Of a stretch of 64,000 bases of DNA, positions 1 through 64,000 are shown one piece after another (position 1 is the stretch's first letter; the number at the start of each line of letters is the position of its first letter). Location: positions 1 through 64,000 of the forward strand of contig CACPPV010000002.1 of assembly GCA_902635895.1 (NCBI GenBank), written 5' to 3'. The stretch comes from an uncultured Bacteroidota bacterium. Lineage in GTDB: Bacteria > Bacteroidota > Bacteroidia > Flavobacteriales > Flavobacteriaceae. Made by a program: the position numbers and the translations under genes. The notes beneath the pieces are model-generated. The model ran no database searches, was not told the DNA's origin, and worked only from the letters and a program-made list of their open reading frames with translations.

Positions 1-3000
1 TTAGAATCAGAAATACCATCATTATCAGAGTCTAAAATACAATTATCACCCACTTTATATTTTAAATAAGGAGTTACTGTCATACCTCCTGCAAAAGCAA
101 ACTTACACGCATAACTAATCTCTTCACCAATAGTTTGATCTTTCAGAGTTAAATTAAATTTATTTTCAGAAACTTTTGTCATTTGAGTTTCACCAAATGG
201 TGACTCTTTCCATGCATACGCTATCAAGTCTGATTTATTATCCAAAAGTTCAAATTCCATTGTCACATTTGTTCCAGAGGTAATAAAAGAATATTTGAAA
301 CCTATATCAAATGATCCTTGTTGAGCGGCAGATAATTGACCTGAACAAGAGTTGTTATTACTTTTTTCAGTTTTAATACTATACGAATTCGATTTTGAAT
401 TTAAATTTCCACTTGGATCTTTAACTTGAATTTTAAATGTGTAATTGCTGTCAGGGTTTAAACCAGGCCAGATTATTGAACTTTCTTCAGATGAGTTTTT
501 TCTATACTGTTTTTCAGTATCACCTAAACTAATAGAATATATTACTTGTCCAGAATTATCGTCTGCATTAACAATAAACTCGACTGAGTTTGAGTTTATT
601 TCACCAAGTTTTGATGTAAAGTTAGTTGGTGGGTCTGAATCGTTTTCATTACTACAGTCTGATCCTACAGTATATTTAATATATTTTGTAACAGACTGCC
701 CTCCGCTGTAAGCGAATTTACAAGCATAACTAACTGTATCTCCTTGATTTAGACCTGTAATTGTTTTACTAAATATTCTGGATGATTGTTGTTTTAATTC
801 AAATTCTTTAAAAGGATCTTCTTGCCATAAATATGCAACTACCCCCTCTTTGTCGGTATCTAAGAGTTCAAAAGTAATCTCAACCTTATTTCCAACTGTT
901 TCAAAAATGGCTTTATAGCCAGCACTAAATTCACCTTGTTGAGCTTCATTTCCTGTAATAACACAACTTTTAACTTCTTCTATATAAACTGTTCTGCTAT
1001 TTGATTTTGTTTCGCCATTTTCATTATCAACAGCAATAGCTGAAATTTCATAAGTTCCTATTTCTACATTATCCCAATTGTATTCATAGGGTTTTTCAAA
1101 ATCCTCATGATGTAATTCATCATTAATTAAAAATTGAATTTTTTCAATACTACCATCCAAATCAGATGCCGATGCACTGATATATATTGATTCATTTTCT
1201 TTGAAAAAAGAATTATTTGTAGGATTTTCTAGTTTAACTGAAGGAGGGTTGTTTCCTGTTTTGTTAACTATAATAAATACTTCATCAGAATCAGAATAAT
1301 CTCCATCATCTAAATTTAAACTAAATTTATAGACACCTTCAATAAGATTTGATATAGAAGGTTTAATTAAATTAATATCATCAAATTCAGCTTTTGAAGG
1401 TCCATAAACTTGATCCCATACATATTCTAATTCATTTTGTCCATCATAAGTAGACAAGCTACCATCAAGAGTTGTACTGTTTTGAGGTAAAATAACAGTT
1501 TTATTATCACCAGCACTTGCTTTAGGGACAGAATATTCTAAATCTTTGGAGAAAGTAAAAGTTAACTTTCCAAGATTAAATTCTCCATTCAAAAAATTTA
1601 TTTTTAAAATATGCTCGCCTTCTTGAATTGGAATGTCATTAATAGTTTTGGATTTAAAATCATCCCAAGAATCAGTTGAGGATACCATCAAGTTTTCAGT
1701 TATTTTTTTTCCATCTATTTCTAATTGAAATGGTCCTCCGCCATTAGGATTATCTGAAGCATATTTATATTCCATATTGTAATATCCAGATTTATCAACG
1801 ATTATACTGTATTCTAACCATTCACCACCTGAAATCCAACCCACAGTTGCTCCCTCGTTTTGAACAATACTTGAATCTACATATTCATCTGATCTAAAAT
1901 CACCATTATTACTTTGAGTTAAGTCCAAATAAGATATTTCTTGACCAATACCTCCTTCAAAAAAATCATAGTGACCCGCTTCAATAATTCCAGGGATTTG
2001 ATTCAATTTATCATTATATGGATATTGTTCACCAACCTGTACTTTAATCACATTCGATAGTTCAAAAGCTTCATCAATATACATTTTGGCATAAAATCTA
2101 TGATTACCAACTTCAAGATTAGATGTTTTGAATTGAAAAGGCTCATCATTAACTGAGCCAATTAATTCATTGTCTTTGTAAAAATCTACTTTACTTAATC
2201 CATCTGTCTCCGATTTTAAATTTAAATCAACTCTACCATTAGCATAAGCTTGATTGAAACTAGAAGTTAAATTACCATCAATTTTAATATCTCTATTAGT
2301 AATCAGTTCGTTTGCAGGTACTTTTAAATTAAATCCATCTGAAAATTCTACATTAATTTCAATATTTGAGTAATTATGAGCAACGTAAGTTTTAATATTG
2401 TCTTTTACAAAAACTGAAGCTATTGGATAATTTGAAGTAATAGTTGAATCAATTAGCCCTATCCCATTTAATGAATGTAACCAATAATAAGTTTGCGCAT
2501 CAGAAATTCCAAATTTCAAGTTTCTATCAGGAGATTTTTTATACAAACTGATAGCTTTTTCAGGATCAATTAATGCTAGGTATTTCCAAAAAGTATCATA
2601 CCATAGATTTGGGTTATCAGATTCGGGATCTAAAATAGCAGTATTGTTTTCAATTTCATTCCATATTTTTTCAACATATTTTTTATTTTCACCTAAATAA
2701 AATGAACCCCCGTGAATTGGATAAAATTCAATACCATAAGAAGCTGTAATGTCAGATGTCCAAAATGTCCCGTTATCGTACGAATTACCCCACACCCTAG
2801 AAACTAGTCCGTAATTTTGATCCGCTTTAAAATTTCGTTCACTGATATCAAACCAATATTCGTTAATAGATGTTTTTTCAGTTGTATACAAATAAATGCC
2901 TAAATCTCTTATTTCATCTTGACCAGTAATAGTTCCCCAATGAATTAATGATGAATTAAATTGCATACTTTCTGAAGTTGATTCTTGGTCATTTCCTCCA

Positions 3001-4538
3001 GGAAATGAAGCAAATCCGTTTGCCCATGAATGCCCTGAATAAGGACTGAAATTTCGTAAAAAAGGAAATTTTTCATCTGATCTATCTGTAGATGCAGCAT
3101 CTCTAATTAGAAAATTGATCATAGGTCCCCAAGTGTCAGCCCATTCGGAATCGAATTGTTGTAAAAATGAAGCAGCATGAATAAAATACCCCCAATGAAA
3201 ATGGTGGTCATTAATGTTGTTATCCTGTCCATGTCCCGCAGGGTAACCAATTAAAGTAGACCAATCATCATTATAGTAGAACATGAATGCTTTTTCTCCA
3301 GACTCATAAGTTAGCCAGTCTTCAAGTCTTTCTTTAATTGTAGAAATAATTTTATCTCTTGCTTCGTGATTTCCAATTTCTTCAGCTATTCTACCTGTCT
3401 GAACCAGTCTATTCATCATTTGACCTTCATTGTAGGAATCTGTCCACAGATCTAATTTATTATTCTCAATCTGTTTTATTTTTTCATCTAATTCTCCTGG
3501 ATTGTAAGAATCACTATATTGATTTAAGTATGGAAGTGTTGATAAAATTCCTGAAAATTTATTTTCAACTGTAAATTTATTTCCCTTTAAAATTTTTAAT
3601 TCTCCTCTTACAGTTGAATAGTTTTTAAAATTAGGTACTTCACTTTCACTTGATAAATTATCCCATTGGTGAGGAAGTAATCCTTGTAGAAAAACTGAAT
3701 TTGAACCTTCTTTTGTCTCAGTTAAAATTTCAAAATCTGTAGTCACAACTGCTGATTGAGAATCGTAATTCCATTTTGTTATGGTGTTAGATGGAAATAC
3801 ATAAGCAAAATCTTTGAATAATTCAGCTTCTTGATTTGCATTTGATGTTGATTGAGGAAGCATTAAAACAGACCAATATTTTTTATCATTTAAACTAGAA
3901 GAATATTTTGATCCACTAACATTCCAAGAACTTCCAGAGGGTGCATAAATAACAAAATCAGCGCCATTACTTGCATTTTCTATAATTATAATTTCATTAT
4001 TTACAGTAACACTTCCACTGTTAACTATTATTTCAACATCTTGATTTGATTGCTTTTCAAAATATATAAATGGCATTCCGATTCCAGATGTTGCAGTCAT
4101 TTTTCTATTACTGTCATCCCAGTTCATAGTAACAGTCCAATCTGAATGATTGGATACAGTTGTTTTATTTGCATTAAGACCAGCCAATCCAATTTCAATT
4201 GCTTTATTATCTCCAATTACCCCCCATGGAATATATGTTACTATAAGTCCATTATTAGTTGTTTTCATAGTCATTGGATAATTAAATAAATTATCAGCAT
4301 GATTTTCTTTTACTAGTTTTGACCACCAATCGTTTGTTGGAACAGGTTTGTTAGCAGCTATACCTGATAATTGTGGGGTTCCTGATGGGTATTGGTTTCT
4401 TCCTGCAGAATCAGTACCAGGAAAGTTTTTAGTATAACTTCCTCCTCCTAAATTTGTTTGTGAAAATGAATATGAGTAAGTAAGAATAAATAATAGTATT
4501 AATACTAAGATTTTTGAATTAATGTTAAAATTACTCAT
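1..4538 (-). CDS. Secreted multidomain GH81 endo-1,3-beta-glucanase (laminarinase), C-terminus cut by window edge
   Basis: An open frame of at least 1512 codons starts at ATG 4538 and runs off the window at base 1. Residues 1-26 form a signal peptide. A family 81 glycoside hydrolase domain follows to about residue 720: the NDHHFHWGYF motif starts at N443 (D444 is the expected acid), SWANG follows, and the QESTSES motif carries E519 and E523, the expected base and its partner four residues on. These enzymes cleave beta-1,3-glucans such as laminarin. C-terminal modules in order: an Ig-like domain (about 755-830), a CBM6-like domain (about 845-985, GWISGGEWLEYS motif), a PKD-like domain (about 1003-1090), a Big-type Ig domain (about 1097-1185), an unnamed 95-residue module, an FN3-like domain (about 1297-1390), a second copy of that module, then a DSDNDGISDS calcium-binding thrombospondin-3-type repeat at the edge. 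A type IX sorting signal may lie beyond the edge. No TAnnTTTG box is seen just upstream. Confidence 0.9.
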   Translation of the reverse strand, partial: MSNFNINSKILVLILLFILTYSYSFSQTNLGGGSYTKNFPGTDSAGRNQYPSGTPQLSGIAANKPVPTNDWWSKLVKENHADNLFNYPMTMKTTNNGLIVTYIPWGVIGDNKAIEIGLAGLNANKTTVSNHSDWTVTMNWDDSNRKMTATSGIGMPFIYFEKQSNQDVEIIVNSGSVTVNNEIIIIENASNGADFVIYAPSGSSWNVSGSKYSSSLNDKKYWSVLMLPQSTSNANQEAELFKDFAYVFPSNTITKWNYDSQSAVVTTDFEILTETKEGSNSVFLQGLLPHQWDNLSSESEVPNFKNYSTVRGELKILKGNKFTVENKFSGILSTLPYLNQYSDSYNPGELDEKIKQIENNKLDLWTDSYNEGQMMNRLVQTGRIAEEIGNHEARDKIISTIKERLEDWLTYESGEKAFMFYYNDDWSTLIGYPAGHGQDNNINDHHFHWGYFIHAASFLQQFDSEWADTWGPMINFLIRDAASTDRSDEKFPFLRNFSPYSGHSWANGFASFPGGNDQESTSESMQFNSSLIHWGTITGQDEIRDLGIYLYTTEKTSINEYWFDISERNFKADQNYGLVSRVWGNSYDNGTFWTSDITASYGIEFYPIHGGSFYLGENKKYVEKIWNEIENNTAILDPESDNPNLWYDTFWKYLALIDPEKAISLYKKSPDRNLKFGISDAQTYYWLHSLNGIGLIDSTITSNYPIASVFVKDNIKTYVAHNYSNIEINVEFSDGFNLKVPANELITNRDIKIDGNLTSSFNQAYANGRVDLNLKSETDGLSKVDFYKDNELIGSVNDEPFQFKTSNLEVGNHRFYAKMYIDEAFELSNVIKVQVGEQYPYNDKLNQIPGIIEAGHYDFFEGGIGQEISYLDLTQSNNGDFRSDEYVDSSIVQNEGATVGWISGGEWLEYSIIVDKSGYYNMEYKYASDNPNGGGPFQLEIDGKKITENLMVSSTDSWDDFKSKTINDIPIQEGEHILKINFLNGEFNLGKLTFTFSKDLEYSVPKASAGDNKTVILPQNSTTLDGSLSTYDGQNELEYVWDQVYGPSKAEFDDINLIKPSISNLIEGVYKFSLNLDDGDYSDSDEVFIIVNKTGNNPPSVKLENPTNNSFFKENESIYISASASDLDGSIEKIQFLINDELHHEDFEKPYEYNWDNVEIGTYEISAIAVDNENGETKSNSRTVYIEEVKSCVITGNEAQQGEFSAGYKAIFETVGNKVEITFELLDTDKEGVVAYLWQEDPFKEFELKQQSSRIFSKTITGLNQGDTVSYACKFAYSGGQSVTKYIKYTVGSDCSNENDSDPPTNFTSKLGEINSNSVEFIVNADDNSGQVIYSISLGDTEKQYRKNSSEESSIIWPGLNPDSNYTFKIQVKDPSGNLNSKSNSYSIKTEKSNNNSCSGQLSAAQQGSFDIGFKYSFITSGTNVTMEFELLDNKSDLIAYAWKESPFGETQMTKVSENKFNLTLKDQTIGEEISYACKFAFAGGMTVTPYLKYKVGDNCILDSDNDGISDS

Positions 4539-4677
4539 GTTTCAATATATAACTTATATAGAAATAATTGTATTACAAAAACTTAACATTTTCTGGGGAA
4601 ATTTAGTTGTTCAAATATTTATGATTCAAGAGGGAAATATTTTTCTAAAACAAGAATGTTATAGTAATGTATAGTTT

Positions 4678-5742
4678 TTAAAAATTATAAGTTTTATTAA
4701 TCAGTAAATAATCCAATATAACAATCGCTGACATTGCTTCAACTATTGGAACTGCTCTTGGAACAACACAAGGATCGTGTCTTCCTTTTCCTTTCATTTC
4801 TACCTCATTATTATTTGAATCAATTGTTTTCTGAGATTTCATAATTGTTGCTACAGGCTTAAAAGCAACGTTGAAATAGATGTCCATTCCATTACTTATG
4901 CCACCTTGAATTCCACCTGAATAGTTCGTTTCAGTTTTTCCATCAGATTTAAATATATCGTTATGCTGACTTCCTTTTAATTTTGATCCATTAAAACCAC
5001 TTCCAAATTCGAATCCTTTGACTGCATTAATTGACAGCATTGCTTTTCCTAATTCGGCGTGAAGCTTGTCAAAAACTGGTTCACCTAATCCAATAGGACA
5101 ATTTTTTATAACACATGTTACAACTCCTCCAACAGTATCACCTTCTTTTCTAATTTGTTTGATGTAATTTTCCATTTTTATTGCTGTATCAGGATCAGCA
5201 CATCTTACAGGATTTTTTTCAATATTAGAAAAGTCTAATAAATTATAATCTTTATCCAGAGAAATCTCACCAACAGAGGACACAAAAGCATTTATTTTGA
5301 TCTTTTTTAGTATCTGTTTTGCAATTGCACCAGCAACTACCCTACAAGCCGTTTCTCTAGCAGAACTTCTTCCTCCTCCTCTATAATCTCTATGGCCATA
5401 TTTTTTATCGTAAACATAGTCAGCGTGTGAGGGTCTGTATGTTTCTTTAATATGGGAATAGTCTTTAGACTTTTGGTCTTTGTTGTGAATTAAAAAACCT
5501 ATTGGAGTTCCTGTGGTTTTTCCTTCAAATATTCCACTGTAAAAAGTTACAGAATCTTCTTCTTTTCTCTGCGTTACAATTGAAGATTGTCCTGGTTTTC
5601 TTCTTTGCATTTCATTTTCAATCAAAGTCAGATCTAATTCAATTCCAGAGGGACAACCATCAATTACACCACCTAAAGCAGGACCATGAGATTCACCAAA
5701 AGTTGTTAATTTAAATATATTTCCAAATGAATTACCTGCCAT
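4678..5742 (-). CDS. aroC: Chorismate synthase
   Basis: 354 residues, the usual length for AroC. It converts 5-enolpyruvylshikimate-3-phosphate to chorismate with reduced FMN, the last step of the shikimate pathway, in the cytoplasm. The family signatures are all present: [10 protein letters not shown] near the N-terminus, RPSHADY followed by [13 protein letters not shown] in the middle, and [13 protein letters not shown] near the C-terminus. The ATG at 5742 lies about 15 nt downstream of the +1 predicted from a TAnnTTTG box at 5762-5769. It is monocistronic or the last gene of its unit; about 140 bp separates it from the GH81 start and holds no gene I can support. A pabB gene that would use its product enters at the right edge of the window. 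Confidence 0.97.
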
Positions 5743-5761
5743 TATATGTACAATTTTTAAA

Positions 5762-5769
5762 CAAAAATA
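5762..5769 (-). promoter_or_regulatory. -7 promoter box of aroC
   Basis: TATTTTTG on the minus strand matches the Bacteroidota -7 consensus TAnnTTTG. With the 4-nt spacing seen at the SRP RNA, transcription would start at about 5757, giving a 15-nt leader before the aroC ATG. Confidence 0.6.
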
Positions 5770-5824
5770 CTTCTAATATTTCTTTTAAAAAAAAGTAAAA
5801 TGAAATTTGAATTTCAATAATAAA

Positions 5825-7519
5825 TTAATTTTTCCAATATTTTTTTTTACTCGATTTTCCAATCCCGGGATTGAATGTATTTGTAGGATCAAGATTTTTA
5901 TAAAAATCTTTAAGAACAGGTTTAGCATAATATTCATGACCGATGTTATGTTCAGCTGGATATTCTGCTCCTACTCTATCATAAATATTTAATAATTGTT
6001 TTTTTAATTTTTCTTCGTCAGCCCCTTTTTTTAGTATATAATTGTGATGAAAAACATGGCAAAATAGGTGTCCATAATAAAATTTATATTCAATTTGGTC
6101 ATCAATACTTTTCGGAAGAACTTCAAGCCATTTTTTCTCATTTCTAGGAAATGCTATGTCTAGTGACATCATATCACCAATATTTTTTTTATTTAAAGCC
6201 TGATATCTTCCTATTGCACTAGCAGAAACATACCTGTGTAACATAGCTTTTTTTGCTTCTTTTGAATTGCAAATAAAAAAATCACCCTCATTATTTTTAA
6301 AAAAATTATTAAAATATTTTTCTGCCTCTTTAATTCCTTCATCAGTCATTTCAATAACCCAGTGATGTTCATAATTATCTCTGTATACTTCCATTTTTTT
6401 TGGTAAATGATTTGGCCAAAACTTACTTAAAAATTGCATCAACTTATCAGAGAATTTTTCAGGAAGAAAGTTTGTTTTTTCTGCTATAATATCTACAATT
6501 CGTTTAATCTCGAACAATGTAGGAAGAAAGTTTGTCCCTAATTTTTCAATAACTATAAAGGTGTCTTTACTATATTTTTTTGCTGCATCATAACAATCTC
6601 TATGTAAATAATCACCTAGTCTTGGAAGAGATTTAAAATTTTTTAAAATATCTCTTCTGATTTTCCAAAAGTTATTTGGATCATTCGATCCAACATAAAA
6701 TATTTTACTTTTTTTAGGGGCTGGATAGGTATCTAGACGAACAGCAAATACTGCAACTTTTCCAGCACTTCCTGATGAACCATACAAAAGTCTTTCGTCT
6801 GCGTTGAAACGTGCAGGAGTGTTTTTATCTACATCTCGAACAATTGTTTCATATTTATTATCTGAGGCTAGTTTTTCGGAGGATTTAATGTCTGAACTAT
6901 TATAATTATTGTTTTCTAGATTGGATAATATTTCTTCTGGTTTAGAACCTAAATTGATATCCAAATCATTTATTAACTCTAGATTACCTTTTTCATTAAT
7001 TTTAGCATACAAGGAAAGTTGTGTAAAAGCTGGACCTCTGTGAACTAGTGATCCTCCAGAATTGTTACATACCCCACCTACTATTGATGCTCCTATTGAG
7101 GTTGAGCCAATTACTGAATGAGGTTCTCTATTTATTGGTTTTAATTTATTTTCTAAATCATATAATGTGCTTCCAGCTAATGCTATAATTTGCCTACCCT
7201 CATTTATGATCTGAATTGTTTTAATTTTAAGTGTGTTTATTATTATAACTGGTCTATCATAATCGTTTCCATATGGTGTTGAACCACCTGTTAACCCAGT
7301 GTTGGCAGCTTGCATAATAATAATTAAATCATGCTTGACACAAATCTTTAAAATTTCCCACATTTCTATTAGGGAAGCAGGTTTTACAACAGCAGTTGCT
7401 TGTCCTTTTCCATATCTCCATCCATTAGTGTAAGGCTCTTTACTCCAATTCTTGATAATAATATTTTTGTGTCCAGAAACACTTATAAATTCATCTATAA
7501 AATGGCAATAATTTTCCAT
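5825..7519 (-). CDS. dld: FAD-dependent D-lactate dehydrogenase (quinone-linked, Dld type)
   Basis: 564 residues, close to the 571 of E. coli Dld, and similar to it through the FAD-binding half (MQAANTGLTGGSTPYGNDYD, then REPHSVIGSTSIGAS, then GGVCNNSGGSLVHRGPA). Dld is a peripheral inner-membrane flavoprotein of the PCMH FAD-binding family that oxidises D-lactate to pyruvate and passes electrons to the quinone pool. The C-terminal membrane-binding and cap regions are also present (AEHNIGHEYYAKPVLKDFY near the end). ATG start at 7519. It is divergent from the thioredoxin-like lipoprotein gene, and the short intergenic region carries that gene's promoter box but no perfect box for dld. Confidence 0.93.
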   Translation of the reverse strand: MENYCHFIDEFISVSGHKNIIIKNWSKEPYTNGWRYGKGQATAVVKPASLIEMWEILKICVKHDLIIIMQAANTGLTGGSTPYGNDYDRPVIIINTLKIKTIQIINEGRQIIALAGSTLYDLENKLKPINREPHSVIGSTSIGASIVGGVCNNSGGSLVHRGPAFTQLSLYAKINEKGNLELINDLDINLGSKPEEILSNLENNNYNSSDIKSSEKLASDNKYETIVRDVDKNTPARFNADERLLYGSSGSAGKVAVFAVRLDTYPAPKKSKIFYVGSNDPNNFWKIRRDILKNFKSLPRLGDYLHRDCYDAAKKYSKDTFIVIEKLGTNFLPTLFEIKRIVDIIAEKTNFLPEKFSDKLMQFLSKFWPNHLPKKMEVYRDNYEHHWVIEMTDEGIKEAEKYFNNFFKNNEGDFFICNSKEAKKAMLHRYVSASAIGRYQALNKKNIGDMMSLDIAFPRNEKKWLEVLPKSIDDQIEYKFYYGHLFCHVFHHNYILKKGADEEKLKKQLLNIYDRVGAEYPAEHNIGHEYYAKPVLKDFYKNLDPTNTFNPGIGKSSKKKYWKN

Positions 7520-7541
7520 TAAACTAATAATATTTAAATAC

Positions 7542-7549
7542 TATATTTG
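7542..7549 (+). promoter_or_regulatory. -7 promoter box of the thioredoxin-like lipoprotein gene
   Basis: TATATTTG matches TAnnTTTG. Predicted +1 is about 7554, ahead of the ATG at 7577. This argues against the in-frame TTG at 7547, which lies inside the box itself. Confidence 0.65.
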
Positions 7550-7576
7550 CCAAAGTTAATTTTTATTCTATCATTG

Positions 7577-8692
7577 ATGAAGAACTATATAACTTTATTA
7601 ATTACTATATCTTTTTTATTTAGTTGTTCTAATAATACCTATACTATAGACGGGGAAACTAATCACGAATCGAACCTAGATGTTTTTTTGGTAAAAATTG
7701 GAAATAGTAACCTTCCAGTTATGGTAGATTCAACTATTGTTAGTGAAGGTAAGTTTTCCTTTACTGATTCAATATCAATTCCTGAAATGCATTATATTGT
7801 TTTTGATAAGCAAAGAGAAAATCTTCCTGTTGTTCTTGAGCCAGGAACAATAAATTTAAAAATCTATAAGGATAGTATTAGAGCTTCAAAAGTAAGTGGT
7901 ACAAAATCAAATGAAGACTTTACAACTTATAAGTCTAAAACAAAAGATTTTTATGATGAATTAACAAAGATTCAAAATGAAATTAGAACTGCAAATTTTA
8001 TGAAAGACACAGTTCTCATAAGAGACTTAACAACACAGTTTGAATCTTTAAGAACTAAACTAATTCAATATGAGGAAAGTTTTATAGTTGAGAATAATGA
8101 TTCTTATCTCTCTTCTCTAATATTGCAAAGAATGCTGATGAATCAGGAACTTGAATTTGAAACTATTGAAAGCTATTTTTCGAGATTTACTGAAATAATT
8201 AAGAAAACAAAATCTTCAAAAGAAATTAAAAACAGAATAAACGAAGTCATTGAATCTAAAAATGCTATATCAATAGGTTCTACTGCACCAGACTTTGAAG
8301 GTCCTGGACTGGACGGAGAACCTATTTCTCTTTCAGATGTGAAATCCAAAATTATTTTACTCGATTTTTGGGCGTCATGGTGTGGTCCTTGTAGAATCGA
8401 AAACCCTGATTTAGTTAAGCTTAAAAATAAATATTCTTCTAATGAATTTGAGATTGTAGGAATTTCTTTAGATAGAGATAGAGATTCATGGATAAACGCA
8501 ATAAAAAATGATAACATTGAGAATTGGGTTCACATTTCAAATTTAAAATTTTGGGGTGAACCAATTGCTAAACTTTATAAAGTTATTCAAATGCCAACAA
8601 CATTTTTATTAGATGAAAATAGAAATGTTATAGGAAAAGATGTTAAAGGCATTGATCTTGAAAATTTAATTTCAGAACACCTTCAGAAGTAA
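7577..8692 (+). CDS. Thioredoxin-fold lipoprotein (TlpA/ResA-like, with DUF4369-type N-terminus)
   Basis: 371 residues from ATG 7577. A lipoprotein signal ends at C17 (SFLFSC lipobox). A beta-rich DUF4369-like domain fills about residues 20-120, a helical spacer follows, and a C-terminal AhpC/TSA-Redoxin domain of TlpA type carries WASWCGPC with the redox pair C269 and C272. Such lipoproteins act in the periplasm or on the envelope as disulfide reductases or oxidases; the substrate is unknown. I chose this start because the upstream in-frame TTG at 7547 lies within the promoter box and would separate the signal peptide from the N-terminus. Its stop abuts that of the convergent rhomboid gene with no intervening base. 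A cysteine-less relative lies at 36290. Confidence 0.88.
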   Translation: MKNYITLLITISFLFSCSNNTYTIDGETNHESNLDVFLVKIGNSNLPVMVDSTIVSEGKFSFTDSISIPEMHYIVFDKQRENLPVVLEPGTINLKIYKDSIRASKVSGTKSNEDFTTYKSKTKDFYDELTKIQNEIRTANFMKDTVLIRDLTTQFESLRTKLIQYEESFIVENNDSYLSSLILQRMLMNQELEFETIESYFSRFTEIIKKTKSSKEIKNRINEVIESKNAISIGSTAPDFEGPGLDGEPISLSDVKSKIILLDFWASWCGPCRIENPDLVKLKNKYSSNEFEIVGISLDRDRDSWINAIKNDNIENWVHISNLKFWGEPIAKLYKVIQMPTTFLLDENRNVIGKDVKGIDLENLISEHLQK

Positions 8693-9313
8693 TTATTTTT
8701 TTATAAATCTCTCAATAATAAAGGGGAGAATAAGTAATAAGATAAGCCAAGTTTGACTAACTATAATACTAGGTTTAATAATAATAGTAATTATAATTCC
8801 TGAAATTGCTCCTCCTAGATGTGCTGAATGTCCAATATTGTCATTAAGCTTCTTCATACCATAAATACTATATAAAATATATACAATTCCAAAAATATAA
8901 GATGGTAAAGGAATTGGAAATAAGATAAATACAAGTTTCATTTCAGGAAACAACAAAATAGCAGAATAAACTATACCGCTTACTGCCCCACTTGCACCAA
9001 CAGCCGAATAAAACCCGTTGTTTTTATATTGTTTATATGTGTAATAATTTCCAAAATAAAGACTTACTATGTAAATAATTATGTAGTATAAACCTCCTAG
9101 TTCATTTAATATTTGATTAGAAAATACAAGAAGCGTAAAAAGATTTAAAAACAAATGATTAAAATCTACATGTAAAAAAGCAGATGAAAACATTCTATAC
9201 TTTTCACCATTTTTAACAGAAATAATACTGAATTTGTATTTATTAAAAAAAGAATGGTCTTTAAAACCTTTGATTGAAATTAAAACTGTTAATGCGATAA
9301 TTAAATACAACAT
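8693..9313 (-). CDS. Rhomboid family intramembrane serine protease
   Basis: 206 residues with about six membrane segments, the compact bacterial rhomboid core. The catalytic dyad is visible: S108 in GASGAVSG and H165 in GHSAHLGG. The family's first-loop motif is present as H48, H53 and N57 (HVDFNHLFLN). Rhomboids cut transmembrane helices within the inner membrane; the substrate is not known here. The ATG at 9313 lies exactly 4 nt after a perfect TAnnTTTG box (9318-9325), so the mRNA is predicted to be leaderless. It is divergent from the acyltransferase gene with only 28 bp between start codons, and convergent with the thioredoxin-like gene. Confidence 0.92.
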   Translation of the reverse strand: MLYLIIALTVLISIKGFKDHSFFNKYKFSIISVKNGEKYRMFSSAFLHVDFNHLFLNLFTLLVFSNQILNELGGLYYIIIYIVSLYFGNYYTYKQYKNNGFYSAVGASGAVSGIVYSAILLFPEMKLVFILFPIPLPSYIFGIVYILYSIYGMKKLNDNIGHSAHLGGAISGIIITIIIKPSIIVSQTWLILLLILPFIIERFIKK

Positions 9314-9317
9314 TATT

Positions 9318-9325
9318 CAAAAATA
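9318..9325 (-). promoter_or_regulatory. -7 promoter box of the rhomboid gene (leaderless)
   Basis: TATTTTTG on the minus strand, then AATA, then the ATG. The 4-nt spacing equals that between box and 5' end at the SRP RNA, so +1 should be the A of the start codon. The box is 3 bp from the divergent box at 9329-9336. Confidence 0.65.
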
Positions 9326-9328
9326 TGA

Positions 9329-9336
9329 TAAATTTG
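9329..9336 (+). promoter_or_regulatory. -7 promoter box of the acyltransferase gene
   Basis: TAAATTTG, followed after 5 nt by the ATG at 9342. The predicted +1 (9341) is one base before the start codon, so the mRNA would have essentially no leader. Confidence 0.62.
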
Positions 9337-9341
9337 CATCA

Positions 9342-10226
9342 ATGAATTATTTGACAAAATTTATTATTTCTCCGCTGTTAATATTCATTTCCTATCTTCC
9401 TTTTAGGGTTTTGTATTTTATTTCTGATATTTTTTATTACTTACTCTATTACATTATTAGATACAGAAGAAAAATTGTAAGAAAGAATCTAATATTATCA
9501 AATGTTTCAAAAAATTATAAAGACTTATTAAGAATTGAAAAAGAATTCTATCGTCATTTAACCGATGTCTTCTTTGAAATGTTTAAATTTTATAGCATTT
9601 CGCCTGACAAAATGAAAAAAAGATTTTATATAGAAAATCCTGAAATATTTTTTGAATTAGAGAAAAAAAATAAAAGTGTAATGTTTATGACATCACATTA
9701 CGGAGGATATGAATGGTTTCTTTCAATAAATTATCACGTACCTCAACTCCCATTTGCTGTATATACCCCTCTAACAAATAAAGGATTAGAGAAATTAATT
9801 AAAAAATTCAGATTAAGACACGGTTCAAAATTAATTTCTAGGTATGAAGCAGGATCTTACATAAAAAAACAAATAAAAGAAAATAAATTGTTTCTGTATG
9901 GAATGGCTGCTGATCAATCAGCTCAGATTAGATCAATTACATATTGGAAAGAATTTCTGGGAGTCAAAGTTCCTGTTTTTACAGGATCAGAAAGAATTGC
10001 AAAACAACATAATATTCCTGTTGTTTTTGGAAAAGTAGTTAAAATTAAACGTGGATACTATAAAGTTATTGTTGATCTTATTTCCGAATTTCCAAATGAA
10101 TTTAAAAATTATCAGATTACAGATATTTATCTTAAGAAATTAGAAGAACAAATTATTGATAAGCCTGAATACTATTACTGGACACATAATAGGTTCAAGC
10201 ATATGGACAAAGCTCCAAAGGATTAA
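9342..10226 (+). CDS. LpxL/HtrB-type lipid A acyltransferase family protein
   Basis: 294 residues from ATG 9342. One hydrophobic N-terminal stretch (about 8-38) is followed by a basic RYRRKIVRKN segment and the catalytic H(X)4E motif, H119 and E124 in SHYGGYEW. The family (lauroyl/myristoyl acyltransferases, LABLAT) adds secondary acyl chains to lipid A at the inner membrane; in Bacteroidota relatives may also act on other lipids such as ornithine or aminolipids, so the substrate is not settled. A TTG further upstream is in frame but lies inside the divergent rhomboid gene and before the promoter box, so I reject it. Its TAA stop shares the tetramer TTAA with the stop of the convergent mutase. 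Confidence 0.88.
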   Translation: MNYLTKFIISPLLIFISYLPFRVLYFISDIFYYLLYYIIRYRRKIVRKNLILSNVSKNYKDLLRIEKEFYRHLTDVFFEMFKFYSISPDKMKKRFYIENPEIFFELEKKNKSVMFMTSHYGGYEWFLSINYHVPQLPFAVYTPLTNKGLEKLIKKFRLRHGSKLISRYEAGSYIKKQIKENKLFLYGMAADQSAQIRSITYWKEFLGVKVPVFTGSERIAKQHNIPVVFGKVVKIKRGYYKVIVDLISEFPNEFKNYQITDIYLKKLEEQIIDKPEYYYWTHNRFKHMDKAPKD

Positions 10227-11608
10227 GCAGTCATATTTTTAACTAGAGTATCAATTTCACCAATCAAACTTCTTGCTTTTTCTTCACTTCTGGCTTCACT
10301 GTATATCCTAATAATAGGTTCTGTATTTGACTTTCTTAATTGAACCCAACTATCCTCAAAATCTATTCTAACACCATCAACTAAATCTAATTCTTCGTCT
10401 TTATATTTATCAGCAATTTGAGTTAATATTTTATCCACATCAATTGAATTAGAAAGGTTAATTTTTTCTTTAATCATAAAGTATTTAGGATAAGTATCTA
10501 AAAGTTTACTGGCTGTCAAACCTCTCTCACAATAAAGGGACAAAAACAATCCTATTCCAACTATTGCATCCCTCCCATAATGACTTTTAGGATAAATTAC
10601 ACCTCCATTACCTTCTCCACCAATAACTGCATTAACTTCTTTCATTTTTTTTACAACATTCACTTCCCCAACAGCACTATAATAATGAGTTTTATCGTAT
10701 TTAAGAGTTACATCATTTAAACCTCGAGATGAAGATAGATTTGAAACAGTATTTCCAGGGGTTTTGCTTAAAACATAATCAGAACATGCAACTAGGGTAT
10801 TTTCTTCTCCAAATAGTTCTCCATTTTCACACATGAAAACTAGACGATCCACATCTGGATCAACGGCAATTCCCATATCCGCGTTTGATTCTAACACCTT
10901 TTTTGATAAATCTGTAAGATTTTTTTTAAGTGGCTCAGGGTTGTGAGGAAAATTACCATTAGGTTCACAATGAATTTTTATAACCTCTACGTTCAATTCT
11001 TTTAAAAATTCTGGAACAATTATACCTCCACTTGAATTAACAGCATCTACAACAATTTTTAATTTTCTAGACTTAATATTATCTGCGTTAACAAGGTTTA
11101 AACTTAAAACCGAATCAATGTGTTGAGACATTGAATTATTTATTTTGGTTAGTTCTCCTAAATCATTAACGGAGGAAAATTTAAAATTTTTATTTTCTGA
11201 AAAGTCAATAATCAATTTTCCTTGATCTGAATCTAAAAACTCTCCATTTTCATCTAATAATTTTAGAGCATTCCATTCAGTTGGATTATGACTAGCAGTT
11301 ATTATGATTCCACCATTAGCATTATATTTTTGGACCATAATTTCAACTGTAGGAGTAGTTGATAGGCCAAGGTCAACTACATCAACCCCCATTGATATTA
11401 AAGAGGATTGAACAAGATTTTGTATCATTTCTCCAGAAATTCTAGCATCTCTTCCTATAATAACTTTATTTTTTTTGTTTGGATTTTTAGTTCTAATCCA
11501 TTGTCCGTATGCACATCCAAAATTTACAGCATCTATTGGAGTTAAATTGTTTCCACAAACACCTCCAATGGTTCCTCTAATTCCTGAAATTGATTTAATT
11601 AATGTCAT
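10223..11608 (-). CDS. glmM: Phosphoglucosamine mutase / phosphohexomutase (alpha-D-phosphohexomutase family)
   Basis: 461 residues. The phosphoserine loop TASHNP gives S106, and the metal-binding loop DPDVDR spans D250-R255. GGEGNGG is the sugar-recognition loop, and RKSNTEP near the C-terminus is the phosphate-binding site. The family interconverts hexose 1- and 6-phosphates; in Bacteroidota this lineage is usually annotated GlmM, making glucosamine-1-phosphate for peptidoglycan and LPS, but phosphomannomutase/phosphoglucomutase activity cannot be ruled out from sequence. The ATG at 11608 lies exactly 4 nt after a perfect promoter box, so a leaderless mRNA is predicted. It overlaps the convergent acyltransferase gene by 4 bp. 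Confidence 0.9.
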   Translation of the reverse strand: MTLIKSISGIRGTIGGVCGNNLTPIDAVNFGCAYGQWIRTKNPNKKNKVIIGRDARISGEMIQNLVQSSLISMGVDVVDLGLSTTPTVEIMVQKYNANGGIIITASHNPTEWNALKLLDENGEFLDSDQGKLIIDFSENKNFKFSSVNDLGELTKINNSMSQHIDSVLSLNLVNADNIKSRKLKIVVDAVNSSGGIIVPEFLKELNVEVIKIHCEPNGNFPHNPEPLKKNLTDLSKKVLESNADMGIAVDPDVDRLVFMCENGELFGEENTLVACSDYVLSKTPGNTVSNLSSSRGLNDVTLKYDKTHYYSAVGEVNVVKKMKEVNAVIGGEGNGGVIYPKSHYGRDAIVGIGLFLSLYCERGLTASKLLDTYPKYFMIKEKINLSNSIDVDKILTQIADKYKDEELDLVDGVRIDFEDSWVQLRKSNTEPIIRIYSEARSEEKARSLIGEIDTLVKNMTA

Positions 11609-11612
11609 ACTT

Positions 11613-11620
11613 CAAAGATA
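11613..11620 (-). promoter_or_regulatory. -7 promoter box of glmM (leaderless)
   Basis: TATCTTTG on the minus strand, then AAGT, then ATG. The predicted +1 is the A of the start codon. Confidence 0.65.
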
Positions 11621-11667
11621 CAACTAGATTAATATTTTAATTAATTTTAGAATAGTTAATTTTCTAT

Positions 11668-13326
11668 ATGGTAAAAATATTATTCCGTTTATTTTTTTTT
11701 CTAACTATTATTTCATGTAATACAAATAAATTTAAAAATGGAATGGTTGTTTCAGCAAAACTGGATGCATCAAAAATTGGTATTGAGATATTAAAAAATG
11801 GAGGTAATGCTTTTGATGCAATGATTGCAACTGATTTAGCATTAGCTGTTGTATATCCAAACGCTGGTAATTTAGGTGGTGGTGGATTTATGGTTTACAG
11901 ATTAGCCGACGGAACTAAAGGCTCACTAGATTACAGAGAAAAAGCACCTTTAAAGTCTTCAAAAAATATGTATTTAGATGAAAATTCCAATATAGTTAAA
12001 GGCTTAAGTATAAAAGGTGGTCTTTCAGTTGCTGTTCCAGGAACTGTTGCTGGGTTATTTGAAATTCATGAAAAATTTGGATCACTCCCTTTTAGTCAAT
12101 TAATACAACCATCAATAGACCTTGCTGAAGTTGGATATGTTATTTCCAAAAAACAAGCAAAAACTCTTAATCAATTTCAAAATGAAATTTATGAACTGAA
12201 TGATTCAATAAAACTCTTTGAAAGTAAATTTAAAGAGGGAGATGTTTTTGTTAACAAATCTTTGTCTAAGACATTAAAAAAGATACAGTCTGAGGGAAAG
12301 GATGCCTTTTACAATGGTGAATTAACATCAGTTATGATTGATTATCTTAATAAAAAAGGTGGGATTCTAACATATGATGATTTTAAATTATATGAGCCTA
12401 TTTGGAGAGATCCTTTGATTTTTAATTATAAAGACTTAAAGATCATCTCTATGGGACCTCCCTCAAGCGGCGGAGTAGTTCTTGGTCAAATTTTAAGAAC
12501 TATTGAGGATATAGATTTATCAAAAATAAAACATAACAGCACTGAATATATTCAATTACTTGTTGAAGCTGAAAAACTATCTTTTGCTGATAGAAGTAAA
12601 TACCTTGGAGATCCTGATTTTAATACAATTCCAGTAAGTAATCTATTGAATAAAAATTATTTAAAGGATAGATTTAGTGATTTTAAATTTGAAAACGCAA
12701 CTAAATCTTCAAACATTAGACCTGGAAGTTTTTTTAAGGAAAGTATCGAAACAACTCACTATTCTATTGTTGATAAATATGGAAATGCAGTTTCTGTGAC
12801 AACAACACTAAATGGAAATTATGGATCAAAGTTAATTTCTGATGAATTAGGATTTTTTTTCAATAATGAAATGGATGACTTTTCTATAAAACCCGGATAT
12901 CCAAATATGTACGGACTTGTAGGAGGTGAAATTAACTCAATAGAACCAGAAAAAAGAATGTTAAGCTCAATGACACCAACAATTGTTGAACAAAATGGTA
13001 AATTATCATTAATTCTTGGTAGCCCTGGAGGTCCAACAATTATAACTTCTGTTTTACAAACAATATTAAATTTTTATGAATATGGTTTTGATATACAAAA
13101 ATCAGTAGATTTACCTAGATTTCATCACATTTGGCTTCCTGATAAAATATTTTATGAAGACAAAATAATGACAAATAAAACAAAAGAAGAGCTTATAGAT
13201 AAAGATTATATTTTAAATTCAACTCACGGCTTTATAGGACGAGTTGATGCTATTCATGTCGATAATAATAATTTCTTTCATTCAGGTGCTGATAAAAGAG
13301 GAGATGATGCAAGTTCTGCATATTAA
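11668..13326 (+). CDS. ggt: Gamma-glutamyltranspeptidase (probable lipoprotein)
   Basis: 552 residues. The N-terminal hydrophobic stretch ends in IISC with C17, a probable lipobox. The autoprocessing site is TTHYSIVD, in which T362 should become the N-terminal nucleophile of the small subunit. Other family marks are the glycine-rich NLGGGGFMVYR, DYREKAP, NNEMDDFS, SSMTPT and SPGGPTI. The enzyme hydrolyses glutathione and other gamma-glutamyl compounds or transfers the gamma-glutamyl group, here probably in the periplasm, releasing glutamate and Cys-Gly. A relative acting on bacillithiol-type or peptide substrates is possible, given the ytxJ gene at 41650. It starts 59 bp from the divergent glmM; no perfect promoter box is seen. 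Confidence 0.93.
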   Translation: MVKILFRLFFFLTIISCNTNKFKNGMVVSAKLDASKIGIEILKNGGNAFDAMIATDLALAVVYPNAGNLGGGGFMVYRLADGTKGSLDYREKAPLKSSKNMYLDENSNIVKGLSIKGGLSVAVPGTVAGLFEIHEKFGSLPFSQLIQPSIDLAEVGYVISKKQAKTLNQFQNEIYELNDSIKLFESKFKEGDVFVNKSLSKTLKKIQSEGKDAFYNGELTSVMIDYLNKKGGILTYDDFKLYEPIWRDPLIFNYKDLKIISMGPPSSGGVVLGQILRTIEDIDLSKIKHNSTEYIQLLVEAEKLSFADRSKYLGDPDFNTIPVSNLLNKNYLKDRFSDFKFENATKSSNIRPGSFFKESIETTHYSIVDKYGNAVSVTTTLNGNYGSKLISDELGFFFNNEMDDFSIKPGYPNMYGLVGGEINSIEPEKRMLSSMTPTIVEQNGKLSLILGSPGGPTIITSVLQTILNFYEYGFDIQKSVDLPRFHHIWLPDKIFYEDKIMTNKTKEELIDKDYILNSTHGFIGRVDAIHVDNNNFFHSGADKRGDDASSAY

Positions 13327-13382
13327 TTAAAACTCAGTATAATTCTTGGCTTTATTGTTGTATTTTGCATGTTTGATTAATT

Positions 13383-16202
13383 ATGAGTGAAGTAATTTCT
13401 GTCAAAGGTGCTAGGGAACACAATTTAAAGAATATAGATATAAATATTCCTAGAAATAAACTTGTGGTTATCACAGGTCTTTCTGGAAGTGGAAAATCCT
13501 CATTAGCTTTTGATACAATATATGCTGAAGGACAAAGAAGATATATAGAAACATTTTCAGCCTATGCTAGACAGTTTATTGGTGGACTAGAAAGACCTGA
13601 TGTAGATAAGATTGATGGTCTTTCCCCAGTGATCGCTATTGAACAAAAAACAACATCAAAAAATCCTAGATCTACAGTTGGCACAATAACCGAAATATAT
13701 GATTATTTAAGATTATTGTATTCAAGAGTTTCTGATGCTTACAGTTCAGAAACAAATGAAAAAATGATAAATTATAGTGAAGATGAAATATTAGAGCTAA
13801 TTATTCAAAAATTTATTGGTAAAAAAATAAGTATACTCTCCCCTGTTGTGAAATCTAGAAAAGGACATTATAGAGAATTGTTTTCATCTATAATAAAACA
13901 AGGTTTTATAAAAACAAGAGTTGATGGAGAGATTAAAGATTTAACACCTGGATTTAAACTAGACCGTTACAAGACTCATGATATTGAAATTGTAGTTGAT
14001 AGAATGTCTTTAAGATCTGAAGAAAGCTGTTATAAAAGACTTAAAGAAAGTATAACAACAGCACTTTATCATGGAAACGATTCCTTATTAATAATTAATG
14101 AAGATAATAATGAAAGCTCTTACTTTAGTAAAAGCTTAATATGTCCATCCTCTGGAATTTCCTATGAAAAACCAGAACCAAACTCTTTTTCTTTTAATTC
14201 TCCAAAAGGAATGTGTAAAAGTTGTAATGGTTTAGGGATAGAAAATAAGGTTAATATAAATTTAATTATTCCAGACAATTCTATTTCAATTTATAATGGA
14301 GGAATAAAACCTTTAGGTAATTATAAAAAAAGTTGGATTTTCAAACAAATAGAAACAATTTCCAACAGATATAATTTTGATATAAAATCTCCCATAAATA
14401 AAATTCCAAAGAAAGCATTGGATATTATTTTAAATGGTGGAAACGAATCTTTTTCAATTGAATCGAAGACTTTAGGATTAACAAGAAAATATACTATTGA
14501 TTTTGAAGGCGTTATTACTTTTATTGAAAATCAATCAAAGGAAATATACAGTGCTAGAATAAAAAGATGGGCCAATAGTTTTATGGATAAAATAGAATGT
14601 GAAACTTGTAAAGGATCCAGATTAAACAACCAAACTAATTACTTCTTGATAAATGACAAGTCTATTCACGATTTAACAAATTTGGACATCGTTGATTTAA
14701 AGAAATGGTTTTCAAAAATTGAAACTAAACTTACTAAAAGAAAAAAAATTATTGCTTCTGAAATAATAAAAGAAATAAATAAAAGACTTGATTTTTTAAT
14801 TGATGTTGGACTTGACTACTTGTCATTAAATAGACCTGTAAGATCTCTTTCTGGAGGTGAATCCCAGAGAATAAGATTAGCTACTCAAATTGGATCTCAA
14901 CTTGTAGGTGTATTATACATACTAGATGAACCTAGTATTGGACTTCATCAAAGAGATAATTCAAAATTAATCGAATCGCTAAAAAAGTTAAGAGATTTAG
15001 GAAATACCATCATTGTAGTTGAGCATGACAAAGAAATTATGGAAAAGTCAGATTACATAATTGATATAGGTCCAAATGCAGGAAAAAATGGAGGTAATAT
15101 TATCTTTGAAGGAACTTTTGAAAAAATATTAAAATCTTCAACTGTAACAGCTAAGTTTTTAAATCAATTAGATTCTATTGATGTTCCTAAAAAAAGAAGA
15201 AAATCTGAGAAAAAACTTATATTAAATGGTTGCAAGGGAAATAATTTAAAAAATATTAATGTTGAATTTCCTTTGGGTCTGACAATTGCAGTAACTGGAG
15301 TTTCAGGAAGTGGAAAATCAACTTTAATTAACGAAACATTATATCCCATTTTAAATAATCACTTTTTCAACGGAGTTAAAGAACCATTGAAGTATAAATC
15401 AATTAAGGGCTTAGAATATTTGGATAAAGTCATAGAAATAAACCAATCTCCAATAGGGAGAACCCCAAGGAGTAATCCTGCAACCTACACAGGTGTATAC
15501 AGTGAAATAAGATCTCTTTTTTGTATGACTCAAGAGTCTTTAATTAGGGGTTATAAGCCTGGCAGATTTAGTTTTAATGTTGTTGGTGGTAGATGTGAAA
15601 CTTGTCAGGGTGCTGGTCTAAGAAAAATAGAAATGAATTTTTTACCTGATGTATACATCAATTGTGATGATTGCCAAGGCAAAAGGTTTAATCGTGAAAC
15701 ATTAGAGATTAGATATAAAGGAAAATCTATTTCTGATGTTTTGAACATGACAATAAATGAGAGTTGTAATTTTTTTGAGAATTTTCCTAAAATTTTAAGA
15801 AAATTAAAAACCTTGAAAGATGTTGGATTAGGTTATATTACATTAGGTCAACAATCTACTACCTTATCAGGTGGTGAGGCACAAAGAATTAAATTAGCTA
15901 GTGAATTATCTAAAAAAGATACAGGTAAAACAATTTATATTTTAGATGAACCAACTACTGGATTACATTTCCAAGATATTAAGGTCTTACTAGAAATGGT
16001 TAACAAATTAGTTAATAAAGGAAATACTATTATAATTATAGAACATAATATGGATGTTATTAAAACAGTAGATCATATAATTGAAATTGGACCAAATGGC
16101 GGAAAACTTGGAGGTAAAATTATTTTCAGTGGTTCACCTGAGGAGCTATGTAAGTTAAACGATAGCCCTACAGCTCATTATTTAAAAAAAGAGTTAACTT
16201 AG
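13383..16202 (+). CDS. uvrA: Excinuclease ABC subunit A
   Basis: 939 residues, full length for UvrA, the DNA damage sensor of nucleotide excision repair. Two ABC ATPase modules are present: first Walker A in TGLSGSGKSS near residue 33 with signature LSGGESQR, second Walker A in TGVSGSGKST near residue 645 with signature LSGGEAQR. The C-terminal zinc module is intact (CETC then CDDC). In the first zinc module the second ligand is missing: C254-P-S-S257 where E. coli has CxxC, while C278 and C281 are kept. The LOG-family gene follows 4 bp later, so they are probably co-transcribed. A TATTTTG upstream of the ATG is one base short of the promoter consensus. Confidence 0.97.
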   Translation: MSEVISVKGAREHNLKNIDINIPRNKLVVITGLSGSGKSSLAFDTIYAEGQRRYIETFSAYARQFIGGLERPDVDKIDGLSPVIAIEQKTTSKNPRSTVGTITEIYDYLRLLYSRVSDAYSSETNEKMINYSEDEILELIIQKFIGKKISILSPVVKSRKGHYRELFSSIIKQGFIKTRVDGEIKDLTPGFKLDRYKTHDIEIVVDRMSLRSEESCYKRLKESITTALYHGNDSLLIINEDNNESSYFSKSLICPSSGISYEKPEPNSFSFNSPKGMCKSCNGLGIENKVNINLIIPDNSISIYNGGIKPLGNYKKSWIFKQIETISNRYNFDIKSPINKIPKKALDIILNGGNESFSIESKTLGLTRKYTIDFEGVITFIENQSKEIYSARIKRWANSFMDKIECETCKGSRLNNQTNYFLINDKSIHDLTNLDIVDLKKWFSKIETKLTKRKKIIASEIIKEINKRLDFLIDVGLDYLSLNRPVRSLSGGESQRIRLATQIGSQLVGVLYILDEPSIGLHQRDNSKLIESLKKLRDLGNTIIVVEHDKEIMEKSDYIIDIGPNAGKNGGNIIFEGTFEKILKSSTVTAKFLNQLDSIDVPKKRRKSEKKLILNGCKGNNLKNINVEFPLGLTIAVTGVSGSGKSTLINETLYPILNNHFFNGVKEPLKYKSIKGLEYLDKVIEINQSPIGRTPRSNPATYTGVYSEIRSLFCMTQESLIRGYKPGRFSFNVVGGRCETCQGAGLRKIEMNFLPDVYINCDDCQGKRFNRETLEIRYKGKSISDVLNMTINESCNFFENFPKILRKLKTLKDVGLGYITLGQQSTTLSGGEAQRIKLASELSKKDTGKTIYILDEPTTGLHFQDIKVLLEMVNKLVNKGNTIIIIEHNMDVIKTVDHIIEIGPNGGKLGGKIIFSGSPEELCKLNDSPTAHYLKKELT

Positions 16203-16206
16203 ATAG

Positions 16207-16893
16207 ATGCACAGAAAAAACTTAAAAGGATGGAATGAGGTAAAAACAAATGACTCTTGGTCAGTTTTTAAGATAATGGGAGAGTTTGTTGATGGTTTTG
16301 AAAATTTAAGTAAAATAGGCCCATGTGTTTCTATTTTTGGATCTGCTCGAACAAAACCTGATCATCCTCATTACAAATTAACAGTTGATGTTGCTGAAAA
16401 AATTGTTGAACTTGGTTTTGGTATTATTACAGGTGGAGGACCAGGTATTATGGAGGCAGCAAATAAAGGTGCAAAGAATGCTTTAGGTCCATCTGTTGGA
16501 TTATGTATTGAACTTCCTTTCGAACAAACAGTAAATAAATTTATTGACGATGATAAATCTTTAGATTTTGATTACTTCTTTGTAAGGAAAGTTATGTTTA
16601 TGAAATATGCTCAAGCTTTTGTAGTTATGCCAGGAGGTTTTGGCACATTGGATGAGCTTTTTGAAGCATTAACATTGATTCAAACTAAAAAAGCTGAAAA
16701 ATTCCCTGTAATTCTTGTTGGAAAATCGTTTTGGGATGGATGTATTACTTGGATTAAAGAAGAACTTTTAACTAATAACCAATATATTTCTAAAATTGAT
16801 CTAGATTTGTTTTCTGTTGTTGATTCACCTAATGAAGTAGCCAACATTTTAAATGAATTTTATGATAAAAAAGGCTTCAATCCTAACTTTTAA
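16207..16893 (+). CDS. LOG family protein (cytokinin-activating-type nucleotide phosphoribohydrolase fold, TIGR00730)
   Basis: 228 residues with the family signature GGGPGIMEAANKGA and PGGFGTLDELFE, the catalytic and nucleotide-binding loops of the Lonely Guy fold once called lysine decarboxylase. Characterised members cleave the N-glycosidic bond of nucleoside 5'-monophosphates; the physiological substrate in bacteria is usually unknown. The ATG lies 4 bp after the uvrA stop and 20 bp before the next gene, so it sits inside a uvrA operon. No signal peptide, so it should be cytoplasmic. Confidence 0.9.
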   Translation: MHRKNLKGWNEVKTNDSWSVFKIMGEFVDGFENLSKIGPCVSIFGSARTKPDHPHYKLTVDVAEKIVELGFGIITGGGPGIMEAANKGAKNALGPSVGLCIELPFEQTVNKFIDDDKSLDFDYFFVRKVMFMKYAQAFVVMPGGFGTLDELFEALTLIQTKKAEKFPVILVGKSFWDGCITWIKEELLTNNQYISKIDLDLFSVVDSPNEVANILNEFYDKKGFNPNF

Positions 16894-16913
16894 TGTGATT
16901 TTAAATTAGATTC

Positions 16914-19781
16914 ATGAAAAAATATTTATTTATATTTTTTTCACTTTGGTCTATTTTAATATTTTCTCAAAGCAACGAATACTTTATTGATGCTGAATTT
17001 CTTCCTAATGAGAAAAAAATTATACTAAATCAAACTATAAATTTTTTCAATCATAGTGATAATAATCTTTCACATATAATTCTTAATGATTGGTCTCACT
17101 CCTACTCATCCTCTTTATCTCCACTTGGTCAAAGACTTTCTGAAGACTTTACTTTAAATTTTCAAAGATCAACAAGAAACCAAAAAGGAAATACATTAAT
17201 AAAAGATTTATTAATAGACGATTCCTCTGTAAACTTTAAAAGAATTAATGATAATATAGATTTAATTAAAATAGACTTAAATGAAGAATTAAAACCAAAC
17301 GATGAAGTTTCTATTTCTATTACTTATGAAATCAAAGTACAAATTGACGATTTTACAGGTTACGGTATAGATAAAAACTTTAATATTAATTTATCTGAGT
17401 GGTTCATAACTCTTGCCAAATTAAAGGACGGAAAATGGGTAAATGAAAGTAATTTGGACTTAAACGATCTTTCTTTAGATCCTGCATATTATAATTTTAC
17501 TATTGTTTATCCATCAAATTACTTCATTATAAGTGACTTATCAATTCTATCAAAAGAAGAAAATTATGAAAAAATATTAATTAAAACTAAAAGACAACTT
17601 AAGATTAACAATCCTATTATTTTATCAAAAACGGACAATTTTAGAACATATCCTGTAAATAAAATAAAAATCATCACTGACCTTAATATTGATAAGAAAA
17701 ATAAATCTGATTCTTTAGTTAGTAAATTAATTAGATATGTAGATAAAAAGTCAGGAAATAATTTAAAAACAAATCAAAACGATTCTATCAAAATAGAGTT
17801 CATTTTAAATAAAACTTTGACTTTTCTTGAAAATAAACTAGGAAACTATCCAATAGATAATCTAGTTCTAAGTGAGTTTGATCTTAAAAAAAATCCTATA
17901 TATGGCTTTAACAATATTCCTGAAAGTTTATCTCCATACAAAGAGGGTTTTACCTATGAAATAAATATTTTAAAACTTTTAATCTCTCAATTTTTAAACA
18001 ATGCTTACCCTTTTCATAAAAGAGTAAATTATTGGGAAATTAAGGGTATTGAAACTTTTTTACTTATTTCATATTTAAAAGAATATCATTCTGATGTTAA
18101 TCTAATTGGGAAATTTTCAAACATGTCTATTTTAAAAAATAGAGAATATTCTAAATACAAATTTACAGATCAATTTAGGCTATTTGATAATATAATCTCA
18201 AGTAGAAATATTAATCAACCAATTAAAACACAGCTTGATTCTTTAACTAGAGTTAATTACAAAATAATCAATCCTTATAAAGCTGGTTTATCTTTAATTA
18301 TGTTAAATGATTACTTGGGGGGAAATGAATTAAATAAAACATTAAAGGAGTTCTCCAAAATCAATAAGTTAAATTCAGTAAACTATAAAAGCTTACTTGA
18401 AATTTTACAAAGTAAATATGATTTAAATTGGTTTGATAATTACTTAAAGTATAATGGAAATATAGATTTTTCTGTCAAGAAAATTGTTTCTAATAATAAA
18501 TCTAGATTTAAAGTTTCTAATTTATCTAAAATTGCTGTTCCAACTAAAATAACTTTTAAGAATGATAATGAAATAAACAACCATTGGATTCACTTTAAAA
18601 ATGACACAATTTTAGATCCTCTTGAAAATAGTCAAATCACAGTAAATAAAGACAAATTCTTTTCTGAAAGCAATTTTAATAATAATACATCCTTTCTTGA
18701 AAAAAGCAGGAAAAAAATAAAATTTGTACTGTTTAATGATTTTGATGATTACAAAAGTAAAAAGATCAACTATATGCCATTGTTTAATTATAATTTGTAT
18801 GACGGAATAATGCCTGGAATTTCTTTTTCTAATTCTTCCATAATCAGAAAACCTTTTAATTATAAAATAGTTCCATATTTTTCCACAAAACAAAAGGAAA
18901 TTCTGGGAAAGTTTAATTTAAAATTTACTGATTATAATGAAAATAAAAATTCAGACCTGTTCAGTGTAGACTATTTTATTGGAGGTTCAACGTTTCATTA
19001 CAAGGAAAACCTTTCATATGATACTTTTTTTCCATCTATTCTCTTTACTTTTAGAAACTCGGAAGATTTAAGATCTAATGCAAGAAAATACATTAGCCTT
19101 AGGTACATTAGTGTCTATCGTGAAGAAAACACAAACTTAATTGAGTATCCAAATTACAATATATTAAACTTAAAGTTTATATCATCTAACTCTACTGTTG
19201 AAAAAGCAAGAAATTATAAGACTGATTTTCAGTTCAATAAAGAATTTATAAAATTATCTTTTACGTATAATTATAGAAAATTTTATAAAAACAATAGACA
19301 ATATAATGTTAGGTTTTTCGCTGGTAAATTTTTAGAAAATAATACTAAAGATAATTTTTTTAGTTTTTCTACTTACAAGGCAAGAGATTATTTATTTAGT
19401 GCTTTTTTATTAGGAAGATCAGAAAATACAGGATTCTATAGCCAACAATATTTAGGTACTGAAGGTGGAATGAAATCTAAATTAGAAAATGAATTTTCAA
19501 ATGATCTTATTTTATCCTTAAACTCTGGAATTACAATTTGGCAATGGATTGAAGCATACGGAGGATTTGCCTTAATAAAAAACAAAAATAAAAAGCACAA
19601 ACTTGAGTATGAATCTGGTTTGAGATTAAATATTTTAACTGACTATTTTGAGTTGTATCTTCCTGCATATTCTTCTATTGGAAATGAATTTAGTCAAAGA
19701 GATTATTTAAGTAAAATTCGTTTTAGAATTTCATTTGATCCCAAGACTTTATCTAGTCTTATTTCTAGAAGATGGTTTTAA
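16914..19781 (+). CDS. M1-peptidase-like (gluzincin) protein without zinc ligands, fused to an outer-membrane beta-barrel
   Basis: 955 residues. Signal peptide about 1-18 (IFSQS). Residues about 20-230 resemble the M1 aminopeptidase beta-sandwich domain, and about 280-560 its catalytic domain, but the zinc site is gone: the expected HExxHQWxGN is K354-L-L-I-S-Q-F-L-N-N363, and the expected WLxEGxxxY glutamate is K377 in YWEIKGIETF. The C-terminal 300 residues alternate polar and hydrophobic residues and end in phenylalanine, typical of an outer-membrane barrel. So it is probably an envelope protein that kept the peptidase scaffold for binding or chaperoning. Function unknown; assignment to M1 rests on motif alignment by eye. 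It lies 20 bp after the LOG gene in the uvrA unit. Confidence 0.75.
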   Translation: MKKYLFIFFSLWSILIFSQSNEYFIDAEFLPNEKKIILNQTINFFNHSDNNLSHIILNDWSHSYSSSLSPLGQRLSEDFTLNFQRSTRNQKGNTLIKDLLIDDSSVNFKRINDNIDLIKIDLNEELKPNDEVSISITYEIKVQIDDFTGYGIDKNFNINLSEWFITLAKLKDGKWVNESNLDLNDLSLDPAYYNFTIVYPSNYFIISDLSILSKEENYEKILIKTKRQLKINNPIILSKTDNFRTYPVNKIKIITDLNIDKKNKSDSLVSKLIRYVDKKSGNNLKTNQNDSIKIEFILNKTLTFLENKLGNYPIDNLVLSEFDLKKNPIYGFNNIPESLSPYKEGFTYEINILKLLISQFLNNAYPFHKRVNYWEIKGIETFLLISYLKEYHSDVNLIGKFSNMSILKNREYSKYKFTDQFRLFDNIISSRNINQPIKTQLDSLTRVNYKIINPYKAGLSLIMLNDYLGGNELNKTLKEFSKINKLNSVNYKSLLEILQSKYDLNWFDNYLKYNGNIDFSVKKIVSNNKSRFKVSNLSKIAVPTKITFKNDNEINNHWIHFKNDTILDPLENSQITVNKDKFFSESNFNNNTSFLEKSRKKIKFVLFNDFDDYKSKKINYMPLFNYNLYDGIMPGISFSNSSIIRKPFNYKIVPYFSTKQKEILGKFNLKFTDYNENKNSDLFSVDYFIGGSTFHYKENLSYDTFFPSILFTFRNSEDLRSNARKYISLRYISVYREENTNLIEYPNYNILNLKFISSNSTVEKARNYKTDFQFNKEFIKLSFTYNYRKFYKNNRQYNVRFFAGKFLENNTKDNFFSFSTYKARDYLFSAFLLGRSENTGFYSQQYLGTEGGMKSKLENEFSNDLILSLNSGITIWQWIEAYGGFALIKNKNKKHKLEYESGLRLNILTDYFELYLPAYSSIGNEFSQRDYLSKIRFRISFDPKTLSSLISRRWF

Positions 19782-19812
19782 GTGACTAATAGGATTCAAG
19801 TTCTTTTTTTTT

Positions 19813-19820
19813 TAAATTTG
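19813..19820 (+). promoter_or_regulatory. -7 promoter box of the E1 dehydrogenase gene
   Basis: TAAATTTG; predicted +1 about 19825 and a 13-nt leader before the ATG at 19838. Confidence 0.55.
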
Positions 19821-19837
19821 CAATCCAAAATTTCCTT

Positions 19838-22252
19838 ATGGAAAACAACATAGATCTAAACCAAGAAATATCCTTTGATACTTTCAAAAAACAAGTTTTA
19901 AACGACTATAGAACCATTGTTTTAAGTAGAGAGGCTAGTTTACTTGGAAGAAGAGAAGTTTTGAGCGGGAAAGCAAAGTTTGGAATTTTTGGTGACGGAA
20001 AAGAGCTTCCTCAAATAGCAATGTCAAAAGTCTTCATGAAAGGAGATTATAGGTCAGGATATTATAGAGATCAAACTTTTATGATGGCTATTGATGAATT
20101 GTCTGTCAAACAATTGTTTTCTGGATTGTATGCTAATAATGATATAAAAGAAGAGCCAATGTCAGCTGGAAGACAAATGGGGGCTCACTTCAATACTCCT
20201 TTTTTGAACGAAGATGGAAGCTGGAAAAATCTTACAGAACTAAAAAATTCATCTTCTGATGTATCATGTACAGCATCTCAAATGCCTAGATTATTAGGAT
20301 TAGCTCAAGCTTCAAAATTGTACAGAAAATTAAACATTGAAAATTCTGAAAAATTTTCTAATAATGGAAATGAAATTGCCTGGGGTACTATCGGAAATGC
20401 AAGCACTAGTGAAGGGTTGTTTTTTGAAATTTTAAATGCAGCTGGGGTTCAACAAGTTCCTATGGTTATTAGTATTTGGGATGATAACTATGGAATTTCA
20501 GTTGAAAATAAAGACCAAACAATAAAAGAAAGTATTTCTGATGCCTTATCTGGCTTTAAAAAAACTTCAAATTCAAATGGATTTGAAATTTTTTCTGTAA
20601 GAGGATGGGATTATCCAAACCTAATTAATACCTATCAAAAAGCTAGTGATATAGCAAGAGAGAAGCATATTCCAGTGATAATACATGTCAAGGAATTAAC
20701 TCAACCCATTGGACATTCAACTTCAGGATCACACGAAAGATATAAATCCAAAGAACGTTTAGAATGGGAAAGAAACAATGATTGTAATTTAAAAATGAAA
20801 CAATGGATAGTTGACAATCAAATTTCTACTTTAGATTATCTTCAAGAAATTGAAAATGAGTGTAAAGAATTTGTAAAGCAATCAAAAAATGAAGCTTGGG
20901 AAACATATTTAAAACCAATTTTAAAAATAAGAGACGAATACATAAGAGTTTTAGAAACTTTAATTTCTAAACATTCTGATTATTCTTTAGAAAAATTTTA
21001 CAATCAGTTACAGAGAATTAAAGAACCTAATAAAAAAGATATTTTATCTAACGCAAGAAAAGTTTTAAGATTACTGTTTAAAGAAAAATCCAAAGAAATA
21101 GAAGTTTTAAAGAACTGGATTAATGAGTTTTTAAAAACTCAAAACGAGGTATACAGTTCAAAACTATATAACGAATACAAAACCAATCATCATAATGTTA
21201 CGAAAGTTGAGCCAATTTATGATGATACATCAAAAAAAGTTGATGGTAGAATTATCTTGAGAAATAATTTTGATCATTTACTTTCAAAATATGACAACCT
21301 TGTAATTTTTGGAGAAGACTCTGGAAAAATTGGTGATGTTAATCAAGGCCTTGAAGGTCTTCAAGAAAAGTATGGGAAATACCGAGTTTCAGATAAAGGA
21401 ATTAGAGAGGCATCTATAATTGGAGAAGGAATTGGCCTTGCACTTAGAGGCATTAGACCAATTGCTGAAATTCAATACATAGATTATTTGTTATATGGAT
21501 TACAAATATTAAGTGATGATCTTGCAACTCTACATTATAGAACATTTGGAAGACAAATTGCACCACTAATCATAAGAACTCGAGGTCACCGATTAGAGGG
21601 TATATGGCACTCAGGTTCTCCAATGAATGCTATGTTATCAACTTTAAGGGGCATTAATATTCTTGTTCCACGAAATATGGTTCAAGCTGCAGGAATGTAT
21701 AATACATTATTAAAATGTGATGAACCTGCTGTTTTAGTTGAGTCTCTAAACGGATATAGATTAAAAGAAAGTGAACCAAAAAATCTTTCTGACTATACAG
21801 TTCTTCTCGGACAATCTGAGTTAATTAAATCTGGAACTGATATAACAATAATTTCTTATGGATCAACATTAAGACTTGCTGAAAAGGCATGTGAAGAGTT
21901 ATTAAATTTAAATATTAAGTGTGATTTAATTGACATTCAGACTTTAATACCTTTTGATTTGAATAATCTGACTATTGAGAGTTTGAAAAAAACAAACAAA
22001 CTATTAATTGTTGATGAAGATCTTCCTGGTGGAGCTTCTTCATACATTCTTCAGAAAATATTACAAGAAAAAAACGGGTTTGAATATTTAGATGCAAAAC
22101 CTCTAACACTTACCTCCAAAAATCATAGACCAGCTTATGGAACTGATGGTGATTATTTTTCAAAACCATCCATTGAAGATATCGTGGAAGAGTCATATAA
22201 AATAATGAGTGAGTACGATCCTATTAATTATCCTGAAATTTTTAACTCATAA
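19838..22252 (+). CDS. 2-oxoacid dehydrogenase E1 component, alpha and beta subunits fused
   Basis: 804 residues joining the two halves of a thiamine-diphosphate E1. The alpha half (about 1-380) has the ThDP-binding region GTIGNASTSEG and IWDDNYGISV; the beta half (about 470-800) has FGEDSGKIGDVNQG, the EGIGLALRGIRPIAEIQYIDY segment and a transketolase C-terminal domain. These enzymes decarboxylate 2-oxoacids and load the acyl group onto the lipoyl E2. Similarity to branched-chain (2-oxoisovalerate) E1 is the best guess; pyruvate is possible. The fusion is typical of Flavobacteriia. No E2 or E3 gene is adjacent. Its 3' end overlaps holA by 11 bp. Confidence 0.88.
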   Translation: MENNIDLNQEISFDTFKKQVLNDYRTIVLSREASLLGRREVLSGKAKFGIFGDGKELPQIAMSKVFMKGDYRSGYYRDQTFMMAIDELSVKQLFSGLYANNDIKEEPMSAGRQMGAHFNTPFLNEDGSWKNLTELKNSSSDVSCTASQMPRLLGLAQASKLYRKLNIENSEKFSNNGNEIAWGTIGNASTSEGLFFEILNAAGVQQVPMVISIWDDNYGISVENKDQTIKESISDALSGFKKTSNSNGFEIFSVRGWDYPNLINTYQKASDIAREKHIPVIIHVKELTQPIGHSTSGSHERYKSKERLEWERNNDCNLKMKQWIVDNQISTLDYLQEIENECKEFVKQSKNEAWETYLKPILKIRDEYIRVLETLISKHSDYSLEKFYNQLQRIKEPNKKDILSNARKVLRLLFKEKSKEIEVLKNWINEFLKTQNEVYSSKLYNEYKTNHHNVTKVEPIYDDTSKKVDGRIILRNNFDHLLSKYDNLVIFGEDSGKIGDVNQGLEGLQEKYGKYRVSDKGIREASIIGEGIGLALRGIRPIAEIQYIDYLLYGLQILSDDLATLHYRTFGRQIAPLIIRTRGHRLEGIWHSGSPMNAMLSTLRGINILVPRNMVQAAGMYNTLLKCDEPAVLVESLNGYRLKESEPKNLSDYTVLLGQSELIKSGTDITIISYGSTLRLAEKACEELLNLNIKCDLIDIQTLIPFDLNNLTIESLKKTNKLLIVDEDLPGGASSYILQKILQEKNGFEYLDAKPLTLTSKNHRPAYGTDGDYFSKPSIEDIVEESYKIMSEYDPINYPEIFNS

Positions 22253-23252
22253 TTTGTACAATCAATTGATTTAGAAGATTACTATGAGTGTTACTATTAG
22301 AACCTAAACCTTTACTTTTTAAGTCAACATCTTTTATTAATGAAATAATTTTTGATATTTTTTTCATTGAATAAAGATTTGATGCATTTACATATTCATT
22401 AACGAAAAACCTATTTATTCCAAGAGTTAAGGAAATATTATTTTCAGATTTATTTTTAAGACTATGTAGTTGAAAGATTTGAATAAAAAAGCTGAATAAT
22501 GAACCCAAGACATATGGAACTGGATAACTTTTGGAATTATTTGAAAAATACTTTCCAATTAGCAAAGCTTTTTCTTTGTTTCCAGATCCAATTGCTTTTC
22601 TAAGTTCAAAGACATTGTAGTCTTTACTGATTCCTATATTTTTTTCAATAAGTTCAGGTGTAATTTTATTATTCTCAGGATTTAATAACTTCAATTTATC
22701 TATTTGATTGGAAATCATTTTTAAATCATTGCCTAAATATTCAACTAACATTTGACTTGCTTTAAAATCAATCGAATAATTAGTTTGTCTTAATTGATTT
22801 GAAATCCAATCCGAAACTTGATTTTCATACATTTTTTTTGATTCGAAAACAACACCAAATTTTTTAATTGATTTGTATATTTTTTTTCTTTTATCAAGAG
22901 ATTTGTATTTGTAATTAACCACCAAAATAGTACTGTGCATTGGATTATTAGCATAATTGTCTAATTCATTTATTTTTAATGATAAATCCTGAGCTTCTTT
23001 CAAAATAACTAATTGAAATTTACTCATCATAGGGTATCTTTTACAAACTGAAACTACTTCGTCAATAGTAGTATCTTTTCCATATAATATTGTCTGATTG
23101 AAACTTTTTTCATCCTCATTTAAAACCAATTCTTCAAGCATTTCGGTAAATAAATCAATATAATGCGTTTCTTCACCCATAAAAAAGTATATAGGCGAAA
23201 AAACTTTATTATTAATTTTTGAAATTATACTGTTTATTTCTTGTAAATTCAT
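22242..23252 (-). CDS. holA: DNA polymerase III delta subunit (clamp loader)
   Basis: 336 residues, the usual length for HolA. The N-terminal FSPIYFFMGEETHYIDLF segment matches the start of the AAA+-like delta fold, and the C-terminal third is the helical collar domain. Delta opens the beta clamp during loading at the replication fork. DnaN, its partner, is at 49796. Start ATG 23252; immediately upstream is TAAGTTTA then TTAA then ATG, an imperfect promoter box at the spacing expected for a leaderless mRNA. It is divergent from the HsdR_N gene with an 11-bp gap and convergent with the E1 gene. Confidence 0.9.
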   Translation of the reverse strand: MNLQEINSIISKINNKVFSPIYFFMGEETHYIDLFTEMLEELVLNEDEKSFNQTILYGKDTTIDEVVSVCKRYPMMSKFQLVILKEAQDLSLKINELDNYANNPMHSTILVVNYKYKSLDKRKKIYKSIKKFGVVFESKKMYENQVSDWISNQLRQTNYSIDFKASQMLVEYLGNDLKMISNQIDKLKLLNPENNKITPELIEKNIGISKDYNVFELRKAIGSGNKEKALLIGKYFSNNSKSYPVPYVLGSLFSFFIQIFQLHSLKNKSENNISLTLGINRFFVNEYVNASNLYSMKKISKIISLIKDVDLKSKGLGSNSNTHSNLLNQLIVQIMS

Positions 23253-23263
23253 TTAATAAACTT

Positions 23264-23701
23264 ATGATAAAGTTAGATTTCCCAGATTTTGAATTTAAGC
23301 TAAAAAAAATAGATTCTAAAACTTTTATTTTCGATTTTATAAGAAATAATTATTATTTATTAACACCTGAAGAATGGGTAAGACAACATGTTGTTAAGTT
23401 TTTATTTTCAAAAGGAATACCTAAATCACACATAGCTCTAGAAAAAAGTTTTACAATAAACAATCTTAAAAAAAGGTTTGATGTTGTTGTATACAATTCT
23501 TCTGGGAAAACTATGATGCTTATTGAATGTAAATCACCGTCTGTCAAAATCACTCAAAAAATTTTTGATCAAATTTCTATATATAATATCAAATTGAAAT
23601 CCGAGTACTTAATGATCACAAATGGATTAAATCATCTATATTTCAAGATTGATGAAATCAATAAAAGACATATTTTTGTTAAAGACTTTCCTTTAAAATG
23701 A
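23264..23701 (+). CDS. Orphan HsdR N-terminal-like (PD-(D/E)XK nuclease-fold) protein
   Basis: 145 residues from ATG 23264; I prefer this to upstream starts inside holA. It matches the HsdR_N_2 type: LTPEEWVRQHVV, then a PD-(D/E)XK core with D73 (RFDVVVYN), E88 and K90 (LIECKSP), and a following glutamine (Q97 or Q103). The full type I restriction subunit has a helicase motor about six times longer, which is absent, and no hsdM or hsdS is nearby. The function is unknown. In flavobacteria I recall such genes lying next to holA, which would fit a DNA-metabolism role. The stop codon overlaps the next gene's start (ATGA), indicating translational coupling. Confidence 0.8.
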   Translation: MIKLDFPDFEFKLKKIDSKTFIFDFIRNNYYLLTPEEWVRQHVVKFLFSKGIPKSHIALEKSFTINNLKKRFDVVVYNSSGKTMMLIECKSPSVKITQKIFDQISIYNIKLKSEYLMITNGLNHLYFKIDEINKRHIFVKDFPLK

Positions 23702-24690
23702 AACTGGCAATAGTAATTATTAATTGGAATGGTGTAGAACTTTTAAAAAAGTTTTTACCTAAATTGATAAAACATTCAAGAAACAATTCAATATACATTA
23801 TCGACAATAATTCCTCTGACGAATCTGTTGATTATGTAAAAGAATTTTTTCCGATTGTAAAATTGATTGTAAATAAAAAAAACTATAGTTATGCCAAAGG
23901 TTACAACATTGGATTAAAACAAATTAAGGAAGAATTATATTGTCTAATAAATAATGATATAGAAGTTACCAAGGGTTGGATTGATCCAATTCTTGATCAA
24001 TTCAAAGCCAATAAATTTCTAACTGTAGCTCAACCAAAAATTTTAGATTATAACAATAAAGACAAATTTGAACACGCAGGAGCTTGTGGAGGTTACATTG
24101 ATTATTTTGGTTATCCATTTTGTAGAGGAAGAATTTTTAATTCAATTGAAAAAGATAATGGTCAATACGATCACGATTCAGATATTTTTTGGGCTTCTGG
24201 TGCCTGCTTTTTTATTAAGTCTAAAGTATTTCATGAATTAGGAGGATTTGATGAAAATTTCCATAACCATATGGAAGAAATTGATTTATGTTGGAGGATT
24301 TCAAAAAAGAATAATAAATTACAAAAAAAATTCATCCACAGCAGCACAGTTTATCATATTGGTGGAGCTTCTTTAAATTATGATAATCCTGAAAAAATAT
24401 TTTACAACGTAAGAAATCATAAATGGATGATGATTAAAAACAGTTCAGATTACCAAACTAATACTTTAATAAAAATTTACATATTTATTATTACTGTTCT
24501 TTATGCTTTTTACTTATTACTTTCATTTAGATTTAATTTTTTTAAAGCAGTTTTTAAAGCAGTTTTTTCTAAAAGAAATGAGACTATTAAATATTCCTCA
24601 CCAAAAAATAAAATTAAATATCATTATAGGAAATCTATAATTACTGATTATCTAATGTTTTGTAGAAGAAAATTTTCACAGTTAAAATAG
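23698..24690 (+). CDS. Glycosyltransferase family 2
   Basis: 330 residues. N-terminal GT-A fold: IVIINWNGVELLKKFLP, then IDNNSSDESV, the metal-binding-type CLINNDIEV and the acceptor-side GGFDENFHNHMEEIDLCWR motif. A single hydrophobic segment near residues 258-285 suggests membrane attachment. The best family resemblance is to rhamnosyltransferase-like enzymes of cell-surface polysaccharide synthesis, but donor and acceptor cannot be read from sequence. It begins within the stop of the HsdR_N gene (ATGA), an unusual pairing of a nuclease-fold protein with a sugar transferase. Confidence 0.9.
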   Translation: MKLAIVIINWNGVELLKKFLPKLIKHSRNNSIYIIDNNSSDESVDYVKEFFPIVKLIVNKKNYSYAKGYNIGLKQIKEELYCLINNDIEVTKGWIDPILDQFKANKFLTVAQPKILDYNNKDKFEHAGACGGYIDYFGYPFCRGRIFNSIEKDNGQYDHDSDIFWASGACFFIKSKVFHELGGFDENFHNHMEEIDLCWRISKKNNKLQKKFIHSSTVYHIGGASLNYDNPEKIFYNVRNHKWMMIKNSSDYQTNTLIKIYIFIITVLYAFYLLLSFRFNFFKAVFKAVFSKRNETIKYSSPKNKIKYHYRKSIITDYLMFCRRKFSQLK

Positions 24691-24723
24691 AGTTAAATTC
24701 TTATTTCTATTTAAATATTTTAC

Positions 24724-24731
24724 TAAATTTG
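24724..24731 (+). promoter_or_regulatory. -7 promoter box of the OmpA-like lipoprotein gene
   Basis: TAAATTTG; predicted +1 near 24736, giving a leader of about 19 nt before the ATG at 24755. Confidence 0.58.
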
Positions 24732-24754
24732 ATTCTCGATAAAAAATAAATGAT

Positions 24755-25615
24755 ATGAAAAAAACTCTACTTACTTTACTTACATTTTCTTTTTTGTTCA
24801 CTTCTTGTGTGTCTAAAAAAGATTACGCTGCTTTAGAAGCTACTAACAAACAAAATAAAGATTTGTTAAACTCTGCAACAATAAAATTAAATGCTTGTTT
24901 GGAAGATAAAGCAAATGCAGATGCAAGTCTTCAAACTCTAAAAGATCAAGTTGCTTTCTTGAAAGCTAACAATCAAGATTTGATTAATAATATGGGTAAC
25001 CTTACAACTCTTTCACAAAAAGGAGCTGAAAACCTTGAAAAGTCTTTAGAAAGTATGAAAGAAAAAGATTTAACAATTAAGACAATGCGTGATGCTGTAA
25101 CCAGAAGAGATTCAGTTACTCTTGCACTTGTGACTAGTTTGAAAGGTACTTTTATCGATATAAATGATAAAGATATCGAAGTGAATGTTGAAAAAGGAGT
25201 TGTATTCATTTCTATATCTGACAAACTTTTATTCAATAGCGGCAGTTATGTTGTTTCTGATAGAGCAAAAGAAGTTTTAGGAAAGGTTGCTAAAGTTGTT
25301 TTAGACAAACCTGAAATAGAGTTTTTAGTTGAAGGACATACGGATAATAAATCTATACAAAACGAAGTGTTACTTGATAACTGGGATTTAAGTGTTAAAA
25401 GAGCTACTTCTGTTGTTAGAGTTCTTCAAAATGACTTTGGTGTACAACCTGAAAGAATGACCGCTGCAGGAAGAAGTTATTATGTTCCAGTTGCTGATAA
25501 TGACACTGCTGAGAATAGAGCAAAAAACAGAAGAACAAGGATAGTTGTCCTTCCTAAACTTGACCAATTTTATGATTTAATTGAACAAGGTATGCAAGCT
25601 GCAGGAGGAAACTAG
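24755..25615 (+). CDS. OmpA-family peptidoglycan-binding lipoprotein with coiled coil
   Basis: 286 residues. Lipoprotein signal with lipobox LFTSC (C18). Residues about 22-115 are rich in alternating hydrophobic and charged residues with K/E/N/Q and should form a coiled coil. Residues about 150-275 are an OmpA C-terminal domain: LLFNSGSYVVSDRAKEVL, EGHTDNKS, and the peptidoglycan-binding ENRAKNRRTRI. It probably tethers the outer membrane to the cell wall. The codon use looks smoother than in neighbours and it is followed by the only strong intrinsic terminator between genes in this window, both fitting high expression. Confidence 0.9.
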   Translation: MKKTLLTLLTFSFLFTSCVSKKDYAALEATNKQNKDLLNSATIKLNACLEDKANADASLQTLKDQVAFLKANNQDLINNMGNLTTLSQKGAENLEKSLESMKEKDLTIKTMRDAVTRRDSVTLALVTSLKGTFIDINDKDIEVNVEKGVVFISISDKLLFNSGSYVVSDRAKEVLGKVAKVVLDKPEIEFLVEGHTDNKSIQNEVLLDNWDLSVKRATSVVRVLQNDFGVQPERMTAAGRSYYVPVADNDTAENRAKNRRTRIVVLPKLDQFYDLIEQGMQAAGGN

Positions 25616-25645
25616 TTTATTTTTTTACATATCAATCAAAAAAAA

Positions 25646-25672
25646 GCACATCTTTCAGATGTGTTTTTTTTT
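25646..25672 (+). terminator. Intrinsic terminator after the OmpA-like gene
   Basis: A 7-bp stem (CACATCT at 25647-25653 with AGATGTG at 25657-25663) closes a TTC loop and is followed by nine T. A run of A before the stem makes it potentially bidirectional. Confidence 0.88.
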
Positions 25673-25745
25673 ATTCTTAATTATTCTGTTATTTCTCTTT
25701 GAATAACAATATAATAGTCGACATTTGCAACCAAATTTTAAAACA

Positions 25746-27479
25746 GTGAACAAATTCAAAGATCTTGGACTTCAAAGTAGTTTACTTAAAGCTATTGATG
25801 AATTAGGTTTTGTTAACCCCACTCCTATTCAAAATAAATCTATACCTATTGTATTAAATAGCAGTAGAGACTTAATAGCTTTAGCCCAAACAGGAACAGG
25901 TAAAACTGCTGCGTTTGGTCTTCCTTTAATTCAACAAATTGAATTAAAAAATAAAAACATACAAACTATCGTTTTGTGTCCTACAAGAGAATTATGTATT
26001 CAAATATCTAAGGATTTAATTTCATATTCAAAATTAATTAATGGTTTAAAAATCATACCAGTATATGGAGGTGCGAGTATTGAAAATCAAATTAAATCAA
26101 TTAAAAAAGGTTCACATGTAATAGTTGGTACACCAGGAAGAACTAAAGATCTTATAAAAAGAAAAGTTTTAAACTTTAATTATGTTGATAGAGTTGTTTT
26201 AGATGAGGCTGATGAAATGTTAAGTATGGGTTTCAAGGATGATTTAGATTTCATATTAGATACTACAAAAAAAGATAGACAAACTTTACTTTTTTCAGCT
26301 ACAATGTCTAAGGAAGTTAGAAACATTTCCAAAAAATTCATGAAGAATGCAGAAGAAATTACTGTTGAAAAACTAAACTCTGGTTCAAAAAATGTAGAAC
26401 ACAATATTTATTACGTTAGTTCAAGAGATAAATATGCAACATTGAAAAGAATTGCAGATTATAATCCATCCATATATGGTATTGTTTTTTGTAGAACAAG
26501 AAGAGAAACTAAGGATATTTCTAAAAAATTTATAAAAGATGGTTATAACGCTGATGCCATCCATGGTGATTTAAGTCAATCACAAAGAGACGATGTCATG
26601 TCAAGATTTAGAGATGGTATAATTCAAATTTTAATAGCGACAGATGTAGCAGCTAGAGGTTTAGATGTGAATAACCTTAGTCATGTTATAAATTATTCTC
26701 TTCCTGATGATCCTGAGGTTTACACTCACAGAAGTGGTAGAACAGGAAGAGCGGGAAATAAAGGAATTTCTGTAGTGATATCTAACTCAAGAGAAGGAAG
26801 AAAAATTAAGTCCATTGAAAATAAATCTCAAATTAAATTTATTAAAAAAGATGTTCCAACTGGAAAAGACATTTGTTCTAAACAATTATTTAATTTGATA
26901 GAAAAAATTGAAAAAGTAAAAGTTGACGAAAAACAAATTTCTCCATTTCTCCCTGAAATATATAAAAAACTTGATTGGTTAAGCCGAGAGGATTTGATTA
27001 AACATTTTGTTTCTGCTGAATTTAACAGGTTTCTAGATTATTACAAAGGGAATAAAGATATTAAGATCAATAATGATAGAAATTCAAAAGCTACAAAAAC
27101 TGAGAAAAAAAGAAATGTTTTTGAAAATTTATCTATCAACATAGGGAGAAAACACAGTGTTTCTCCAATTGAACTAATCACACTAATAAATAGGATAACC
27201 AAAACAAATGATGTTGAAATTGGAAGTATAGACATTAGACAATCTTATACGCTATTTGAAATTGATAAAAACGTTTTTAAAACACTGATTGATAAATCTA
27301 AAGATTTTGATTTTAATGGAATTGGTTTAAATATTAAGAAATCAAAGGATAAAATTGATAAACAATATTCCAAAGAAAAAAGAGCTAAAAGTTCAAGAAA
27401 ATCAAAATCAGTTTCCAAATACTCTTCAAGACAGTCGAGAAATAAAAACAAGAAGAATAGAAGAAAATTTAGGAGATAA
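25746..27479 (+). CDS. DEAD-box ATP-dependent RNA helicase with DbpA-type RNA-binding domain
   Basis: 577 residues from GTG 25746 (FKDLGLQ follows, the usual family start); a TTG at 25725 in the same frame is the alternative. Motifs: Q29 (TPIQ), AQTGTGKT at 47-54, PTRELCIQ, DEAD at 153-156, SAT at 184-186, and HRSGRTGRAG near 330. Residues about 458-535 resemble the DbpA RNA-binding domain, and the last 40 residues are a lysine/arginine/serine tail. It probably helps ribosome assembly or RNA turnover. The coding end overlaps the convergent UvrD-type gene by 11 bp. Confidence 0.92.
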   Translation: MNKFKDLGLQSSLLKAIDELGFVNPTPIQNKSIPIVLNSSRDLIALAQTGTGKTAAFGLPLIQQIELKNKNIQTIVLCPTRELCIQISKDLISYSKLINGLKIIPVYGGASIENQIKSIKKGSHVIVGTPGRTKDLIKRKVLNFNYVDRVVLDEADEMLSMGFKDDLDFILDTTKKDRQTLLFSATMSKEVRNISKKFMKNAEEITVEKLNSGSKNVEHNIYYVSSRDKYATLKRIADYNPSIYGIVFCRTRRETKDISKKFIKDGYNADAIHGDLSQSQRDDVMSRFRDGIIQILIATDVAARGLDVNNLSHVINYSLPDDPEVYTHRSGRTGRAGNKGISVVISNSREGRKIKSIENKSQIKFIKKDVPTGKDICSKQLFNLIEKIEKVKVDEKQISPFLPEIYKKLDWLSREDLIKHFVSAEFNRFLDYYKGNKDIKINNDRNSKATKTEKKRNVFENLSINIGRKHSVSPIELITLINRITKTNDVEIGSIDIRQSYTLFEIDKNVFKTLIDKSKDFDFNGIGLNIKKSKDKIDKQYSKEKRAKSSRKSKSVSKYSSRQSRNKNKKNRRKFRR

Positions 27480-29727
27480 CTTTTTCGTACTTAGCAAATT
27501 TTAACAAAATTTTCTTTAAACCACTATTCCCAAACTTTACTTCAGCTTTTTTATCCCCACCAAAACCTTCAGTTCGAAGTACTTCTCCTTTACCAAATCT
27601 GTTATGAATGATAAAATCTCCTTCATTTATATCAATGTAATCTAAATTTGAAGATTTATACTCACTTATCTTGAGGTTCTTTAATGATTTTTTTAAAACA
27701 GGTTTTTTAAATCGAAGTTTATTTGTAGATACGGCGTCTGAATTAAACATTAAACTTTTATTCCTGTTGTAATTAACATATTTTTCATCAATCTCATCAA
27801 TAAATCTGCTAGGTTCACAATCGTTAAGCTTTCCCCATCGATATCTTGTTTTGGAATACGATAGATTAATCTTTTTCATGCCCCTTGTTAAGGCCACATA
27901 AAACAATCTTCTCTCCTCTTCTAAGTCCGATCTTGTAGTTAAACTCAATGCAGATGGAAACAAATCCTCCTCCATACCTACAATATATACATGTGGGAAC
28001 TCTAGTCCTTTTGCTAAATGTATAGTCATTAAAGATACCTTGGGCTCTTCATTATTGGTATTTTTATCCAAATCTGTTATTAAAGCAACATCTTCTAAAA
28101 AATCAGCTAAAGTAATTTTTGATTCAACCAAATCTTCCTGACCATCAATAAAGTCTTGAACTCCATTTAATAATTCTTCAATATTTTCAACTCTACTGAT
28201 TGATTCTGGTGTTCCATCATTTCTTAATAAATTAACAATTCCGATTCTTTTAAGAACTTCATTTAAAGTTTCAAGAGCATTATTATTTTCATTTAATATT
28301 TGAAAATGTTTAATCATGTTCAAGAAATCAAGTAATTTTTGCTTGGTTCCGTTATTAATATTTAAGTCGTATTGATTAATTTTTTCAATTAATTGAAATA
28401 ATGTAAGGTTATTTTGATTAGAAAAAATTTGAATTTTATCAAGTGTGGTTTGACCAATTCCCCTTGCAGGATAATTGATTATTCTTTTGAGACTTTCTTC
28501 ATCATTAGGATTGACTATAATTCTCAAGTATGCCAAAACATCCTTTATTTCCTTTCTTTGGTAAAATGAGAGTCCACCAAATATTTGAAAAGGAATGTTT
28601 TTTCTTCGTAAAGCATCTTCAATTGATCTTGATTGGGCATTTGTTCTGTAAAGAACAGCAAATTGATTATTATTTAATTGAAAATTATGTTTTGCATCAA
28701 AAATTGATGAGGCCACATACCTACCTTCCTCTGAATCAGAAATAGTTTCTTTGATTTCAATTTTTTCACCTATTTCATTTTCTGTCCAAACTTCTTTTTC
28801 AAGTTTATTAAGATTATTTTTTATTACGGAATTTGCAGCATTAACAATATTTTGAGTAGAACGATAATTCTGTTCCAGTCTGTATACGGATGCAGATGGA
28901 TAATCTTTTTGAAAAGAAAGAATATTTTCAATATTTGCCCCTCTAAAACCATATATACTTTGAGCATCGTCTCCAACAACACATATGTTTTCAAATTTAT
29001 CTGCTAAAGATTTAACAATTAAATATTGAGAATGATTGGTATCCTGATACTCATCAACATGAATATATTTAAATCTTTGCTGATACTTTGCTAAGACTGT
29101 GGGATACTTGTTAAGTAACTCATTAGTTTTTAAAAGAAGATCATCAAAATCCATAGCTGATGCCTTAAAACACCTTTCAACATAGGTTTGATAAATTTTA
29201 CCAAACATAGGTTTTCTTGATTCCTTATCAAATTGAATTAATTCAGGATTATTAAAATAAGCTTTAACTGTAACTAAATTATTTTTTAGGGAGGATATTC
29301 TATTTCTTATAGATTTATACTTATACAAATCTTTATCTAATTTTAGTTCTTTAATTATTGAAGAAATCAATCTTTCTGAATCTTGTGTGTCATAAATTGA
29401 AAAATTTGATGAATATCCTAGATACTCAGCTTCTGTTCTTAAAATTCTAGCAAAAATTGAATGAAATGTACCCATCCATAAAGATTTTGCTTCAGATTGA
29501 CCTACTATACTAGCTATTCTTTCTTTCATTTCTCTTGCAGCCTTATTTGTAAAGGTTAATGCAAGAATTGAAAAGGGATCGACTCCCATTTCCATTAAAT
29601 ATGCAATTCTATAAGTTAAAACTCTAGTTTTTCCAGAACCCGCTCCAGCAATAACCATAACTGGACCATCTTTATGTATAGTTGGTAATTTTTGAGAGTC
29701 GTTTAACTGACTTAAATAATCTTTCAA
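27469..29727 (-). CDS. UvrD/PcrA-type superfamily I DNA helicase
   Basis: 752 residues. Motif I GAGSGKT at 28-34, motif Ia ALTFTNKAAREMKERI, motif II VDEYQDTN, motif III VGDDAQSIYGFRGA, motif IV near LEQNYRST, motif V/VI in MTIHLAKGLEFPHVYIVG and YVALTRG. A C-terminal Tudor-like segment (about 700-750) resembles the PcrA RNA polymerase-binding end. It is a 3'-5' helicase for repair, replication restart and removal of stalled RNA polymerase. The start is TTG 29727; there is no in-frame ATG upstream, and QLNDSQKLPTIHKDGPV aligns well with family N-termini. Confidence 0.93.
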   Translation of the reverse strand: MKDYLSQLNDSQKLPTIHKDGPVMVIAGAGSGKTRVLTYRIAYLMEMGVDPFSILALTFTNKAAREMKERIASIVGQSEAKSLWMGTFHSIFARILRTEAEYLGYSSNFSIYDTQDSERLISSIIKELKLDKDLYKYKSIRNRISSLKNNLVTVKAYFNNPELIQFDKESRKPMFGKIYQTYVERCFKASAMDFDDLLLKTNELLNKYPTVLAKYQQRFKYIHVDEYQDTNHSQYLIVKSLADKFENICVVGDDAQSIYGFRGANIENILSFQKDYPSASVYRLEQNYRSTQNIVNAANSVIKNNLNKLEKEVWTENEIGEKIEIKETISDSEEGRYVASSIFDAKHNFQLNNNQFAVLYRTNAQSRSIEDALRRKNIPFQIFGGLSFYQRKEIKDVLAYLRIIVNPNDEESLKRIINYPARGIGQTTLDKIQIFSNQNNLTLFQLIEKINQYDLNINNGTKQKLLDFLNMIKHFQILNENNNALETLNEVLKRIGIVNLLRNDGTPESISRVENIEELLNGVQDFIDGQEDLVESKITLADFLEDVALITDLDKNTNNEEPKVSLMTIHLAKGLEFPHVYIVGMEEDLFPSALSLTTRSDLEEERRLFYVALTRGMKKINLSYSKTRYRWGKLNDCEPSRFIDEIDEKYVNYNRNKSLMFNSDAVSTNKLRFKKPVLKKSLKNLKISEYKSSNLDYIDINEGDFIIHNRFGKGEVLRTEGFGGDKKAEVKFGNSGLKKILLKFAKYEKVIS

Positions 29728-29792
29728 GGGAAAAATTGTGATTAAATATTAGATAAATATAGTTCTATTTTTTCCTTATAAAGTTAATAAAT

Positions 29793-29800
29793 TATATTAG
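29793..29800 (+). promoter_or_regulatory. Imperfect -7 box of recG
   Basis: TATATTAG differs by one base from TAnnTTTG and is followed by TGTT then the GTG start, exactly the spacing expected for a leaderless mRNA. Confidence 0.35.
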
Positions 29801-29804
29801 TGTT

Positions 29805-31910
29805 GTGAAAGAAAAATTTCTAAATACACCTATTGATTACTTAAAAGGCGTAGGTCCAAATAGATCTGAAATTTTAAAGAAGGAATTCCAGATTTTTACC
29901 TTTAAAGATCTGTTGTTTTTTTTTCCTTACCGTTACATAGATAGAACTAAATTTTATAAAATTAATTATATCGAAAAATCTAACTCTGATGTTCAAATAA
30001 TTGGAAAATTTATAGAATTTCAATTTCACAATAATTTTAATAAAAACAGACTGGTAGGTGTTTTTAGTGATGGTGAAAACAAAATTGAAATTGTATGGTT
30101 TAGAGGTATTAAGTGGATAGAAAAGTCAATAAAATTAAATAAAGACTATGTTCTTTATGGAAAACCTAATTGGTTTTCAAATTCCTTTTCAATTGTTCAC
30201 CCAGAATTAGACTTACTTGAGGGTTTTAAAAGAAAAAAACAAACTGGACTTCTCCCTATATACTCATCTAATGACAGAATTTTATCTAAAGGAATTACAA
30301 ATAAATTTTTTAGAGAAATTATTTATAATCTAATTGAATTATCAAATGGTAAGATTGAAGAAAATCTTAATAAAAAAATTAATGAAAAGTATTCTCTTTT
30401 AACAAAATTTAATGCTTTAAAAAATATTCATTATCCAGAATCGCAAGTTTTTCTTTCTAAATCTGAATACAGACTTAAATATGAAGAATTTTTTTATCTA
30501 CAATTACAATTAATCAAAACTAACTTACATAACAAAACAAAATTTAAAGGTTTTAATTTTTCAAAAGTTGGTAAATATTTCAATTCTTTTTATAACAACC
30601 TTCTCTCATTTAACCTTACAGATGCTCAAAAAAAAGTCATCAAAGAAATTAGAAAAGACTTTTCTTCAAACACTCAAATGAACAGACTTTTACAAGGTGA
30701 TGTAGGTTCAGGGAAAACTATTGTAGCTCTTTTAACCTCTTTAATAGCCATAGATAATGATTATCAAGTATGCATTATGGCTCCTACTGAAATATTAGCA
30801 CAACAGCACTATAACAGCATAAACGATGGATTAAAAAATATAAATCTTAACGTTAATTTATTGACTGGTTCTTCAACGAAAAAAGAAAGAGTTGTTTTAT
30901 TAGATGATCTTATTAATGGTAAAATAAATATATTAATCGGAACTCACGCTGTTTTAGAAGAGAATGTGAAATTTAAAAATTTAGGATATGTAATTATTGA
31001 CGAGCAACATAAATTTGGAGTAGCTCAAAGATCAAAGCTTTGGAAAAAAAACACAATCCCTCCTCATATATTAGTAATGACAGCCACTCCTATTCCAAGA
31101 ACTTTAGCTATGAGTGTATATGGTGACCTAGATATCTCAGTTATTGATGAACTTCCACCTGGAAGAAAGCCTGTTAAAACTGTACATCGAACCGATAAAA
31201 ACCGACTTGAGATTTTTAAATTTTTAAAAGATGAAATTTCCAAAGGACGTCAAGTCTATATAGTTTATCCTCTTATAGAAGAATCAAAAAAGTTAGATTA
31301 CAAGGATTTGATGGATGGATACGAAAGTATTTCAAGGGAATTTCCCATTGAAAAGTATCAAATAAGTATTTTACATGGTAAAATGAAACCTGAAGATAAA
31401 GCTATCGAAATGGATAGATTTAAAAAGGGCCAAACCCAAATAATGGTTTCAACAACTGTTATCGAGGTTGGTGTTAATATTCCTAATGCGTCTGTAATGG
31501 TAATTGAAAGTTCAGAAAAATTTGGTTTGTCACAATTACACCAGCTCAGAGGAAGAGTTGGTAGAGGCTCTGAAAATTCCTATTGTATTCTAATGTCTTC
31601 TCAAAAACTTAGTAACGACGCAAGAAAAAGAATTAAAACAATGACATCAACTAATGACGGTTTTAAAGTCGCAGAGGTTGATATGGAAATAAGAGGACCT
31701 GGAAATATTTTAGGAACTCAGCAAAGCGGGATACTTAATCTGAATATTGGTGACATTGTAAAAGATAAAGATATTTTAGAATCGGCTAGAAATGATGTAA
31801 AAAAATTACTAAGTGAGGATCCTAATTTAAAAAATCTAGAAAACAGAAATATTAAAGTTCATTTTGAACTAATGCAAAACAAAACAATCTTTTGGAAACA
31901 CATTAGTTAA
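29805..31910 (+). CDS. recG: ATP-dependent DNA helicase RecG
   Basis: 701 residues, full length. The N-terminal part holds the wedge (OB) domain that remodels stalled forks and Holliday junctions; the helicase core has Walker A GDVGSGKT, PTEILAQQH, DEQH in IIDEQHKFG, TATPIPRTLAM, and the C-terminal LRGRVGRG motif VI with the RecG TRG region after it. The N-terminus (TPIDYLKGVGPNRSEILKKE) matches the family and supports GTG 29805. It is divergent from the UvrD-type gene, and pheT follows after 54 bp with its own promoter box. Confidence 0.96.
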   Translation: MKEKFLNTPIDYLKGVGPNRSEILKKEFQIFTFKDLLFFFPYRYIDRTKFYKINYIEKSNSDVQIIGKFIEFQFHNNFNKNRLVGVFSDGENKIEIVWFRGIKWIEKSIKLNKDYVLYGKPNWFSNSFSIVHPELDLLEGFKRKKQTGLLPIYSSNDRILSKGITNKFFREIIYNLIELSNGKIEENLNKKINEKYSLLTKFNALKNIHYPESQVFLSKSEYRLKYEEFFYLQLQLIKTNLHNKTKFKGFNFSKVGKYFNSFYNNLLSFNLTDAQKKVIKEIRKDFSSNTQMNRLLQGDVGSGKTIVALLTSLIAIDNDYQVCIMAPTEILAQQHYNSINDGLKNINLNVNLLTGSSTKKERVVLLDDLINGKINILIGTHAVLEENVKFKNLGYVIIDEQHKFGVAQRSKLWKKNTIPPHILVMTATPIPRTLAMSVYGDLDISVIDELPPGRKPVKTVHRTDKNRLEIFKFLKDEISKGRQVYIVYPLIEESKKLDYKDLMDGYESISREFPIEKYQISILHGKMKPEDKAIEMDRFKKGQTQIMVSTTVIEVGVNIPNASVMVIESSEKFGLSQLHQLRGRVGRGSENSYCILMSSQKLSNDARKRIKTMTSTNDGFKVAEVDMEIRGPGNILGTQQSGILNLNIGDIVKDKDILESARNDVKKLLSEDPNLKNLENRNIKVHFELMQNKTIFWKHIS

Positions 31911-31940
31911 CATATTCTTTAATTTAAATTATCATAATTG

Positions 31941-31948
31941 TATCTTTG
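31941..31948 (+). promoter_or_regulatory. -7 promoter box of pheT
   Basis: TATCTTTG; predicted +1 about 31953, 12 nt before the ATG. Confidence 0.6.
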
Positions 31949-31964
31949 AAAAAAAATAATCGTA

Positions 31965-34376
31965 ATGAATATATCCTTTAATTGGTTGAGTGAATTTTTA
32001 AAACTTGATCTAAAAATTGATGAAGTTTCTAATATTTTAACAGATATTGGCCTTGAAGTTGAAGGAATTAAAGATTATCAAGAAATAAAAGGAAATTTTG
32101 AAGGTTTAATAGTTGGTGAGGTTATAGAATGCTCTAAACATCCTAATGCTGATAGATTAAAGTTAACTAAAGTAGATGTTGGTTCTGAGATTCTTCAAAT
32201 AGTATGTGGTGCACCTAATGTTGATGTTAATCAAAAAGTTGTTGTTGCAACTGTGGGAACTACATTATACCCTTTAAATGGTGAGAAATTTAAAATTAAT
32301 AAAAGTAAAATCAGAGGGGAAGTAAGTCAAGGAATGATATGTGCTGAAGATGAAATTGGATTGGGTAGTTCACACGATGGCATTATTATTCTTGATAATA
32401 AAATTAAAAAAGGAAAAAAAGTTAGTAGTATATATGAAAACTATAATGATAAAATAATTAATATTGGACTAACGCCAAATAGATCAGATGCTATGAGTCA
32501 TTTTGGTGTTGCCAGAGATTTAAGAGCTGCTTTAATCCATAAAGGAGTAAAAACTGAGCTTATAACACCATCTGTGTCATCATTTCATGTAAATTCTAGA
32601 ATTCATAAAGTCAATGTTATTGTTGAAGACAGTTCCTTGTGTCCAAGATTTATGGGTGTTTGTATTGAGGATATTAAGGTAAAAGACTCACCTAAATGGT
32701 TGCAAAATAAATTAAAAGCTATCGGCTTATCCCCATTAAATAATGTTGTTGACATTACAAATTACGTATTACATGAAATTGGACAACCTTTACATGCCTA
32801 TGATTTAAATAAAATTAATTCAAAATCAATTGAAGTTAAAACACTAAAGGAAAAAACAAAATTCGAAACACTTGACGGAGTAATCAGAGATTTAAGTAAA
32901 GACAACTTAATGATATGCGATAAAGATATTCCAATGTGCATAGCTGGTGTTTTTGGTGGTTCTGAGCATGGAATTACTGATGAAACTTCCTCAATTTTTC
33001 TTGAAAGTGCTTATTTTGATCCTGTATCAATAAGAAAAACTGCCAAATTTCACGGACTCAATACAGATGCTTCTTTTCGATTTGAAAGAGGAATATGTAT
33101 AGACACTGTTGAATATGCATTAAAAAGAGCTTCAATTTTAATCTGTGAAATATGTGAAGGTAAAGTTTCTAGCGACATAATCGATGAGTTTCCAAATAAA
33201 CCTGAAGAAAAATCAATTTTATTGAATTTTGAAAAAACAAATAAGTTAATTGGACAAGAAATTCCAAGAGAAGAAATAAAATCAATTTTAACCTCTCTTG
33301 ATTTTAAAATTAATAATATAACTGAAACCGGTGTAGGAATTACTGTTCCGTTTTATAGACATGATGTTACTAGGGAATGTGATGTTGTTGAAGAAGTATT
33401 AAGAATCTACGGATATAACGAGATTTCGCTATCTAATAAACTTTCAATTCCATTAAATCAGGAAAACTTGAACTTAAGCTATAAAGTAGAAAACACAATT
33501 TCAAGTCTACTTATTCCACTTGGTTTTAATGAAATAATGAATAATTCATTAACTGACAACAAACTTAATATCTCTGACAGAAAAGAAATTAATGTTTTAA
33601 ATTCAATAAGTTCCGATATTTCTCAATTAAGAACTACTTTAATTGATTCTAGTTTAAAGACGCTCAGATTTAACTTAAATAGAAAAAATTCTAACAATAA
33701 GTTTTTTGAATTTGGAAAAATATATGAACAATTAGAAAACAAAACTTTGGAATCAAGAAGATTAAGCATTACGTTTTCTAATGATTTACTCAATCAAACA
33801 TGGAATAATAGCTCTAAAAACGATAATTTTTATGTTCTGAAAAATTTAGTTTTAAATATATTTCAAAAACTTTCTATTTCAATTAGTCAAAAAGAAATTG
33901 AACACGAAGGGTTTTCAAACACTCTTGGTTTATTTTACAAAAAAGAAAGAATTGCAATAATTGGAGAAATTAATAATGATTTTAAATCAGTTTACAGTTT
34001 AAAAAAGAGGGTGTTTTATTCTTCACTAAATATAGATATGATTTTAGATTTATTAAAAATAGAATTTAACAAATATAAAGGACTATCAAAATTCCCATCT
34101 GTAAAGAGAGAACTAAATTTTTTACTAGATGATCAGGTTAAATATAACTCTATTAAAAAATTGATACTAGATAAATCAAATATTAAAAATTTATCTTCAA
34201 TGACTTTATCTGATGTTTATGAAGATAAAAAACTTCCAGAGGGTAAAAAATCTTATACGTTAGCATTTGTATTAACAAATGATTCTAAAACACTCTCAGA
34301 AAAAGAGATTAACAATAGTATGCATAAAATTCAATCAAAAATTGAATCAGAATTTAATGCAACTTTAAGATCTTAA
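31965..34376 (+). CDS. pheT: Phenylalanyl-tRNA synthetase beta subunit
   Basis: 803 residues, full length. Domains in order: an N-terminal tRNA-binding OB fold (about 40-150, with CSKHPNADRLKLTKVDVG), the B3/B4 editing region (about 210-390), B5 (about 400-475), the catalytic-like core (about 485-690) and a C-terminal ferredoxin-like anticodon-binding domain (about 710-803, FPSVKRELNFLLD). With PheS it charges tRNA-Phe and removes misacylated Tyr; pheS is not in the window. A DUF2007-like gene follows after 1 bp. Confidence 0.96.
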   Translation: MNISFNWLSEFLKLDLKIDEVSNILTDIGLEVEGIKDYQEIKGNFEGLIVGEVIECSKHPNADRLKLTKVDVGSEILQIVCGAPNVDVNQKVVVATVGTTLYPLNGEKFKINKSKIRGEVSQGMICAEDEIGLGSSHDGIIILDNKIKKGKKVSSIYENYNDKIINIGLTPNRSDAMSHFGVARDLRAALIHKGVKTELITPSVSSFHVNSRIHKVNVIVEDSSLCPRFMGVCIEDIKVKDSPKWLQNKLKAIGLSPLNNVVDITNYVLHEIGQPLHAYDLNKINSKSIEVKTLKEKTKFETLDGVIRDLSKDNLMICDKDIPMCIAGVFGGSEHGITDETSSIFLESAYFDPVSIRKTAKFHGLNTDASFRFERGICIDTVEYALKRASILICEICEGKVSSDIIDEFPNKPEEKSILLNFEKTNKLIGQEIPREEIKSILTSLDFKINNITETGVGITVPFYRHDVTRECDVVEEVLRIYGYNEISLSNKLSIPLNQENLNLSYKVENTISSLLIPLGFNEIMNNSLTDNKLNISDRKEINVLNSISSDISQLRTTLIDSSLKTLRFNLNRKNSNNKFFEFGKIYEQLENKTLESRRLSITFSNDLLNQTWNNSSKNDNFYVLKNLVLNIFQKLSISISQKEIEHEGFSNTLGLFYKKERIAIIGEINNDFKSVYSLKKRVFYSSLNIDMILDLLKIEFNKYKGLSKFPSVKRELNFLLDDQVKYNSIKKLILDKSNIKNLSSMTLSDVYEDKKLPEGKKSYTLAFVLTNDSKTLSEKEINNSMHKIQSKIESEFNATLRS

Positions 34377-34377
34377 A

Positions 34378-34593
34378 ATGTCTAATTATTTATTATTTAG
34401 AGGAAATTTTACCAAATCAAAACTAATTGAAAATGAATTAATAGCAAATGGAATATTTCCCATTGTTATAGATAGAAAACAATCAGCTATACTCTCTGGT
34501 TATGGAGTTAATCCAAACGATTTAGTTGAAATTTATGTTTTTAATGATCAGGTTAAAAAATCTGAAATTATTTTAAAAAACTTAGCTATATAA
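34378..34593 (+). CDS. Small DUF2007-like protein
   Basis: 71 residues with no signal peptide or membrane segment. The LIENELIANGIFPIVIDRKQSA segment and the closing VYVxxDQxxxAxxIL-like helix resemble DUF2007 (putative signal-transducing protein), a ferredoxin-like fold of unknown role. Starts 1 bp after the pheT stop and is therefore probably co-translated with it. Its end overlaps the convergent ABC-F gene by 12 bp. Confidence 0.72.
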   Translation: MSNYLLFRGNFTKSKLIENELIANGIFPIVIDRKQSAILSGYGVNPNDLVEIYVFNDQVKKSEIILKNLAI

Positions 34594-36204
34594 TTTTTTT
34601 CTAAGCTCCTTAACTTTAGGATCTAGTATATAGGAATCAAATGTTGTTAATCTATCAATTACACCATTAGGGGTTAATTCTATAATTCTATTTCCAACAG
34701 ATTTTGCAAATTCAAAATCATGTGTACTTAATATTACATTCCCTTTAAACTTTTTAATCGAATTATTAAGAGCAGTAATAGATTCTAAATCTAAATGACT
34801 GGTCGGTTCATCGAACATTAAAACGTTAGACCTAAGCATCATCATTCTTGATAACATGCATCTTACTTTTTCACCTCCAGAGAGAACATCACAGTTCTTT
34901 AATGCTTCTTCTCCACTAAATATCATTTTTCCTAAAAAACCTCTTATAAAAACTTCTTCTCTTTCTTCATCATCTTTTGCCCACTGTCTTAGCCAATCTA
35001 CAAGTGAGATTTTTTGTGTAAAAAAAGAATTATTATCTAGAGGTAAATATGATTGACTAGTTGTAATTCCCCAATTAAATTTTCCTGTTTCAGTTTTAAT
35101 GTTGTTATTTAAAATTTCATAGAAAGCAGTAGTAGCTTTTGTATCTTTTGAATATAAAATAACTTTTTCACCTTTATTAAGATTAAAACTTATTTTATCA
35201 AATAATTTACCTGAAGAATCTGAATAACTTAAGTTTTCAACACTCAAGATTTGATCACCAGCTTCTCTTTCAGAGTTAAAAATTATAGCAGGATATCTCC
35301 TAGATGAAGGCTTTATATCTTCTATTTTTAAATTATCTAACATTTTTTTTCTTGAGGTCGCCTGTTTGGATTTTGAGGCATTAGCACTAAATCGAGCTAT
35401 AAAATCCTCTAGTTCTTTTTTCTTTTCCTCAGCTTTTTTATTTTGTTGTGTCTTTTGTCTTAATGCAAGTTGACTTGATTCGTACCAAAACGTATAGTTT
35501 CCAGAAAAATGATTTATTTTCCCGAAATCTATATCTGAAATATGTGTACATACTGAATCTAAAAAATGTCTGTCGTGAGAAACAACTATGACCGTATTTT
35601 CATAATTAGAAATAAAATTCTCTAACCATTTTATTGTTTCAAAATCTAAATCATTTGTTGGTTCGTCCATTATAAGAACATCAGGATTTCCAAAAAGAGC
35701 TTGAGCTAATAAAACTTTAACTTTTTGAATACCATCAAGTTCACTCATTAATTTATAATGATTTTCTTCTTTAATTTCTAAATTAGAAAGAAGAGCTGCA
35801 GCAGAACTTTCAGCATTCCAACCGTCCATTTCTTCGTATTCTAATTGTAACACACCTACTCTATCGCTATCCTTATCAGAAAAATCAGGTTTAGCATAAA
35901 TCTCATCCATTTCCTTTTTTATTAAAAAAAGATCTTTATTTCCCATTATTACTGTTTCCAAAACTTGTTTGTCGTCAAATGCAAAGTGATTTTGTTCCAA
36001 GACTGACATTCTTTTTCCTGGTTCTAGAGAAACATTACCAGAATTAGGTTCTAATGATTTTGATAAAATTTTAAGGAAAGTTGATTTTCCCGCACCATTA
36101 GCTCCAATTATCCCATAACAATTACCCTTAACAAAGGAAGTGTTTACCTCATCAAATAAAATTCTTTTTCCAAATTGAACAGATAAATTAGATACGTTTA
36201 ACAT
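34582..36204 (-). CDS. ABC-F ATPase (ribosome-associated, YbiT-like)
   Basis: 540 residues, soluble, two ABC modules joined by a charged coiled linker (about 240-310), the ABC-F layout. Module 1 has an intact Walker A (G34-S41) and Walker B (DE at 181-182) but a degenerate signature, LDGIQ at 157-161. Module 2 has a degenerate Walker A (SKDTKATT at 353-360 instead of GxxGxGKT) but an intact LSGGE signature at 442-446 and Walker B DE at 466-467. In the closed dimer one composite ATP site is thus canonical and the other wholly degenerate. ABC-F proteins act on ribosomes as translation factors or in antibiotic protection. A promoter box at 36219-36226 gives a leader of about 10 nt. Confidence 0.9.
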   Translation of the reverse strand: MLNVSNLSVQFGKRILFDEVNTSFVKGNCYGIIGANGAGKSTFLKILSKSLEPNSGNVSLEPGKRMSVLEQNHFAFDDKQVLETVIMGNKDLFLIKKEMDEIYAKPDFSDKDSDRVGVLQLEYEEMDGWNAESSAAALLSNLEIKEENHYKLMSELDGIQKVKVLLAQALFGNPDVLIMDEPTNDLDFETIKWLENFISNYENTVIVVSHDRHFLDSVCTHISDIDFGKINHFSGNYTFWYESSQLALRQKTQQNKKAEEKKKELEDFIARFSANASKSKQATSRKKMLDNLKIEDIKPSSRRYPAIIFNSEREAGDQILSVENLSYSDSSGKLFDKISFNLNKGEKVILYSKDTKATTAFYEILNNNIKTETGKFNWGITTSQSYLPLDNNSFFTQKISLVDWLRQWAKDDEEREEVFIRGFLGKMIFSGEEALKNCDVLSGGEKVRCMLSRMMMLRSNVLMFDEPTSHLDLESITALNNSIKKFKGNVILSTHDFEFAKSVGNRIIELTPNGVIDRLTTFDSYILDPKVKELRKKLYS

Positions 36205-36218
36205 ATTAAAAATTTTCG

Positions 36219-36226
36219 CAAATTTA
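36219..36226 (-). promoter_or_regulatory. -7 promoter box of the ABC-F gene
   Basis: TAAATTTG on the minus strand; predicted +1 near 36214, 10 nt before the ATG at 36204. Confidence 0.58.
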
Positions 36227-36289
36227 ATAAAATCACTGTTATGAATTTTCTTTATTATTATTTAATATTGGTTATTGTAATTTATTAAG

Positions 36290-37633
36290 ATGTTAAAAAA
36301 AGTTTTTCTTCCTTTATCGATACTATTTCTTTCATGCAACACTGAAAAATCAACTTATTTCTCTGGAAAAATTATAAAACCAACTAATAATGAAATAACA
36401 TTGTTAAAAGATGAATTAGTTATTAAAAGCTTGCCAATTAATAACGATGGAACATTTATTAGCTCTATTGATATCAACGAAGATGGACTTTATAACTTTA
36501 TACATCTTCCAGAGTTTCAATATTTAATAATTAATAAAGGAGACAGTTTGTCGTTACGACTCAATTCATTAGATTTTGATGAATCTTTAGTTTTTTCTGG
36601 AGCTGGTTCTGAAAAAAATAATTTTTTAATTGATGTTTTTTTAGATCATGAACTTGAAGAAAATTTTATAAGATCAAATTACAATACATCTGGTTTAGAA
36701 TTTTATGTACTTATTGATTCATTGTTAAAAAATAAAATTTTAAAATTTGAAAAAATTAGTTCTAATTTAAAGTTGAATAAGACTTCTAGTTTAATTATTG
36801 AAAATGCAATTAAACTTCCTTTATTATCCCATATTGAGAGTTATTTATTTAAGAACAAAAAAGAATATGAAAATAATTTAAAACTCTTTATGAATTACAG
36901 AAATAATATTGACTTAAATAATGAAACTCTTTTACATTTTAAACCCTATTTAGATTACATTATTTTAAGGTCAATTAATGAATCATTCAAAGTTGATGAT
37001 GGATATGATTACAGTTTAAAATTTAACTTAAATAGACTAGAATTTATTAATTCAATGATTTATAATGACATAATAAAAAATAAACTTTTAAGATTTATAG
37101 CTTACGAATATCTTCTAGAGGAAAAATTATTAATTAACATTGATACATTTATTAATGAATTCGATAAAGTCTTAGTAAGTGATAAAACTAAAGATGAAAT
37201 AAAAGAGCTTTATATGAATATTGCAGCTCTACAAATTGGTAGAAGTATGCCTGATATAAATCTAATACAAAGAGATGGAACTTTAAAAAAAATAAGTGAT
37301 ATCAAAAATTCAAAAAACGTATTTTTATTTTGGTCGTATGACCAAAATTCACATCAAATTAATCTTTTCAATAAAGTTTATCAATTTTCTAAAAATTATT
37401 TAGACTTTAACTTTTATATGATCAATATCAACGAGGATTTCAATAAGTGGGTTTTTAATATCAGTGAATATGAAAGTGAATCTAATATTATAAATATGAA
37501 AACTGAAGATTTTCAAACCATGAGTAAAAAAATGGTTTTAAATAACTTAAATAAGGTAATAATTACCAAAAACAATATTATAAATGGGGTAATTAATATT
37601 ACAGAAATGGAAAATTTTTTAGATAAAAACTAA
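36290..37633 (+). CDS. Thioredoxin-like lipoprotein lacking the redox cysteines
   Basis: 447 residues. Lipoprotein signal with lipobox LFLSC (C16). The N-terminal 100 residues look like the DUF4369-type domain of the lipoprotein at 7577, followed by a long helical region and a C-terminal thioredoxin-like segment (about 320-445). At the active-site position the sequence is [10 protein letters not shown], so W348 is kept but both cysteines are replaced (S349 and Q352). It is therefore unlikely to do thiol-disulfide exchange; a binding or structural role is more likely. Fold assignment is by eye and moderate. Its stop overlaps the transaldolase stop in CTAA. Confidence 0.7.
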
Positions 37634-38283
37634 TTTCCTTTTTTATAATCAGCTAAAAACTTTTCTAAACCAATATCTGTTAAAGGATGTTTTAATAATC
37701 CTTTAATTGAAGATAATGGACCAGTCATAACATCAGCTCCAATTTTAGCACAATCTATAATATGCATAGTATGCCTAACTGAAGCAGCAAGAATTTGTGT
37801 ATTAAAAGCATAATTGTCATAAACATTGGCGATTTCAGAAATAAGATTAAGACCATCTGTAGAAATATCATCAAGTCTTCCAATGAAGGGAGAAACATAA
37901 GTGGCTCCAGCTTTTGCTGCAATCAAAGCCTGACCTACAGAAAAAATTAAAGTACAATTAGTTCGAATATCTTTGTTGGAAAAATACTTTAAAGCTTTAA
38001 CTCCGTCTAGAATCATTGGGATTTTAACTACAATTTGTGGATGAAGTTTAGCCAATGCTTCACCTTCTTTAACCATTCCCTCAAAATCAGTTGAAATAAC
38101 TTCAGCTGAAACGTCTCCATCAACAATTTCACAAATTTTAATATAGTGGTCTAATATATTTTTTTCACCAGTTATACCTTCTTTAGCCATTAAAGATGGG
38201 TTTGTAGTTACACCATCTAAAACGCCTAAGTCTTGAGCTTCTTTAATTTGATCTAAATTTGCTGTATCTATAAAAAATTTCAT
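37630..38283 (-). CDS. Transaldolase (short, TalC/FSA-like type)
   Basis: 217 residues, the short decameric class. [15 protein letters not shown] opens the barrel, [13 protein letters not shown] follows, and K87 in VVKIPM is the Schiff-base lysine. It links the pentose phosphate pathway to glycolysis by moving a dihydroxyacetone unit; a fructose-6-phosphate aldolase role is the alternative and is not resolved here. The start is 4 bp after the SDR stop, so both are read from one transcript that appears to begin at or before the SRP RNA. Confidence 0.9.
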
Positions 38284-38287
38284 ATCA

Positions 38288-39091
38288 TTAGTTTTTGCTG
38301 TATTTCAAAAGTATTTTTTCGTAAAGTCTATCAGGTAATATGTTTTTTAAAATTATTGAAAATTTTTGAATAAATCGACCCACCAGATAATGTATTTTGG
38401 GAGATTTTGAATTTATAATTTTATAAATTAAAATTGCTACCTCATCCGGAGATCCAGCCTCATTTACATGTTTGTTAGCTGAATTAATAGATTTTTTATA
38501 ATCTTCTTTATAGAAAGATGAATTATCTAATTTAACATCAATTCTTCTTGAGGCAATGTCAGTTTTAAAATCACCAGGTGCGACATTAACAACATTAATA
38601 TTAAATTTTTTTAATTCCATACTTAAAACTTCTCCAATTATTTCAAGAGAACTTTTTGACGAACAATAAATACCTCTGTATGGAATTCCAAAGTATCCAA
38701 GAATTGATGTTATATTTATTATGAGTCCGCTTTTGTTTTTTCTCATTGTAGGAATACATTTTTTTATCATTTCAATTGGTCCAAATAAATTTGTTTGAAA
38801 AGCGGATTTTATTTCTTCATCACTTGTTTCTTCGATAGGACCAGTTATTCCAATTCCTGCATTATTGATTAATACATCAATGGTACTTTCATTGCTAAGA
38901 ATATGATCAACAGCTTCTTTAATTTCATCAGAAGAATTTATGTCACATTTCAAAAGCTCATATTCATTAATAGAATATTTTTTTGGATCTCTACAAGTTC
39001 CATAAACTTTAAAGCCTTTATTTGTTAAAAATAATGAGATTGACCGTCCTATTCCTGACGAAGCTCCAGTAACTAAAACTACTTTAGACAT
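38288..39091 (-). CDS. Short-chain dehydrogenase/reductase
   Basis: 267 residues, classical [11 protein letters not shown] at 8-15 binds NAD(P), NNAG at 76-79, S129, and the catalytic Y142-x-x-x-K146. The substrate is unknown. No promoter box lies directly before the ATG; instead the SRP RNA gene ends 11 bp upstream on the same strand, so expression may depend on read-through from it. Confidence 0.9.
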
Positions 39092-39102
39092 ATTAAAAAG
39101 AA

Positions 39103-39198
39103 GGGCAAGCTAATTACATCACACCGCTACGACCATCGACCCTTGCTGCGTTCCCACCCTGGGGGATTAAATGGGAGCTGGTTGTGTAAGACTTGCCC
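39103..39198 (-). ncRNA. ffs: Bacterial SRP RNA (4.5S-like small SRP RNA)
   Basis: About 96 nt. The conserved SRP54-binding helix 8 apical region is present on the minus strand as GGGAACGCAGCAAGGGT, in the Bacteroidota form. The ends GGGCAAG and CTTGCCC are complementary and close the long hairpin. A perfect -7 box (39203-39210) lies 4 nt before the predicted 5' G. After the 3' end comes TTCTTTTT, a short T-run that may end transcription. With Ffh it targets membrane proteins to the SecYEG translocon. Confidence 0.93.
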
Positions 39199-39202
39199 AT
39201 TA

Positions 39203-39210
39203 CAAATATA
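39203..39210 (-). promoter_or_regulatory. -7 promoter box of the SRP RNA
   Basis: TATATTTG, then TAAT, then the RNA 5' end GGGCAAG. Because the RNA 5' end is set by its base-paired structure, this fixes the box-to-+1 distance at 4 intervening nt and calibrates the other boxes in the window. Confidence 0.75.
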
Positions 39211-39253
39211 TATGATTTCAATATTAATAAGTATAGCTTATTTAATAAATAAT

Positions 39254-39261
39254 TAAATTTG
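39254..39261 (+). promoter_or_regulatory. -7 promoter box of the glutamine cyclotransferase gene
   Basis: TAAATTTG; predicted +1 about 39266, a 12-nt leader before the ATG. Confidence 0.58.
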
Positions 39262-39277
39262 ATTAAAATTAGTTCCA

Positions 39278-40306
39278 ATGAAACAATTTAATTTTGTTTT
39301 ACTTTTCTCTTTAATATTATTTTCTTGTGGAAGTAACCAAAAAATAAATTTTAATATAAATATTAACAATACTCAGGAGTTTTTAAATAATGGAGATATT
39401 ATTGAATTTTCTATTCCTAATTTTTCTAATAGTGAAATATATGACGTAGAATTTAGTTTAGATGAAAAAGTAGTCAAAACTCCATATAAGCTTAATAACA
39501 GATTAGGAAAAAATATATTAAAGGCTACTTTTAAACACGATGAAAAAGATTACTCTATATCTAAAGAATTCACTATTTATTCTTCAAAAAAACCGAGTTT
39601 GTATACTTATGAGATTATAAATGAATATTCACATGAAATAACTTCATATACACAAGGCTTAGAGTTTGATAATAATGGTCATCTTTTTGAAAGCACAGGT
39701 CAATATGGGTTTTCAACACTTCAAAAATATGATTATAAAACTGGAAATATCATTAATAAAATATTTCTTGACAATGCATATTTTGGCGAAGGAATAACGA
39801 TATTAAATAAAAAAATCTTTCAATTGACTTGGAAAAGTAATATAGGATTTATCTATGATGTAAATGATTTTAAATTGATAGATTCTTTTACTTACAATAA
39901 AAGTATTGAGGGATGGGGATTATGCAATGATGGTGAATATTTATATAAATCAGATGGTAGTGAAAAAATATGGAGATTGGATCCAAATAATGCAAAAGAA
40001 ATAGATTTTATAAATGTGGTGACAAATAATAAAGTCATTAATAAAATAAATGAATTAGAATGGTATAATAATAAAATTTATGCTAACACTTATCAATTCA
40101 ATAAAGAAGTTGGTTTAATAGTTAATCCTAAAACAGGAAGTGTAGAGGGTGTTATTGATTTTACTGGACTAAAAGAAAGAGTTAAACAGCATCCAAAATT
40201 AGATGTTTTGAACGGAATAGCTTATAACCCTATGAGTAAAACATTTTTTATTACAGGAAAAAATTGGAATAAATTATTTGAAATTAAAATCGTAAAAAAA
40301 GACTAG
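39278..40306 (+). CDS. Glutaminyl-peptide cyclotransferase (glutamine cyclotransferase family, lipoprotein)
   Basis: 342 residues. Lipobox LILFSC with C17, so envelope-anchored. From about residue 105 the protein follows the five-bladed propeller of plant-type glutamine cyclotransferases: [55 protein letters not shown], and LNGIAYNP near the end. The enzyme converts N-terminal glutamine of peptides or proteins to pyroglutamate. The first 100 residues are an extra beta-rich domain. It shares a palindromic CTAG with the stop of the convergent glyA. Confidence 0.88.
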
Positions 40307-41574
40307 TTAAAAAGAGGTCTTCCGCTCATTAAATTGTTAACCTTTTTTCTAACTTCATAAATAATTTTTTCATTTTCATGATTTGAAATAACCTCGTCAA
40401 TTAATTCAACAACTTTTTTCATGTCACTTTCAATTAATCCTCTAGTGGTTATCGCTGGTGTTCCAAATCTAATACCCGATGTAACAAAAGGGGATTTATC
40501 GTCAAAAGGAACCATATTTTTATTTGCTGTAATGTCTGCTTTAACTAAGGCCAGTTCTGCATCCTTTCCTGAAATATTTTTGTTTCTTAGGTCAATTAAC
40601 ATCATATGATTATCAGTCCCTCCTGAAATAATATTATAACCTTTATTAACAAATTCCTCAGCCATTGACTTTGCATTTTGACGAACTTGGATCATATAAG
40701 ACATAAAATTATCTGAAAGAGCTTCACCAAATGCTATAGCTTTTCCAGCAATTACATGTTCTAAAGGACCACCTTGATTACCTGGAAAAACAGCCATATC
40801 CAACAATGAAGACATTTTTTTTAATTTTCCACTTTTAAATTTTAAACCAAACGGATTATCAAAATCTTCACCCATTAAAATTAAACCACCTCTAGGACCT
40901 CTTAATGTCTTGTGAGTTGTTGTGGTAACAACATGACAATGAGGAATGGGATCGTTTAATATTCCTTTTGCTATCAATCCAGATGGGTGTGAAATATCAG
41001 CTAAAAGAAAAGCATCAATAGAATCCGCAATTTCTCTAAATTTTTCAAAGTCAATATCTCTTGAATAAGCTGATGCGCCTGCAATTATCATATTAGGCTT
41101 TTCCTCTTCAGCTATTTTCATGATATTACTATAATCTAATCTTCCAGTTGATTTGTCAACTCCGTAAAAAACAGGGTTATACAGTCTTCCACTAAAATTT
41201 ACTGGAGAACCATGAGTCAAATGACCACCATGTGAAAGATCAAAACCTAGAATTTTATCACCAGGATTCAAAAAAGCATGATATACTGCAGTATTGGCTT
41301 GTGATCCAGAATGAGGTTGAACGTTTGCGTACTCTGCTCCAAAAAGCTCCTTTGCTCTATTTATTGCTATAGTTTCAATTTTGTCGACAACTTCGCATCC
41401 ACCATAATATCTCTTTCCAGGATATCCTTCAGCATACTTATTAGTTAAAACTGAACCAGTCGCTTTCATTACATCTGGGCTAGTAAAGTTTTCAGAAGCA
41501 ATTAGCTCTATGCCATTTAACTGTCGTTGTTTTTCTTCTGTAATTAGCTCAAAAATCTTATCAGTATTATTCAT
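40303..41574 (-). CDS. glyA: Serine hydroxymethyltransferase
   Basis: 423 residues from ATG 41574. The fold-type I PLP enzyme interconverts serine and glycine with tetrahydrofolate, feeding one-carbon units. ELIASENF, the [13 protein letters not shown] segment and [16 protein letters not shown] with K222 as PLP lysine are clear. An upstream in-frame start at 41616 would lie before the promoter box at 41589-41596 and adds residues not seen in the family, so I reject it. Shares CTAG with the convergent gene's stop. Confidence 0.97.
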
Positions 41575-41588
41575 TTTTAAATTTTGAT

Positions 41589-41596
41589 CAAATTTA
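41589..41596 (-). promoter_or_regulatory. -7 promoter box of glyA
   Basis: TAAATTTG on the minus strand; predicted +1 about 41584, 10 nt before the ATG at 41574. It decides the start codon. Confidence 0.62.
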
Positions 41597-41649
41597 ATAA
41601 CCAATAATTGAACCAAATAATTTATTTCATTTAATTATTAATAAAGAAA

Positions 41650-41979
41650 TTAACAATTAATATTAATTAAATCTTTGAATTTTATATCAGAATGAGAGGC
41701 ATCGAAAAGAAGTTTATTAGATTTTATAAGTAAAACTTGAGGAGACTCATGATTTAAATTATATAAGTGAGATAATTCATTTGAAATTTGACGTTCGCTT
41801 ATAACGTTTACCAAATAAAAATTATCAATTTTTGATGATGGAGCATAATCGTATTCAAATTTTTTTAAAACAATTCTACTAATTATACATCTTGGTGAAT
41901 GTTTAAAAACAATTGAAGTTTGATTATTCTGATATATTTCTTTTGGGTCATCAACTGATAACCATTTAATTTTAGACAT
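41650..41979 (-). CDS. ytxJ: Bacilliredoxin-like protein, YtxJ type
   Basis: 109 residues, thioredoxin-like. SIVFKHSPRCIISR matches the YtxJ (BrxC) family, with a single active-site cysteine C31. YtxJ-type proteins remove bacillithiol from bacillithiolated proteins, so this implies that the organism makes bacillithiol; the biosynthesis genes bshA, bshB and bshC are not in the window. It is divergent from smpB with 28 bp between starts. Upstream there is TATATTTA, one base off the promoter consensus. Confidence 0.85.
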   Translation of the reverse strand: MSKIKWLSVDDPKEIYQNNQTSIVFKHSPRCIISRIVLKKFEYDYAPSSKIDNFYLVNVISERQISNELSHLYNLNHESPQVLLIKSNKLLFDASHSDIKFKDLININC

Positions 41980-41995
41980 AATTTAAATATACTTG

Positions 41996-42003
41996 TAACT
42001 TTG
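41996..42003 (+). promoter_or_regulatory. -7 promoter box of smpB (leaderless)
   Basis: TAACTTTG, then CAAT, then the GTG start. The predicted +1 is the first base of the start codon. Confidence 0.65.
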
Positions 42004-42007
42004 CAAT

Positions 42008-42463
42008 GTGAATAAAAAAATAAATATATTAAATAAAAGAGCAAAATTTGAATTTCATCTACTAGATCAATACACTGCTGGGATTGTATTGACAGGAACT
42101 GAAATAAAATCAATTAGACTCGGCAAAGCTTCAATCACTGATAGCTTTTGTGAATTCAATGAAAACAATGAGTTGTTTATTATAAATATGTTTGTTGATG
42201 AGTATGAATTTGGCAATCATTTTAATCACAAAACTAAATCTCAGAGAAAACTACTATTAAATAAAAAAGAATTAAAAAAATTACACAAGGATTTAAAAAA
42301 CTCCGGTTTAACAATTGTTCCCCTTAAAGTTTTTATTAGTGAAAAAGGATATGCAAAAGTCATAATATCTCTTGCTAAAGGAAAAAAAATGTATGACAAA
42401 AGACAAGTAATAAAAGAAAGGGAAAATAAACGACAACTTGATAGAATAAAAAAAATCAATTAG
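42008..42463 (+). CDS. smpB: tmRNA-binding protein SmpB
   Basis: 151 residues with the SmpB beta-barrel: LNKRAKFEFHLLDQYTAGIVLTGTEIKSIR, NPH-region equivalent in FGNHFNHK, RKLLLNKKEL, and the C-terminal basic tail YDKRQVIKERENKRQLDR that inserts in the mRNA path of the ribosome. With tmRNA it rescues stalled ribosomes. It starts with GTG 42008; an ATG two bases earlier is followed at once by a stop, so GTG is the only usable start. Overlaps pcm by 8 bp. Confidence 0.95.
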   Translation: MNKKINILNKRAKFEFHLLDQYTAGIVLTGTEIKSIRLGKASITDSFCEFNENNELFIINMFVDEYEFGNHFNHKTKSQRKLLLNKKELKKLHKDLKNSGLTIVPLKVFISEKGYAKVIISLAKGKKMYDKRQVIKERENKRQLDRIKKIN

Positions 42464-43097
42464 TATTTTTAAGCATAGGGACGAATTTAAAATTTCCATA
42501 TATTTTCTTATCAAAAGATTTCTCAGATTTCCTTTCAATAACTGTCATTTTCTGAATATCTTTTCCAATTGGAATGACCAACTTCCCTCCTATTTTTAGT
42601 TGTAAAAGTAATTGTTTAGGTAAAATTTCAGCTCCTGCAGTTACAAGTATTTTATCAAACGGTTGATGTTCTTGTAAACCTTTATATCCATCTCCATATT
42701 TAATATTTATTGTTTTGTAACCCAAATTAGTTAGGTTTTTCTTAGATCTTCTATATAACTTATGTTGTCTTTCAATTGAAAAAACAGAATCTGCTATTTC
42801 CATTAAAATTGCAGTTTGATATCCAGAACCTGTTCCAATTTCCAATACCTTATCTTTTTTATTTAAATTTAAAAGAGACGTTTGAAAAGCAACAGTAAAG
42901 GGTTGTGATATAGTTTGTTCTGAATCAATTGGAAATGCTTTATCTATATAAGCATGAGTTTCAAAGTCTTGATCAATAAATAAATGTCTTGGCACTTTCA
43001 AAAGTGCATCGATTACAATCTTTGATTTAATTCCTTTTAAAACAAGCTGATCAACTAATCTTTTTCTTAAACCTTTATGCTTACTTGAATCTCTCAA
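42456..43097 (-). CDS. pcm: Protein-L-isoaspartate O-methyltransferase
   Basis: 213 residues. SAM-binding motif I is EIGTGSGYQTAIL, and DKAFPIDSEQTISQPFTVA is the family segment that holds the isoaspartyl substrate. It methylates isoaspartyl residues in damaged proteins as the first step of their repair. ATG 43097; the next gene starts 48 bp away on the other strand. Confidence 0.94.
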   Translation of the reverse strand: MRDSSKHKGLRKRLVDQLVLKGIKSKIVIDALLKVPRHLFIDQDFETHAYIDKAFPIDSEQTISQPFTVAFQTSLLNLNKKDKVLEIGTGSGYQTAILMEIADSVFSIERQHKLYRRSKKNLTNLGYKTINIKYGDGYKGLQEHQPFDKILVTAGAEILPKQLLLQLKIGGKLVIPIGKDIQKMTVIERKSEKSFDKKIYGNFKFVPMLKNTN

Positions 43098-43125
43098 TAT
43101 TATCTAAAATAATAAATAAGAATTG

Positions 43126-43133
43126 TATTTTTG
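43126..43133 (+). promoter_or_regulatory. -7 promoter box of the Gfo/Idh gene
   Basis: TATTTTTG; predicted +1 about 43138, 8 nt before ATG 43146. An in-frame TTG at 43131 lies within the box and is therefore not the start. Confidence 0.62.
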
Positions 43134-43145
43134 AAAAAAAATATA

Positions 43146-44111
43146 ATGATAAATACTGGAGTTATTGGTATAGGACATTTAGGATCAATCCATTTGAAAC
43201 TTTTAAAAGAATCAAAGTATTTTAATGTTATTGGATGTTATGATAAAGACAAATCAAAAAAATCTAATACAGACCCTGAGATTAACTTTTTCACTGATAG
43301 TGATAAGTTAATTTTGGAATGTGATGCTGTTTTTATATGTTCTATAACCCCCTCACATTTTGAAATAGCAGAAAAATGTCTAAAACTTGGAAAACATGTT
43401 TTTGTAGAAAAACCGATAACAACTACAGTTGAAGAAGCTAAAACATTAGTAAATCTTGCAAAAGAAAATAATCTAATTGGTCAAGTTGGTCACGTCGAAA
43501 GATTTAATCCCGCAATAACCTCAGTAATGTCAAGTATTGATAATCCAAAATTTATTGAATGTCACAGGCTTGCAGAATTTAATCCCAGAGGAAACGATGT
43601 TTCTGTCGTTTTGGACTTGATGATTCATGACATCGATATTGTGTTAAAAGTTGTAAAATCAGAAGTAATTGATGTTAAAGCAAATGGAGTTAGCGTAATC
43701 AGTAAAACACCTGATATTACTAATGCTAGAGTTGAATTTAAGAATGGTTGTGTAGCTAATTTTACAGCAAGTAGAATTTCATTAAAAAATATGAGAAAAT
43801 CAAGATTCTTCCAAAAAGATGCATACATCTCAGTTGATTTTTTAGAAAAGAAAAGTGAAATAGTTAAAATCTCTAATTATAATCAAAATGATAACTATGC
43901 CATGATAATCGAAAATGCTGAGGGTGAAAAAAAGCAAATTTATTATTCAAATCCAGAAACAAAATCCGTCAATGCAATTATAGAAGAACATAAGAATTTT
44001 GCAAAATCTATAAAAAATAATCTTAATCCTAAAGTTTCTTTTTCGGATGGGCTTAGTTCTTTGAAACTTGCAACAAAAATAATTGAAAAAACAAATGAAA
44101 ATAGACAATAA
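43146..44111 (+). CDS. Gfo/Idh/MocA family NAD(P)-dependent oxidoreductase
   Basis: 321 residues from ATG 43146. N-terminal Rossmann motif GVIGIGHLGSIHL, EKPITTTVEEA near residue 95 (the catalytic lysine region) and a C-terminal alpha/beta domain. Members oxidise or reduce sugars and cyclitols; the substrate cannot be told from sequence. Overlaps the yggS start by 17 bp, so translation is coupled. Confidence 0.88.
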   Translation: MINTGVIGIGHLGSIHLKLLKESKYFNVIGCYDKDKSKKSNTDPEINFFTDSDKLILECDAVFICSITPSHFEIAEKCLKLGKHVFVEKPITTTVEEAKTLVNLAKENNLIGQVGHVERFNPAITSVMSSIDNPKFIECHRLAEFNPRGNDVSVVLDLMIHDIDIVLKVVKSEVIDVKANGVSVISKTPDITNARVEFKNGCVANFTASRISLKNMRKSRFFQKDAYISVDFLEKKSEIVKISNYNQNDNYAMIIENAEGEKKQIYYSNPETKSVNAIIEEHKNFAKSIKNNLNPKVSFSDGLSSLKLATKIIEKTNENRQ

Positions 44112-44742
44112 TTTAAGGTCTATTATTGACAATATTCCTGAACAAGTTACTCTTGTTGCTGTAAGCAAAACAAAACCTATGGATTTAATAAGAAATGCTT
44201 ACGATTGTGGACAACGCGATTTTGGTGAGAATAAGGTTCAAGAGCTAGTTAATAAATTTGAAAACTTACCAAAAGATATTAAATGGCACATGATAGGTCA
44301 TCTTCAAAGAAATAAAGTAAAATATATAGCTCCATTTGTTTACTTAATTCACAGTGTTGACAGTGTTAGATTACTCAATGAAATTAATAAACAAGGCAAA
44401 AAAAATAATAAAACTATTAGTGTACTTCTTCAAATAGATATTTCTGACGATAATACCAAGTTTGGTTTTAGTTTTAATGAAATCGATAACTTACTGAATT
44501 CTGATTTAATGAATGAATTAAATAATGTAAAAATTGAAGGCCTTATGGGAATGGCTAGTTTTACTTTAAACGAAGAAACTATAAAAAATCAATTTACTTC
44601 ATTAAAAAATTTATACCATAATTATAAAAAAAATTTAAACTTTAAGATCTTATCGATGGGAATGAGTGGTGATTATAAAATTGCTATTGAATGTGGTAGC
44701 AATTTAATTAGACTTGGAAGTAGTATTTTTGGCAACCGATAA
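44095..44742 (+). CDS. YggS/PLPBP family pyridoxal-phosphate homeostasis protein
   Basis: 215 residues from ATG 44095, a TIM-barrel fold-type III PLP protein. K25 in AVSKTKP holds PLP; GENKVQEL, WHMIGHLQRNKVK, LLQIDIS and MSGDYKIAIECGSNLIRLGSSIFG are family marks. It buffers PLP and has no known catalytic activity. An in-frame TTG twelve bases upstream is less likely. A promoter box for the next gene lies inside its last codons. Confidence 0.94.
   Translation: MKIDNNLRSIIDNIPEQVTLVAVSKTKPMDLIRNAYDCGQRDFGENKVQELVNKFENLPKDIKWHMIGHLQRNKVKYIAPFVYLIHSVDSVRLLNEINKQGKKNNKTISVLLQIDISDDNTKFGFSFNEIDNLLNSDLMNELNNVKIEGLMGMASFTLNEETIKNQFTSLKNLYHNYKKNLNFKILSMGMSGDYKIAIECGSNLIRLGSSIFGNR
44724..44731 (+). 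promoter_or_regulatory. -7 promoter box inside the end of yggS
   Basis: TATTTTTG; predicted +1 about 44736, ahead of a TTG start at 44756 of the exonuclease gene. It overlaps yggS coding bases, so the match may be partly forced by the amino acids. Confidence 0.4.
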
Positions 44743-44755
44743 ATCGTATAAGAAT

Positions 44756-46042
44756 TTGTATTCAATAATAGACGTCGAAACAACAGGGGGGAAATATAAT
44801 CAAGAAGGGATAACCGAAATTGCAATTTATAAATTTGATGGTGAAAAAATTATAGATCAATTTATAAGTTTGATTAATCCAGAAATTCCAATTCAACCTT
44901 ATGTACAGCAATTGACTGGAATTAATGATAAAATGTTGATTAATGCTCCTAAATTTTTTCAAATTGCAAAGAGAATTCTTGAAATAACAGAAGATTCAAT
45001 TTTAGTAGCTCATAACTCCTCTTTTGATTATCGGATGATAAAAATTGAATTTGAAAGATTAGGTTACGATTTTAATATACCACAACTCTGCACAGTAAAA
45101 TTATCTAAAAAATTAATTCCAGGTTTAGAATCTTATAAATTAGGAAACTTAGTTAAAAATTTAGGTATTCCAATTTCTAATCGACATAGAGCTTCTGGAG
45201 ATGCACTTGCTACTGTTGAACTATTTAAGCTTTTGCTTTCTAAAGATTTAGATAAAGAGATATTAAGTAAATCAATAATAAACAAAGAAAAAAAAATAGT
45301 AAATAAATGGCAAAAGCTTATTCAAGGCCTTACTAATGAAATAGGTATATATTATTTTTATGATACTAATGGTAAAATAATATATATAGGCAAAAGTAAA
45401 AATATAAAGAATAGAGTTAGTCAACATTTTACTGGGAAATCAACTAAATCATTAAATATTCAATTAGAAATTGATGATTTATCCTCAGAAAGAACTGGAA
45501 ATGAATTGATTGCTATTTTAAAAGAAAATGAAGAAATTAAAAAACACAAACCCAAATTTAATAGACTCTTAAAAAAATCCATTAAAAAATTTGGATTAGA
45601 AATTTGCGAAGATAATTTGAGAAATAAATTTTTGAGAATAGTCCATTTTAATGAATTTGAAGATTATATTGAAACCTTTTCCACCTTAAAAGTTGCAAAT
45701 AGAAGACTTAAATTAATAAAAAATATTTATGGAATAACAGAAAATAATTTAAAAAATAATATTCAAATTGATTTATTTGTAAAGGATAATAGTTTCAAAT
45801 ATCCCAATATGTTAATTATTGACAAAGGAAGAACTGTAAATGAAAAAAGTGTTATTTTAATTGAGGATAATAAGTATGTAGGATACGGGTATTTTAATTT
45901 AAATCATCAAATTAACAATACAGAAATTCTAAAATCCCTGATAGTTAAAAGTGAATATACAGATAACTCAAAAGAATTAATATTAAAACATTTTCGAAAA
46001 AAAAGTTGTGAAAAAATAATTAATCTTGATTTTAAAAATTGA
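44756..46042 (+). CDS. DnaQ-type 3'-5' exonuclease fused to a GIY-YIG endonuclease domain
   Basis: 428 residues from TTG 44756. The N-terminal DEDDh exonuclease (about 1-170) has D6 and E8 in IIDVETTGG, VAHNSSFDYRM and HRASGDALA. A GIY-YIG domain follows (about 195-275): GIYYFYDTNGKIIYIGKSKNIKNR, the domain also found at the N-terminus of UvrC. The remainder is unrecognised. Such fusions are known and are thought to act in DNA repair. Earlier in-frame TTG codons lie within yggS and give residues not found in relatives. Its stop overlaps the TTG of miaA (TTGA). Confidence 0.87.
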   Translation: MYSIIDVETTGGKYNQEGITEIAIYKFDGEKIIDQFISLINPEIPIQPYVQQLTGINDKMLINAPKFFQIAKRILEITEDSILVAHNSSFDYRMIKIEFERLGYDFNIPQLCTVKLSKKLIPGLESYKLGNLVKNLGIPISNRHRASGDALATVELFKLLLSKDLDKEILSKSIINKEKKIVNKWQKLIQGLTNEIGIYYFYDTNGKIIYIGKSKNIKNRVSQHFTGKSTKSLNIQLEIDDLSSERTGNELIAILKENEEIKKHKPKFNRLLKKSIKKFGLEICEDNLRNKFLRIVHFNEFEDYIETFSTLKVANRRLKLIKNIYGITENNLKNNIQIDLFVKDNSFKYPNMLIIDKGRTVNEKSVILIEDNKYVGYGYFNLNHQINNTEILKSLIVKSEYTDNSKELILKHFRKKSCEKIINLDFKN

Positions 46043-46935
46043 AAAACCTTATCACTATTTCTGGACCAACAGCATCAGGAAAAACTGATTTAAGCATTAA
46101 ATTAGCTTCATACTTAAAATGTTCAATTATATCATGTGACTCAAGACAGTTTTATAAAGAAATGTCTATAGGAACTGCTGTTCCAACAAAAGCCGAATTG
46201 TCCAGAATAAAACATTATTGTATTCAACATAAATCAATTTTTGATACTTACACAGTTGGTGATTTTAGACATGAAACTCTTTTATTATTAAAGAAATTAT
46301 TTCAAAATAACGATTACGTCATTCTCACGGGTGGATCTGGATTGTATATGGATTCAATAGTTAAAGGAATAGATTTTTTTCCTGAAATAAATAAAAATGT
46401 TCGAGATGAACTTAACTATAATTTTAATTTAAAAGGTATTACATATTTACAAGAACAATTAAGTAGGCTAGATCCAATTTATTTTTCAAATGTTGATAAA
46501 AACAACCACAGAAGGTTAATCAGAGCATTAGAAGTGTGTATTAGTTCAGGAAAACCTTATTCTTCTTTTCTTAAGAAAAGAAAAAATGATTATAATTTTA
46601 ATATTGAAAGTTTTGCAATAAGAACTAACAGAGATGTTTTATATAAAAAAATTAATTCTAGAGTAGATAAAATGATTGATTCAGGTCTGATTGATGAAGT
46701 AAAAAAATTATTTAAACATAAAAACTTAAATCCATTAAATACCGTTGGTTATAAGGAAATTTTTGAGTTTATAGAAAAAAAAATTTCTTTAGAACAATCC
46801 ATAGAAAAAATAAAACAAAATACAAGAAGGTATGCCAAAAGACAGATAACATGGCTAAAAAACAAAGATTATAAATGGATTGATAGTGATATAAATCTTG
46901 ATGAATTTATTAAAATGATTAACTCAAATAACTAA
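46039..46935 (+). CDS. miaA: tRNA dimethylallyltransferase
   Basis: 298 residues. P-loop GPTASGKT at 9-16, [25 protein letters not shown], and [13 protein letters not shown] close to the end. The enzyme puts an isopentenyl group on A37 of tRNAs that read U-starting codons. It starts with TTG 46039, overlapping the previous stop (TTGA), so translation is coupled. The 17-bp 3' overlap with purC is the longest in the window. Confidence 0.95.
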
Positions 46936-47863
46936 CTACATTATTATTGATTCTGTTTTTAATTTCAGATAGATCAACCTTGGCAAATTTTTCACCTGTT
47001 ATTTGTTCGTAAAGTTCAATATATCTTTCTGAAATAGTTGAAATATATTGATCTGTCATTTCCGGGATTTTCTGACCTTCTTTTCCTTGAAATCCATTAC
47101 TAATCAGCCACTGCCTAACAAATTCTTTTGATAACTGTTTTTGGGGAAGATTAGAATTTTGTAATTCAGCGTAAGTATCCTTATAGAAATATCTAGACGA
47201 ATCAGGGGTGTGGATTTCATCAATTAAAACTATTTTACCTTTTGAGTTTTTACCGAATTCATATTTTGTATCAACTAAAATTAGGCCTCTCTCATTAGCG
47301 ATTTTAGAGCCTTCCTTAAATAATTCTCTAGTGTACATTTCTAATTTTATATAATCTGACTCACTAACAATATTTTTAGAAATAATCTCTTCTCTAGAGA
47401 TATCTTCATCGTGAGCTCCATTGTCAGCTTTTGTTGTTGGGGTTATTATTGGTTTATGAAACTTGTCGTTTTCCTTTAAATTATCATTCATTTTTACTCC
47501 ACATATAGATCTTTTACCTGAATTATAAAGTCTTGCTGCATGACCAGACAAATATCCTCTAATAACCATTTCTACTTTAAATGGGACACATGCTTCACCA
47601 ATTGAAACGTTTGGATCTGGAGAATCTTTTAACCAATTAGGCACAATATGTGAAGTAGCCTTTAGCATTTTACAAGCTATTTGATTTAAAATTTGCCCTT
47701 TGTAAGGAATACCTTTAGGGAGAATTACATCAAAAGCAGATAATCTATCAGTAGAAATCATTACTAATGTGTTATTCTTTAGCTTATAAACTTCCCTTAC
47801 TTTACCTGAGTATTTTGATAATTGATTTGGAAAATTAAAATCAGTATCAATAAGTGTGTTCAT
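46919..47863 (-). CDS. purC: Phosphoribosylaminoimidazole-succinocarboxamide synthase
   Basis: 314 residues, the longer SAICAR synthase form. [31 protein letters not shown] and TKYEFG are the family's nucleotide and substrate motifs. It joins CAIR and aspartate in purine synthesis. The start is 5 bp after the phoH stop, so the two form a transcription unit. Confidence 0.96.
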
Positions 47864-47868
47864 ATAAA

Positions 47869-48819
47869 TTAATTAGTGTGTTCGCTATTTTTATAGGCTT
47901 CAATAATTCTTTTTACAACTTGATGTCTAATTACATCGGAATCATCCAAATAAATTATTTTAATTCCTTCAACATTTTTTAAAATCAAGTTTGCTTCCTT
48001 TAAACCTGAAATCACTCTTCTCGGAAGGTCTATTTGACCTGGATCTCCATTAATCATAAACTTAGCATTATTCCCCATTCTAGTTAAAAACATTTTCATT
48101 TGATTATGAGTAGTATTTTGACCTTCATCAAGAATAACAAATGCATTATCAAGAGTTCTTCCTCTCATGTAAGCTAGCGGAGCAATTTCTATTATCCCTC
48201 TTTTCAAATAATCGTCAAGTTTCTCTACGGCTATCATATCTTTTAGAGCATCGTATAAAGGTTGCATATAAGGATCAAGTTTTTCTTTCATGTCACCAGG
48301 TAAAAAACCAAGACTTTCTCCTGCTTCAACTGCTGGTCTAGTTAATATAATTTTCTTAACAAGTTTATCTTTTAATGCTTTAACTGCAACTGCAATACCA
48401 GTATATGTTTTTCCAGTTCCTGCTGGACCTATTGCAAAAACCATATCATTGTTTTCAAATGCCTCTACTATTTTTATTTGGTTTATTGTATGTGCTTTAA
48501 TTTTTCTTTTCCCAACACCATATAAAATAACTTTTCCATGCATAGAGCTAATAAGCTCGTCACCATTTCCTGAAATTATAGCATTTATAGTTTTATCATT
48601 AATGCTGTCGTTATTTTTCATAACCATGATTAATGAATCTAATCTAATTCTTAGTTGGATAATTAATGAATCTTCACCATTAGCAACAATCCTGTCTCCT
48701 TTTGGGATTATTTTGAGTTTAGGAAAATTATTTTTAATTACTTTAATGACATCATAGTTCTTTTTATCAAAAAAAACTACTGGATGTATGTCTTTAATAA
48801 AATATTCTAGTTTTTTCAA
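47869..48819 (-). CDS. PhoH family ATPase
   Basis: 316 residues. Walker A GPAGTGKT at 131-138 followed by [28 protein letters not shown], the DEGQNTT Walker B region and GDPGQIDLP. PhoH-like proteins are RNA-associated P-loop ATPases; the cellular role is not well defined. TTG 48819 is the start: a stop lies two codons upstream, and the 14-residue run to HPV fits the family. A TAAATTTG match overlaps this start codon and is unlikely to be its promoter. Confidence 0.9.
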
Positions 48820-48898
48820 ATTTACTTATGATATTGTTAACCGCATATTGTAAATTTATACAAATTTTAGTCTCAAAATTTAATTTTATATTAACAAA

Positions 48899-49729
48899 AT
48901 GAGTGTAATTACGTTGACAAGTGACTATGGTATTAAGGATCATTATACTGGATCAATCAAAGGCGCTCTATTTAGTGAATTAATTAACCCAAATATAGTT
49001 GACATATCTCACCAAATTTCTCCATTTAATATTGTTGAAGCAGCATATATTATTGAAAATAGTTACAAGAATTTTCCAGAAAACTCTATCCATATTATTG
49101 GTGTTGACAGTGAAAAAACACCAGAGCAAAATCATATTGTAGTTAAATTAGATGGTCACTATTTCATTTGTGCTGATAATGGTATTTTATCTCTTTTAAC
49201 AAATAAAATTAATGCTGAAAAAATTATTGAAATAAATGTACACAATGAAAATTTTTCTACATTTTCAGTTATTGATGTTTTTGTTAAAATTGCTGCACAT
49301 ATATACAGAGGAGGATCAATAGATTTAGTGGGAAAAGAAATTTATAAGCTAAGAGAATTATATAATATTAATCCCATACTTAATGAAAAAACTAATGAGA
49401 TTATTGGAAATGTTTTATATCTAGATAATTATGAAAATGTTGTAACCAATATTACAAAAAATACATTTTTTGAATTTGGTAAATCTCGAAAATTTGAAAT
49501 TAATGCTAGAAATTACGTTTTTAAAGAAATTGTTGAATCTTATAGTCAAGCTATAAGATTTGATGTATTGAAAGAAAATAGAAAAGAAATAGGAAAAAAA
49601 ATAGCTCTATTTAACAAATGTGGTTATTTAGAATTGTCAATATATAAAAGCAATCCATTAACATCCGGAGGTGCATCAAGTCTTTTTGGTTTAAATTATA
49701 GAGATGTAGTATCAGTTAAATTTGAATAA
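48899..49729 (+). CDS. SAM hydrolase family protein (S-adenosyl-L-methionine hydroxide adenosyltransferase)
   Basis: 276 residues of the DUF62/SAM_adeno_trans fold shared with the fluorinase. ITLTSDYGIKDHYTGSIKGAL and VDISHQISPFNIVEAAY are the adenosine-binding and catalytic parts. Most bacterial members hydrolyse SAM to adenosine and methionine; halogenation is restricted to a few specialised enzymes whose extra loop is not seen here. It is upstream of dnaN and divergent from phoH. Confidence 0.88.
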   Translation: MSVITLTSDYGIKDHYTGSIKGALFSELINPNIVDISHQISPFNIVEAAYIIENSYKNFPENSIHIIGVDSEKTPEQNHIVVKLDGHYFICADNGILSLLTNKINAEKIIEINVHNENFSTFSVIDVFVKIAAHIYRGGSIDLVGKEIYKLRELYNINPILNEKTNEIIGNVLYLDNYENVVTNITKNTFFEFGKSRKFEINARNYVFKEIVESYSQAIRFDVLKENRKEIGKKIALFNKCGYLELSIYKSNPLTSGGASSLFGLNYRDVVSVKFE

Positions 49730-49795
49730 ATCTGTTAATAAGTTAGTTTTATTTTTTTACTATAATCTAATATCTTTAAGTATTATTTAATTAAT

Positions 49796-50914
49796 ATGAA
49801 ATTTATAACATCAAGCTCATTATTACTCAAAAATATTCAGATTTTAGGGGGTATTTTGAACACCAATAATACACTTCCAATTTTAGATTATTTTTTATTT
49901 GAAATTTCCGAATCTAAACTTAAAATAACAGCTTCAGATTTAGAGACTACGTTGAGCGCAGATATTGATATTGAATCAGAAAGTAATGGATCTATAGCTG
50001 TTCCTGCTAAATTATTAATTGACACTCTAAAAACATTTCCAGAACAGCCTTTAACCTTTAATATATTAGAAAATAATACAATCGAAATTAGCTCAAATCA
50101 TGGTAAATATGCCTTAGCTTACGCTAAAGGAGAAGAGTTTCCTAAAACATTACCAATAACAGATCCGTCCAGTTCAAACATTTCATCAAAAGTTCTTTTT
50201 GAAGCAATTAATACAACAATTTTTGCATCTGGAAATGATGATTTAAGGCCTGTTATGAGTGGTGTTTTTTTTCAATTCTCTAGTGAAAACTCAACATTTG
50301 TTGCAACTGATGCACACAAGCTCGTTAGGTATGTTAGAACGGATTATAAGTCAGAAAAACTTGTAGAGTTTATTATGCCGAAAAAACCTCTTAATGTATT
50401 AAAAGGTATTTTAGCAACACAAGATCTTGATGTTAATATTGAATATAATGAAAGTAACGCTAAGTTTGTTTTTTCTAATCTTTCACTCACGTGTAGATTA
50501 ATTGATGGTAAATATCCAAATTATGAAGCTGTTATCCCCAAAGAAAATCCAAACGTCTTAACCATTGACAGAACATTGTTATTAAATTCAACTAAAAGAG
50601 TTAGTATTTTTTCTAATAAAACTACACACCAAATTAGATTAAAAATTAATGGTAACGAATTAATAATTTCTGCTGAAGATCTTGATTATAGTAATAAAGC
50701 GGAAGAAAGATTAATTTGTAATTATAATGGTGACGATATGCAAATTGGTTTCAATTCTAGATTTTTAATTGAAATGTTATCAAATTTATCTTCTGAAGAA
50801 GTAAAACTAGAATTGTCACTTCCAAATAGAGCTGGTATATTAACTCCAACGAAGTCTGATTCAGAAAGTGAAGAAATAACAATGTTGGTTATGCCAGTTA
50901 TGCTAAATAATTAA
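49796..50914 (+). CDS. dnaN: DNA polymerase III beta sliding clamp
   Basis: 372 residues, three repeated domains of about 120 residues each. The N-terminus [27 protein letters not shown], the central [11 protein letters not shown] with [12 protein letters not shown], and the C-terminal VMPVML end are typical. It tethers polymerase III to DNA and is loaded by the clamp loader that includes HolA (22242). The -7-like TATCTTTA upstream (49771-49778) is one base off consensus. dnaN lies here among unrelated genes, not beside dnaA. Shares TTAA with the stop of gapN. Confidence 0.97.
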
Positions 50915-52491
50915 AGGTAATAATCTGTCCTAATAAAGTGAGACTTTTTAGAGTCAATCATTTCACGTAAAATATTTTTATTGAGATCATTATCCTTTGA
51001 AGCAACAAAAGTTCTAATTGAAAATGATCTTAAAGCGTCATGTACACTTAGAGTTGCTACTGCAGAATCTTTTCTTCCAGTAAAAGGATAAATATCTGGT
51101 CCCCTTTGACATGCACTATTTAAATTAACCCTACACACAAGATTAACCATAGAATCAATGATTGGACCTAGAGTGTCAACATCTTGACCAAATATACTAA
51201 CCTGTTGACCATAATTTGATTCGGACATATCAGCAATTGGCTTTGAAATATCATTAAATGAAATTACTGGAATAACAGGTCCAAACTGTTCTTCTTCATA
51301 AACGTTCATATCTTTTGTAATTGGATAAAGAACAGCCGGAAAAACAAAGTTCTTTTGTTTTTTTCCTCCCCTTCTATTTAATATTTTAGCACCTTTACTA
51401 ACTGCATCATCAATTAAGTCTGATATATATTTTGGTTTTCCAGGTTCAGGCAATGGAGTAAGTAATGTGTTTTCCCATGGAAGACCAAGTTTTAATTCGT
51501 CAACAGCCTTAGTGAATTTTTCTAGAAACTCATCTTTAATATCTTCATGTACATATAATATTTTTAAAGCTGTACATCTTTGTCCATTAAATGATAGAGT
51601 TCCAGAAATACATTCCTTAACAGTTAAATCAATATCTGCATCTTTTAAAATAATTCCAGGATTTTTAGCTTCTAATCCTAATACTAAACGTAATCTACTT
51701 TTTTGAGGATGTAAATCTTGAAGAGAAATTGCAGATGAGCTGTGACCTATTAATGCCAGAACATCAATTTTACCAGTTTTCATTATTGGAGAGGCTATTT
51801 CTCTACCTCTACCAAAAACAATGTTTACTACACCAGATGGAAAAGATTCTTTAAATGCTTCAAGTAGAGGAGCAATTAAAAGAACTCCATGCTTCGCTGG
51901 TTTGAAAATTGTAGTATTTCCCATGATAATAGCTGGAATAAGAAGAGCAAATGTTTCATTAAGGGGATAATTGTAGGGGCCTAAGCACAAAACAACTCCT
52001 AATGGTCCCCTTCTTATTAAAGCTCTTACCCCAGATTTATTCTGAAAAGTAGCACCGTTTCTATCTATTATTTTATATTCTTCTATAGTATCTTTAATAT
52101 ATTCAACTGTTCTGTCGAATTCTTTAATTGAATCATTTAAATTTTTGCCAATCTCCCACATTAAGAGTTTTACAATTTCATCTCTTTTAAGAACCATCCT
52201 ATCAACAAAGTTTTCCATACATTTTATACGTTCGTAAACCTTCATTGTAGGCCATGATCCCTGACCATAATTGAATGCTTTGTGAGCTGAATCTAATGCT
52301 TTTAAAGCATATTCACCAGACATTTCAGGTGTGTTTCCTATTAGAGTAGGTTCTTTATCTTCAGAGTCACACAATAATGTTGAATAAACATTTGCTTGTT
52401 TGCCTTTCCAAGAAGATATTTCTCCATCAATCAAATACTCAGTATGATTGATAATTTCATCTAATTGATAGTCTTTTGGAATATTAATCAT
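50911..52491 (-). CDS. gapN: NADP-dependent non-phosphorylating glyceraldehyde-3-phosphate dehydrogenase (GapN-type ALDH)
   Basis: 526 residues, aldehyde dehydrogenase superfamily. Catalytic C306 in [10 protein letters not shown], the [11 protein letters not shown] segment and the ProPxNYP-like [16 protein letters not shown] fit the GapN branch better than generic ALDH; assignment is by motif resemblance. GapN oxidises glyceraldehyde-3-phosphate to 3-phosphoglycerate and yields NADPH. The ATG is 9 nt after the ilvC stop, with no promoter box between, so it should be the last gene of the ilv operon, where IlvC consumes NADPH. Confidence 0.85.
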
Positions 52492-52500
52492 ATTTTCAAA

Positions 52501-53970
52501 TTAAACAATTTTTTTCATTGAAGTCATAGATGCTCTTAATTTTTTTCCAACAATCTCAACAGGATGGTTTCTGATTGCATCGTTTACTTCAATTAATTTA
52601 GTATTATCTATTTTATCAGCAAGTTCAAAGTTTTTTCCAATGTGTTTATTTTCAATTTTTTTAAAAAAGTCATTTAATAATGGTTTACAAGCATGATCAA
52701 ATAAATAACATCCATACTCCGCAGTATCAGAAATGATTCTATTCATTTCAAATAGTTTTTTCTTAGCTATTAAATTTGCTATTAATGGAGTCTCATGTAG
52801 TGATTCGTAATAAGCAGATTCATCAATAATTCCTGAACTTGTCATAGTTTCAAAGGCTAATTCAACACCAGCTCTAATAAAAGACACCATCAAAAGACCA
52901 TTATCAAAAAATTCTTGTTCAGAAATTATATCATCAGATGGTTTTGTTTTCTCAAAATTTGTTTCTCCAGTCATCGATCTCCAATTCAATAGGTTTTGAT
53001 CATCATTATCCCAATCCTTCATCATAGTTGATGAAAAGTGTCCAGACATAATATCGTCCATGTGCTTTTCAAAAAGTGGTCGCATTATAAACTTTAATTC
53101 TTCAGAAAGATTATATGCCTCAATTTTTGCTGAGTTATTTAATCTATCCATCATATTGGTTATTCCTCCATGTTTTAAAGCTTCAGTTACTGTTTCCCAA
53201 CCATATTGGATAAGTTTAGAGGCATATCCAGGATTAATTCCATTTTCAACCATTTTATTAAATGAAAGAATTGAACCTGTTTGTAAAACACCACAAAGTA
53301 TAGTTTGTTCACCCATTAAATCTGATTTCACTTCAGCTACGAAAGACGATTCTAAAACTCCGGCTCTATGACCTCCAGTTGCTACTGCATAAGCCTTAGC
53401 AACATCCATTCCAATATTTAAAGGATCATTTTCTGGATGTACAGCAATTAATGTAGGAACTCCAAATCCTCTTTTATATTCTTCTCTAACTTCAGAACCA
53501 GGGCATTTAGGAGCAACCATTACAACTGTTATGTCTTTTCTTATTTTTACTCCCTCTTCAACAATATTAAATCCATGAGAATAAGAAAGAATAGAATTTT
53601 CTTTCATCAATGGCATTAATTTATTTACAACATTAGTGTGATTTTTATCTGGAGTTAAATTCAGAACCATATCACAATGTGGAATTAATTCCTCAAAGGT
53701 TCCTACATTAAAGTTATTTGATGTTGCATTTTTGAAAGAATCTCTTTTTTGATCAATTGCTTCCTGTCTCAAGGCGTATGAAATATCAAGACCAGAATCT
53801 CTCATGTTTAAACCTTGATTGAGTCCTTGAGCACCACAACCTACGATTACAATTTTTTTATTTTTTAATGCATTAACTCCTTCATCAAACTCTGAAGGAT
53901 TCATAAATCTACACTTTCCTAATTGTTCAATCTTTTGACTTAAAGTCAAGGTATTAAAATAATTTTTCAT
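52501..53970 (-). CDS. ilvC: Ketol-acid reductoisomerase, class II (long form)
   Basis: 489 residues, the long form seen in E. coli. The NADPH loop is [12 protein letters not shown] (from G44) with R68 in SYALRQ, which favours NADPH over NADH. Both halves of the duplicated knotted domain are present. It converts acetolactate to dihydroxyisovalerate, and acetohydroxybutyrate to the isoleucine precursor, the second step of the pathway. Three nt separate its start from the ilvN stop. Confidence 0.97.
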
Positions 53971-53973
53971 TTT

Positions 53974-54507
53974 TTATTTATCTGTGTTTAATCCTAATAT
54001 ATTAGAAATATTCATTGGTTCTTTTGATACTGAAATTCTTCCAGATCTTACAAATTGCAAAAGACCGTATGGTTCGAGTTCTTTGTAAAGTTTTTCTGTT
54101 TCATCTCTCCATCCAGTTTTTTCTATTACAAAATAATTGGGAGAAACAGTAACCATATTAGCTTGACTATTCTTAATTATTTTTTGAATGTGTTTTTCAT
54201 CAAATAATGATTTTGATTTTACCTTATATAGAGCTGTTTCTAAAAAAATTGTTTCTTTATCGGTATGATAAAAGGAAGATATAACCTCAATTTGCTTATT
54301 AATTTGCTTGATTATTGATTTTATCATCTTCTCAGAAACATTTACTACTATAACAAATCTGAAAATAGAATCAATTTCAGATTGAGAAGTTGTTAAACTT
54401 TCAATATTTATATGTCTTTTTAAAAATATAGCAGAGATTCTGTTTAATAATCCAATGTTATTTTCAGTATATATAGAAACAGTAAAAGTTTGCTTTAAAT
54501 CATTCAT
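53974..54507 (-). CDS. ilvN: Acetolactate synthase small (regulatory) subunit
   Basis: 177 residues. An N-terminal ACT domain (about 5-80, FTVSIYTENNIGLLNRISAIF) binds valine in relatives to give feedback inhibition, and a C-terminal ALS_ss domain follows. It partners IlvB. The start directly follows the ilvB stop with no gap. Confidence 0.93.
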   Translation of the reverse strand: MNDLKQTFTVSIYTENNIGLLNRISAIFLKRHINIESLTTSQSEIDSIFRFVIVVNVSEKMIKSIIKQINKQIEVISSFYHTDKETIFLETALYKVKSKSLFDEKHIQKIIKNSQANMVTVSPNYFVIEKTGWRDETEKLYKELEPYGLLQFVRSGRISVSKEPMNISNILGLNTDK

Positions 54508-56202
54508 TTATTCAAGTCTAATATCAGAAACAGATGCACCTGTTGGAATCATTGGAAAAACATTATCTTCTTTTTCTACCTTTACTTCAAGAAAATAGGG
54601 TTTTTTTGATTTGATCATTATATCAACAGCAGATTTTAAATCTTTTCTTTTGCTTACTCGGTCTGCCTCAATATGATAACCTTTGGCTATGGCAACAAAG
54701 TCAGGATTTACTAGTTCTGTTGAAGCATATCTCTTTTCAAAAAACATTTGCTGCCACTGTCTAACCATTCCTAAAAAATCATTATTCAAAACCACTATCT
54801 TTACAGCACTATTTGTTTGAAAAATGGTACCCAACTCTTGAATTGTCATTTGATATCCTCCATCACCTATTACAGCAACAACTTCACGATTTGGAGCTCC
54901 CATTTTAGCACCTAACGCAGCAGGAAGAGCAAATCCCATAGTTCCTAATCCACCTGAAGTTACATTTGATTTTGATTTGTTAAACTTAGCATACCTGCAA
55001 GCTACCATTTGATGTTGTCCAACATCAGTAACTATAATTGCATCACCATTGGAAGCTAAGTTAATTTCTTTAATAACCTCAGCCATAGTTAACCCATCCT
55101 TTGAGGGGTTAACTTCTTTATCAATTACTTTATTGTATTCCTTTTTGTAATAAGTTGAGAATTCATTTAGCCAAGTGTCATGTGAATTATTTTTAACCAT
55201 ACTATTTAAAACAGGAAGCGTAGATTTAATGTTTCCAAGAATTGGCACATCACATTCAACATTCTTATTTATTTCTGCAGGATCAATTTCCATATGAATA
55301 ATCTTAGCTTGCTTAGCGTAAGTATTTAAATTTCCTGTAACTCTGTCGTCAAACCTCATTCCGATTGCGATTAGAAGATCACATTCATTGGTTAAGACAT
55401 TAGGACCATAATTTCCATGCATGCCAACCATACCGACATTTAGTCTATGATCAGTTGGTAAGGCTGAAAGACCTAATATTGTCCATGCTGCAGGTATACC
55501 TGTTTTTTCAATAAAATCTTTAAATTCTTGTTCTGCGTTTCCTAAAATAACACCTTGACCAAAAACAATAAAAGGTTTTTTTGCATTATCAATTAATTTA
55601 GTTGCCTTTTTAATCATGTCAATTGAATAATCTGGAACTGGATTATAACTTCTTACAGAGTTACATTTATTGTAAGAATATTCCATCATTTCAAATTGGG
55701 CATCTTTAGTAATATCTATTAATACTGGACCTGGTCTTCCAGATTTTGCTATATAAAAAGCTTTAGCTAAAACAATTGGAATATCAGCAGCTTTAGTAAC
55801 TTGACAATTCCACTTAGTTACAGGTGTTGATATGCCAATAATGTCAGTTTCTTGGAATGCGTCAGAACCAAGTAAATGTGAAGCTACCTGACCAGTAATA
55901 CAAACCATGGGTGTAGAATCAATTTGAGCATCTGCAATTCCCGTTATTAAATTAGTAGCTCCGGGTCCAGAAGTTGCCATTACTACTCCTACTTTTCCTG
56001 AAACTCTAGAAAACCCTTGAGCAGCATGAGTAGCACCTTGTTCATGACGAGTTAAAACGTGATTTAGCTTATCTTGAAATTTATACAATTCATCGTATAT
56101 GGGCATAATAGCTCCTCCAGGATATCCGTAAATTAAATTAACATCTTCCTCTAGAAGTGATCTTATCACAGCTTCAGCTCCAGAAATTTTCAAACTACTC
56201 AT
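54508..56202 (-). CDS. ilvB: Acetolactate synthase large (catalytic) subunit
   Basis: 564 residues, thiamine-diphosphate enzyme. E54 in TRHEQGATHAAQG is the catalytic glutamate, GDGGYQMT starts at 446 with NND at 473-475 as the ThDP-Mg motif, and FDDRVTGN near 284 fits FAD binding. It joins two pyruvates, or pyruvate and 2-oxobutyrate. The ATG directly follows the ilvD stop. Confidence 0.97.
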   Translation of the reverse strand: MSSLKISGAEAVIRSLLEEDVNLIYGYPGGAIMPIYDELYKFQDKLNHVLTRHEQGATHAAQGFSRVSGKVGVVMATSGPGATNLITGIADAQIDSTPMVCITGQVASHLLGSDAFQETDIIGISTPVTKWNCQVTKAADIPIVLAKAFYIAKSGRPGPVLIDITKDAQFEMMEYSYNKCNSVRSYNPVPDYSIDMIKKATKLIDNAKKPFIVFGQGVILGNAEQEFKDFIEKTGIPAAWTILGLSALPTDHRLNVGMVGMHGNYGPNVLTNECDLLIAIGMRFDDRVTGNLNTYAKQAKIIHMEIDPAEINKNVECDVPILGNIKSTLPVLNSMVKNNSHDTWLNEFSTYYKKEYNKVIDKEVNPSKDGLTMAEVIKEINLASNGDAIIVTDVGQHQMVACRYAKFNKSKSNVTSGGLGTMGFALPAALGAKMGAPNREVVAVIGDGGYQMTIQELGTIFQTNSAVKIVVLNNDFLGMVRQWQQMFFEKRYASTELVNPDFVAIAKGYHIEADRVSKRKDLKSAVDIMIKSKKPYFLEVKVEKEDNVFPMIPTGASVSDIRLE

Positions 56203-57876
56203 TTATAAATCAGTTACGCATCCATTTGATGCATTTGAAACACTTTTACAGTATTTATATAATATACCACTTTTAAATTTCAAATCTGGTTTTACCCAAT
56301 TAGATTTTCTATGGGATAATTCTTTTTCAGAAATTTCAACATCAATTGTATTGTCAACGGCGTTGATAGTTATTTTATCACCATTTTGAATTAAGGCAAT
56401 GTTTCCTCCGTCTTGTGCTTCTGGACATATATGTCCAACAACAAATCCATGAGTACCACCAGAAAATCTTCCATCAGTAATTAAAGCAACATCTTTTCCT
56501 AAACCAGATCCCATTATTGCTGAGGTAGGTTTTAGCATTTCCGGCATACCTGGACCCCCTTTTGGACCAACATATCTTATTACTACAACACTACCTTTAT
56601 GAACTTTACCTTCTTTTATTCCATCATTTGCCTCTTGTTCAGAATTGAAAACTATTGCTTTTCCAGAAAATATCAAACCTTCTTTACCAGTAATTTTTGC
56701 AACAGAACCCTCAGATGCTATATTACCATAGAGAATTCTTATGTGACCGGACTTTTTAATTGGACTGGATATTGGTTGAATAATTTTTTGATCTAAATCT
56801 AATGGTTTAATATCTTTTAAATTTTCAGAAATTGTTTTACCAGTTACCGTCAAACAATCACCATTTAATAATCCTTCATCAAGCATATATTTCATTACAC
56901 CTGGTATACCACCTACATTATGAAGATCTTCCATTAAAAATTTTCCACTGGGTTTTAAATCTGCTAAAAATGGGGTTGCATCAGAAATTTCCTTAAAATC
57001 ATTTATTGTAAAGTCAATTTTAGCACTTTTAGCTATTGCCAATATGTGTAATACAGCATTAGTTGATCCACCTAAAACAGTGATTAATTTCACAGCATTA
57101 ATTATAGATTCCTTTTTTAAAACATCTAGAGGTTTAATGTCGTTTTTAATTAAATTATCGATGTATGAACCTATTTTACTACATTCATCTGATTTATCAT
57201 TACTTGTTGCAGGATTAGATGAATTATATGGTATTGACATACCCATAGCCTCTATTGCCGAAGACATTGTGTTTGCCGTATACATACCACCACAAGCTCC
57301 TGCTCCAGGACAAGCATTTTTAATAACATTTGAAAATTCTTCTTCATTAATTTTTCCAGCAACTTTTTCTCCCCAGGCCTCAAAAGCAGAAACAACATCT
57401 AATTTTTTTCCATTATGACACCCAGGAGCAATAGTTCCTCCATAAACTAGAATCGATGGTCTATTTAATCGTAACATTGACATTAAAGCACCTGGCATGT
57501 TTTTATCACATCCAACAACTGTAACAACTGCATCATAAGCCATGGCTTGAACAACTGTTTCAATTGAGTCTGCAATAATATCTCTAGATGGCAGTGAATA
57601 ACGCATTCCCTGAGTTCCCATTGAAATACCATCACTAACACCTATAGTATTAAAAATAAGGCCAATTAAATTTGAATCTATAATACCTCGTTTAATTTTT
57701 AATGAAAGATCATTAAGATGCATGTTACATGGGTTACCTTCATATCCGGTACTAGCTATACCTACAAAAGGTTTTGAAAAATCATTAGATTTTAATCCTA
57801 TTGCGTGAAGCATAGCCTTCGCGGCAGGTTGAGTTGGATCCTGAGTTACAGCCTTACTGTATTTATTTAAAATCAT
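56203..57876 (-). CDS. ilvD: Dihydroxy-acid dehydratase
   Basis: 557 residues from ATG 57876. Cluster ligands C50, C123 (VGCDKNMPG) and C195 ([10 protein letters not shown]) are in place. It dehydrates dihydroxyisovalerate and its homologue, the third step of valine and isoleucine synthesis. A TTG two codons upstream is in frame but the ATG is preferred. It is the first gene of ilvD-ilvB-ilvN-ilvC-gapN, and a terminator-like hairpin ends 5 nt before its start, suggesting transcription attenuation. Confidence 0.96.
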
Positions 57877-57880
57877 CTTC

Positions 57881-57913
57881 AAAAAAAAACCCCTAACTTC
57901 TTGAATTAGGAGT
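57881..57913 (-). promoter_or_regulatory. Putative attenuator (terminator hairpin) of the ilv operon
   Basis: On the minus strand an 8-bp stem (arms 57906-57913 and 57889-57896, one G-U pair) closes a 9-nt loop and is followed by a run of eight U (57888-57881), then GAAG and the ilvD ATG. The wobble pair forms only in the minus-strand RNA (C-A mismatch in the plus RNA), and there is no T-run in the plus direction. The genes on either side are divergent, so it can only serve to end transcription ahead of ilvD. Confidence 0.7.
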
Positions 57914-58025
57914 AAAATTATAATTATTAAAATTACATAAAAAATTAATTAATATTAATGTTATACATTATAATTCATATTTTTACGAAAATCTCAATTT
58001 TAATATTGAAATAAAGAACTTTTTT

Positions 58026-59405
58026 ATGGATAAATCATTAAAATCTATTATAGACAATCAAATAAATTATTTTTCATCAAAAAAAACTATTGATATTGCA
58101 TCAAGGTTAAATTCCTTAAAAAAACTTTTAAAAGAAATTAAAGCATCTGAAAATGAAATAGAACTTGCTCTTTATAAAGATTTGGGAAAATCTAAAGGAG
58201 AAAGCTATTTGACAGAAATTAATTTTGTTTATACAGAAATTAACATTGCTTTAAAAAACATAAAAAAATGGACAAAAAGAAAAGCAGTCAAATCATCTTT
58301 AATTAATTTCCCGTCCTCAGATTATATCGTTCCTGAACCCTATGGTTTAACTCTTCACATTTCACCATGGAACTATCCATTTCAATTATCAATTGCACCT
58401 TTAATTGGTGCAGTTGCAGCTGGAAACACCATAGTTTTGAAACCGTCAGAATATTCAAAAAACACTAGTCTTTTACTTGAAAAAATACTTTCTAATGTCT
58501 TTGATCCTGGTCACGTGGTGGTTGTAAATGGTGGTGTTGATATATCAACTAAGTTGCTTGAATTTAAATGGGATTATATCTTTTTTACAGGAAGCATTGG
58601 AGTTGGAAAGATAATTGCAAAAGCTGCTGCAAACAATCTAACACCAACAACTTTGGAACTTGGGGGTAAAAATCCATGCATTGTTGATGAAACAGCTTCT
58701 ATTGAAATATCAGCTAAAAGAATTGTGTGGGGAAAATTTACAAATTGTGGCCAAACTTGTATTGCACCAGACTTTATTGTAGTCAATAAAAAAATTAAAA
58801 ATAAGTTCATTGACGCATTAAAAAAACAAATTGTTAAAATTTATGGAAACAATGTTGTAGATAATGATGAATATGGAAGAATTATTAGTGATAAACATAT
58901 GAATTATTTAGTTTCTCTTCTAAAAAAAGAAAATATAATACATGGCGGAAAATTTAATTTTGACGATAAATTTTTTGAACCAACTCTTGTTGAAATAAAC
59001 AATTTAGAATCTAAAATAATGGAGGATGAAATATTTGGACCTATCCTACCGATAATCGAGTACGATGACTTTAAAGAAGTACACGATATTATAAAAAAAT
59101 ACTCTCATCCCCTAGCCCTATATATTTTTACTAAAAAGAAAGAATTTGGACGAAAATTTTTAGAATCCTATCCTTTTGGAGGAGGTGCAATTAACGATAC
59201 TGTTATGCATATAGCCAATGACAGGCTTCCATTCGGAGGAGTAGGACAAAGTGGAATGGGAAAATATCATGGAGAATCTACTTTTAATACATTTTCTCAC
59301 TTTAAGCCATACCTAAATAAGCCACTTTGGATTGATCCTCCATTAAGATACCCACCATTTAAAAACAAAATAAATTTTTTAAAAAAAATATTAAAACTAA
59401 TTTGA
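58026..59405 (+). CDS. Aldehyde dehydrogenase (class 3-like)
   Basis: 459 residues, shorter than usual class 1 ALDH and resembling class 3. PWNYPFQL, LELGGKNPCIVDETASIE, catalytic C245 in TNCGQTCIAPDF, and EIFGPILPII. A C-terminal hydrophobic/basic stretch (about 440-459) may bind membrane, as in fatty aldehyde dehydrogenases. First gene of a unit with a nitroreductase and a flavin reductase, which fits aldehyde or xenobiotic detoxification. Upstream TAATATTG is one base off the promoter consensus. Confidence 0.9.
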   Translation: MDKSLKSIIDNQINYFSSKKTIDIASRLNSLKKLLKEIKASENEIELALYKDLGKSKGESYLTEINFVYTEINIALKNIKKWTKRKAVKSSLINFPSSDYIVPEPYGLTLHISPWNYPFQLSIAPLIGAVAAGNTIVLKPSEYSKNTSLLLEKILSNVFDPGHVVVVNGGVDISTKLLEFKWDYIFFTGSIGVGKIIAKAAANNLTPTTLELGGKNPCIVDETASIEISAKRIVWGKFTNCGQTCIAPDFIVVNKKIKNKFIDALKKQIVKIYGNNVVDNDEYGRIISDKHMNYLVSLLKKENIIHGGKFNFDDKFFEPTLVEINNLESKIMEDEIFGPILPIIEYDDFKEVHDIIKKYSHPLALYIFTKKKEFGRKFLESYPFGGGAINDTVMHIANDRLPFGGVGQSGMGKYHGESTFNTFSHFKPYLNKPLWIDPPLRYPPFKNKINFLKKILKLI

Positions 59406-59409
59406 TAGA

Positions 59410-60132
59410 ATGAAAGAAATGAATGTGTCAGAAGCGATAAAATATCGTAGATCTGTTAGAGTTTTTGATGATAAAAATATAGATTCTGAAAAGGTTAAAA
59501 ATTGTCTTATCAACGCAACTTTAGCTGCCAATAGTAGTAATTTACAACTATGGGAGTTTGTCCATGTTGAAGACAAAAAAATTCTCAAAGAATTATCTAA
59601 AGCGTGCTTTAACCAGAACGCAGCAAAAACTGCAAAACAGTTAGTTGTTATCGTAGTTAGAAAAGATTTGTGGAGTAAAAGAGCGAAATGGAATATTAAA
59701 GAAATTAAAGATCAATCTAATAAAAATGATATTACTATTAAAAGATTAAATCAAGCTACAGGATATTATAATAAGATAATTCCAACTCTATATTTTGATT
59801 TTTTTGGTTTATTAGGATTTTTTAAAAGCTTAATTTTTCAAGCCATAGGTCTATTTAGACCAACTATGCGACAAGTAACAAGTACTGACACTAGAATAGT
59901 TGCTCATAAAAGTGCTGCATTAGCAGCTCAAAACTTTATGATTAGTATGGCGGGTATTGGCTATGATACATGTCCAATGGAGGGTTCTGACACTTTACTT
60001 GTAAAAAAAATCCTTAAGCTTAACAGAAAAGCAGAAATTAGCATGGTCATTGGATGTGGACTTAGAACAGAAAAGGGTATATATGGAGAACAACTAAGAG
60101 TTCCATTTAATCAGGTATATACTTATATTTGA
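59410..60132 (+). CDS. Nitroreductase family FMN protein
   Basis: 240 residues. YRRSVRVFDDKNID at the N-terminus is the typical FMN-binding start, AANSSNLQLWEFVHV gives the second FMN contact region, and a late GYDTCPMEG segment completes the fold. It reduces nitro compounds, quinones or flavins; the substrate is unknown. An internal ATG at 59419 is an alternative start. It lies 4 bp after the ALDH stop and 13 bp before the flavin reductase gene. Confidence 0.88.
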   Translation: MKEMNVSEAIKYRRSVRVFDDKNIDSEKVKNCLINATLAANSSNLQLWEFVHVEDKKILKELSKACFNQNAAKTAKQLVVIVVRKDLWSKRAKWNIKEIKDQSNKNDITIKRLNQATGYYNKIIPTLYFDFFGLLGFFKSLIFQAIGLFRPTMRQVTSTDTRIVAHKSAALAAQNFMISMAGIGYDTCPMEGSDTLLVKKILKLNRKAEISMVIGCGLRTEKGIYGEQLRVPFNQVYTYI

Positions 60133-60145
60133 TTTTTATTTTTAA

Positions 60146-60616
60146 ATGAATCAATCGCTTTTCAAAGAAATTTGCAGCACCTTTCCAACAGGTGTAACAA
60201 TAATAACATCAAAAAAAGACAATATTGATTATGGATTTACTGCAAATTCATTTACATCTGTCTCTTTAAGTCCTTTATTAGTTCTGTTCTGTCTTGACAA
60301 GAATGCTAAATCCAACGAAGCCCTTAATAAAAATGAGTTTTTTATAGTTAATGTATTAAGTAAAACTCAAGAAAAAGTTTGTTTTCAATTTGCTAATAGT
60401 GAATTAAGCCCTAAAGAAAGATTTGAAAACATTTCTACAAAAATTTCAAAAAAAGGAATTAAAATAATTTCAAATTCTTGTTCATTTATTGAATGTAAAA
60501 TAAAAGAAAAATTCGATGGTGGAGACCATTATATTTATATAGGAGAATGTATAAATGGGGAAATTAACGATGAAATTAAAGATCCGTTAATATACCATAG
60601 AGGTAAAATGTTATAA
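60146..60616 (+). CDS. Flavin reductase-like domain protein
   Basis: 156 residues. FPTGVTIITSKKDNIDYGFTANSFTSVSLSPLL is the FMN-binding split-barrel signature and HYIYIGECING is close to the end. Members supply reduced flavin to monooxygenases, or reduce substrates directly. No partner monooxygenase is visible here. It overlaps the convergent dsbD gene by 6 bp. Confidence 0.88.
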   Translation: MNQSLFKEICSTFPTGVTIITSKKDNIDYGFTANSFTSVSLSPLLVLFCLDKNAKSNEALNKNEFFIVNVLSKTQEKVCFQFANSELSPKERFENISTKISKKGIKIISNSCSFIECKIKEKFDGGDHYIYIGECINGEINDEIKDPLIYHRGKML

Positions 60617-62563
60617 ATTATTTAAACCTTCTTTGAGCCAATTCAAATAATTATCCTTTGATGTGTATTGAATAGGTTTGTTTAGAATCCTTAAATCATT
60701 ATCCAAAAGCACGTAATAAGGTTGTGATGCACTTTTGAAGTTGATTGCTTGAAAAGTAGATGCTTTATCACCTATTGTTTTAATTTGTTTAGATTTTCCA
60801 GATTTGTATTTTAATATTAACTGATCTTCTTCTGGTAATTCTTTTCTGTCATCAACGTAAAGAGAAATCAAAACAAATTCATCATTGATCAATTTAAACA
60901 CTTCGGGATCAGTCCATACGTTTTCTTCAATCCTTCTACAATTGACACATGCCCAACCTGTAAAATCTAAAAGAATAGGTTTTCCTTGAGATTTGGCATA
61001 ACTATAACCTGATTCAAAATCCTTAAAACAATTAAGACCCAGAGGGCAATCATTTGATTTTGGGTATATGGAATAAAAAGAAGGAGGACTGAATCCACTA
61101 AGAAGTCTTGCTTTTTGAGAACCACTAGGTAATAAAGCAGGAAATAAGTATACTGCAGTACCTAAAAAAACAAACCCTAAAATATAGTTAAATCTAGGTG
61201 TTTTAATTTTCTTTGTTTCATGTGGGAATTTAAAGGCTCCAATCAAATAAAGACACAATAAAACAGAAACGACAAACCAAATACCAATAAAGACTTCTCG
61301 TTTAAGTATCCCCCAATGTTCAACTAAATCGGCATTTGACAAGAACTTAAATGCAAATCCTAATTCTAAAAAACCCAAAATTACTTTAAAAGTATTCATC
61401 CAACTCCCTGATTTTGGGAGGGTTTTTAATAGATTGGGAAACAGGGCAAAAATAGTAAATGGCAAGGCTAAAGCAACACCAAATCCTAACATGCCAATGG
61501 TTAACTGAATAGCTCCACCTTGAGAGGTAATGGAACCAACCAATAAGGAACCAAGTATTGGTCCAGTACATGAAAAAGAAACCAAAACAAGAGTAAGAGC
61601 CATAAAGAAAATTCCTATCAACCCTCCAATGGAATTTGATTTAGAGTCAATTGAATTTACCCAACTAGCTGGAAGAGTTATCTCATAAAATCCAAAAAAT
61701 GAAAAAGCAAAAAGAATAAAAATTATAAAAAATAAAACATTTAAATATGCATTAGTTGATACGCTATTTAAAATTTCTGGATCTAATGAGTCTAAAAAAT
61801 GAAAAGGTATACTTAAAGCCAGATAAATTCCAACAATAAAAAAACCATAAACAAAAGCATTAAATTTTGAATTACTTTTTGATTCATTGTTAGTGAAAAA
61901 TGAAACAGTCAATGGGATCATTGGAAAAACACAAGGAGTTAATAAAGCCAATAAACCACCAATAAACCCTAGTATTAAGAGATTTAAATAAGAATTGGAA
62001 GAGAATGAGTCAGAAGAATCATTAATAGATTCTAACAATTGTTTGTCCTTTAAATTTAGTAATAACGGATTGTTTTCTTCAATTATGAAAGAAGTTAAGT
62101 CCTGATTTTGAATTTTTAATTTAGAACCATCAAATTTAAAAACCAAATCGGCTTCTCTAAAAATACAAACCACATCATCACAAGCTTGGTATTCAACTTT
62201 TACATTGTAAGTAGAAATTATATTGTTTGTTTCTACTTTTTGAACAAATGTTGCTTCATCCTCGAAATAGGTTTGATCAATATTAAATATGGGATCAAAT
62301 TTAGTAATTGACTCAGATTCGATTGTTTTTTCAATTAGTTCAATCGAACTAATTTTTTCGTATATAAAAGCAGTAGGAATAGCACCACCTTTTTGTAAAT
62401 TTTGAGAATATAATCTCCAACCCTTTTCAATATTTGCATTAGTAATTAATTCAAATTTATTTTCAGAAATTTTATTAACCTCAGTTTGAAAAGTAACAGG
62501 ATTTTGAGAAAAAATAATACCACTTATTAAACAGAAAAAAAAAGGAAAAAGTTTATTTATCAA
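60611..62563 (-). CDS. dsbD: DsbD-type thiol:disulfide interchange protein
   Basis: 650 residues. Signal peptide 1-19 (IIFSQ), a periplasmic DsbD-alpha-like domain to about residue 170 with two cysteines in YQACDDVVC, eight or so membrane segments (about 195-480), including LTPCVFPMIPLTV and SCTGPILGS with the buried redox cysteines, and a C-terminal thioredoxin domain with C539 and C542 in GWACVNCRR. It brings electrons from cytoplasmic thioredoxin to the periplasm. It starts inside the last 11 bp of tilS. Confidence 0.92.
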   Translation of the reverse strand: MINKLFPFFFCLISGIIFSQNPVTFQTEVNKISENKFELITNANIEKGWRLYSQNLQKGGAIPTAFIYEKISSIELIEKTIESESITKFDPIFNIDQTYFEDEATFVQKVETNNIISTYNVKVEYQACDDVVCIFREADLVFKFDGSKLKIQNQDLTSFIIEENNPLLLNLKDKQLLESINDSSDSFSSNSYLNLLILGFIGGLLALLTPCVFPMIPLTVSFFTNNESKSNSKFNAFVYGFFIVGIYLALSIPFHFLDSLDPEILNSVSTNAYLNVLFFIIFILFAFSFFGFYEITLPASWVNSIDSKSNSIGGLIGIFFMALTLVLVSFSCTGPILGSLLVGSITSQGGAIQLTIGMLGFGVALALPFTIFALFPNLLKTLPKSGSWMNTFKVILGFLELGFAFKFLSNADLVEHWGILKREVFIGIWFVVSVLLCLYLIGAFKFPHETKKIKTPRFNYILGFVFLGTAVYLFPALLPSGSQKARLLSGFSPPSFYSIYPKSNDCPLGLNCFKDFESGYSYAKSQGKPILLDFTGWACVNCRRIEENVWTDPEVFKLINDEFVLISLYVDDRKELPEEDQLILKYKSGKSKQIKTIGDKASTFQAINFKSASQPYYVLLDNDLRILNKPIQYTSKDNYLNWLKEGLNNL

Positions 62564-63833
62564 TTTTAGATATTTTAAAATTTAAATTTTGTTCATTATA
62601 CTTTCTTTTATCAAACCTTATGCCAACTAACCATAAAATATGATCACAATCTTCGACAACCAACTGCTCTTCTTTTTCATATTTCGATAATTTTTTATCC
62701 TTAAATATTTTAGAGATTAGCTTTTTCCCTTTCATTCCGGTTGGATATATATAATCGCCTCTTATCCATCTTCTAATCGTGATTGGAAAATTTATATTTT
62801 TTTTATCAAGGTATAAAGAATTATCTAGTCTTTCATTAAAAACACCTTCTTCTATTTTAATATTTTCAGGTAATGTAAAATCTGTACTATTGTTGTAAAA
62901 AAAATTCTCAATTTTTTTGTTGTTATTTTTCTTTAGCAATAAGTTTTCCCTATCACTTAATAATGAATATTTTTTTGAGTGAATTATTTTCCCAGTTGAA
63001 GAAAAACATAAGTCAAAAATTTCATTTGAGTTTTTAAAACCATATTTCTTAAATAACCTGAATATAAAATTTTGATCCAAAGATTTAATAAGATGTTTTT
63101 TTATCTGTATAACGTTAGGCTTAGATTTGAAATGCTTCTTTTTAAAATCATCAATAATCTGTTCAATTATTAAATTATCTTTTTTTAGATAACCAATAGT
63201 ATTGGAAAAATTTTTTATAAATTCTGGATTTAGTTCCAGTAAGAGTGGAACAATATTGTTTCTAAATTTATTTCTTAAATAATCACTTTTTGAATTTGAT
63301 GAATCTTCCCTCCATTTTAAATTAGATTGCTTAGCGTATTCTATAAGTTGATTTTTTGAATATGTTAATAAAGGTCTAACAACATTGTAATTCTCTTCTT
63401 TTATCCCTAGCAAACCCTCTAAACCTGTAGATCTTGAAATATTAATTAGAAAAGTTTCTAAACTATCTTCTAAATGATGACCAGTCAAAATGTAATTTAT
63501 CTTGTAAGTTGTTGACAGCTCATGAAACCATTCATATCTTAATTTTCTAGCTGACATTTGAATAGAATTATTTGGAATATTGGTGTTAAATTCTTTGTAA
63601 TGAAAAGTAATATTGTTTGATTTACAATAATTTTTAATAAAATCAGCATCAGCATCGCTTTCATCATCTCTTAACTTAAAATTGCAATGAGCAACACTGA
63701 TATTGTAATTTAAATTTTGAAATAATTTTAGCAAAACCATGCTATCGACTCCACTACTTACACAAATAAGAAGTTTCTTGCCAATAATATTAGAGAAATT
63801 TTTTTCTATATGTTTTTTAAAATCTATTAGCAT
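62553..63833 (-). CDS. tilS: tRNA(Ile)-lysidine synthase
   Basis: 426 residues. ATP pyrophosphatase P-loop SSGVDS at 26-31 (the first G of SGGxDS is S), SARKLRYEWFHEL, TGHHLEDSLETFLINISRS, and a C-terminal TilS domain with TIRRWIRGDYIYP and GKKLISKIFKDKKL. It modifies C34 of the CAU tRNA so that it reads AUA as Ile, an essential function in bacteria using AUA, frequent in this AT-rich genome. Preceded by TAATATTG, one base off consensus, but also 31 bp from the pabB stop. Confidence 0.95.
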   Translation of the reverse strand: MLIDFKKHIEKNFSNIIGKKLLICVSSGVDSMVLLKLFQNLNYNISVAHCNFKLRDDESDADADFIKNYCKSNNITFHYKEFNTNIPNNSIQMSARKLRYEWFHELSTTYKINYILTGHHLEDSLETFLINISRSTGLEGLLGIKEENYNVVRPLLTYSKNQLIEYAKQSNLKWREDSSNSKSDYLRNKFRNNIVPLLLELNPEFIKNFSNTIGYLKKDNLIIEQIIDDFKKKHFKSKPNVIQIKKHLIKSLDQNFIFRLFKKYGFKNSNEIFDLCFSSTGKIIHSKKYSLLSDRENLLLKKNNNKKIENFFYNNSTDFTLPENIKIEEGVFNERLDNSLYLDKKNINFPITIRRWIRGDYIYPTGMKGKKLISKIFKDKKLSKYEKEEQLVVEDCDHILWLVGIRFDKRKYNEQNLNFKISKIDK

Positions 63834-63864
63834 TTGGTGGCAATATTACATAAAAAATAAATTA

Positions 63865-64000
63865 TCAATTTAATGACAAAATCATAGCCTCTCCTTTAAG
63901 CAAACACTCGTTGTATTCATCAATAGGTGTTGATTTTGCTGTAATAGCACTACCAACATGAAATGATAGATAATCTAATTTAGAATCATATATTAGTGAT
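63865..64000 (-). CDS. pabB: Aminodeoxychorismate/anthranilate synthase component I, C-terminal fragment
   Basis: Only the last 44 codons are in the window, ending at TGA 63865; the rest lies beyond base 64000. SFHVGSAITAKSTPIDEY followed by NECLLKGEAM matches the end of chorismate-utilising enzymes, in which VGSAIT forms part of the chorismate site. PabB makes 4-amino-4-deoxychorismate for folate; TrpE is the alternative, less likely because of the neighbours tilS and dsbD. It would use the chorismate made by the AroC at 4678. Confidence 0.8.
   Translation of the reverse strand, partial: SLIYDSKLDYLSFHVGSAITAKSTPIDEYNECLLKGEAMILSLN

Follow-up and report, generated by a model that had tools for sequence, protein, structure and literature searches.

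The aminopeptidases of the M1 family (PF01433) carry a C-terminal helical domain. TAF2 of TFIID is not known to possess a working zinc site and has a scaffolding role. A description of TAF2 as catalytically inactive was not found in the open-licence literature of PubMed Central; the available portions of two studies present it as an aminopeptidase-homology protein within the complex, which contacts promoter DNA via its domain D3 (PMC6220335, PMC4309443). Enzyme-type N-terminal domains on Omp85-type barrels are represented, in the accessible part of the census by Heinz and Lithgow (2014), by the patatin PlpD and by a "Metallo" class (PMC4104836). The latter is termed metalloprotease there but given as PF00149, i.e. 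calcineurin-like phosphoesterase in Pfam, and not as M1; the same part of the census names no M1-barrel fusion and contains no word beginning with "peptidase". BamM and BamP of the BAM complex of F. johnsoniae were considered on account of a metal-containing subunit and rejected as not being the same protein as that described below: BamM, a surface lipoprotein, contains a PPI-fold domain along with seven ions that were assigned as calcium, and neither "peptidase" nor "metallopeptidase" occurs as a word start in the available text (PMC12611786). Fusions of an M1 domain with a barrel, intact or dead, were not found described among the papers listed from the open-licence PubMed Central literature.

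The window, i.e. the whole stretch of 64,000 nucleotides analysed here, covers positions 1 to 64,000 of contig CACPPV010000002.1 (GenBank assembly GCA_902635895.1) from an uncultured member of the Flavobacteriaceae. An ORF at 16914..19781 on the + strand starts with ATG and encodes a 955-aa product which, based on translation and structure model, was annotated as a predicted M1-type pseudo-peptidase domain joined to a barrel of outer-membrane type. No family in Pfam or NCBIfam matched the protein above cut-off; PF01433 (Peptidase_M1) remained sub-threshold with 18.8 bits (cut-off 27.7) over aa 424-503 (18183-18422). Three other M1 proteins encoded in the same genome exceed the PF01433 cut-off and all retain HExxH. 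Residues 1-19 (16914..16970, +) represent a probable signal peptide, with the cleavage site placed by eye and a helix at residues 2-17 in the model; since no Cys is present at this site, it is not a lipoprotein signal. TAF2 and the window protein resemble each other, by description only, in having an aminopeptidase fold in a non-peptidase setting; unlike the window protein, TAF2 is a eukaryotic nuclear protein without a barrel.

The full-length AlphaFold2 model (pLDDT 87.0, pTM 0.86) was built on an alignment of 42 rows, 4 of them with intact site, drawn from 48 sequences (without L018, L019, L023, L047, L051 and L052). The 50 matches listed by Foldseek are M1 aminopeptidases (best E 6.6e-16), and VIA ranked tricorn factor F3 (3q7j) first, with Z 21.4, an rmsd of 3.2 Å and 439 residues, spanning residues 19-647. 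The fold is common to tricorn factor F3, ERAP1/2, IRAP and PepN, with VIA Z scores of about 19-21 among the 50 matches listed. PF01433 is matched at E 0.05 or better by 21 of the 42 rows, only 4 of the 42 being intact, and the intact order-level relatives L042 and L048 lie above its cut-off. Because intact rows had entered the alignment, the sequence test was redone on ligand-less rows alone, and a profile of 33 such rows still matched M1 structures (best E 1.4e-5). An M1 domain arrangement in residues 19-647 is, at the level of a predicted model, supported by computation; the M1-like scaffold of the original prediction reappears in this model, which has the M1 fold rather than a structure without it. 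Along the chain, a predicted M1-like N-terminal beta domain (about aa 20-243; 16971..17642, +; fold matches from residue 19, borders approximate) precedes the catalytic-domain fold without ligands (about aa 244-515; 17643..18458, +), the latter assigned from model, fold matches and the sub-threshold PF01433 match. The M1 fold and the barrel are linked by a beta domain (aa 519-590; 18468..18683, +; strands 519-577 in the model), which stands at what is presumably the place of M1 domain III. Where M1 aminopeptidases have their C-terminal helical domain, the window protein has the barrel.

In contrast to M1 aminopeptidases, the window protein possesses neither zinc ligands nor the catalytic Glu nor GxMEN. 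Residues 354-363 at the HExxH position (17973..18002, +) read KLLISQFLNN, and K377 (18042..18044, +) occupies the position of the third zinc ligand, a Glu. In alignments with intact relatives, residues 354, 355, 358 and 377 fall on the H, E, H and E columns, so that none of the four is left, and a search of the whole 955-aa sequence detected neither HExxH nor H-x3-H. The claims that every zinc ligand is lost and that the later ligand glutamate is replaced by K377 were hence confirmed for the window protein, though the first does not extend to every relative of its clade, and no intact HExxH elsewhere in the protein speaks against them. The match of N363 to the last N of HExxHQWxGN is probably coincidental; intact relatives read HEVGHNWFYG there. 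Gone as well is the GxMEN-type loop, which reads GGMEYP in intact relatives versus PxYGxN in the window's clade (aa 328-333; 17895..17912, +). The register of this segment shifts by one, with N333 on the E column in the 128-row alignment and on the M column in the comparison of 49 with 60 rows, and under either register the window protein has no Glu in the segment. P454 stands in what we take to be the M1 tyrosine column. Y455, one residue further, is conserved in 110 of 123 ligand-less rows (by alignment only, not by coordinates); it is a doubtful candidate for a retained catalytic tyrosine, lying one column off the Tyr of the intact row.

The original prediction had pointed to orthologues as a check on the loss. 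HExxH is missing in 123 of 128 aligned homologues, as it is in all 80 named relatives kept as the best 80 of at least 583 encoding stretches. The absence of the motif is not due to chance, given that 117 of the 123 rows without it carry K at the first-His column; K354 is present in 80/80 of the named relatives (same best 80). N at position 333 and P at position 328 occur in 112 and 113, respectively, of the 123 ligand-less rows of the 128-row alignment. Outside the window's family, the pseudo-site residues vary among families (K; G or N; Q, T or H with A and E), families f5 and f7 having different residues, and there is consequently no single new site common to the whole clade. Two members of the window's genus (L015 and L020) read K-E-x-x-H plus the third-ligand Glu (E3), which may be a remnant or a return. 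We consider it improbable that the protein is still an enzyme, employing non-classic chemistry at a site rebuilt from lysine and aspartate or with altered metal binding. The newly fixed K354 and N333 would agree with such a site, as would column 377, where 93 of 123 ligand-less rows have a D or E that could pair with K354, and the 10 of 123 rows, L015 and L020 among them, that still have the catalytic E, the second His (H2) and E3, with another residue at the first-His position (H1). Opposed to it are the 82 of 123 rows, the window's included, that retain none of H, E, H and E, the K at column 377 in 14 of 123 rows, again including the window's, and the concomitant loss of the GxMEN loop and, apparently, of the tyrosine column.

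The C-terminal barrel (aa 592-955; 18687..19778, +) was folded separately together with 78 barrels (78 of 98 used in the alignment), yielding a high-confidence model (pLDDT 92.6) that supports the proposed fusion to a barrel. By our count, it has 16 strands spanning about residues 615-939; the tool gave 18 pieces, of which model residues 10-15 were omitted and 109-114 joined with 117-123. A short predicted helix (943-954) closes the chain, which puts the final F outside any terminal strand; thus, of the formerly proposed barrel ending in F, the barrel was retained and the terminal F was not. Between strands 11 and 12 the predicted model has a loop of 55 residues (aa 810-864; 19341..19505, +; barrel model and alignment) at the position of Omp85 loop L6, in which D825, Y826, R835, Q845, G851 and K854 are near-invariant (120-123 of 123 ligand-less rows).

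Foldseek with the barrel returned only Sam50, TamA, BamA and FhaC entries among the 50 matches listed (best E 8.1e-7), and the best VIA match was D. radiodurans BamA (Z 18.1 over 285 residues). With porins reaching up to Z 14.3 and many other Omp85 entries ranging from 14 to 16.5, only the top VIA rows are clear of the background and much of the list is tied with porins. A barrel profile yielded no match in the PDB, and PF01103 none in the 78 barrel rows. Local hhalign comparison with a 5-row Omp85 set, whose label is a guess, gave a probability of 38 (E 3.4e-4, in order over strands 10-14), decreasing to 6.2 when pooled with TamL and amounting to 1.1 for BamA and 0.7 for TamL; controls gave 0.2 (FadL and Porin_O_P) and 0.2-0.7 (reversed query), and global mode gave 0.0-0.9 for all six sets. 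In view of weak sequence support combined with structural likeness, the modelled barrel is named Omp85-like and is not filed as an Omp85 member. The DUF5686 barrels of Bacteroidota (PF18939) were rejected as its family, with one weak match in 78 barrel rows (E 0.0029) and an hhalign profile comparison probability of 1.9.

The 16 strands and the long 11/12 loop of Omp85 barrels (BamA, TamA/TamL, Sam50, FhaC) are also found in the model of the window protein, which differs from Omp85 proteins in having no POTRA domain, no PF01103 match and no RGF/Y-type motif. Its residues 19-590 are taken up in the predicted model by M1 fold and beta domain, and no POTRA was found in the protein. PlpD, by contrast, has POTRA, whereas the "noNterm" Omp85 class is likewise devoid of it, according to the available part of the census (PMC4104836). 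Loop L6 of BamA carries an RGF/Y-type motif, as stated in the accessible text of PMC12611786; the segment at this position in the window protein reads GRSE-type with the near-invariant R835, and it is a conjecture that R835 does the same job.

By BLAST, a match was obtained in 48 of the 60 genomes that were searched, counting the window's own, and in 19 of 21 other genomes of its genus, the two without match being 68 and 78 percent complete. A scan with the single protein of the contigs of the named genomes revealed no relative; a scan with the 42-row alignment revealed at least 583 encoding stretches, the best 80 of which were kept and belong mostly to Flavobacteriaceae or its genera, so that gene-order and residue counts on them lean towards near relatives. 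The ligand-less form is spread across the Flavobacteriaceae and is also present in the window's genus, whose assemblies measure 1.1-1.9 Mb; 39 of 40 genomes of the family among the matches listed have one match each, G466 having two pieces. This distribution bears on a further explanation, by which the N-terminal M1 domain would reach the cell surface through export by the barrel to which it is fused, as proposed for PlpD. The order of parts is the same (N-terminal domain, then Omp85-like barrel), and the patatin-Omp85 protein PlpD sets a precedent in the available part of PMC4104836; such a passenger is very improbable here, since most of the related genomes that were searched carry the protein, mostly at a single locus, unlike virulence passengers with their patchy occurrence.

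The window gene is preceded by uvrA (13383..16202, +) and a LOG-type gene (TIGR00730; 16207..16893, +) and followed by a gene for an E1-type dehydrogenase with E1_dh and transketolase domains (19838..22252, +), the four genes being separated by 4, 20 and 56 b, respectively. Among the 80 loci (best 80 of at least 583), LOG is present in 79, E1 in 78 and uvrA in 77, with all three missing at L081, E1 at L077 and uvrA at L090 and L105 (contigs of 6.0 and 5.4 kb); in some of these loci, additional genes are interposed among the four. Spacing and conserved order fit the proposed unit with uvrA and LOG, and from them we infer that uvrA, LOG, the window gene and E1 may form one transcript. Of 20 loci read beyond the window's family, 4 have E1 nearby (L209 with three ORFs in between), 1 has LOG and 15 have neither. 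The neighbours of intact relatives differ and no single partner emerged among them; gene neighbourhood was accordingly discarded as a clue to function.

A class-wide profile search gave matches in 283 of 296 genomes, a count that includes ordinary M1 proteins. Other families of the class contributed 57 sequences that were read (L145-L201); HExxH was kept, together with the third-ligand Glu, in 56 of them, and L175 was without HExxH. Two trees were calculated as quick searches with branch support by SH-aLRT. The first comprised 116 rows (61 intact, 55 ligand-less) with the site's own columns removed, L044/L144 and L045/L143 being the same sequences twice; it required two state changes and placed 54 ligand-less rows of the window's order in one clade (SH-aLRT 92), separate from L175. 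The second, calculated under a mixture model, comprised 76 rows (40 intact, 36 ligand-less) drawn from the window's family (13), the order level (12, L039-L050, and 20 additional ones), the intact class rows (30 of 56) and L175, and was made without the long-branched L051 and without L052. Again, two changes were needed; the ligand-less clade of 35 rows received an SH-aLRT of 100, its union with intact L042 a support of 99 and that with the next intact rows (f14) 100. L042 is the sister of the ligand-less clade in both trees. That an intact M1-barrel fusion, present class-wide, lost its zinc site once, in an ancestor belonging to the window's order (Flavobacteriales), is supported by these computations on sequences as the probable course of events, and L175 is one unrelated ligand-less row outside the clade.

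The intact gene of L042 is located 87 b upstream of E1, a gene also found downstream of the window gene. Ligand-less rows of f12 and f2 and one of two f7 loci are near E1 as well, and the f3 row adjoins LOG; neither gene is close by at f5 or at the second f7 locus. With the intact sister and several ligand-less rows near E1, the loss of the site most likely took place at this locus. An intact copy that branches elsewhere is present in four f7 genomes (L316-L319), and in two of these, G464 and G396, the ligand-less copy was also read. Beyond the original prediction lie the apparently ancestral loss, the class-wide intact fusions, the intact sister at the same locus and the Omp85-like nature of the modelled barrel.

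Of 11 pairs made for dN/dS estimation, three were saturated in both halves and two involving the window had dS of 1.5-2.7, too high to trust. In the six usable pairs, the M1 part gave dN/dS values of 0.096-0.163 and the barrel values of 0.042-0.116, the M1 half evolving faster in 6/6. Continued purifying selection on both halves is supported by these sequence-based estimates. Comparison of 49 of the 55 ligand-less with 60 of the 61 intact rows revealed K in 46/49 versus H in 60/60 at position 354, N in 45/49 versus M in 60/60 at position 333 and D in 46/49 versus E in 60/60 at position 185, as well as T in the ligand-less versus S in the intact group, fixed in each, at position 148. Such group-specific fixed residues indicate a changed yet still constrained site. 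Moreover, positions 60, 92, 151, 399, 448, 543, 558 and 585 of the M1 part are invariant in 49/49 ligand-less rows.

These data leave hardly any room for a decaying gene, i.e. an M1 peptidase fusion losing its function in the window's lineage. Decay could account for the disappearance of the substrate loop and of each of the four residues of the zinc site, and for stops in a few order-level fragments (one in G466, one in a G396 fragment, two in a G397 fragment). Yet the frames of genus and family rows extend over 939-980 aa without inner stops, apart from L018, which ends at 846 at a contig end; dN/dS is well below 1, and K354 is kept in all of the best 80 named relatives. Better compatible with the same data, and still unlikely, is an anchor or spacer, with all function residing in the barrel (e.g. 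as a channel) and the M1 fold kept as its folded periplasmic partner. The stronger conservation of the barrel relative to the M1 part in each of the six usable pairs, the near-invariant residues of its long loop and the variation of pseudo-site residues between families would all suit a spacer; the eight invariant M1-part positions, the constancy of K354 in the 80 named relatives (best 80 of at least 583) and the purifying selection on the M1 part argue against it.

An inactive peptidase domain on an outer-membrane barrel, as originally proposed, is supported by the predicted model and the sequence comparisons. The explanation that we favour, and regard as probable, is a conserved outer-membrane pseudo-peptidase with a periplasmic M1 domain that binds or scaffolds without cutting, seated on the Omp85-like barrel. 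The protein would be exported, its barrel would lie in the outer membrane with both ends periplasmic, and the M1 domain would hang in the periplasm where BamA-like proteins have their POTRA domains. In the window's family, the old cleft, with a fixed Lys for the first zinc His and PxYGxN for GxMEN, would most likely bind peptide, unfolded protein or a partner subunit without cleavage, thereby serving as receptor or scaffold for the barrel. The faster evolution of the M1 half would also suit a mere spacer, and the ten relatives of 123 that keep E, H2 and E3 might still bind metal. More speculatively, and rather doubtful at present, the pseudo-peptidase could be a novel type of Omp85-like assembly or translocation machine of Flavobacteriales, in which a retired M1 peptidase instead of POTRA domains receives the substrate and the cleft, situated below the barrel, holds outer-membrane or surface proteins in the unfolded state.

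Both pseudo-enzymes and Omp85 barrels have been described before; the window protein is predicted to bring the two together, as a pseudo-M1 domain on an Omp85-like barrel. The probable ancestral loss of the site together with the retention of the protein by selection suggests an unstudied role at the outer membrane that is not enzymatic, and the tree supplies a natural series from intact to dead site. To our knowledge, the assembly and export of the numerous surface proteins of Bacteroidota is an open field, for which a conserved, putative outer-membrane protein with a peptide-binding fold would be a testable candidate.

An intact M1-barrel copy, i.e., a peptidase-fold domain with its HExxH motif fused to an outer-membrane-type barrel, was detected in four genomes of family f7 (loci L316–L319) and was placed by the tree outside the ligand-less clade. 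Two of these genomes (G464 and G396), for which the sequences of both copies were examined, additionally harbour a ligand-less copy; the remaining two each contain a second match. A further M1-barrel protein devoid of the ligands, L175 (family f42), originates from outside the window's order and forms a long branch in the tree; its state represents a second loss of the zinc site.

Within the window's genus, three relatives (L015, L020 and L024) possess K-E-x-x-H at the zinc site, in contrast to different residues in the window protein. The third ligand of these proteins is glutamate in L015 and L020 and aspartate in L024. The K-E-x-x-H motif may reflect either a remnant of the ligands or their return inside one genus.

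Downstream in the window, a 160-aa ORF with TTG start (23219–23701) matches HSDR_N_2, the domain found at the N-terminus of the R proteins of type I restriction enzymes. It is solitary, flanked by holA and a putative glycosyltransferase gene, and present in 35 of 80 loci, the best 80 of at least 583 stretches from relatives.

In other families of the class, genes for a DUF4369-thioredoxin-type protein (L212, 10780–11886; L213, 6772–7932; L220, 11207–12325) immediately precede the one for the intact M1-barrel protein, with at most about 15 bases in between. The intact order-level genes L042 and L048 are preceded on the same strand by a gene for a PadR regulator and one for a PspC/ToastRack protein (L202, 5606–7578; L203, 5966–8075), possibly constituting an envelope-stress operon.
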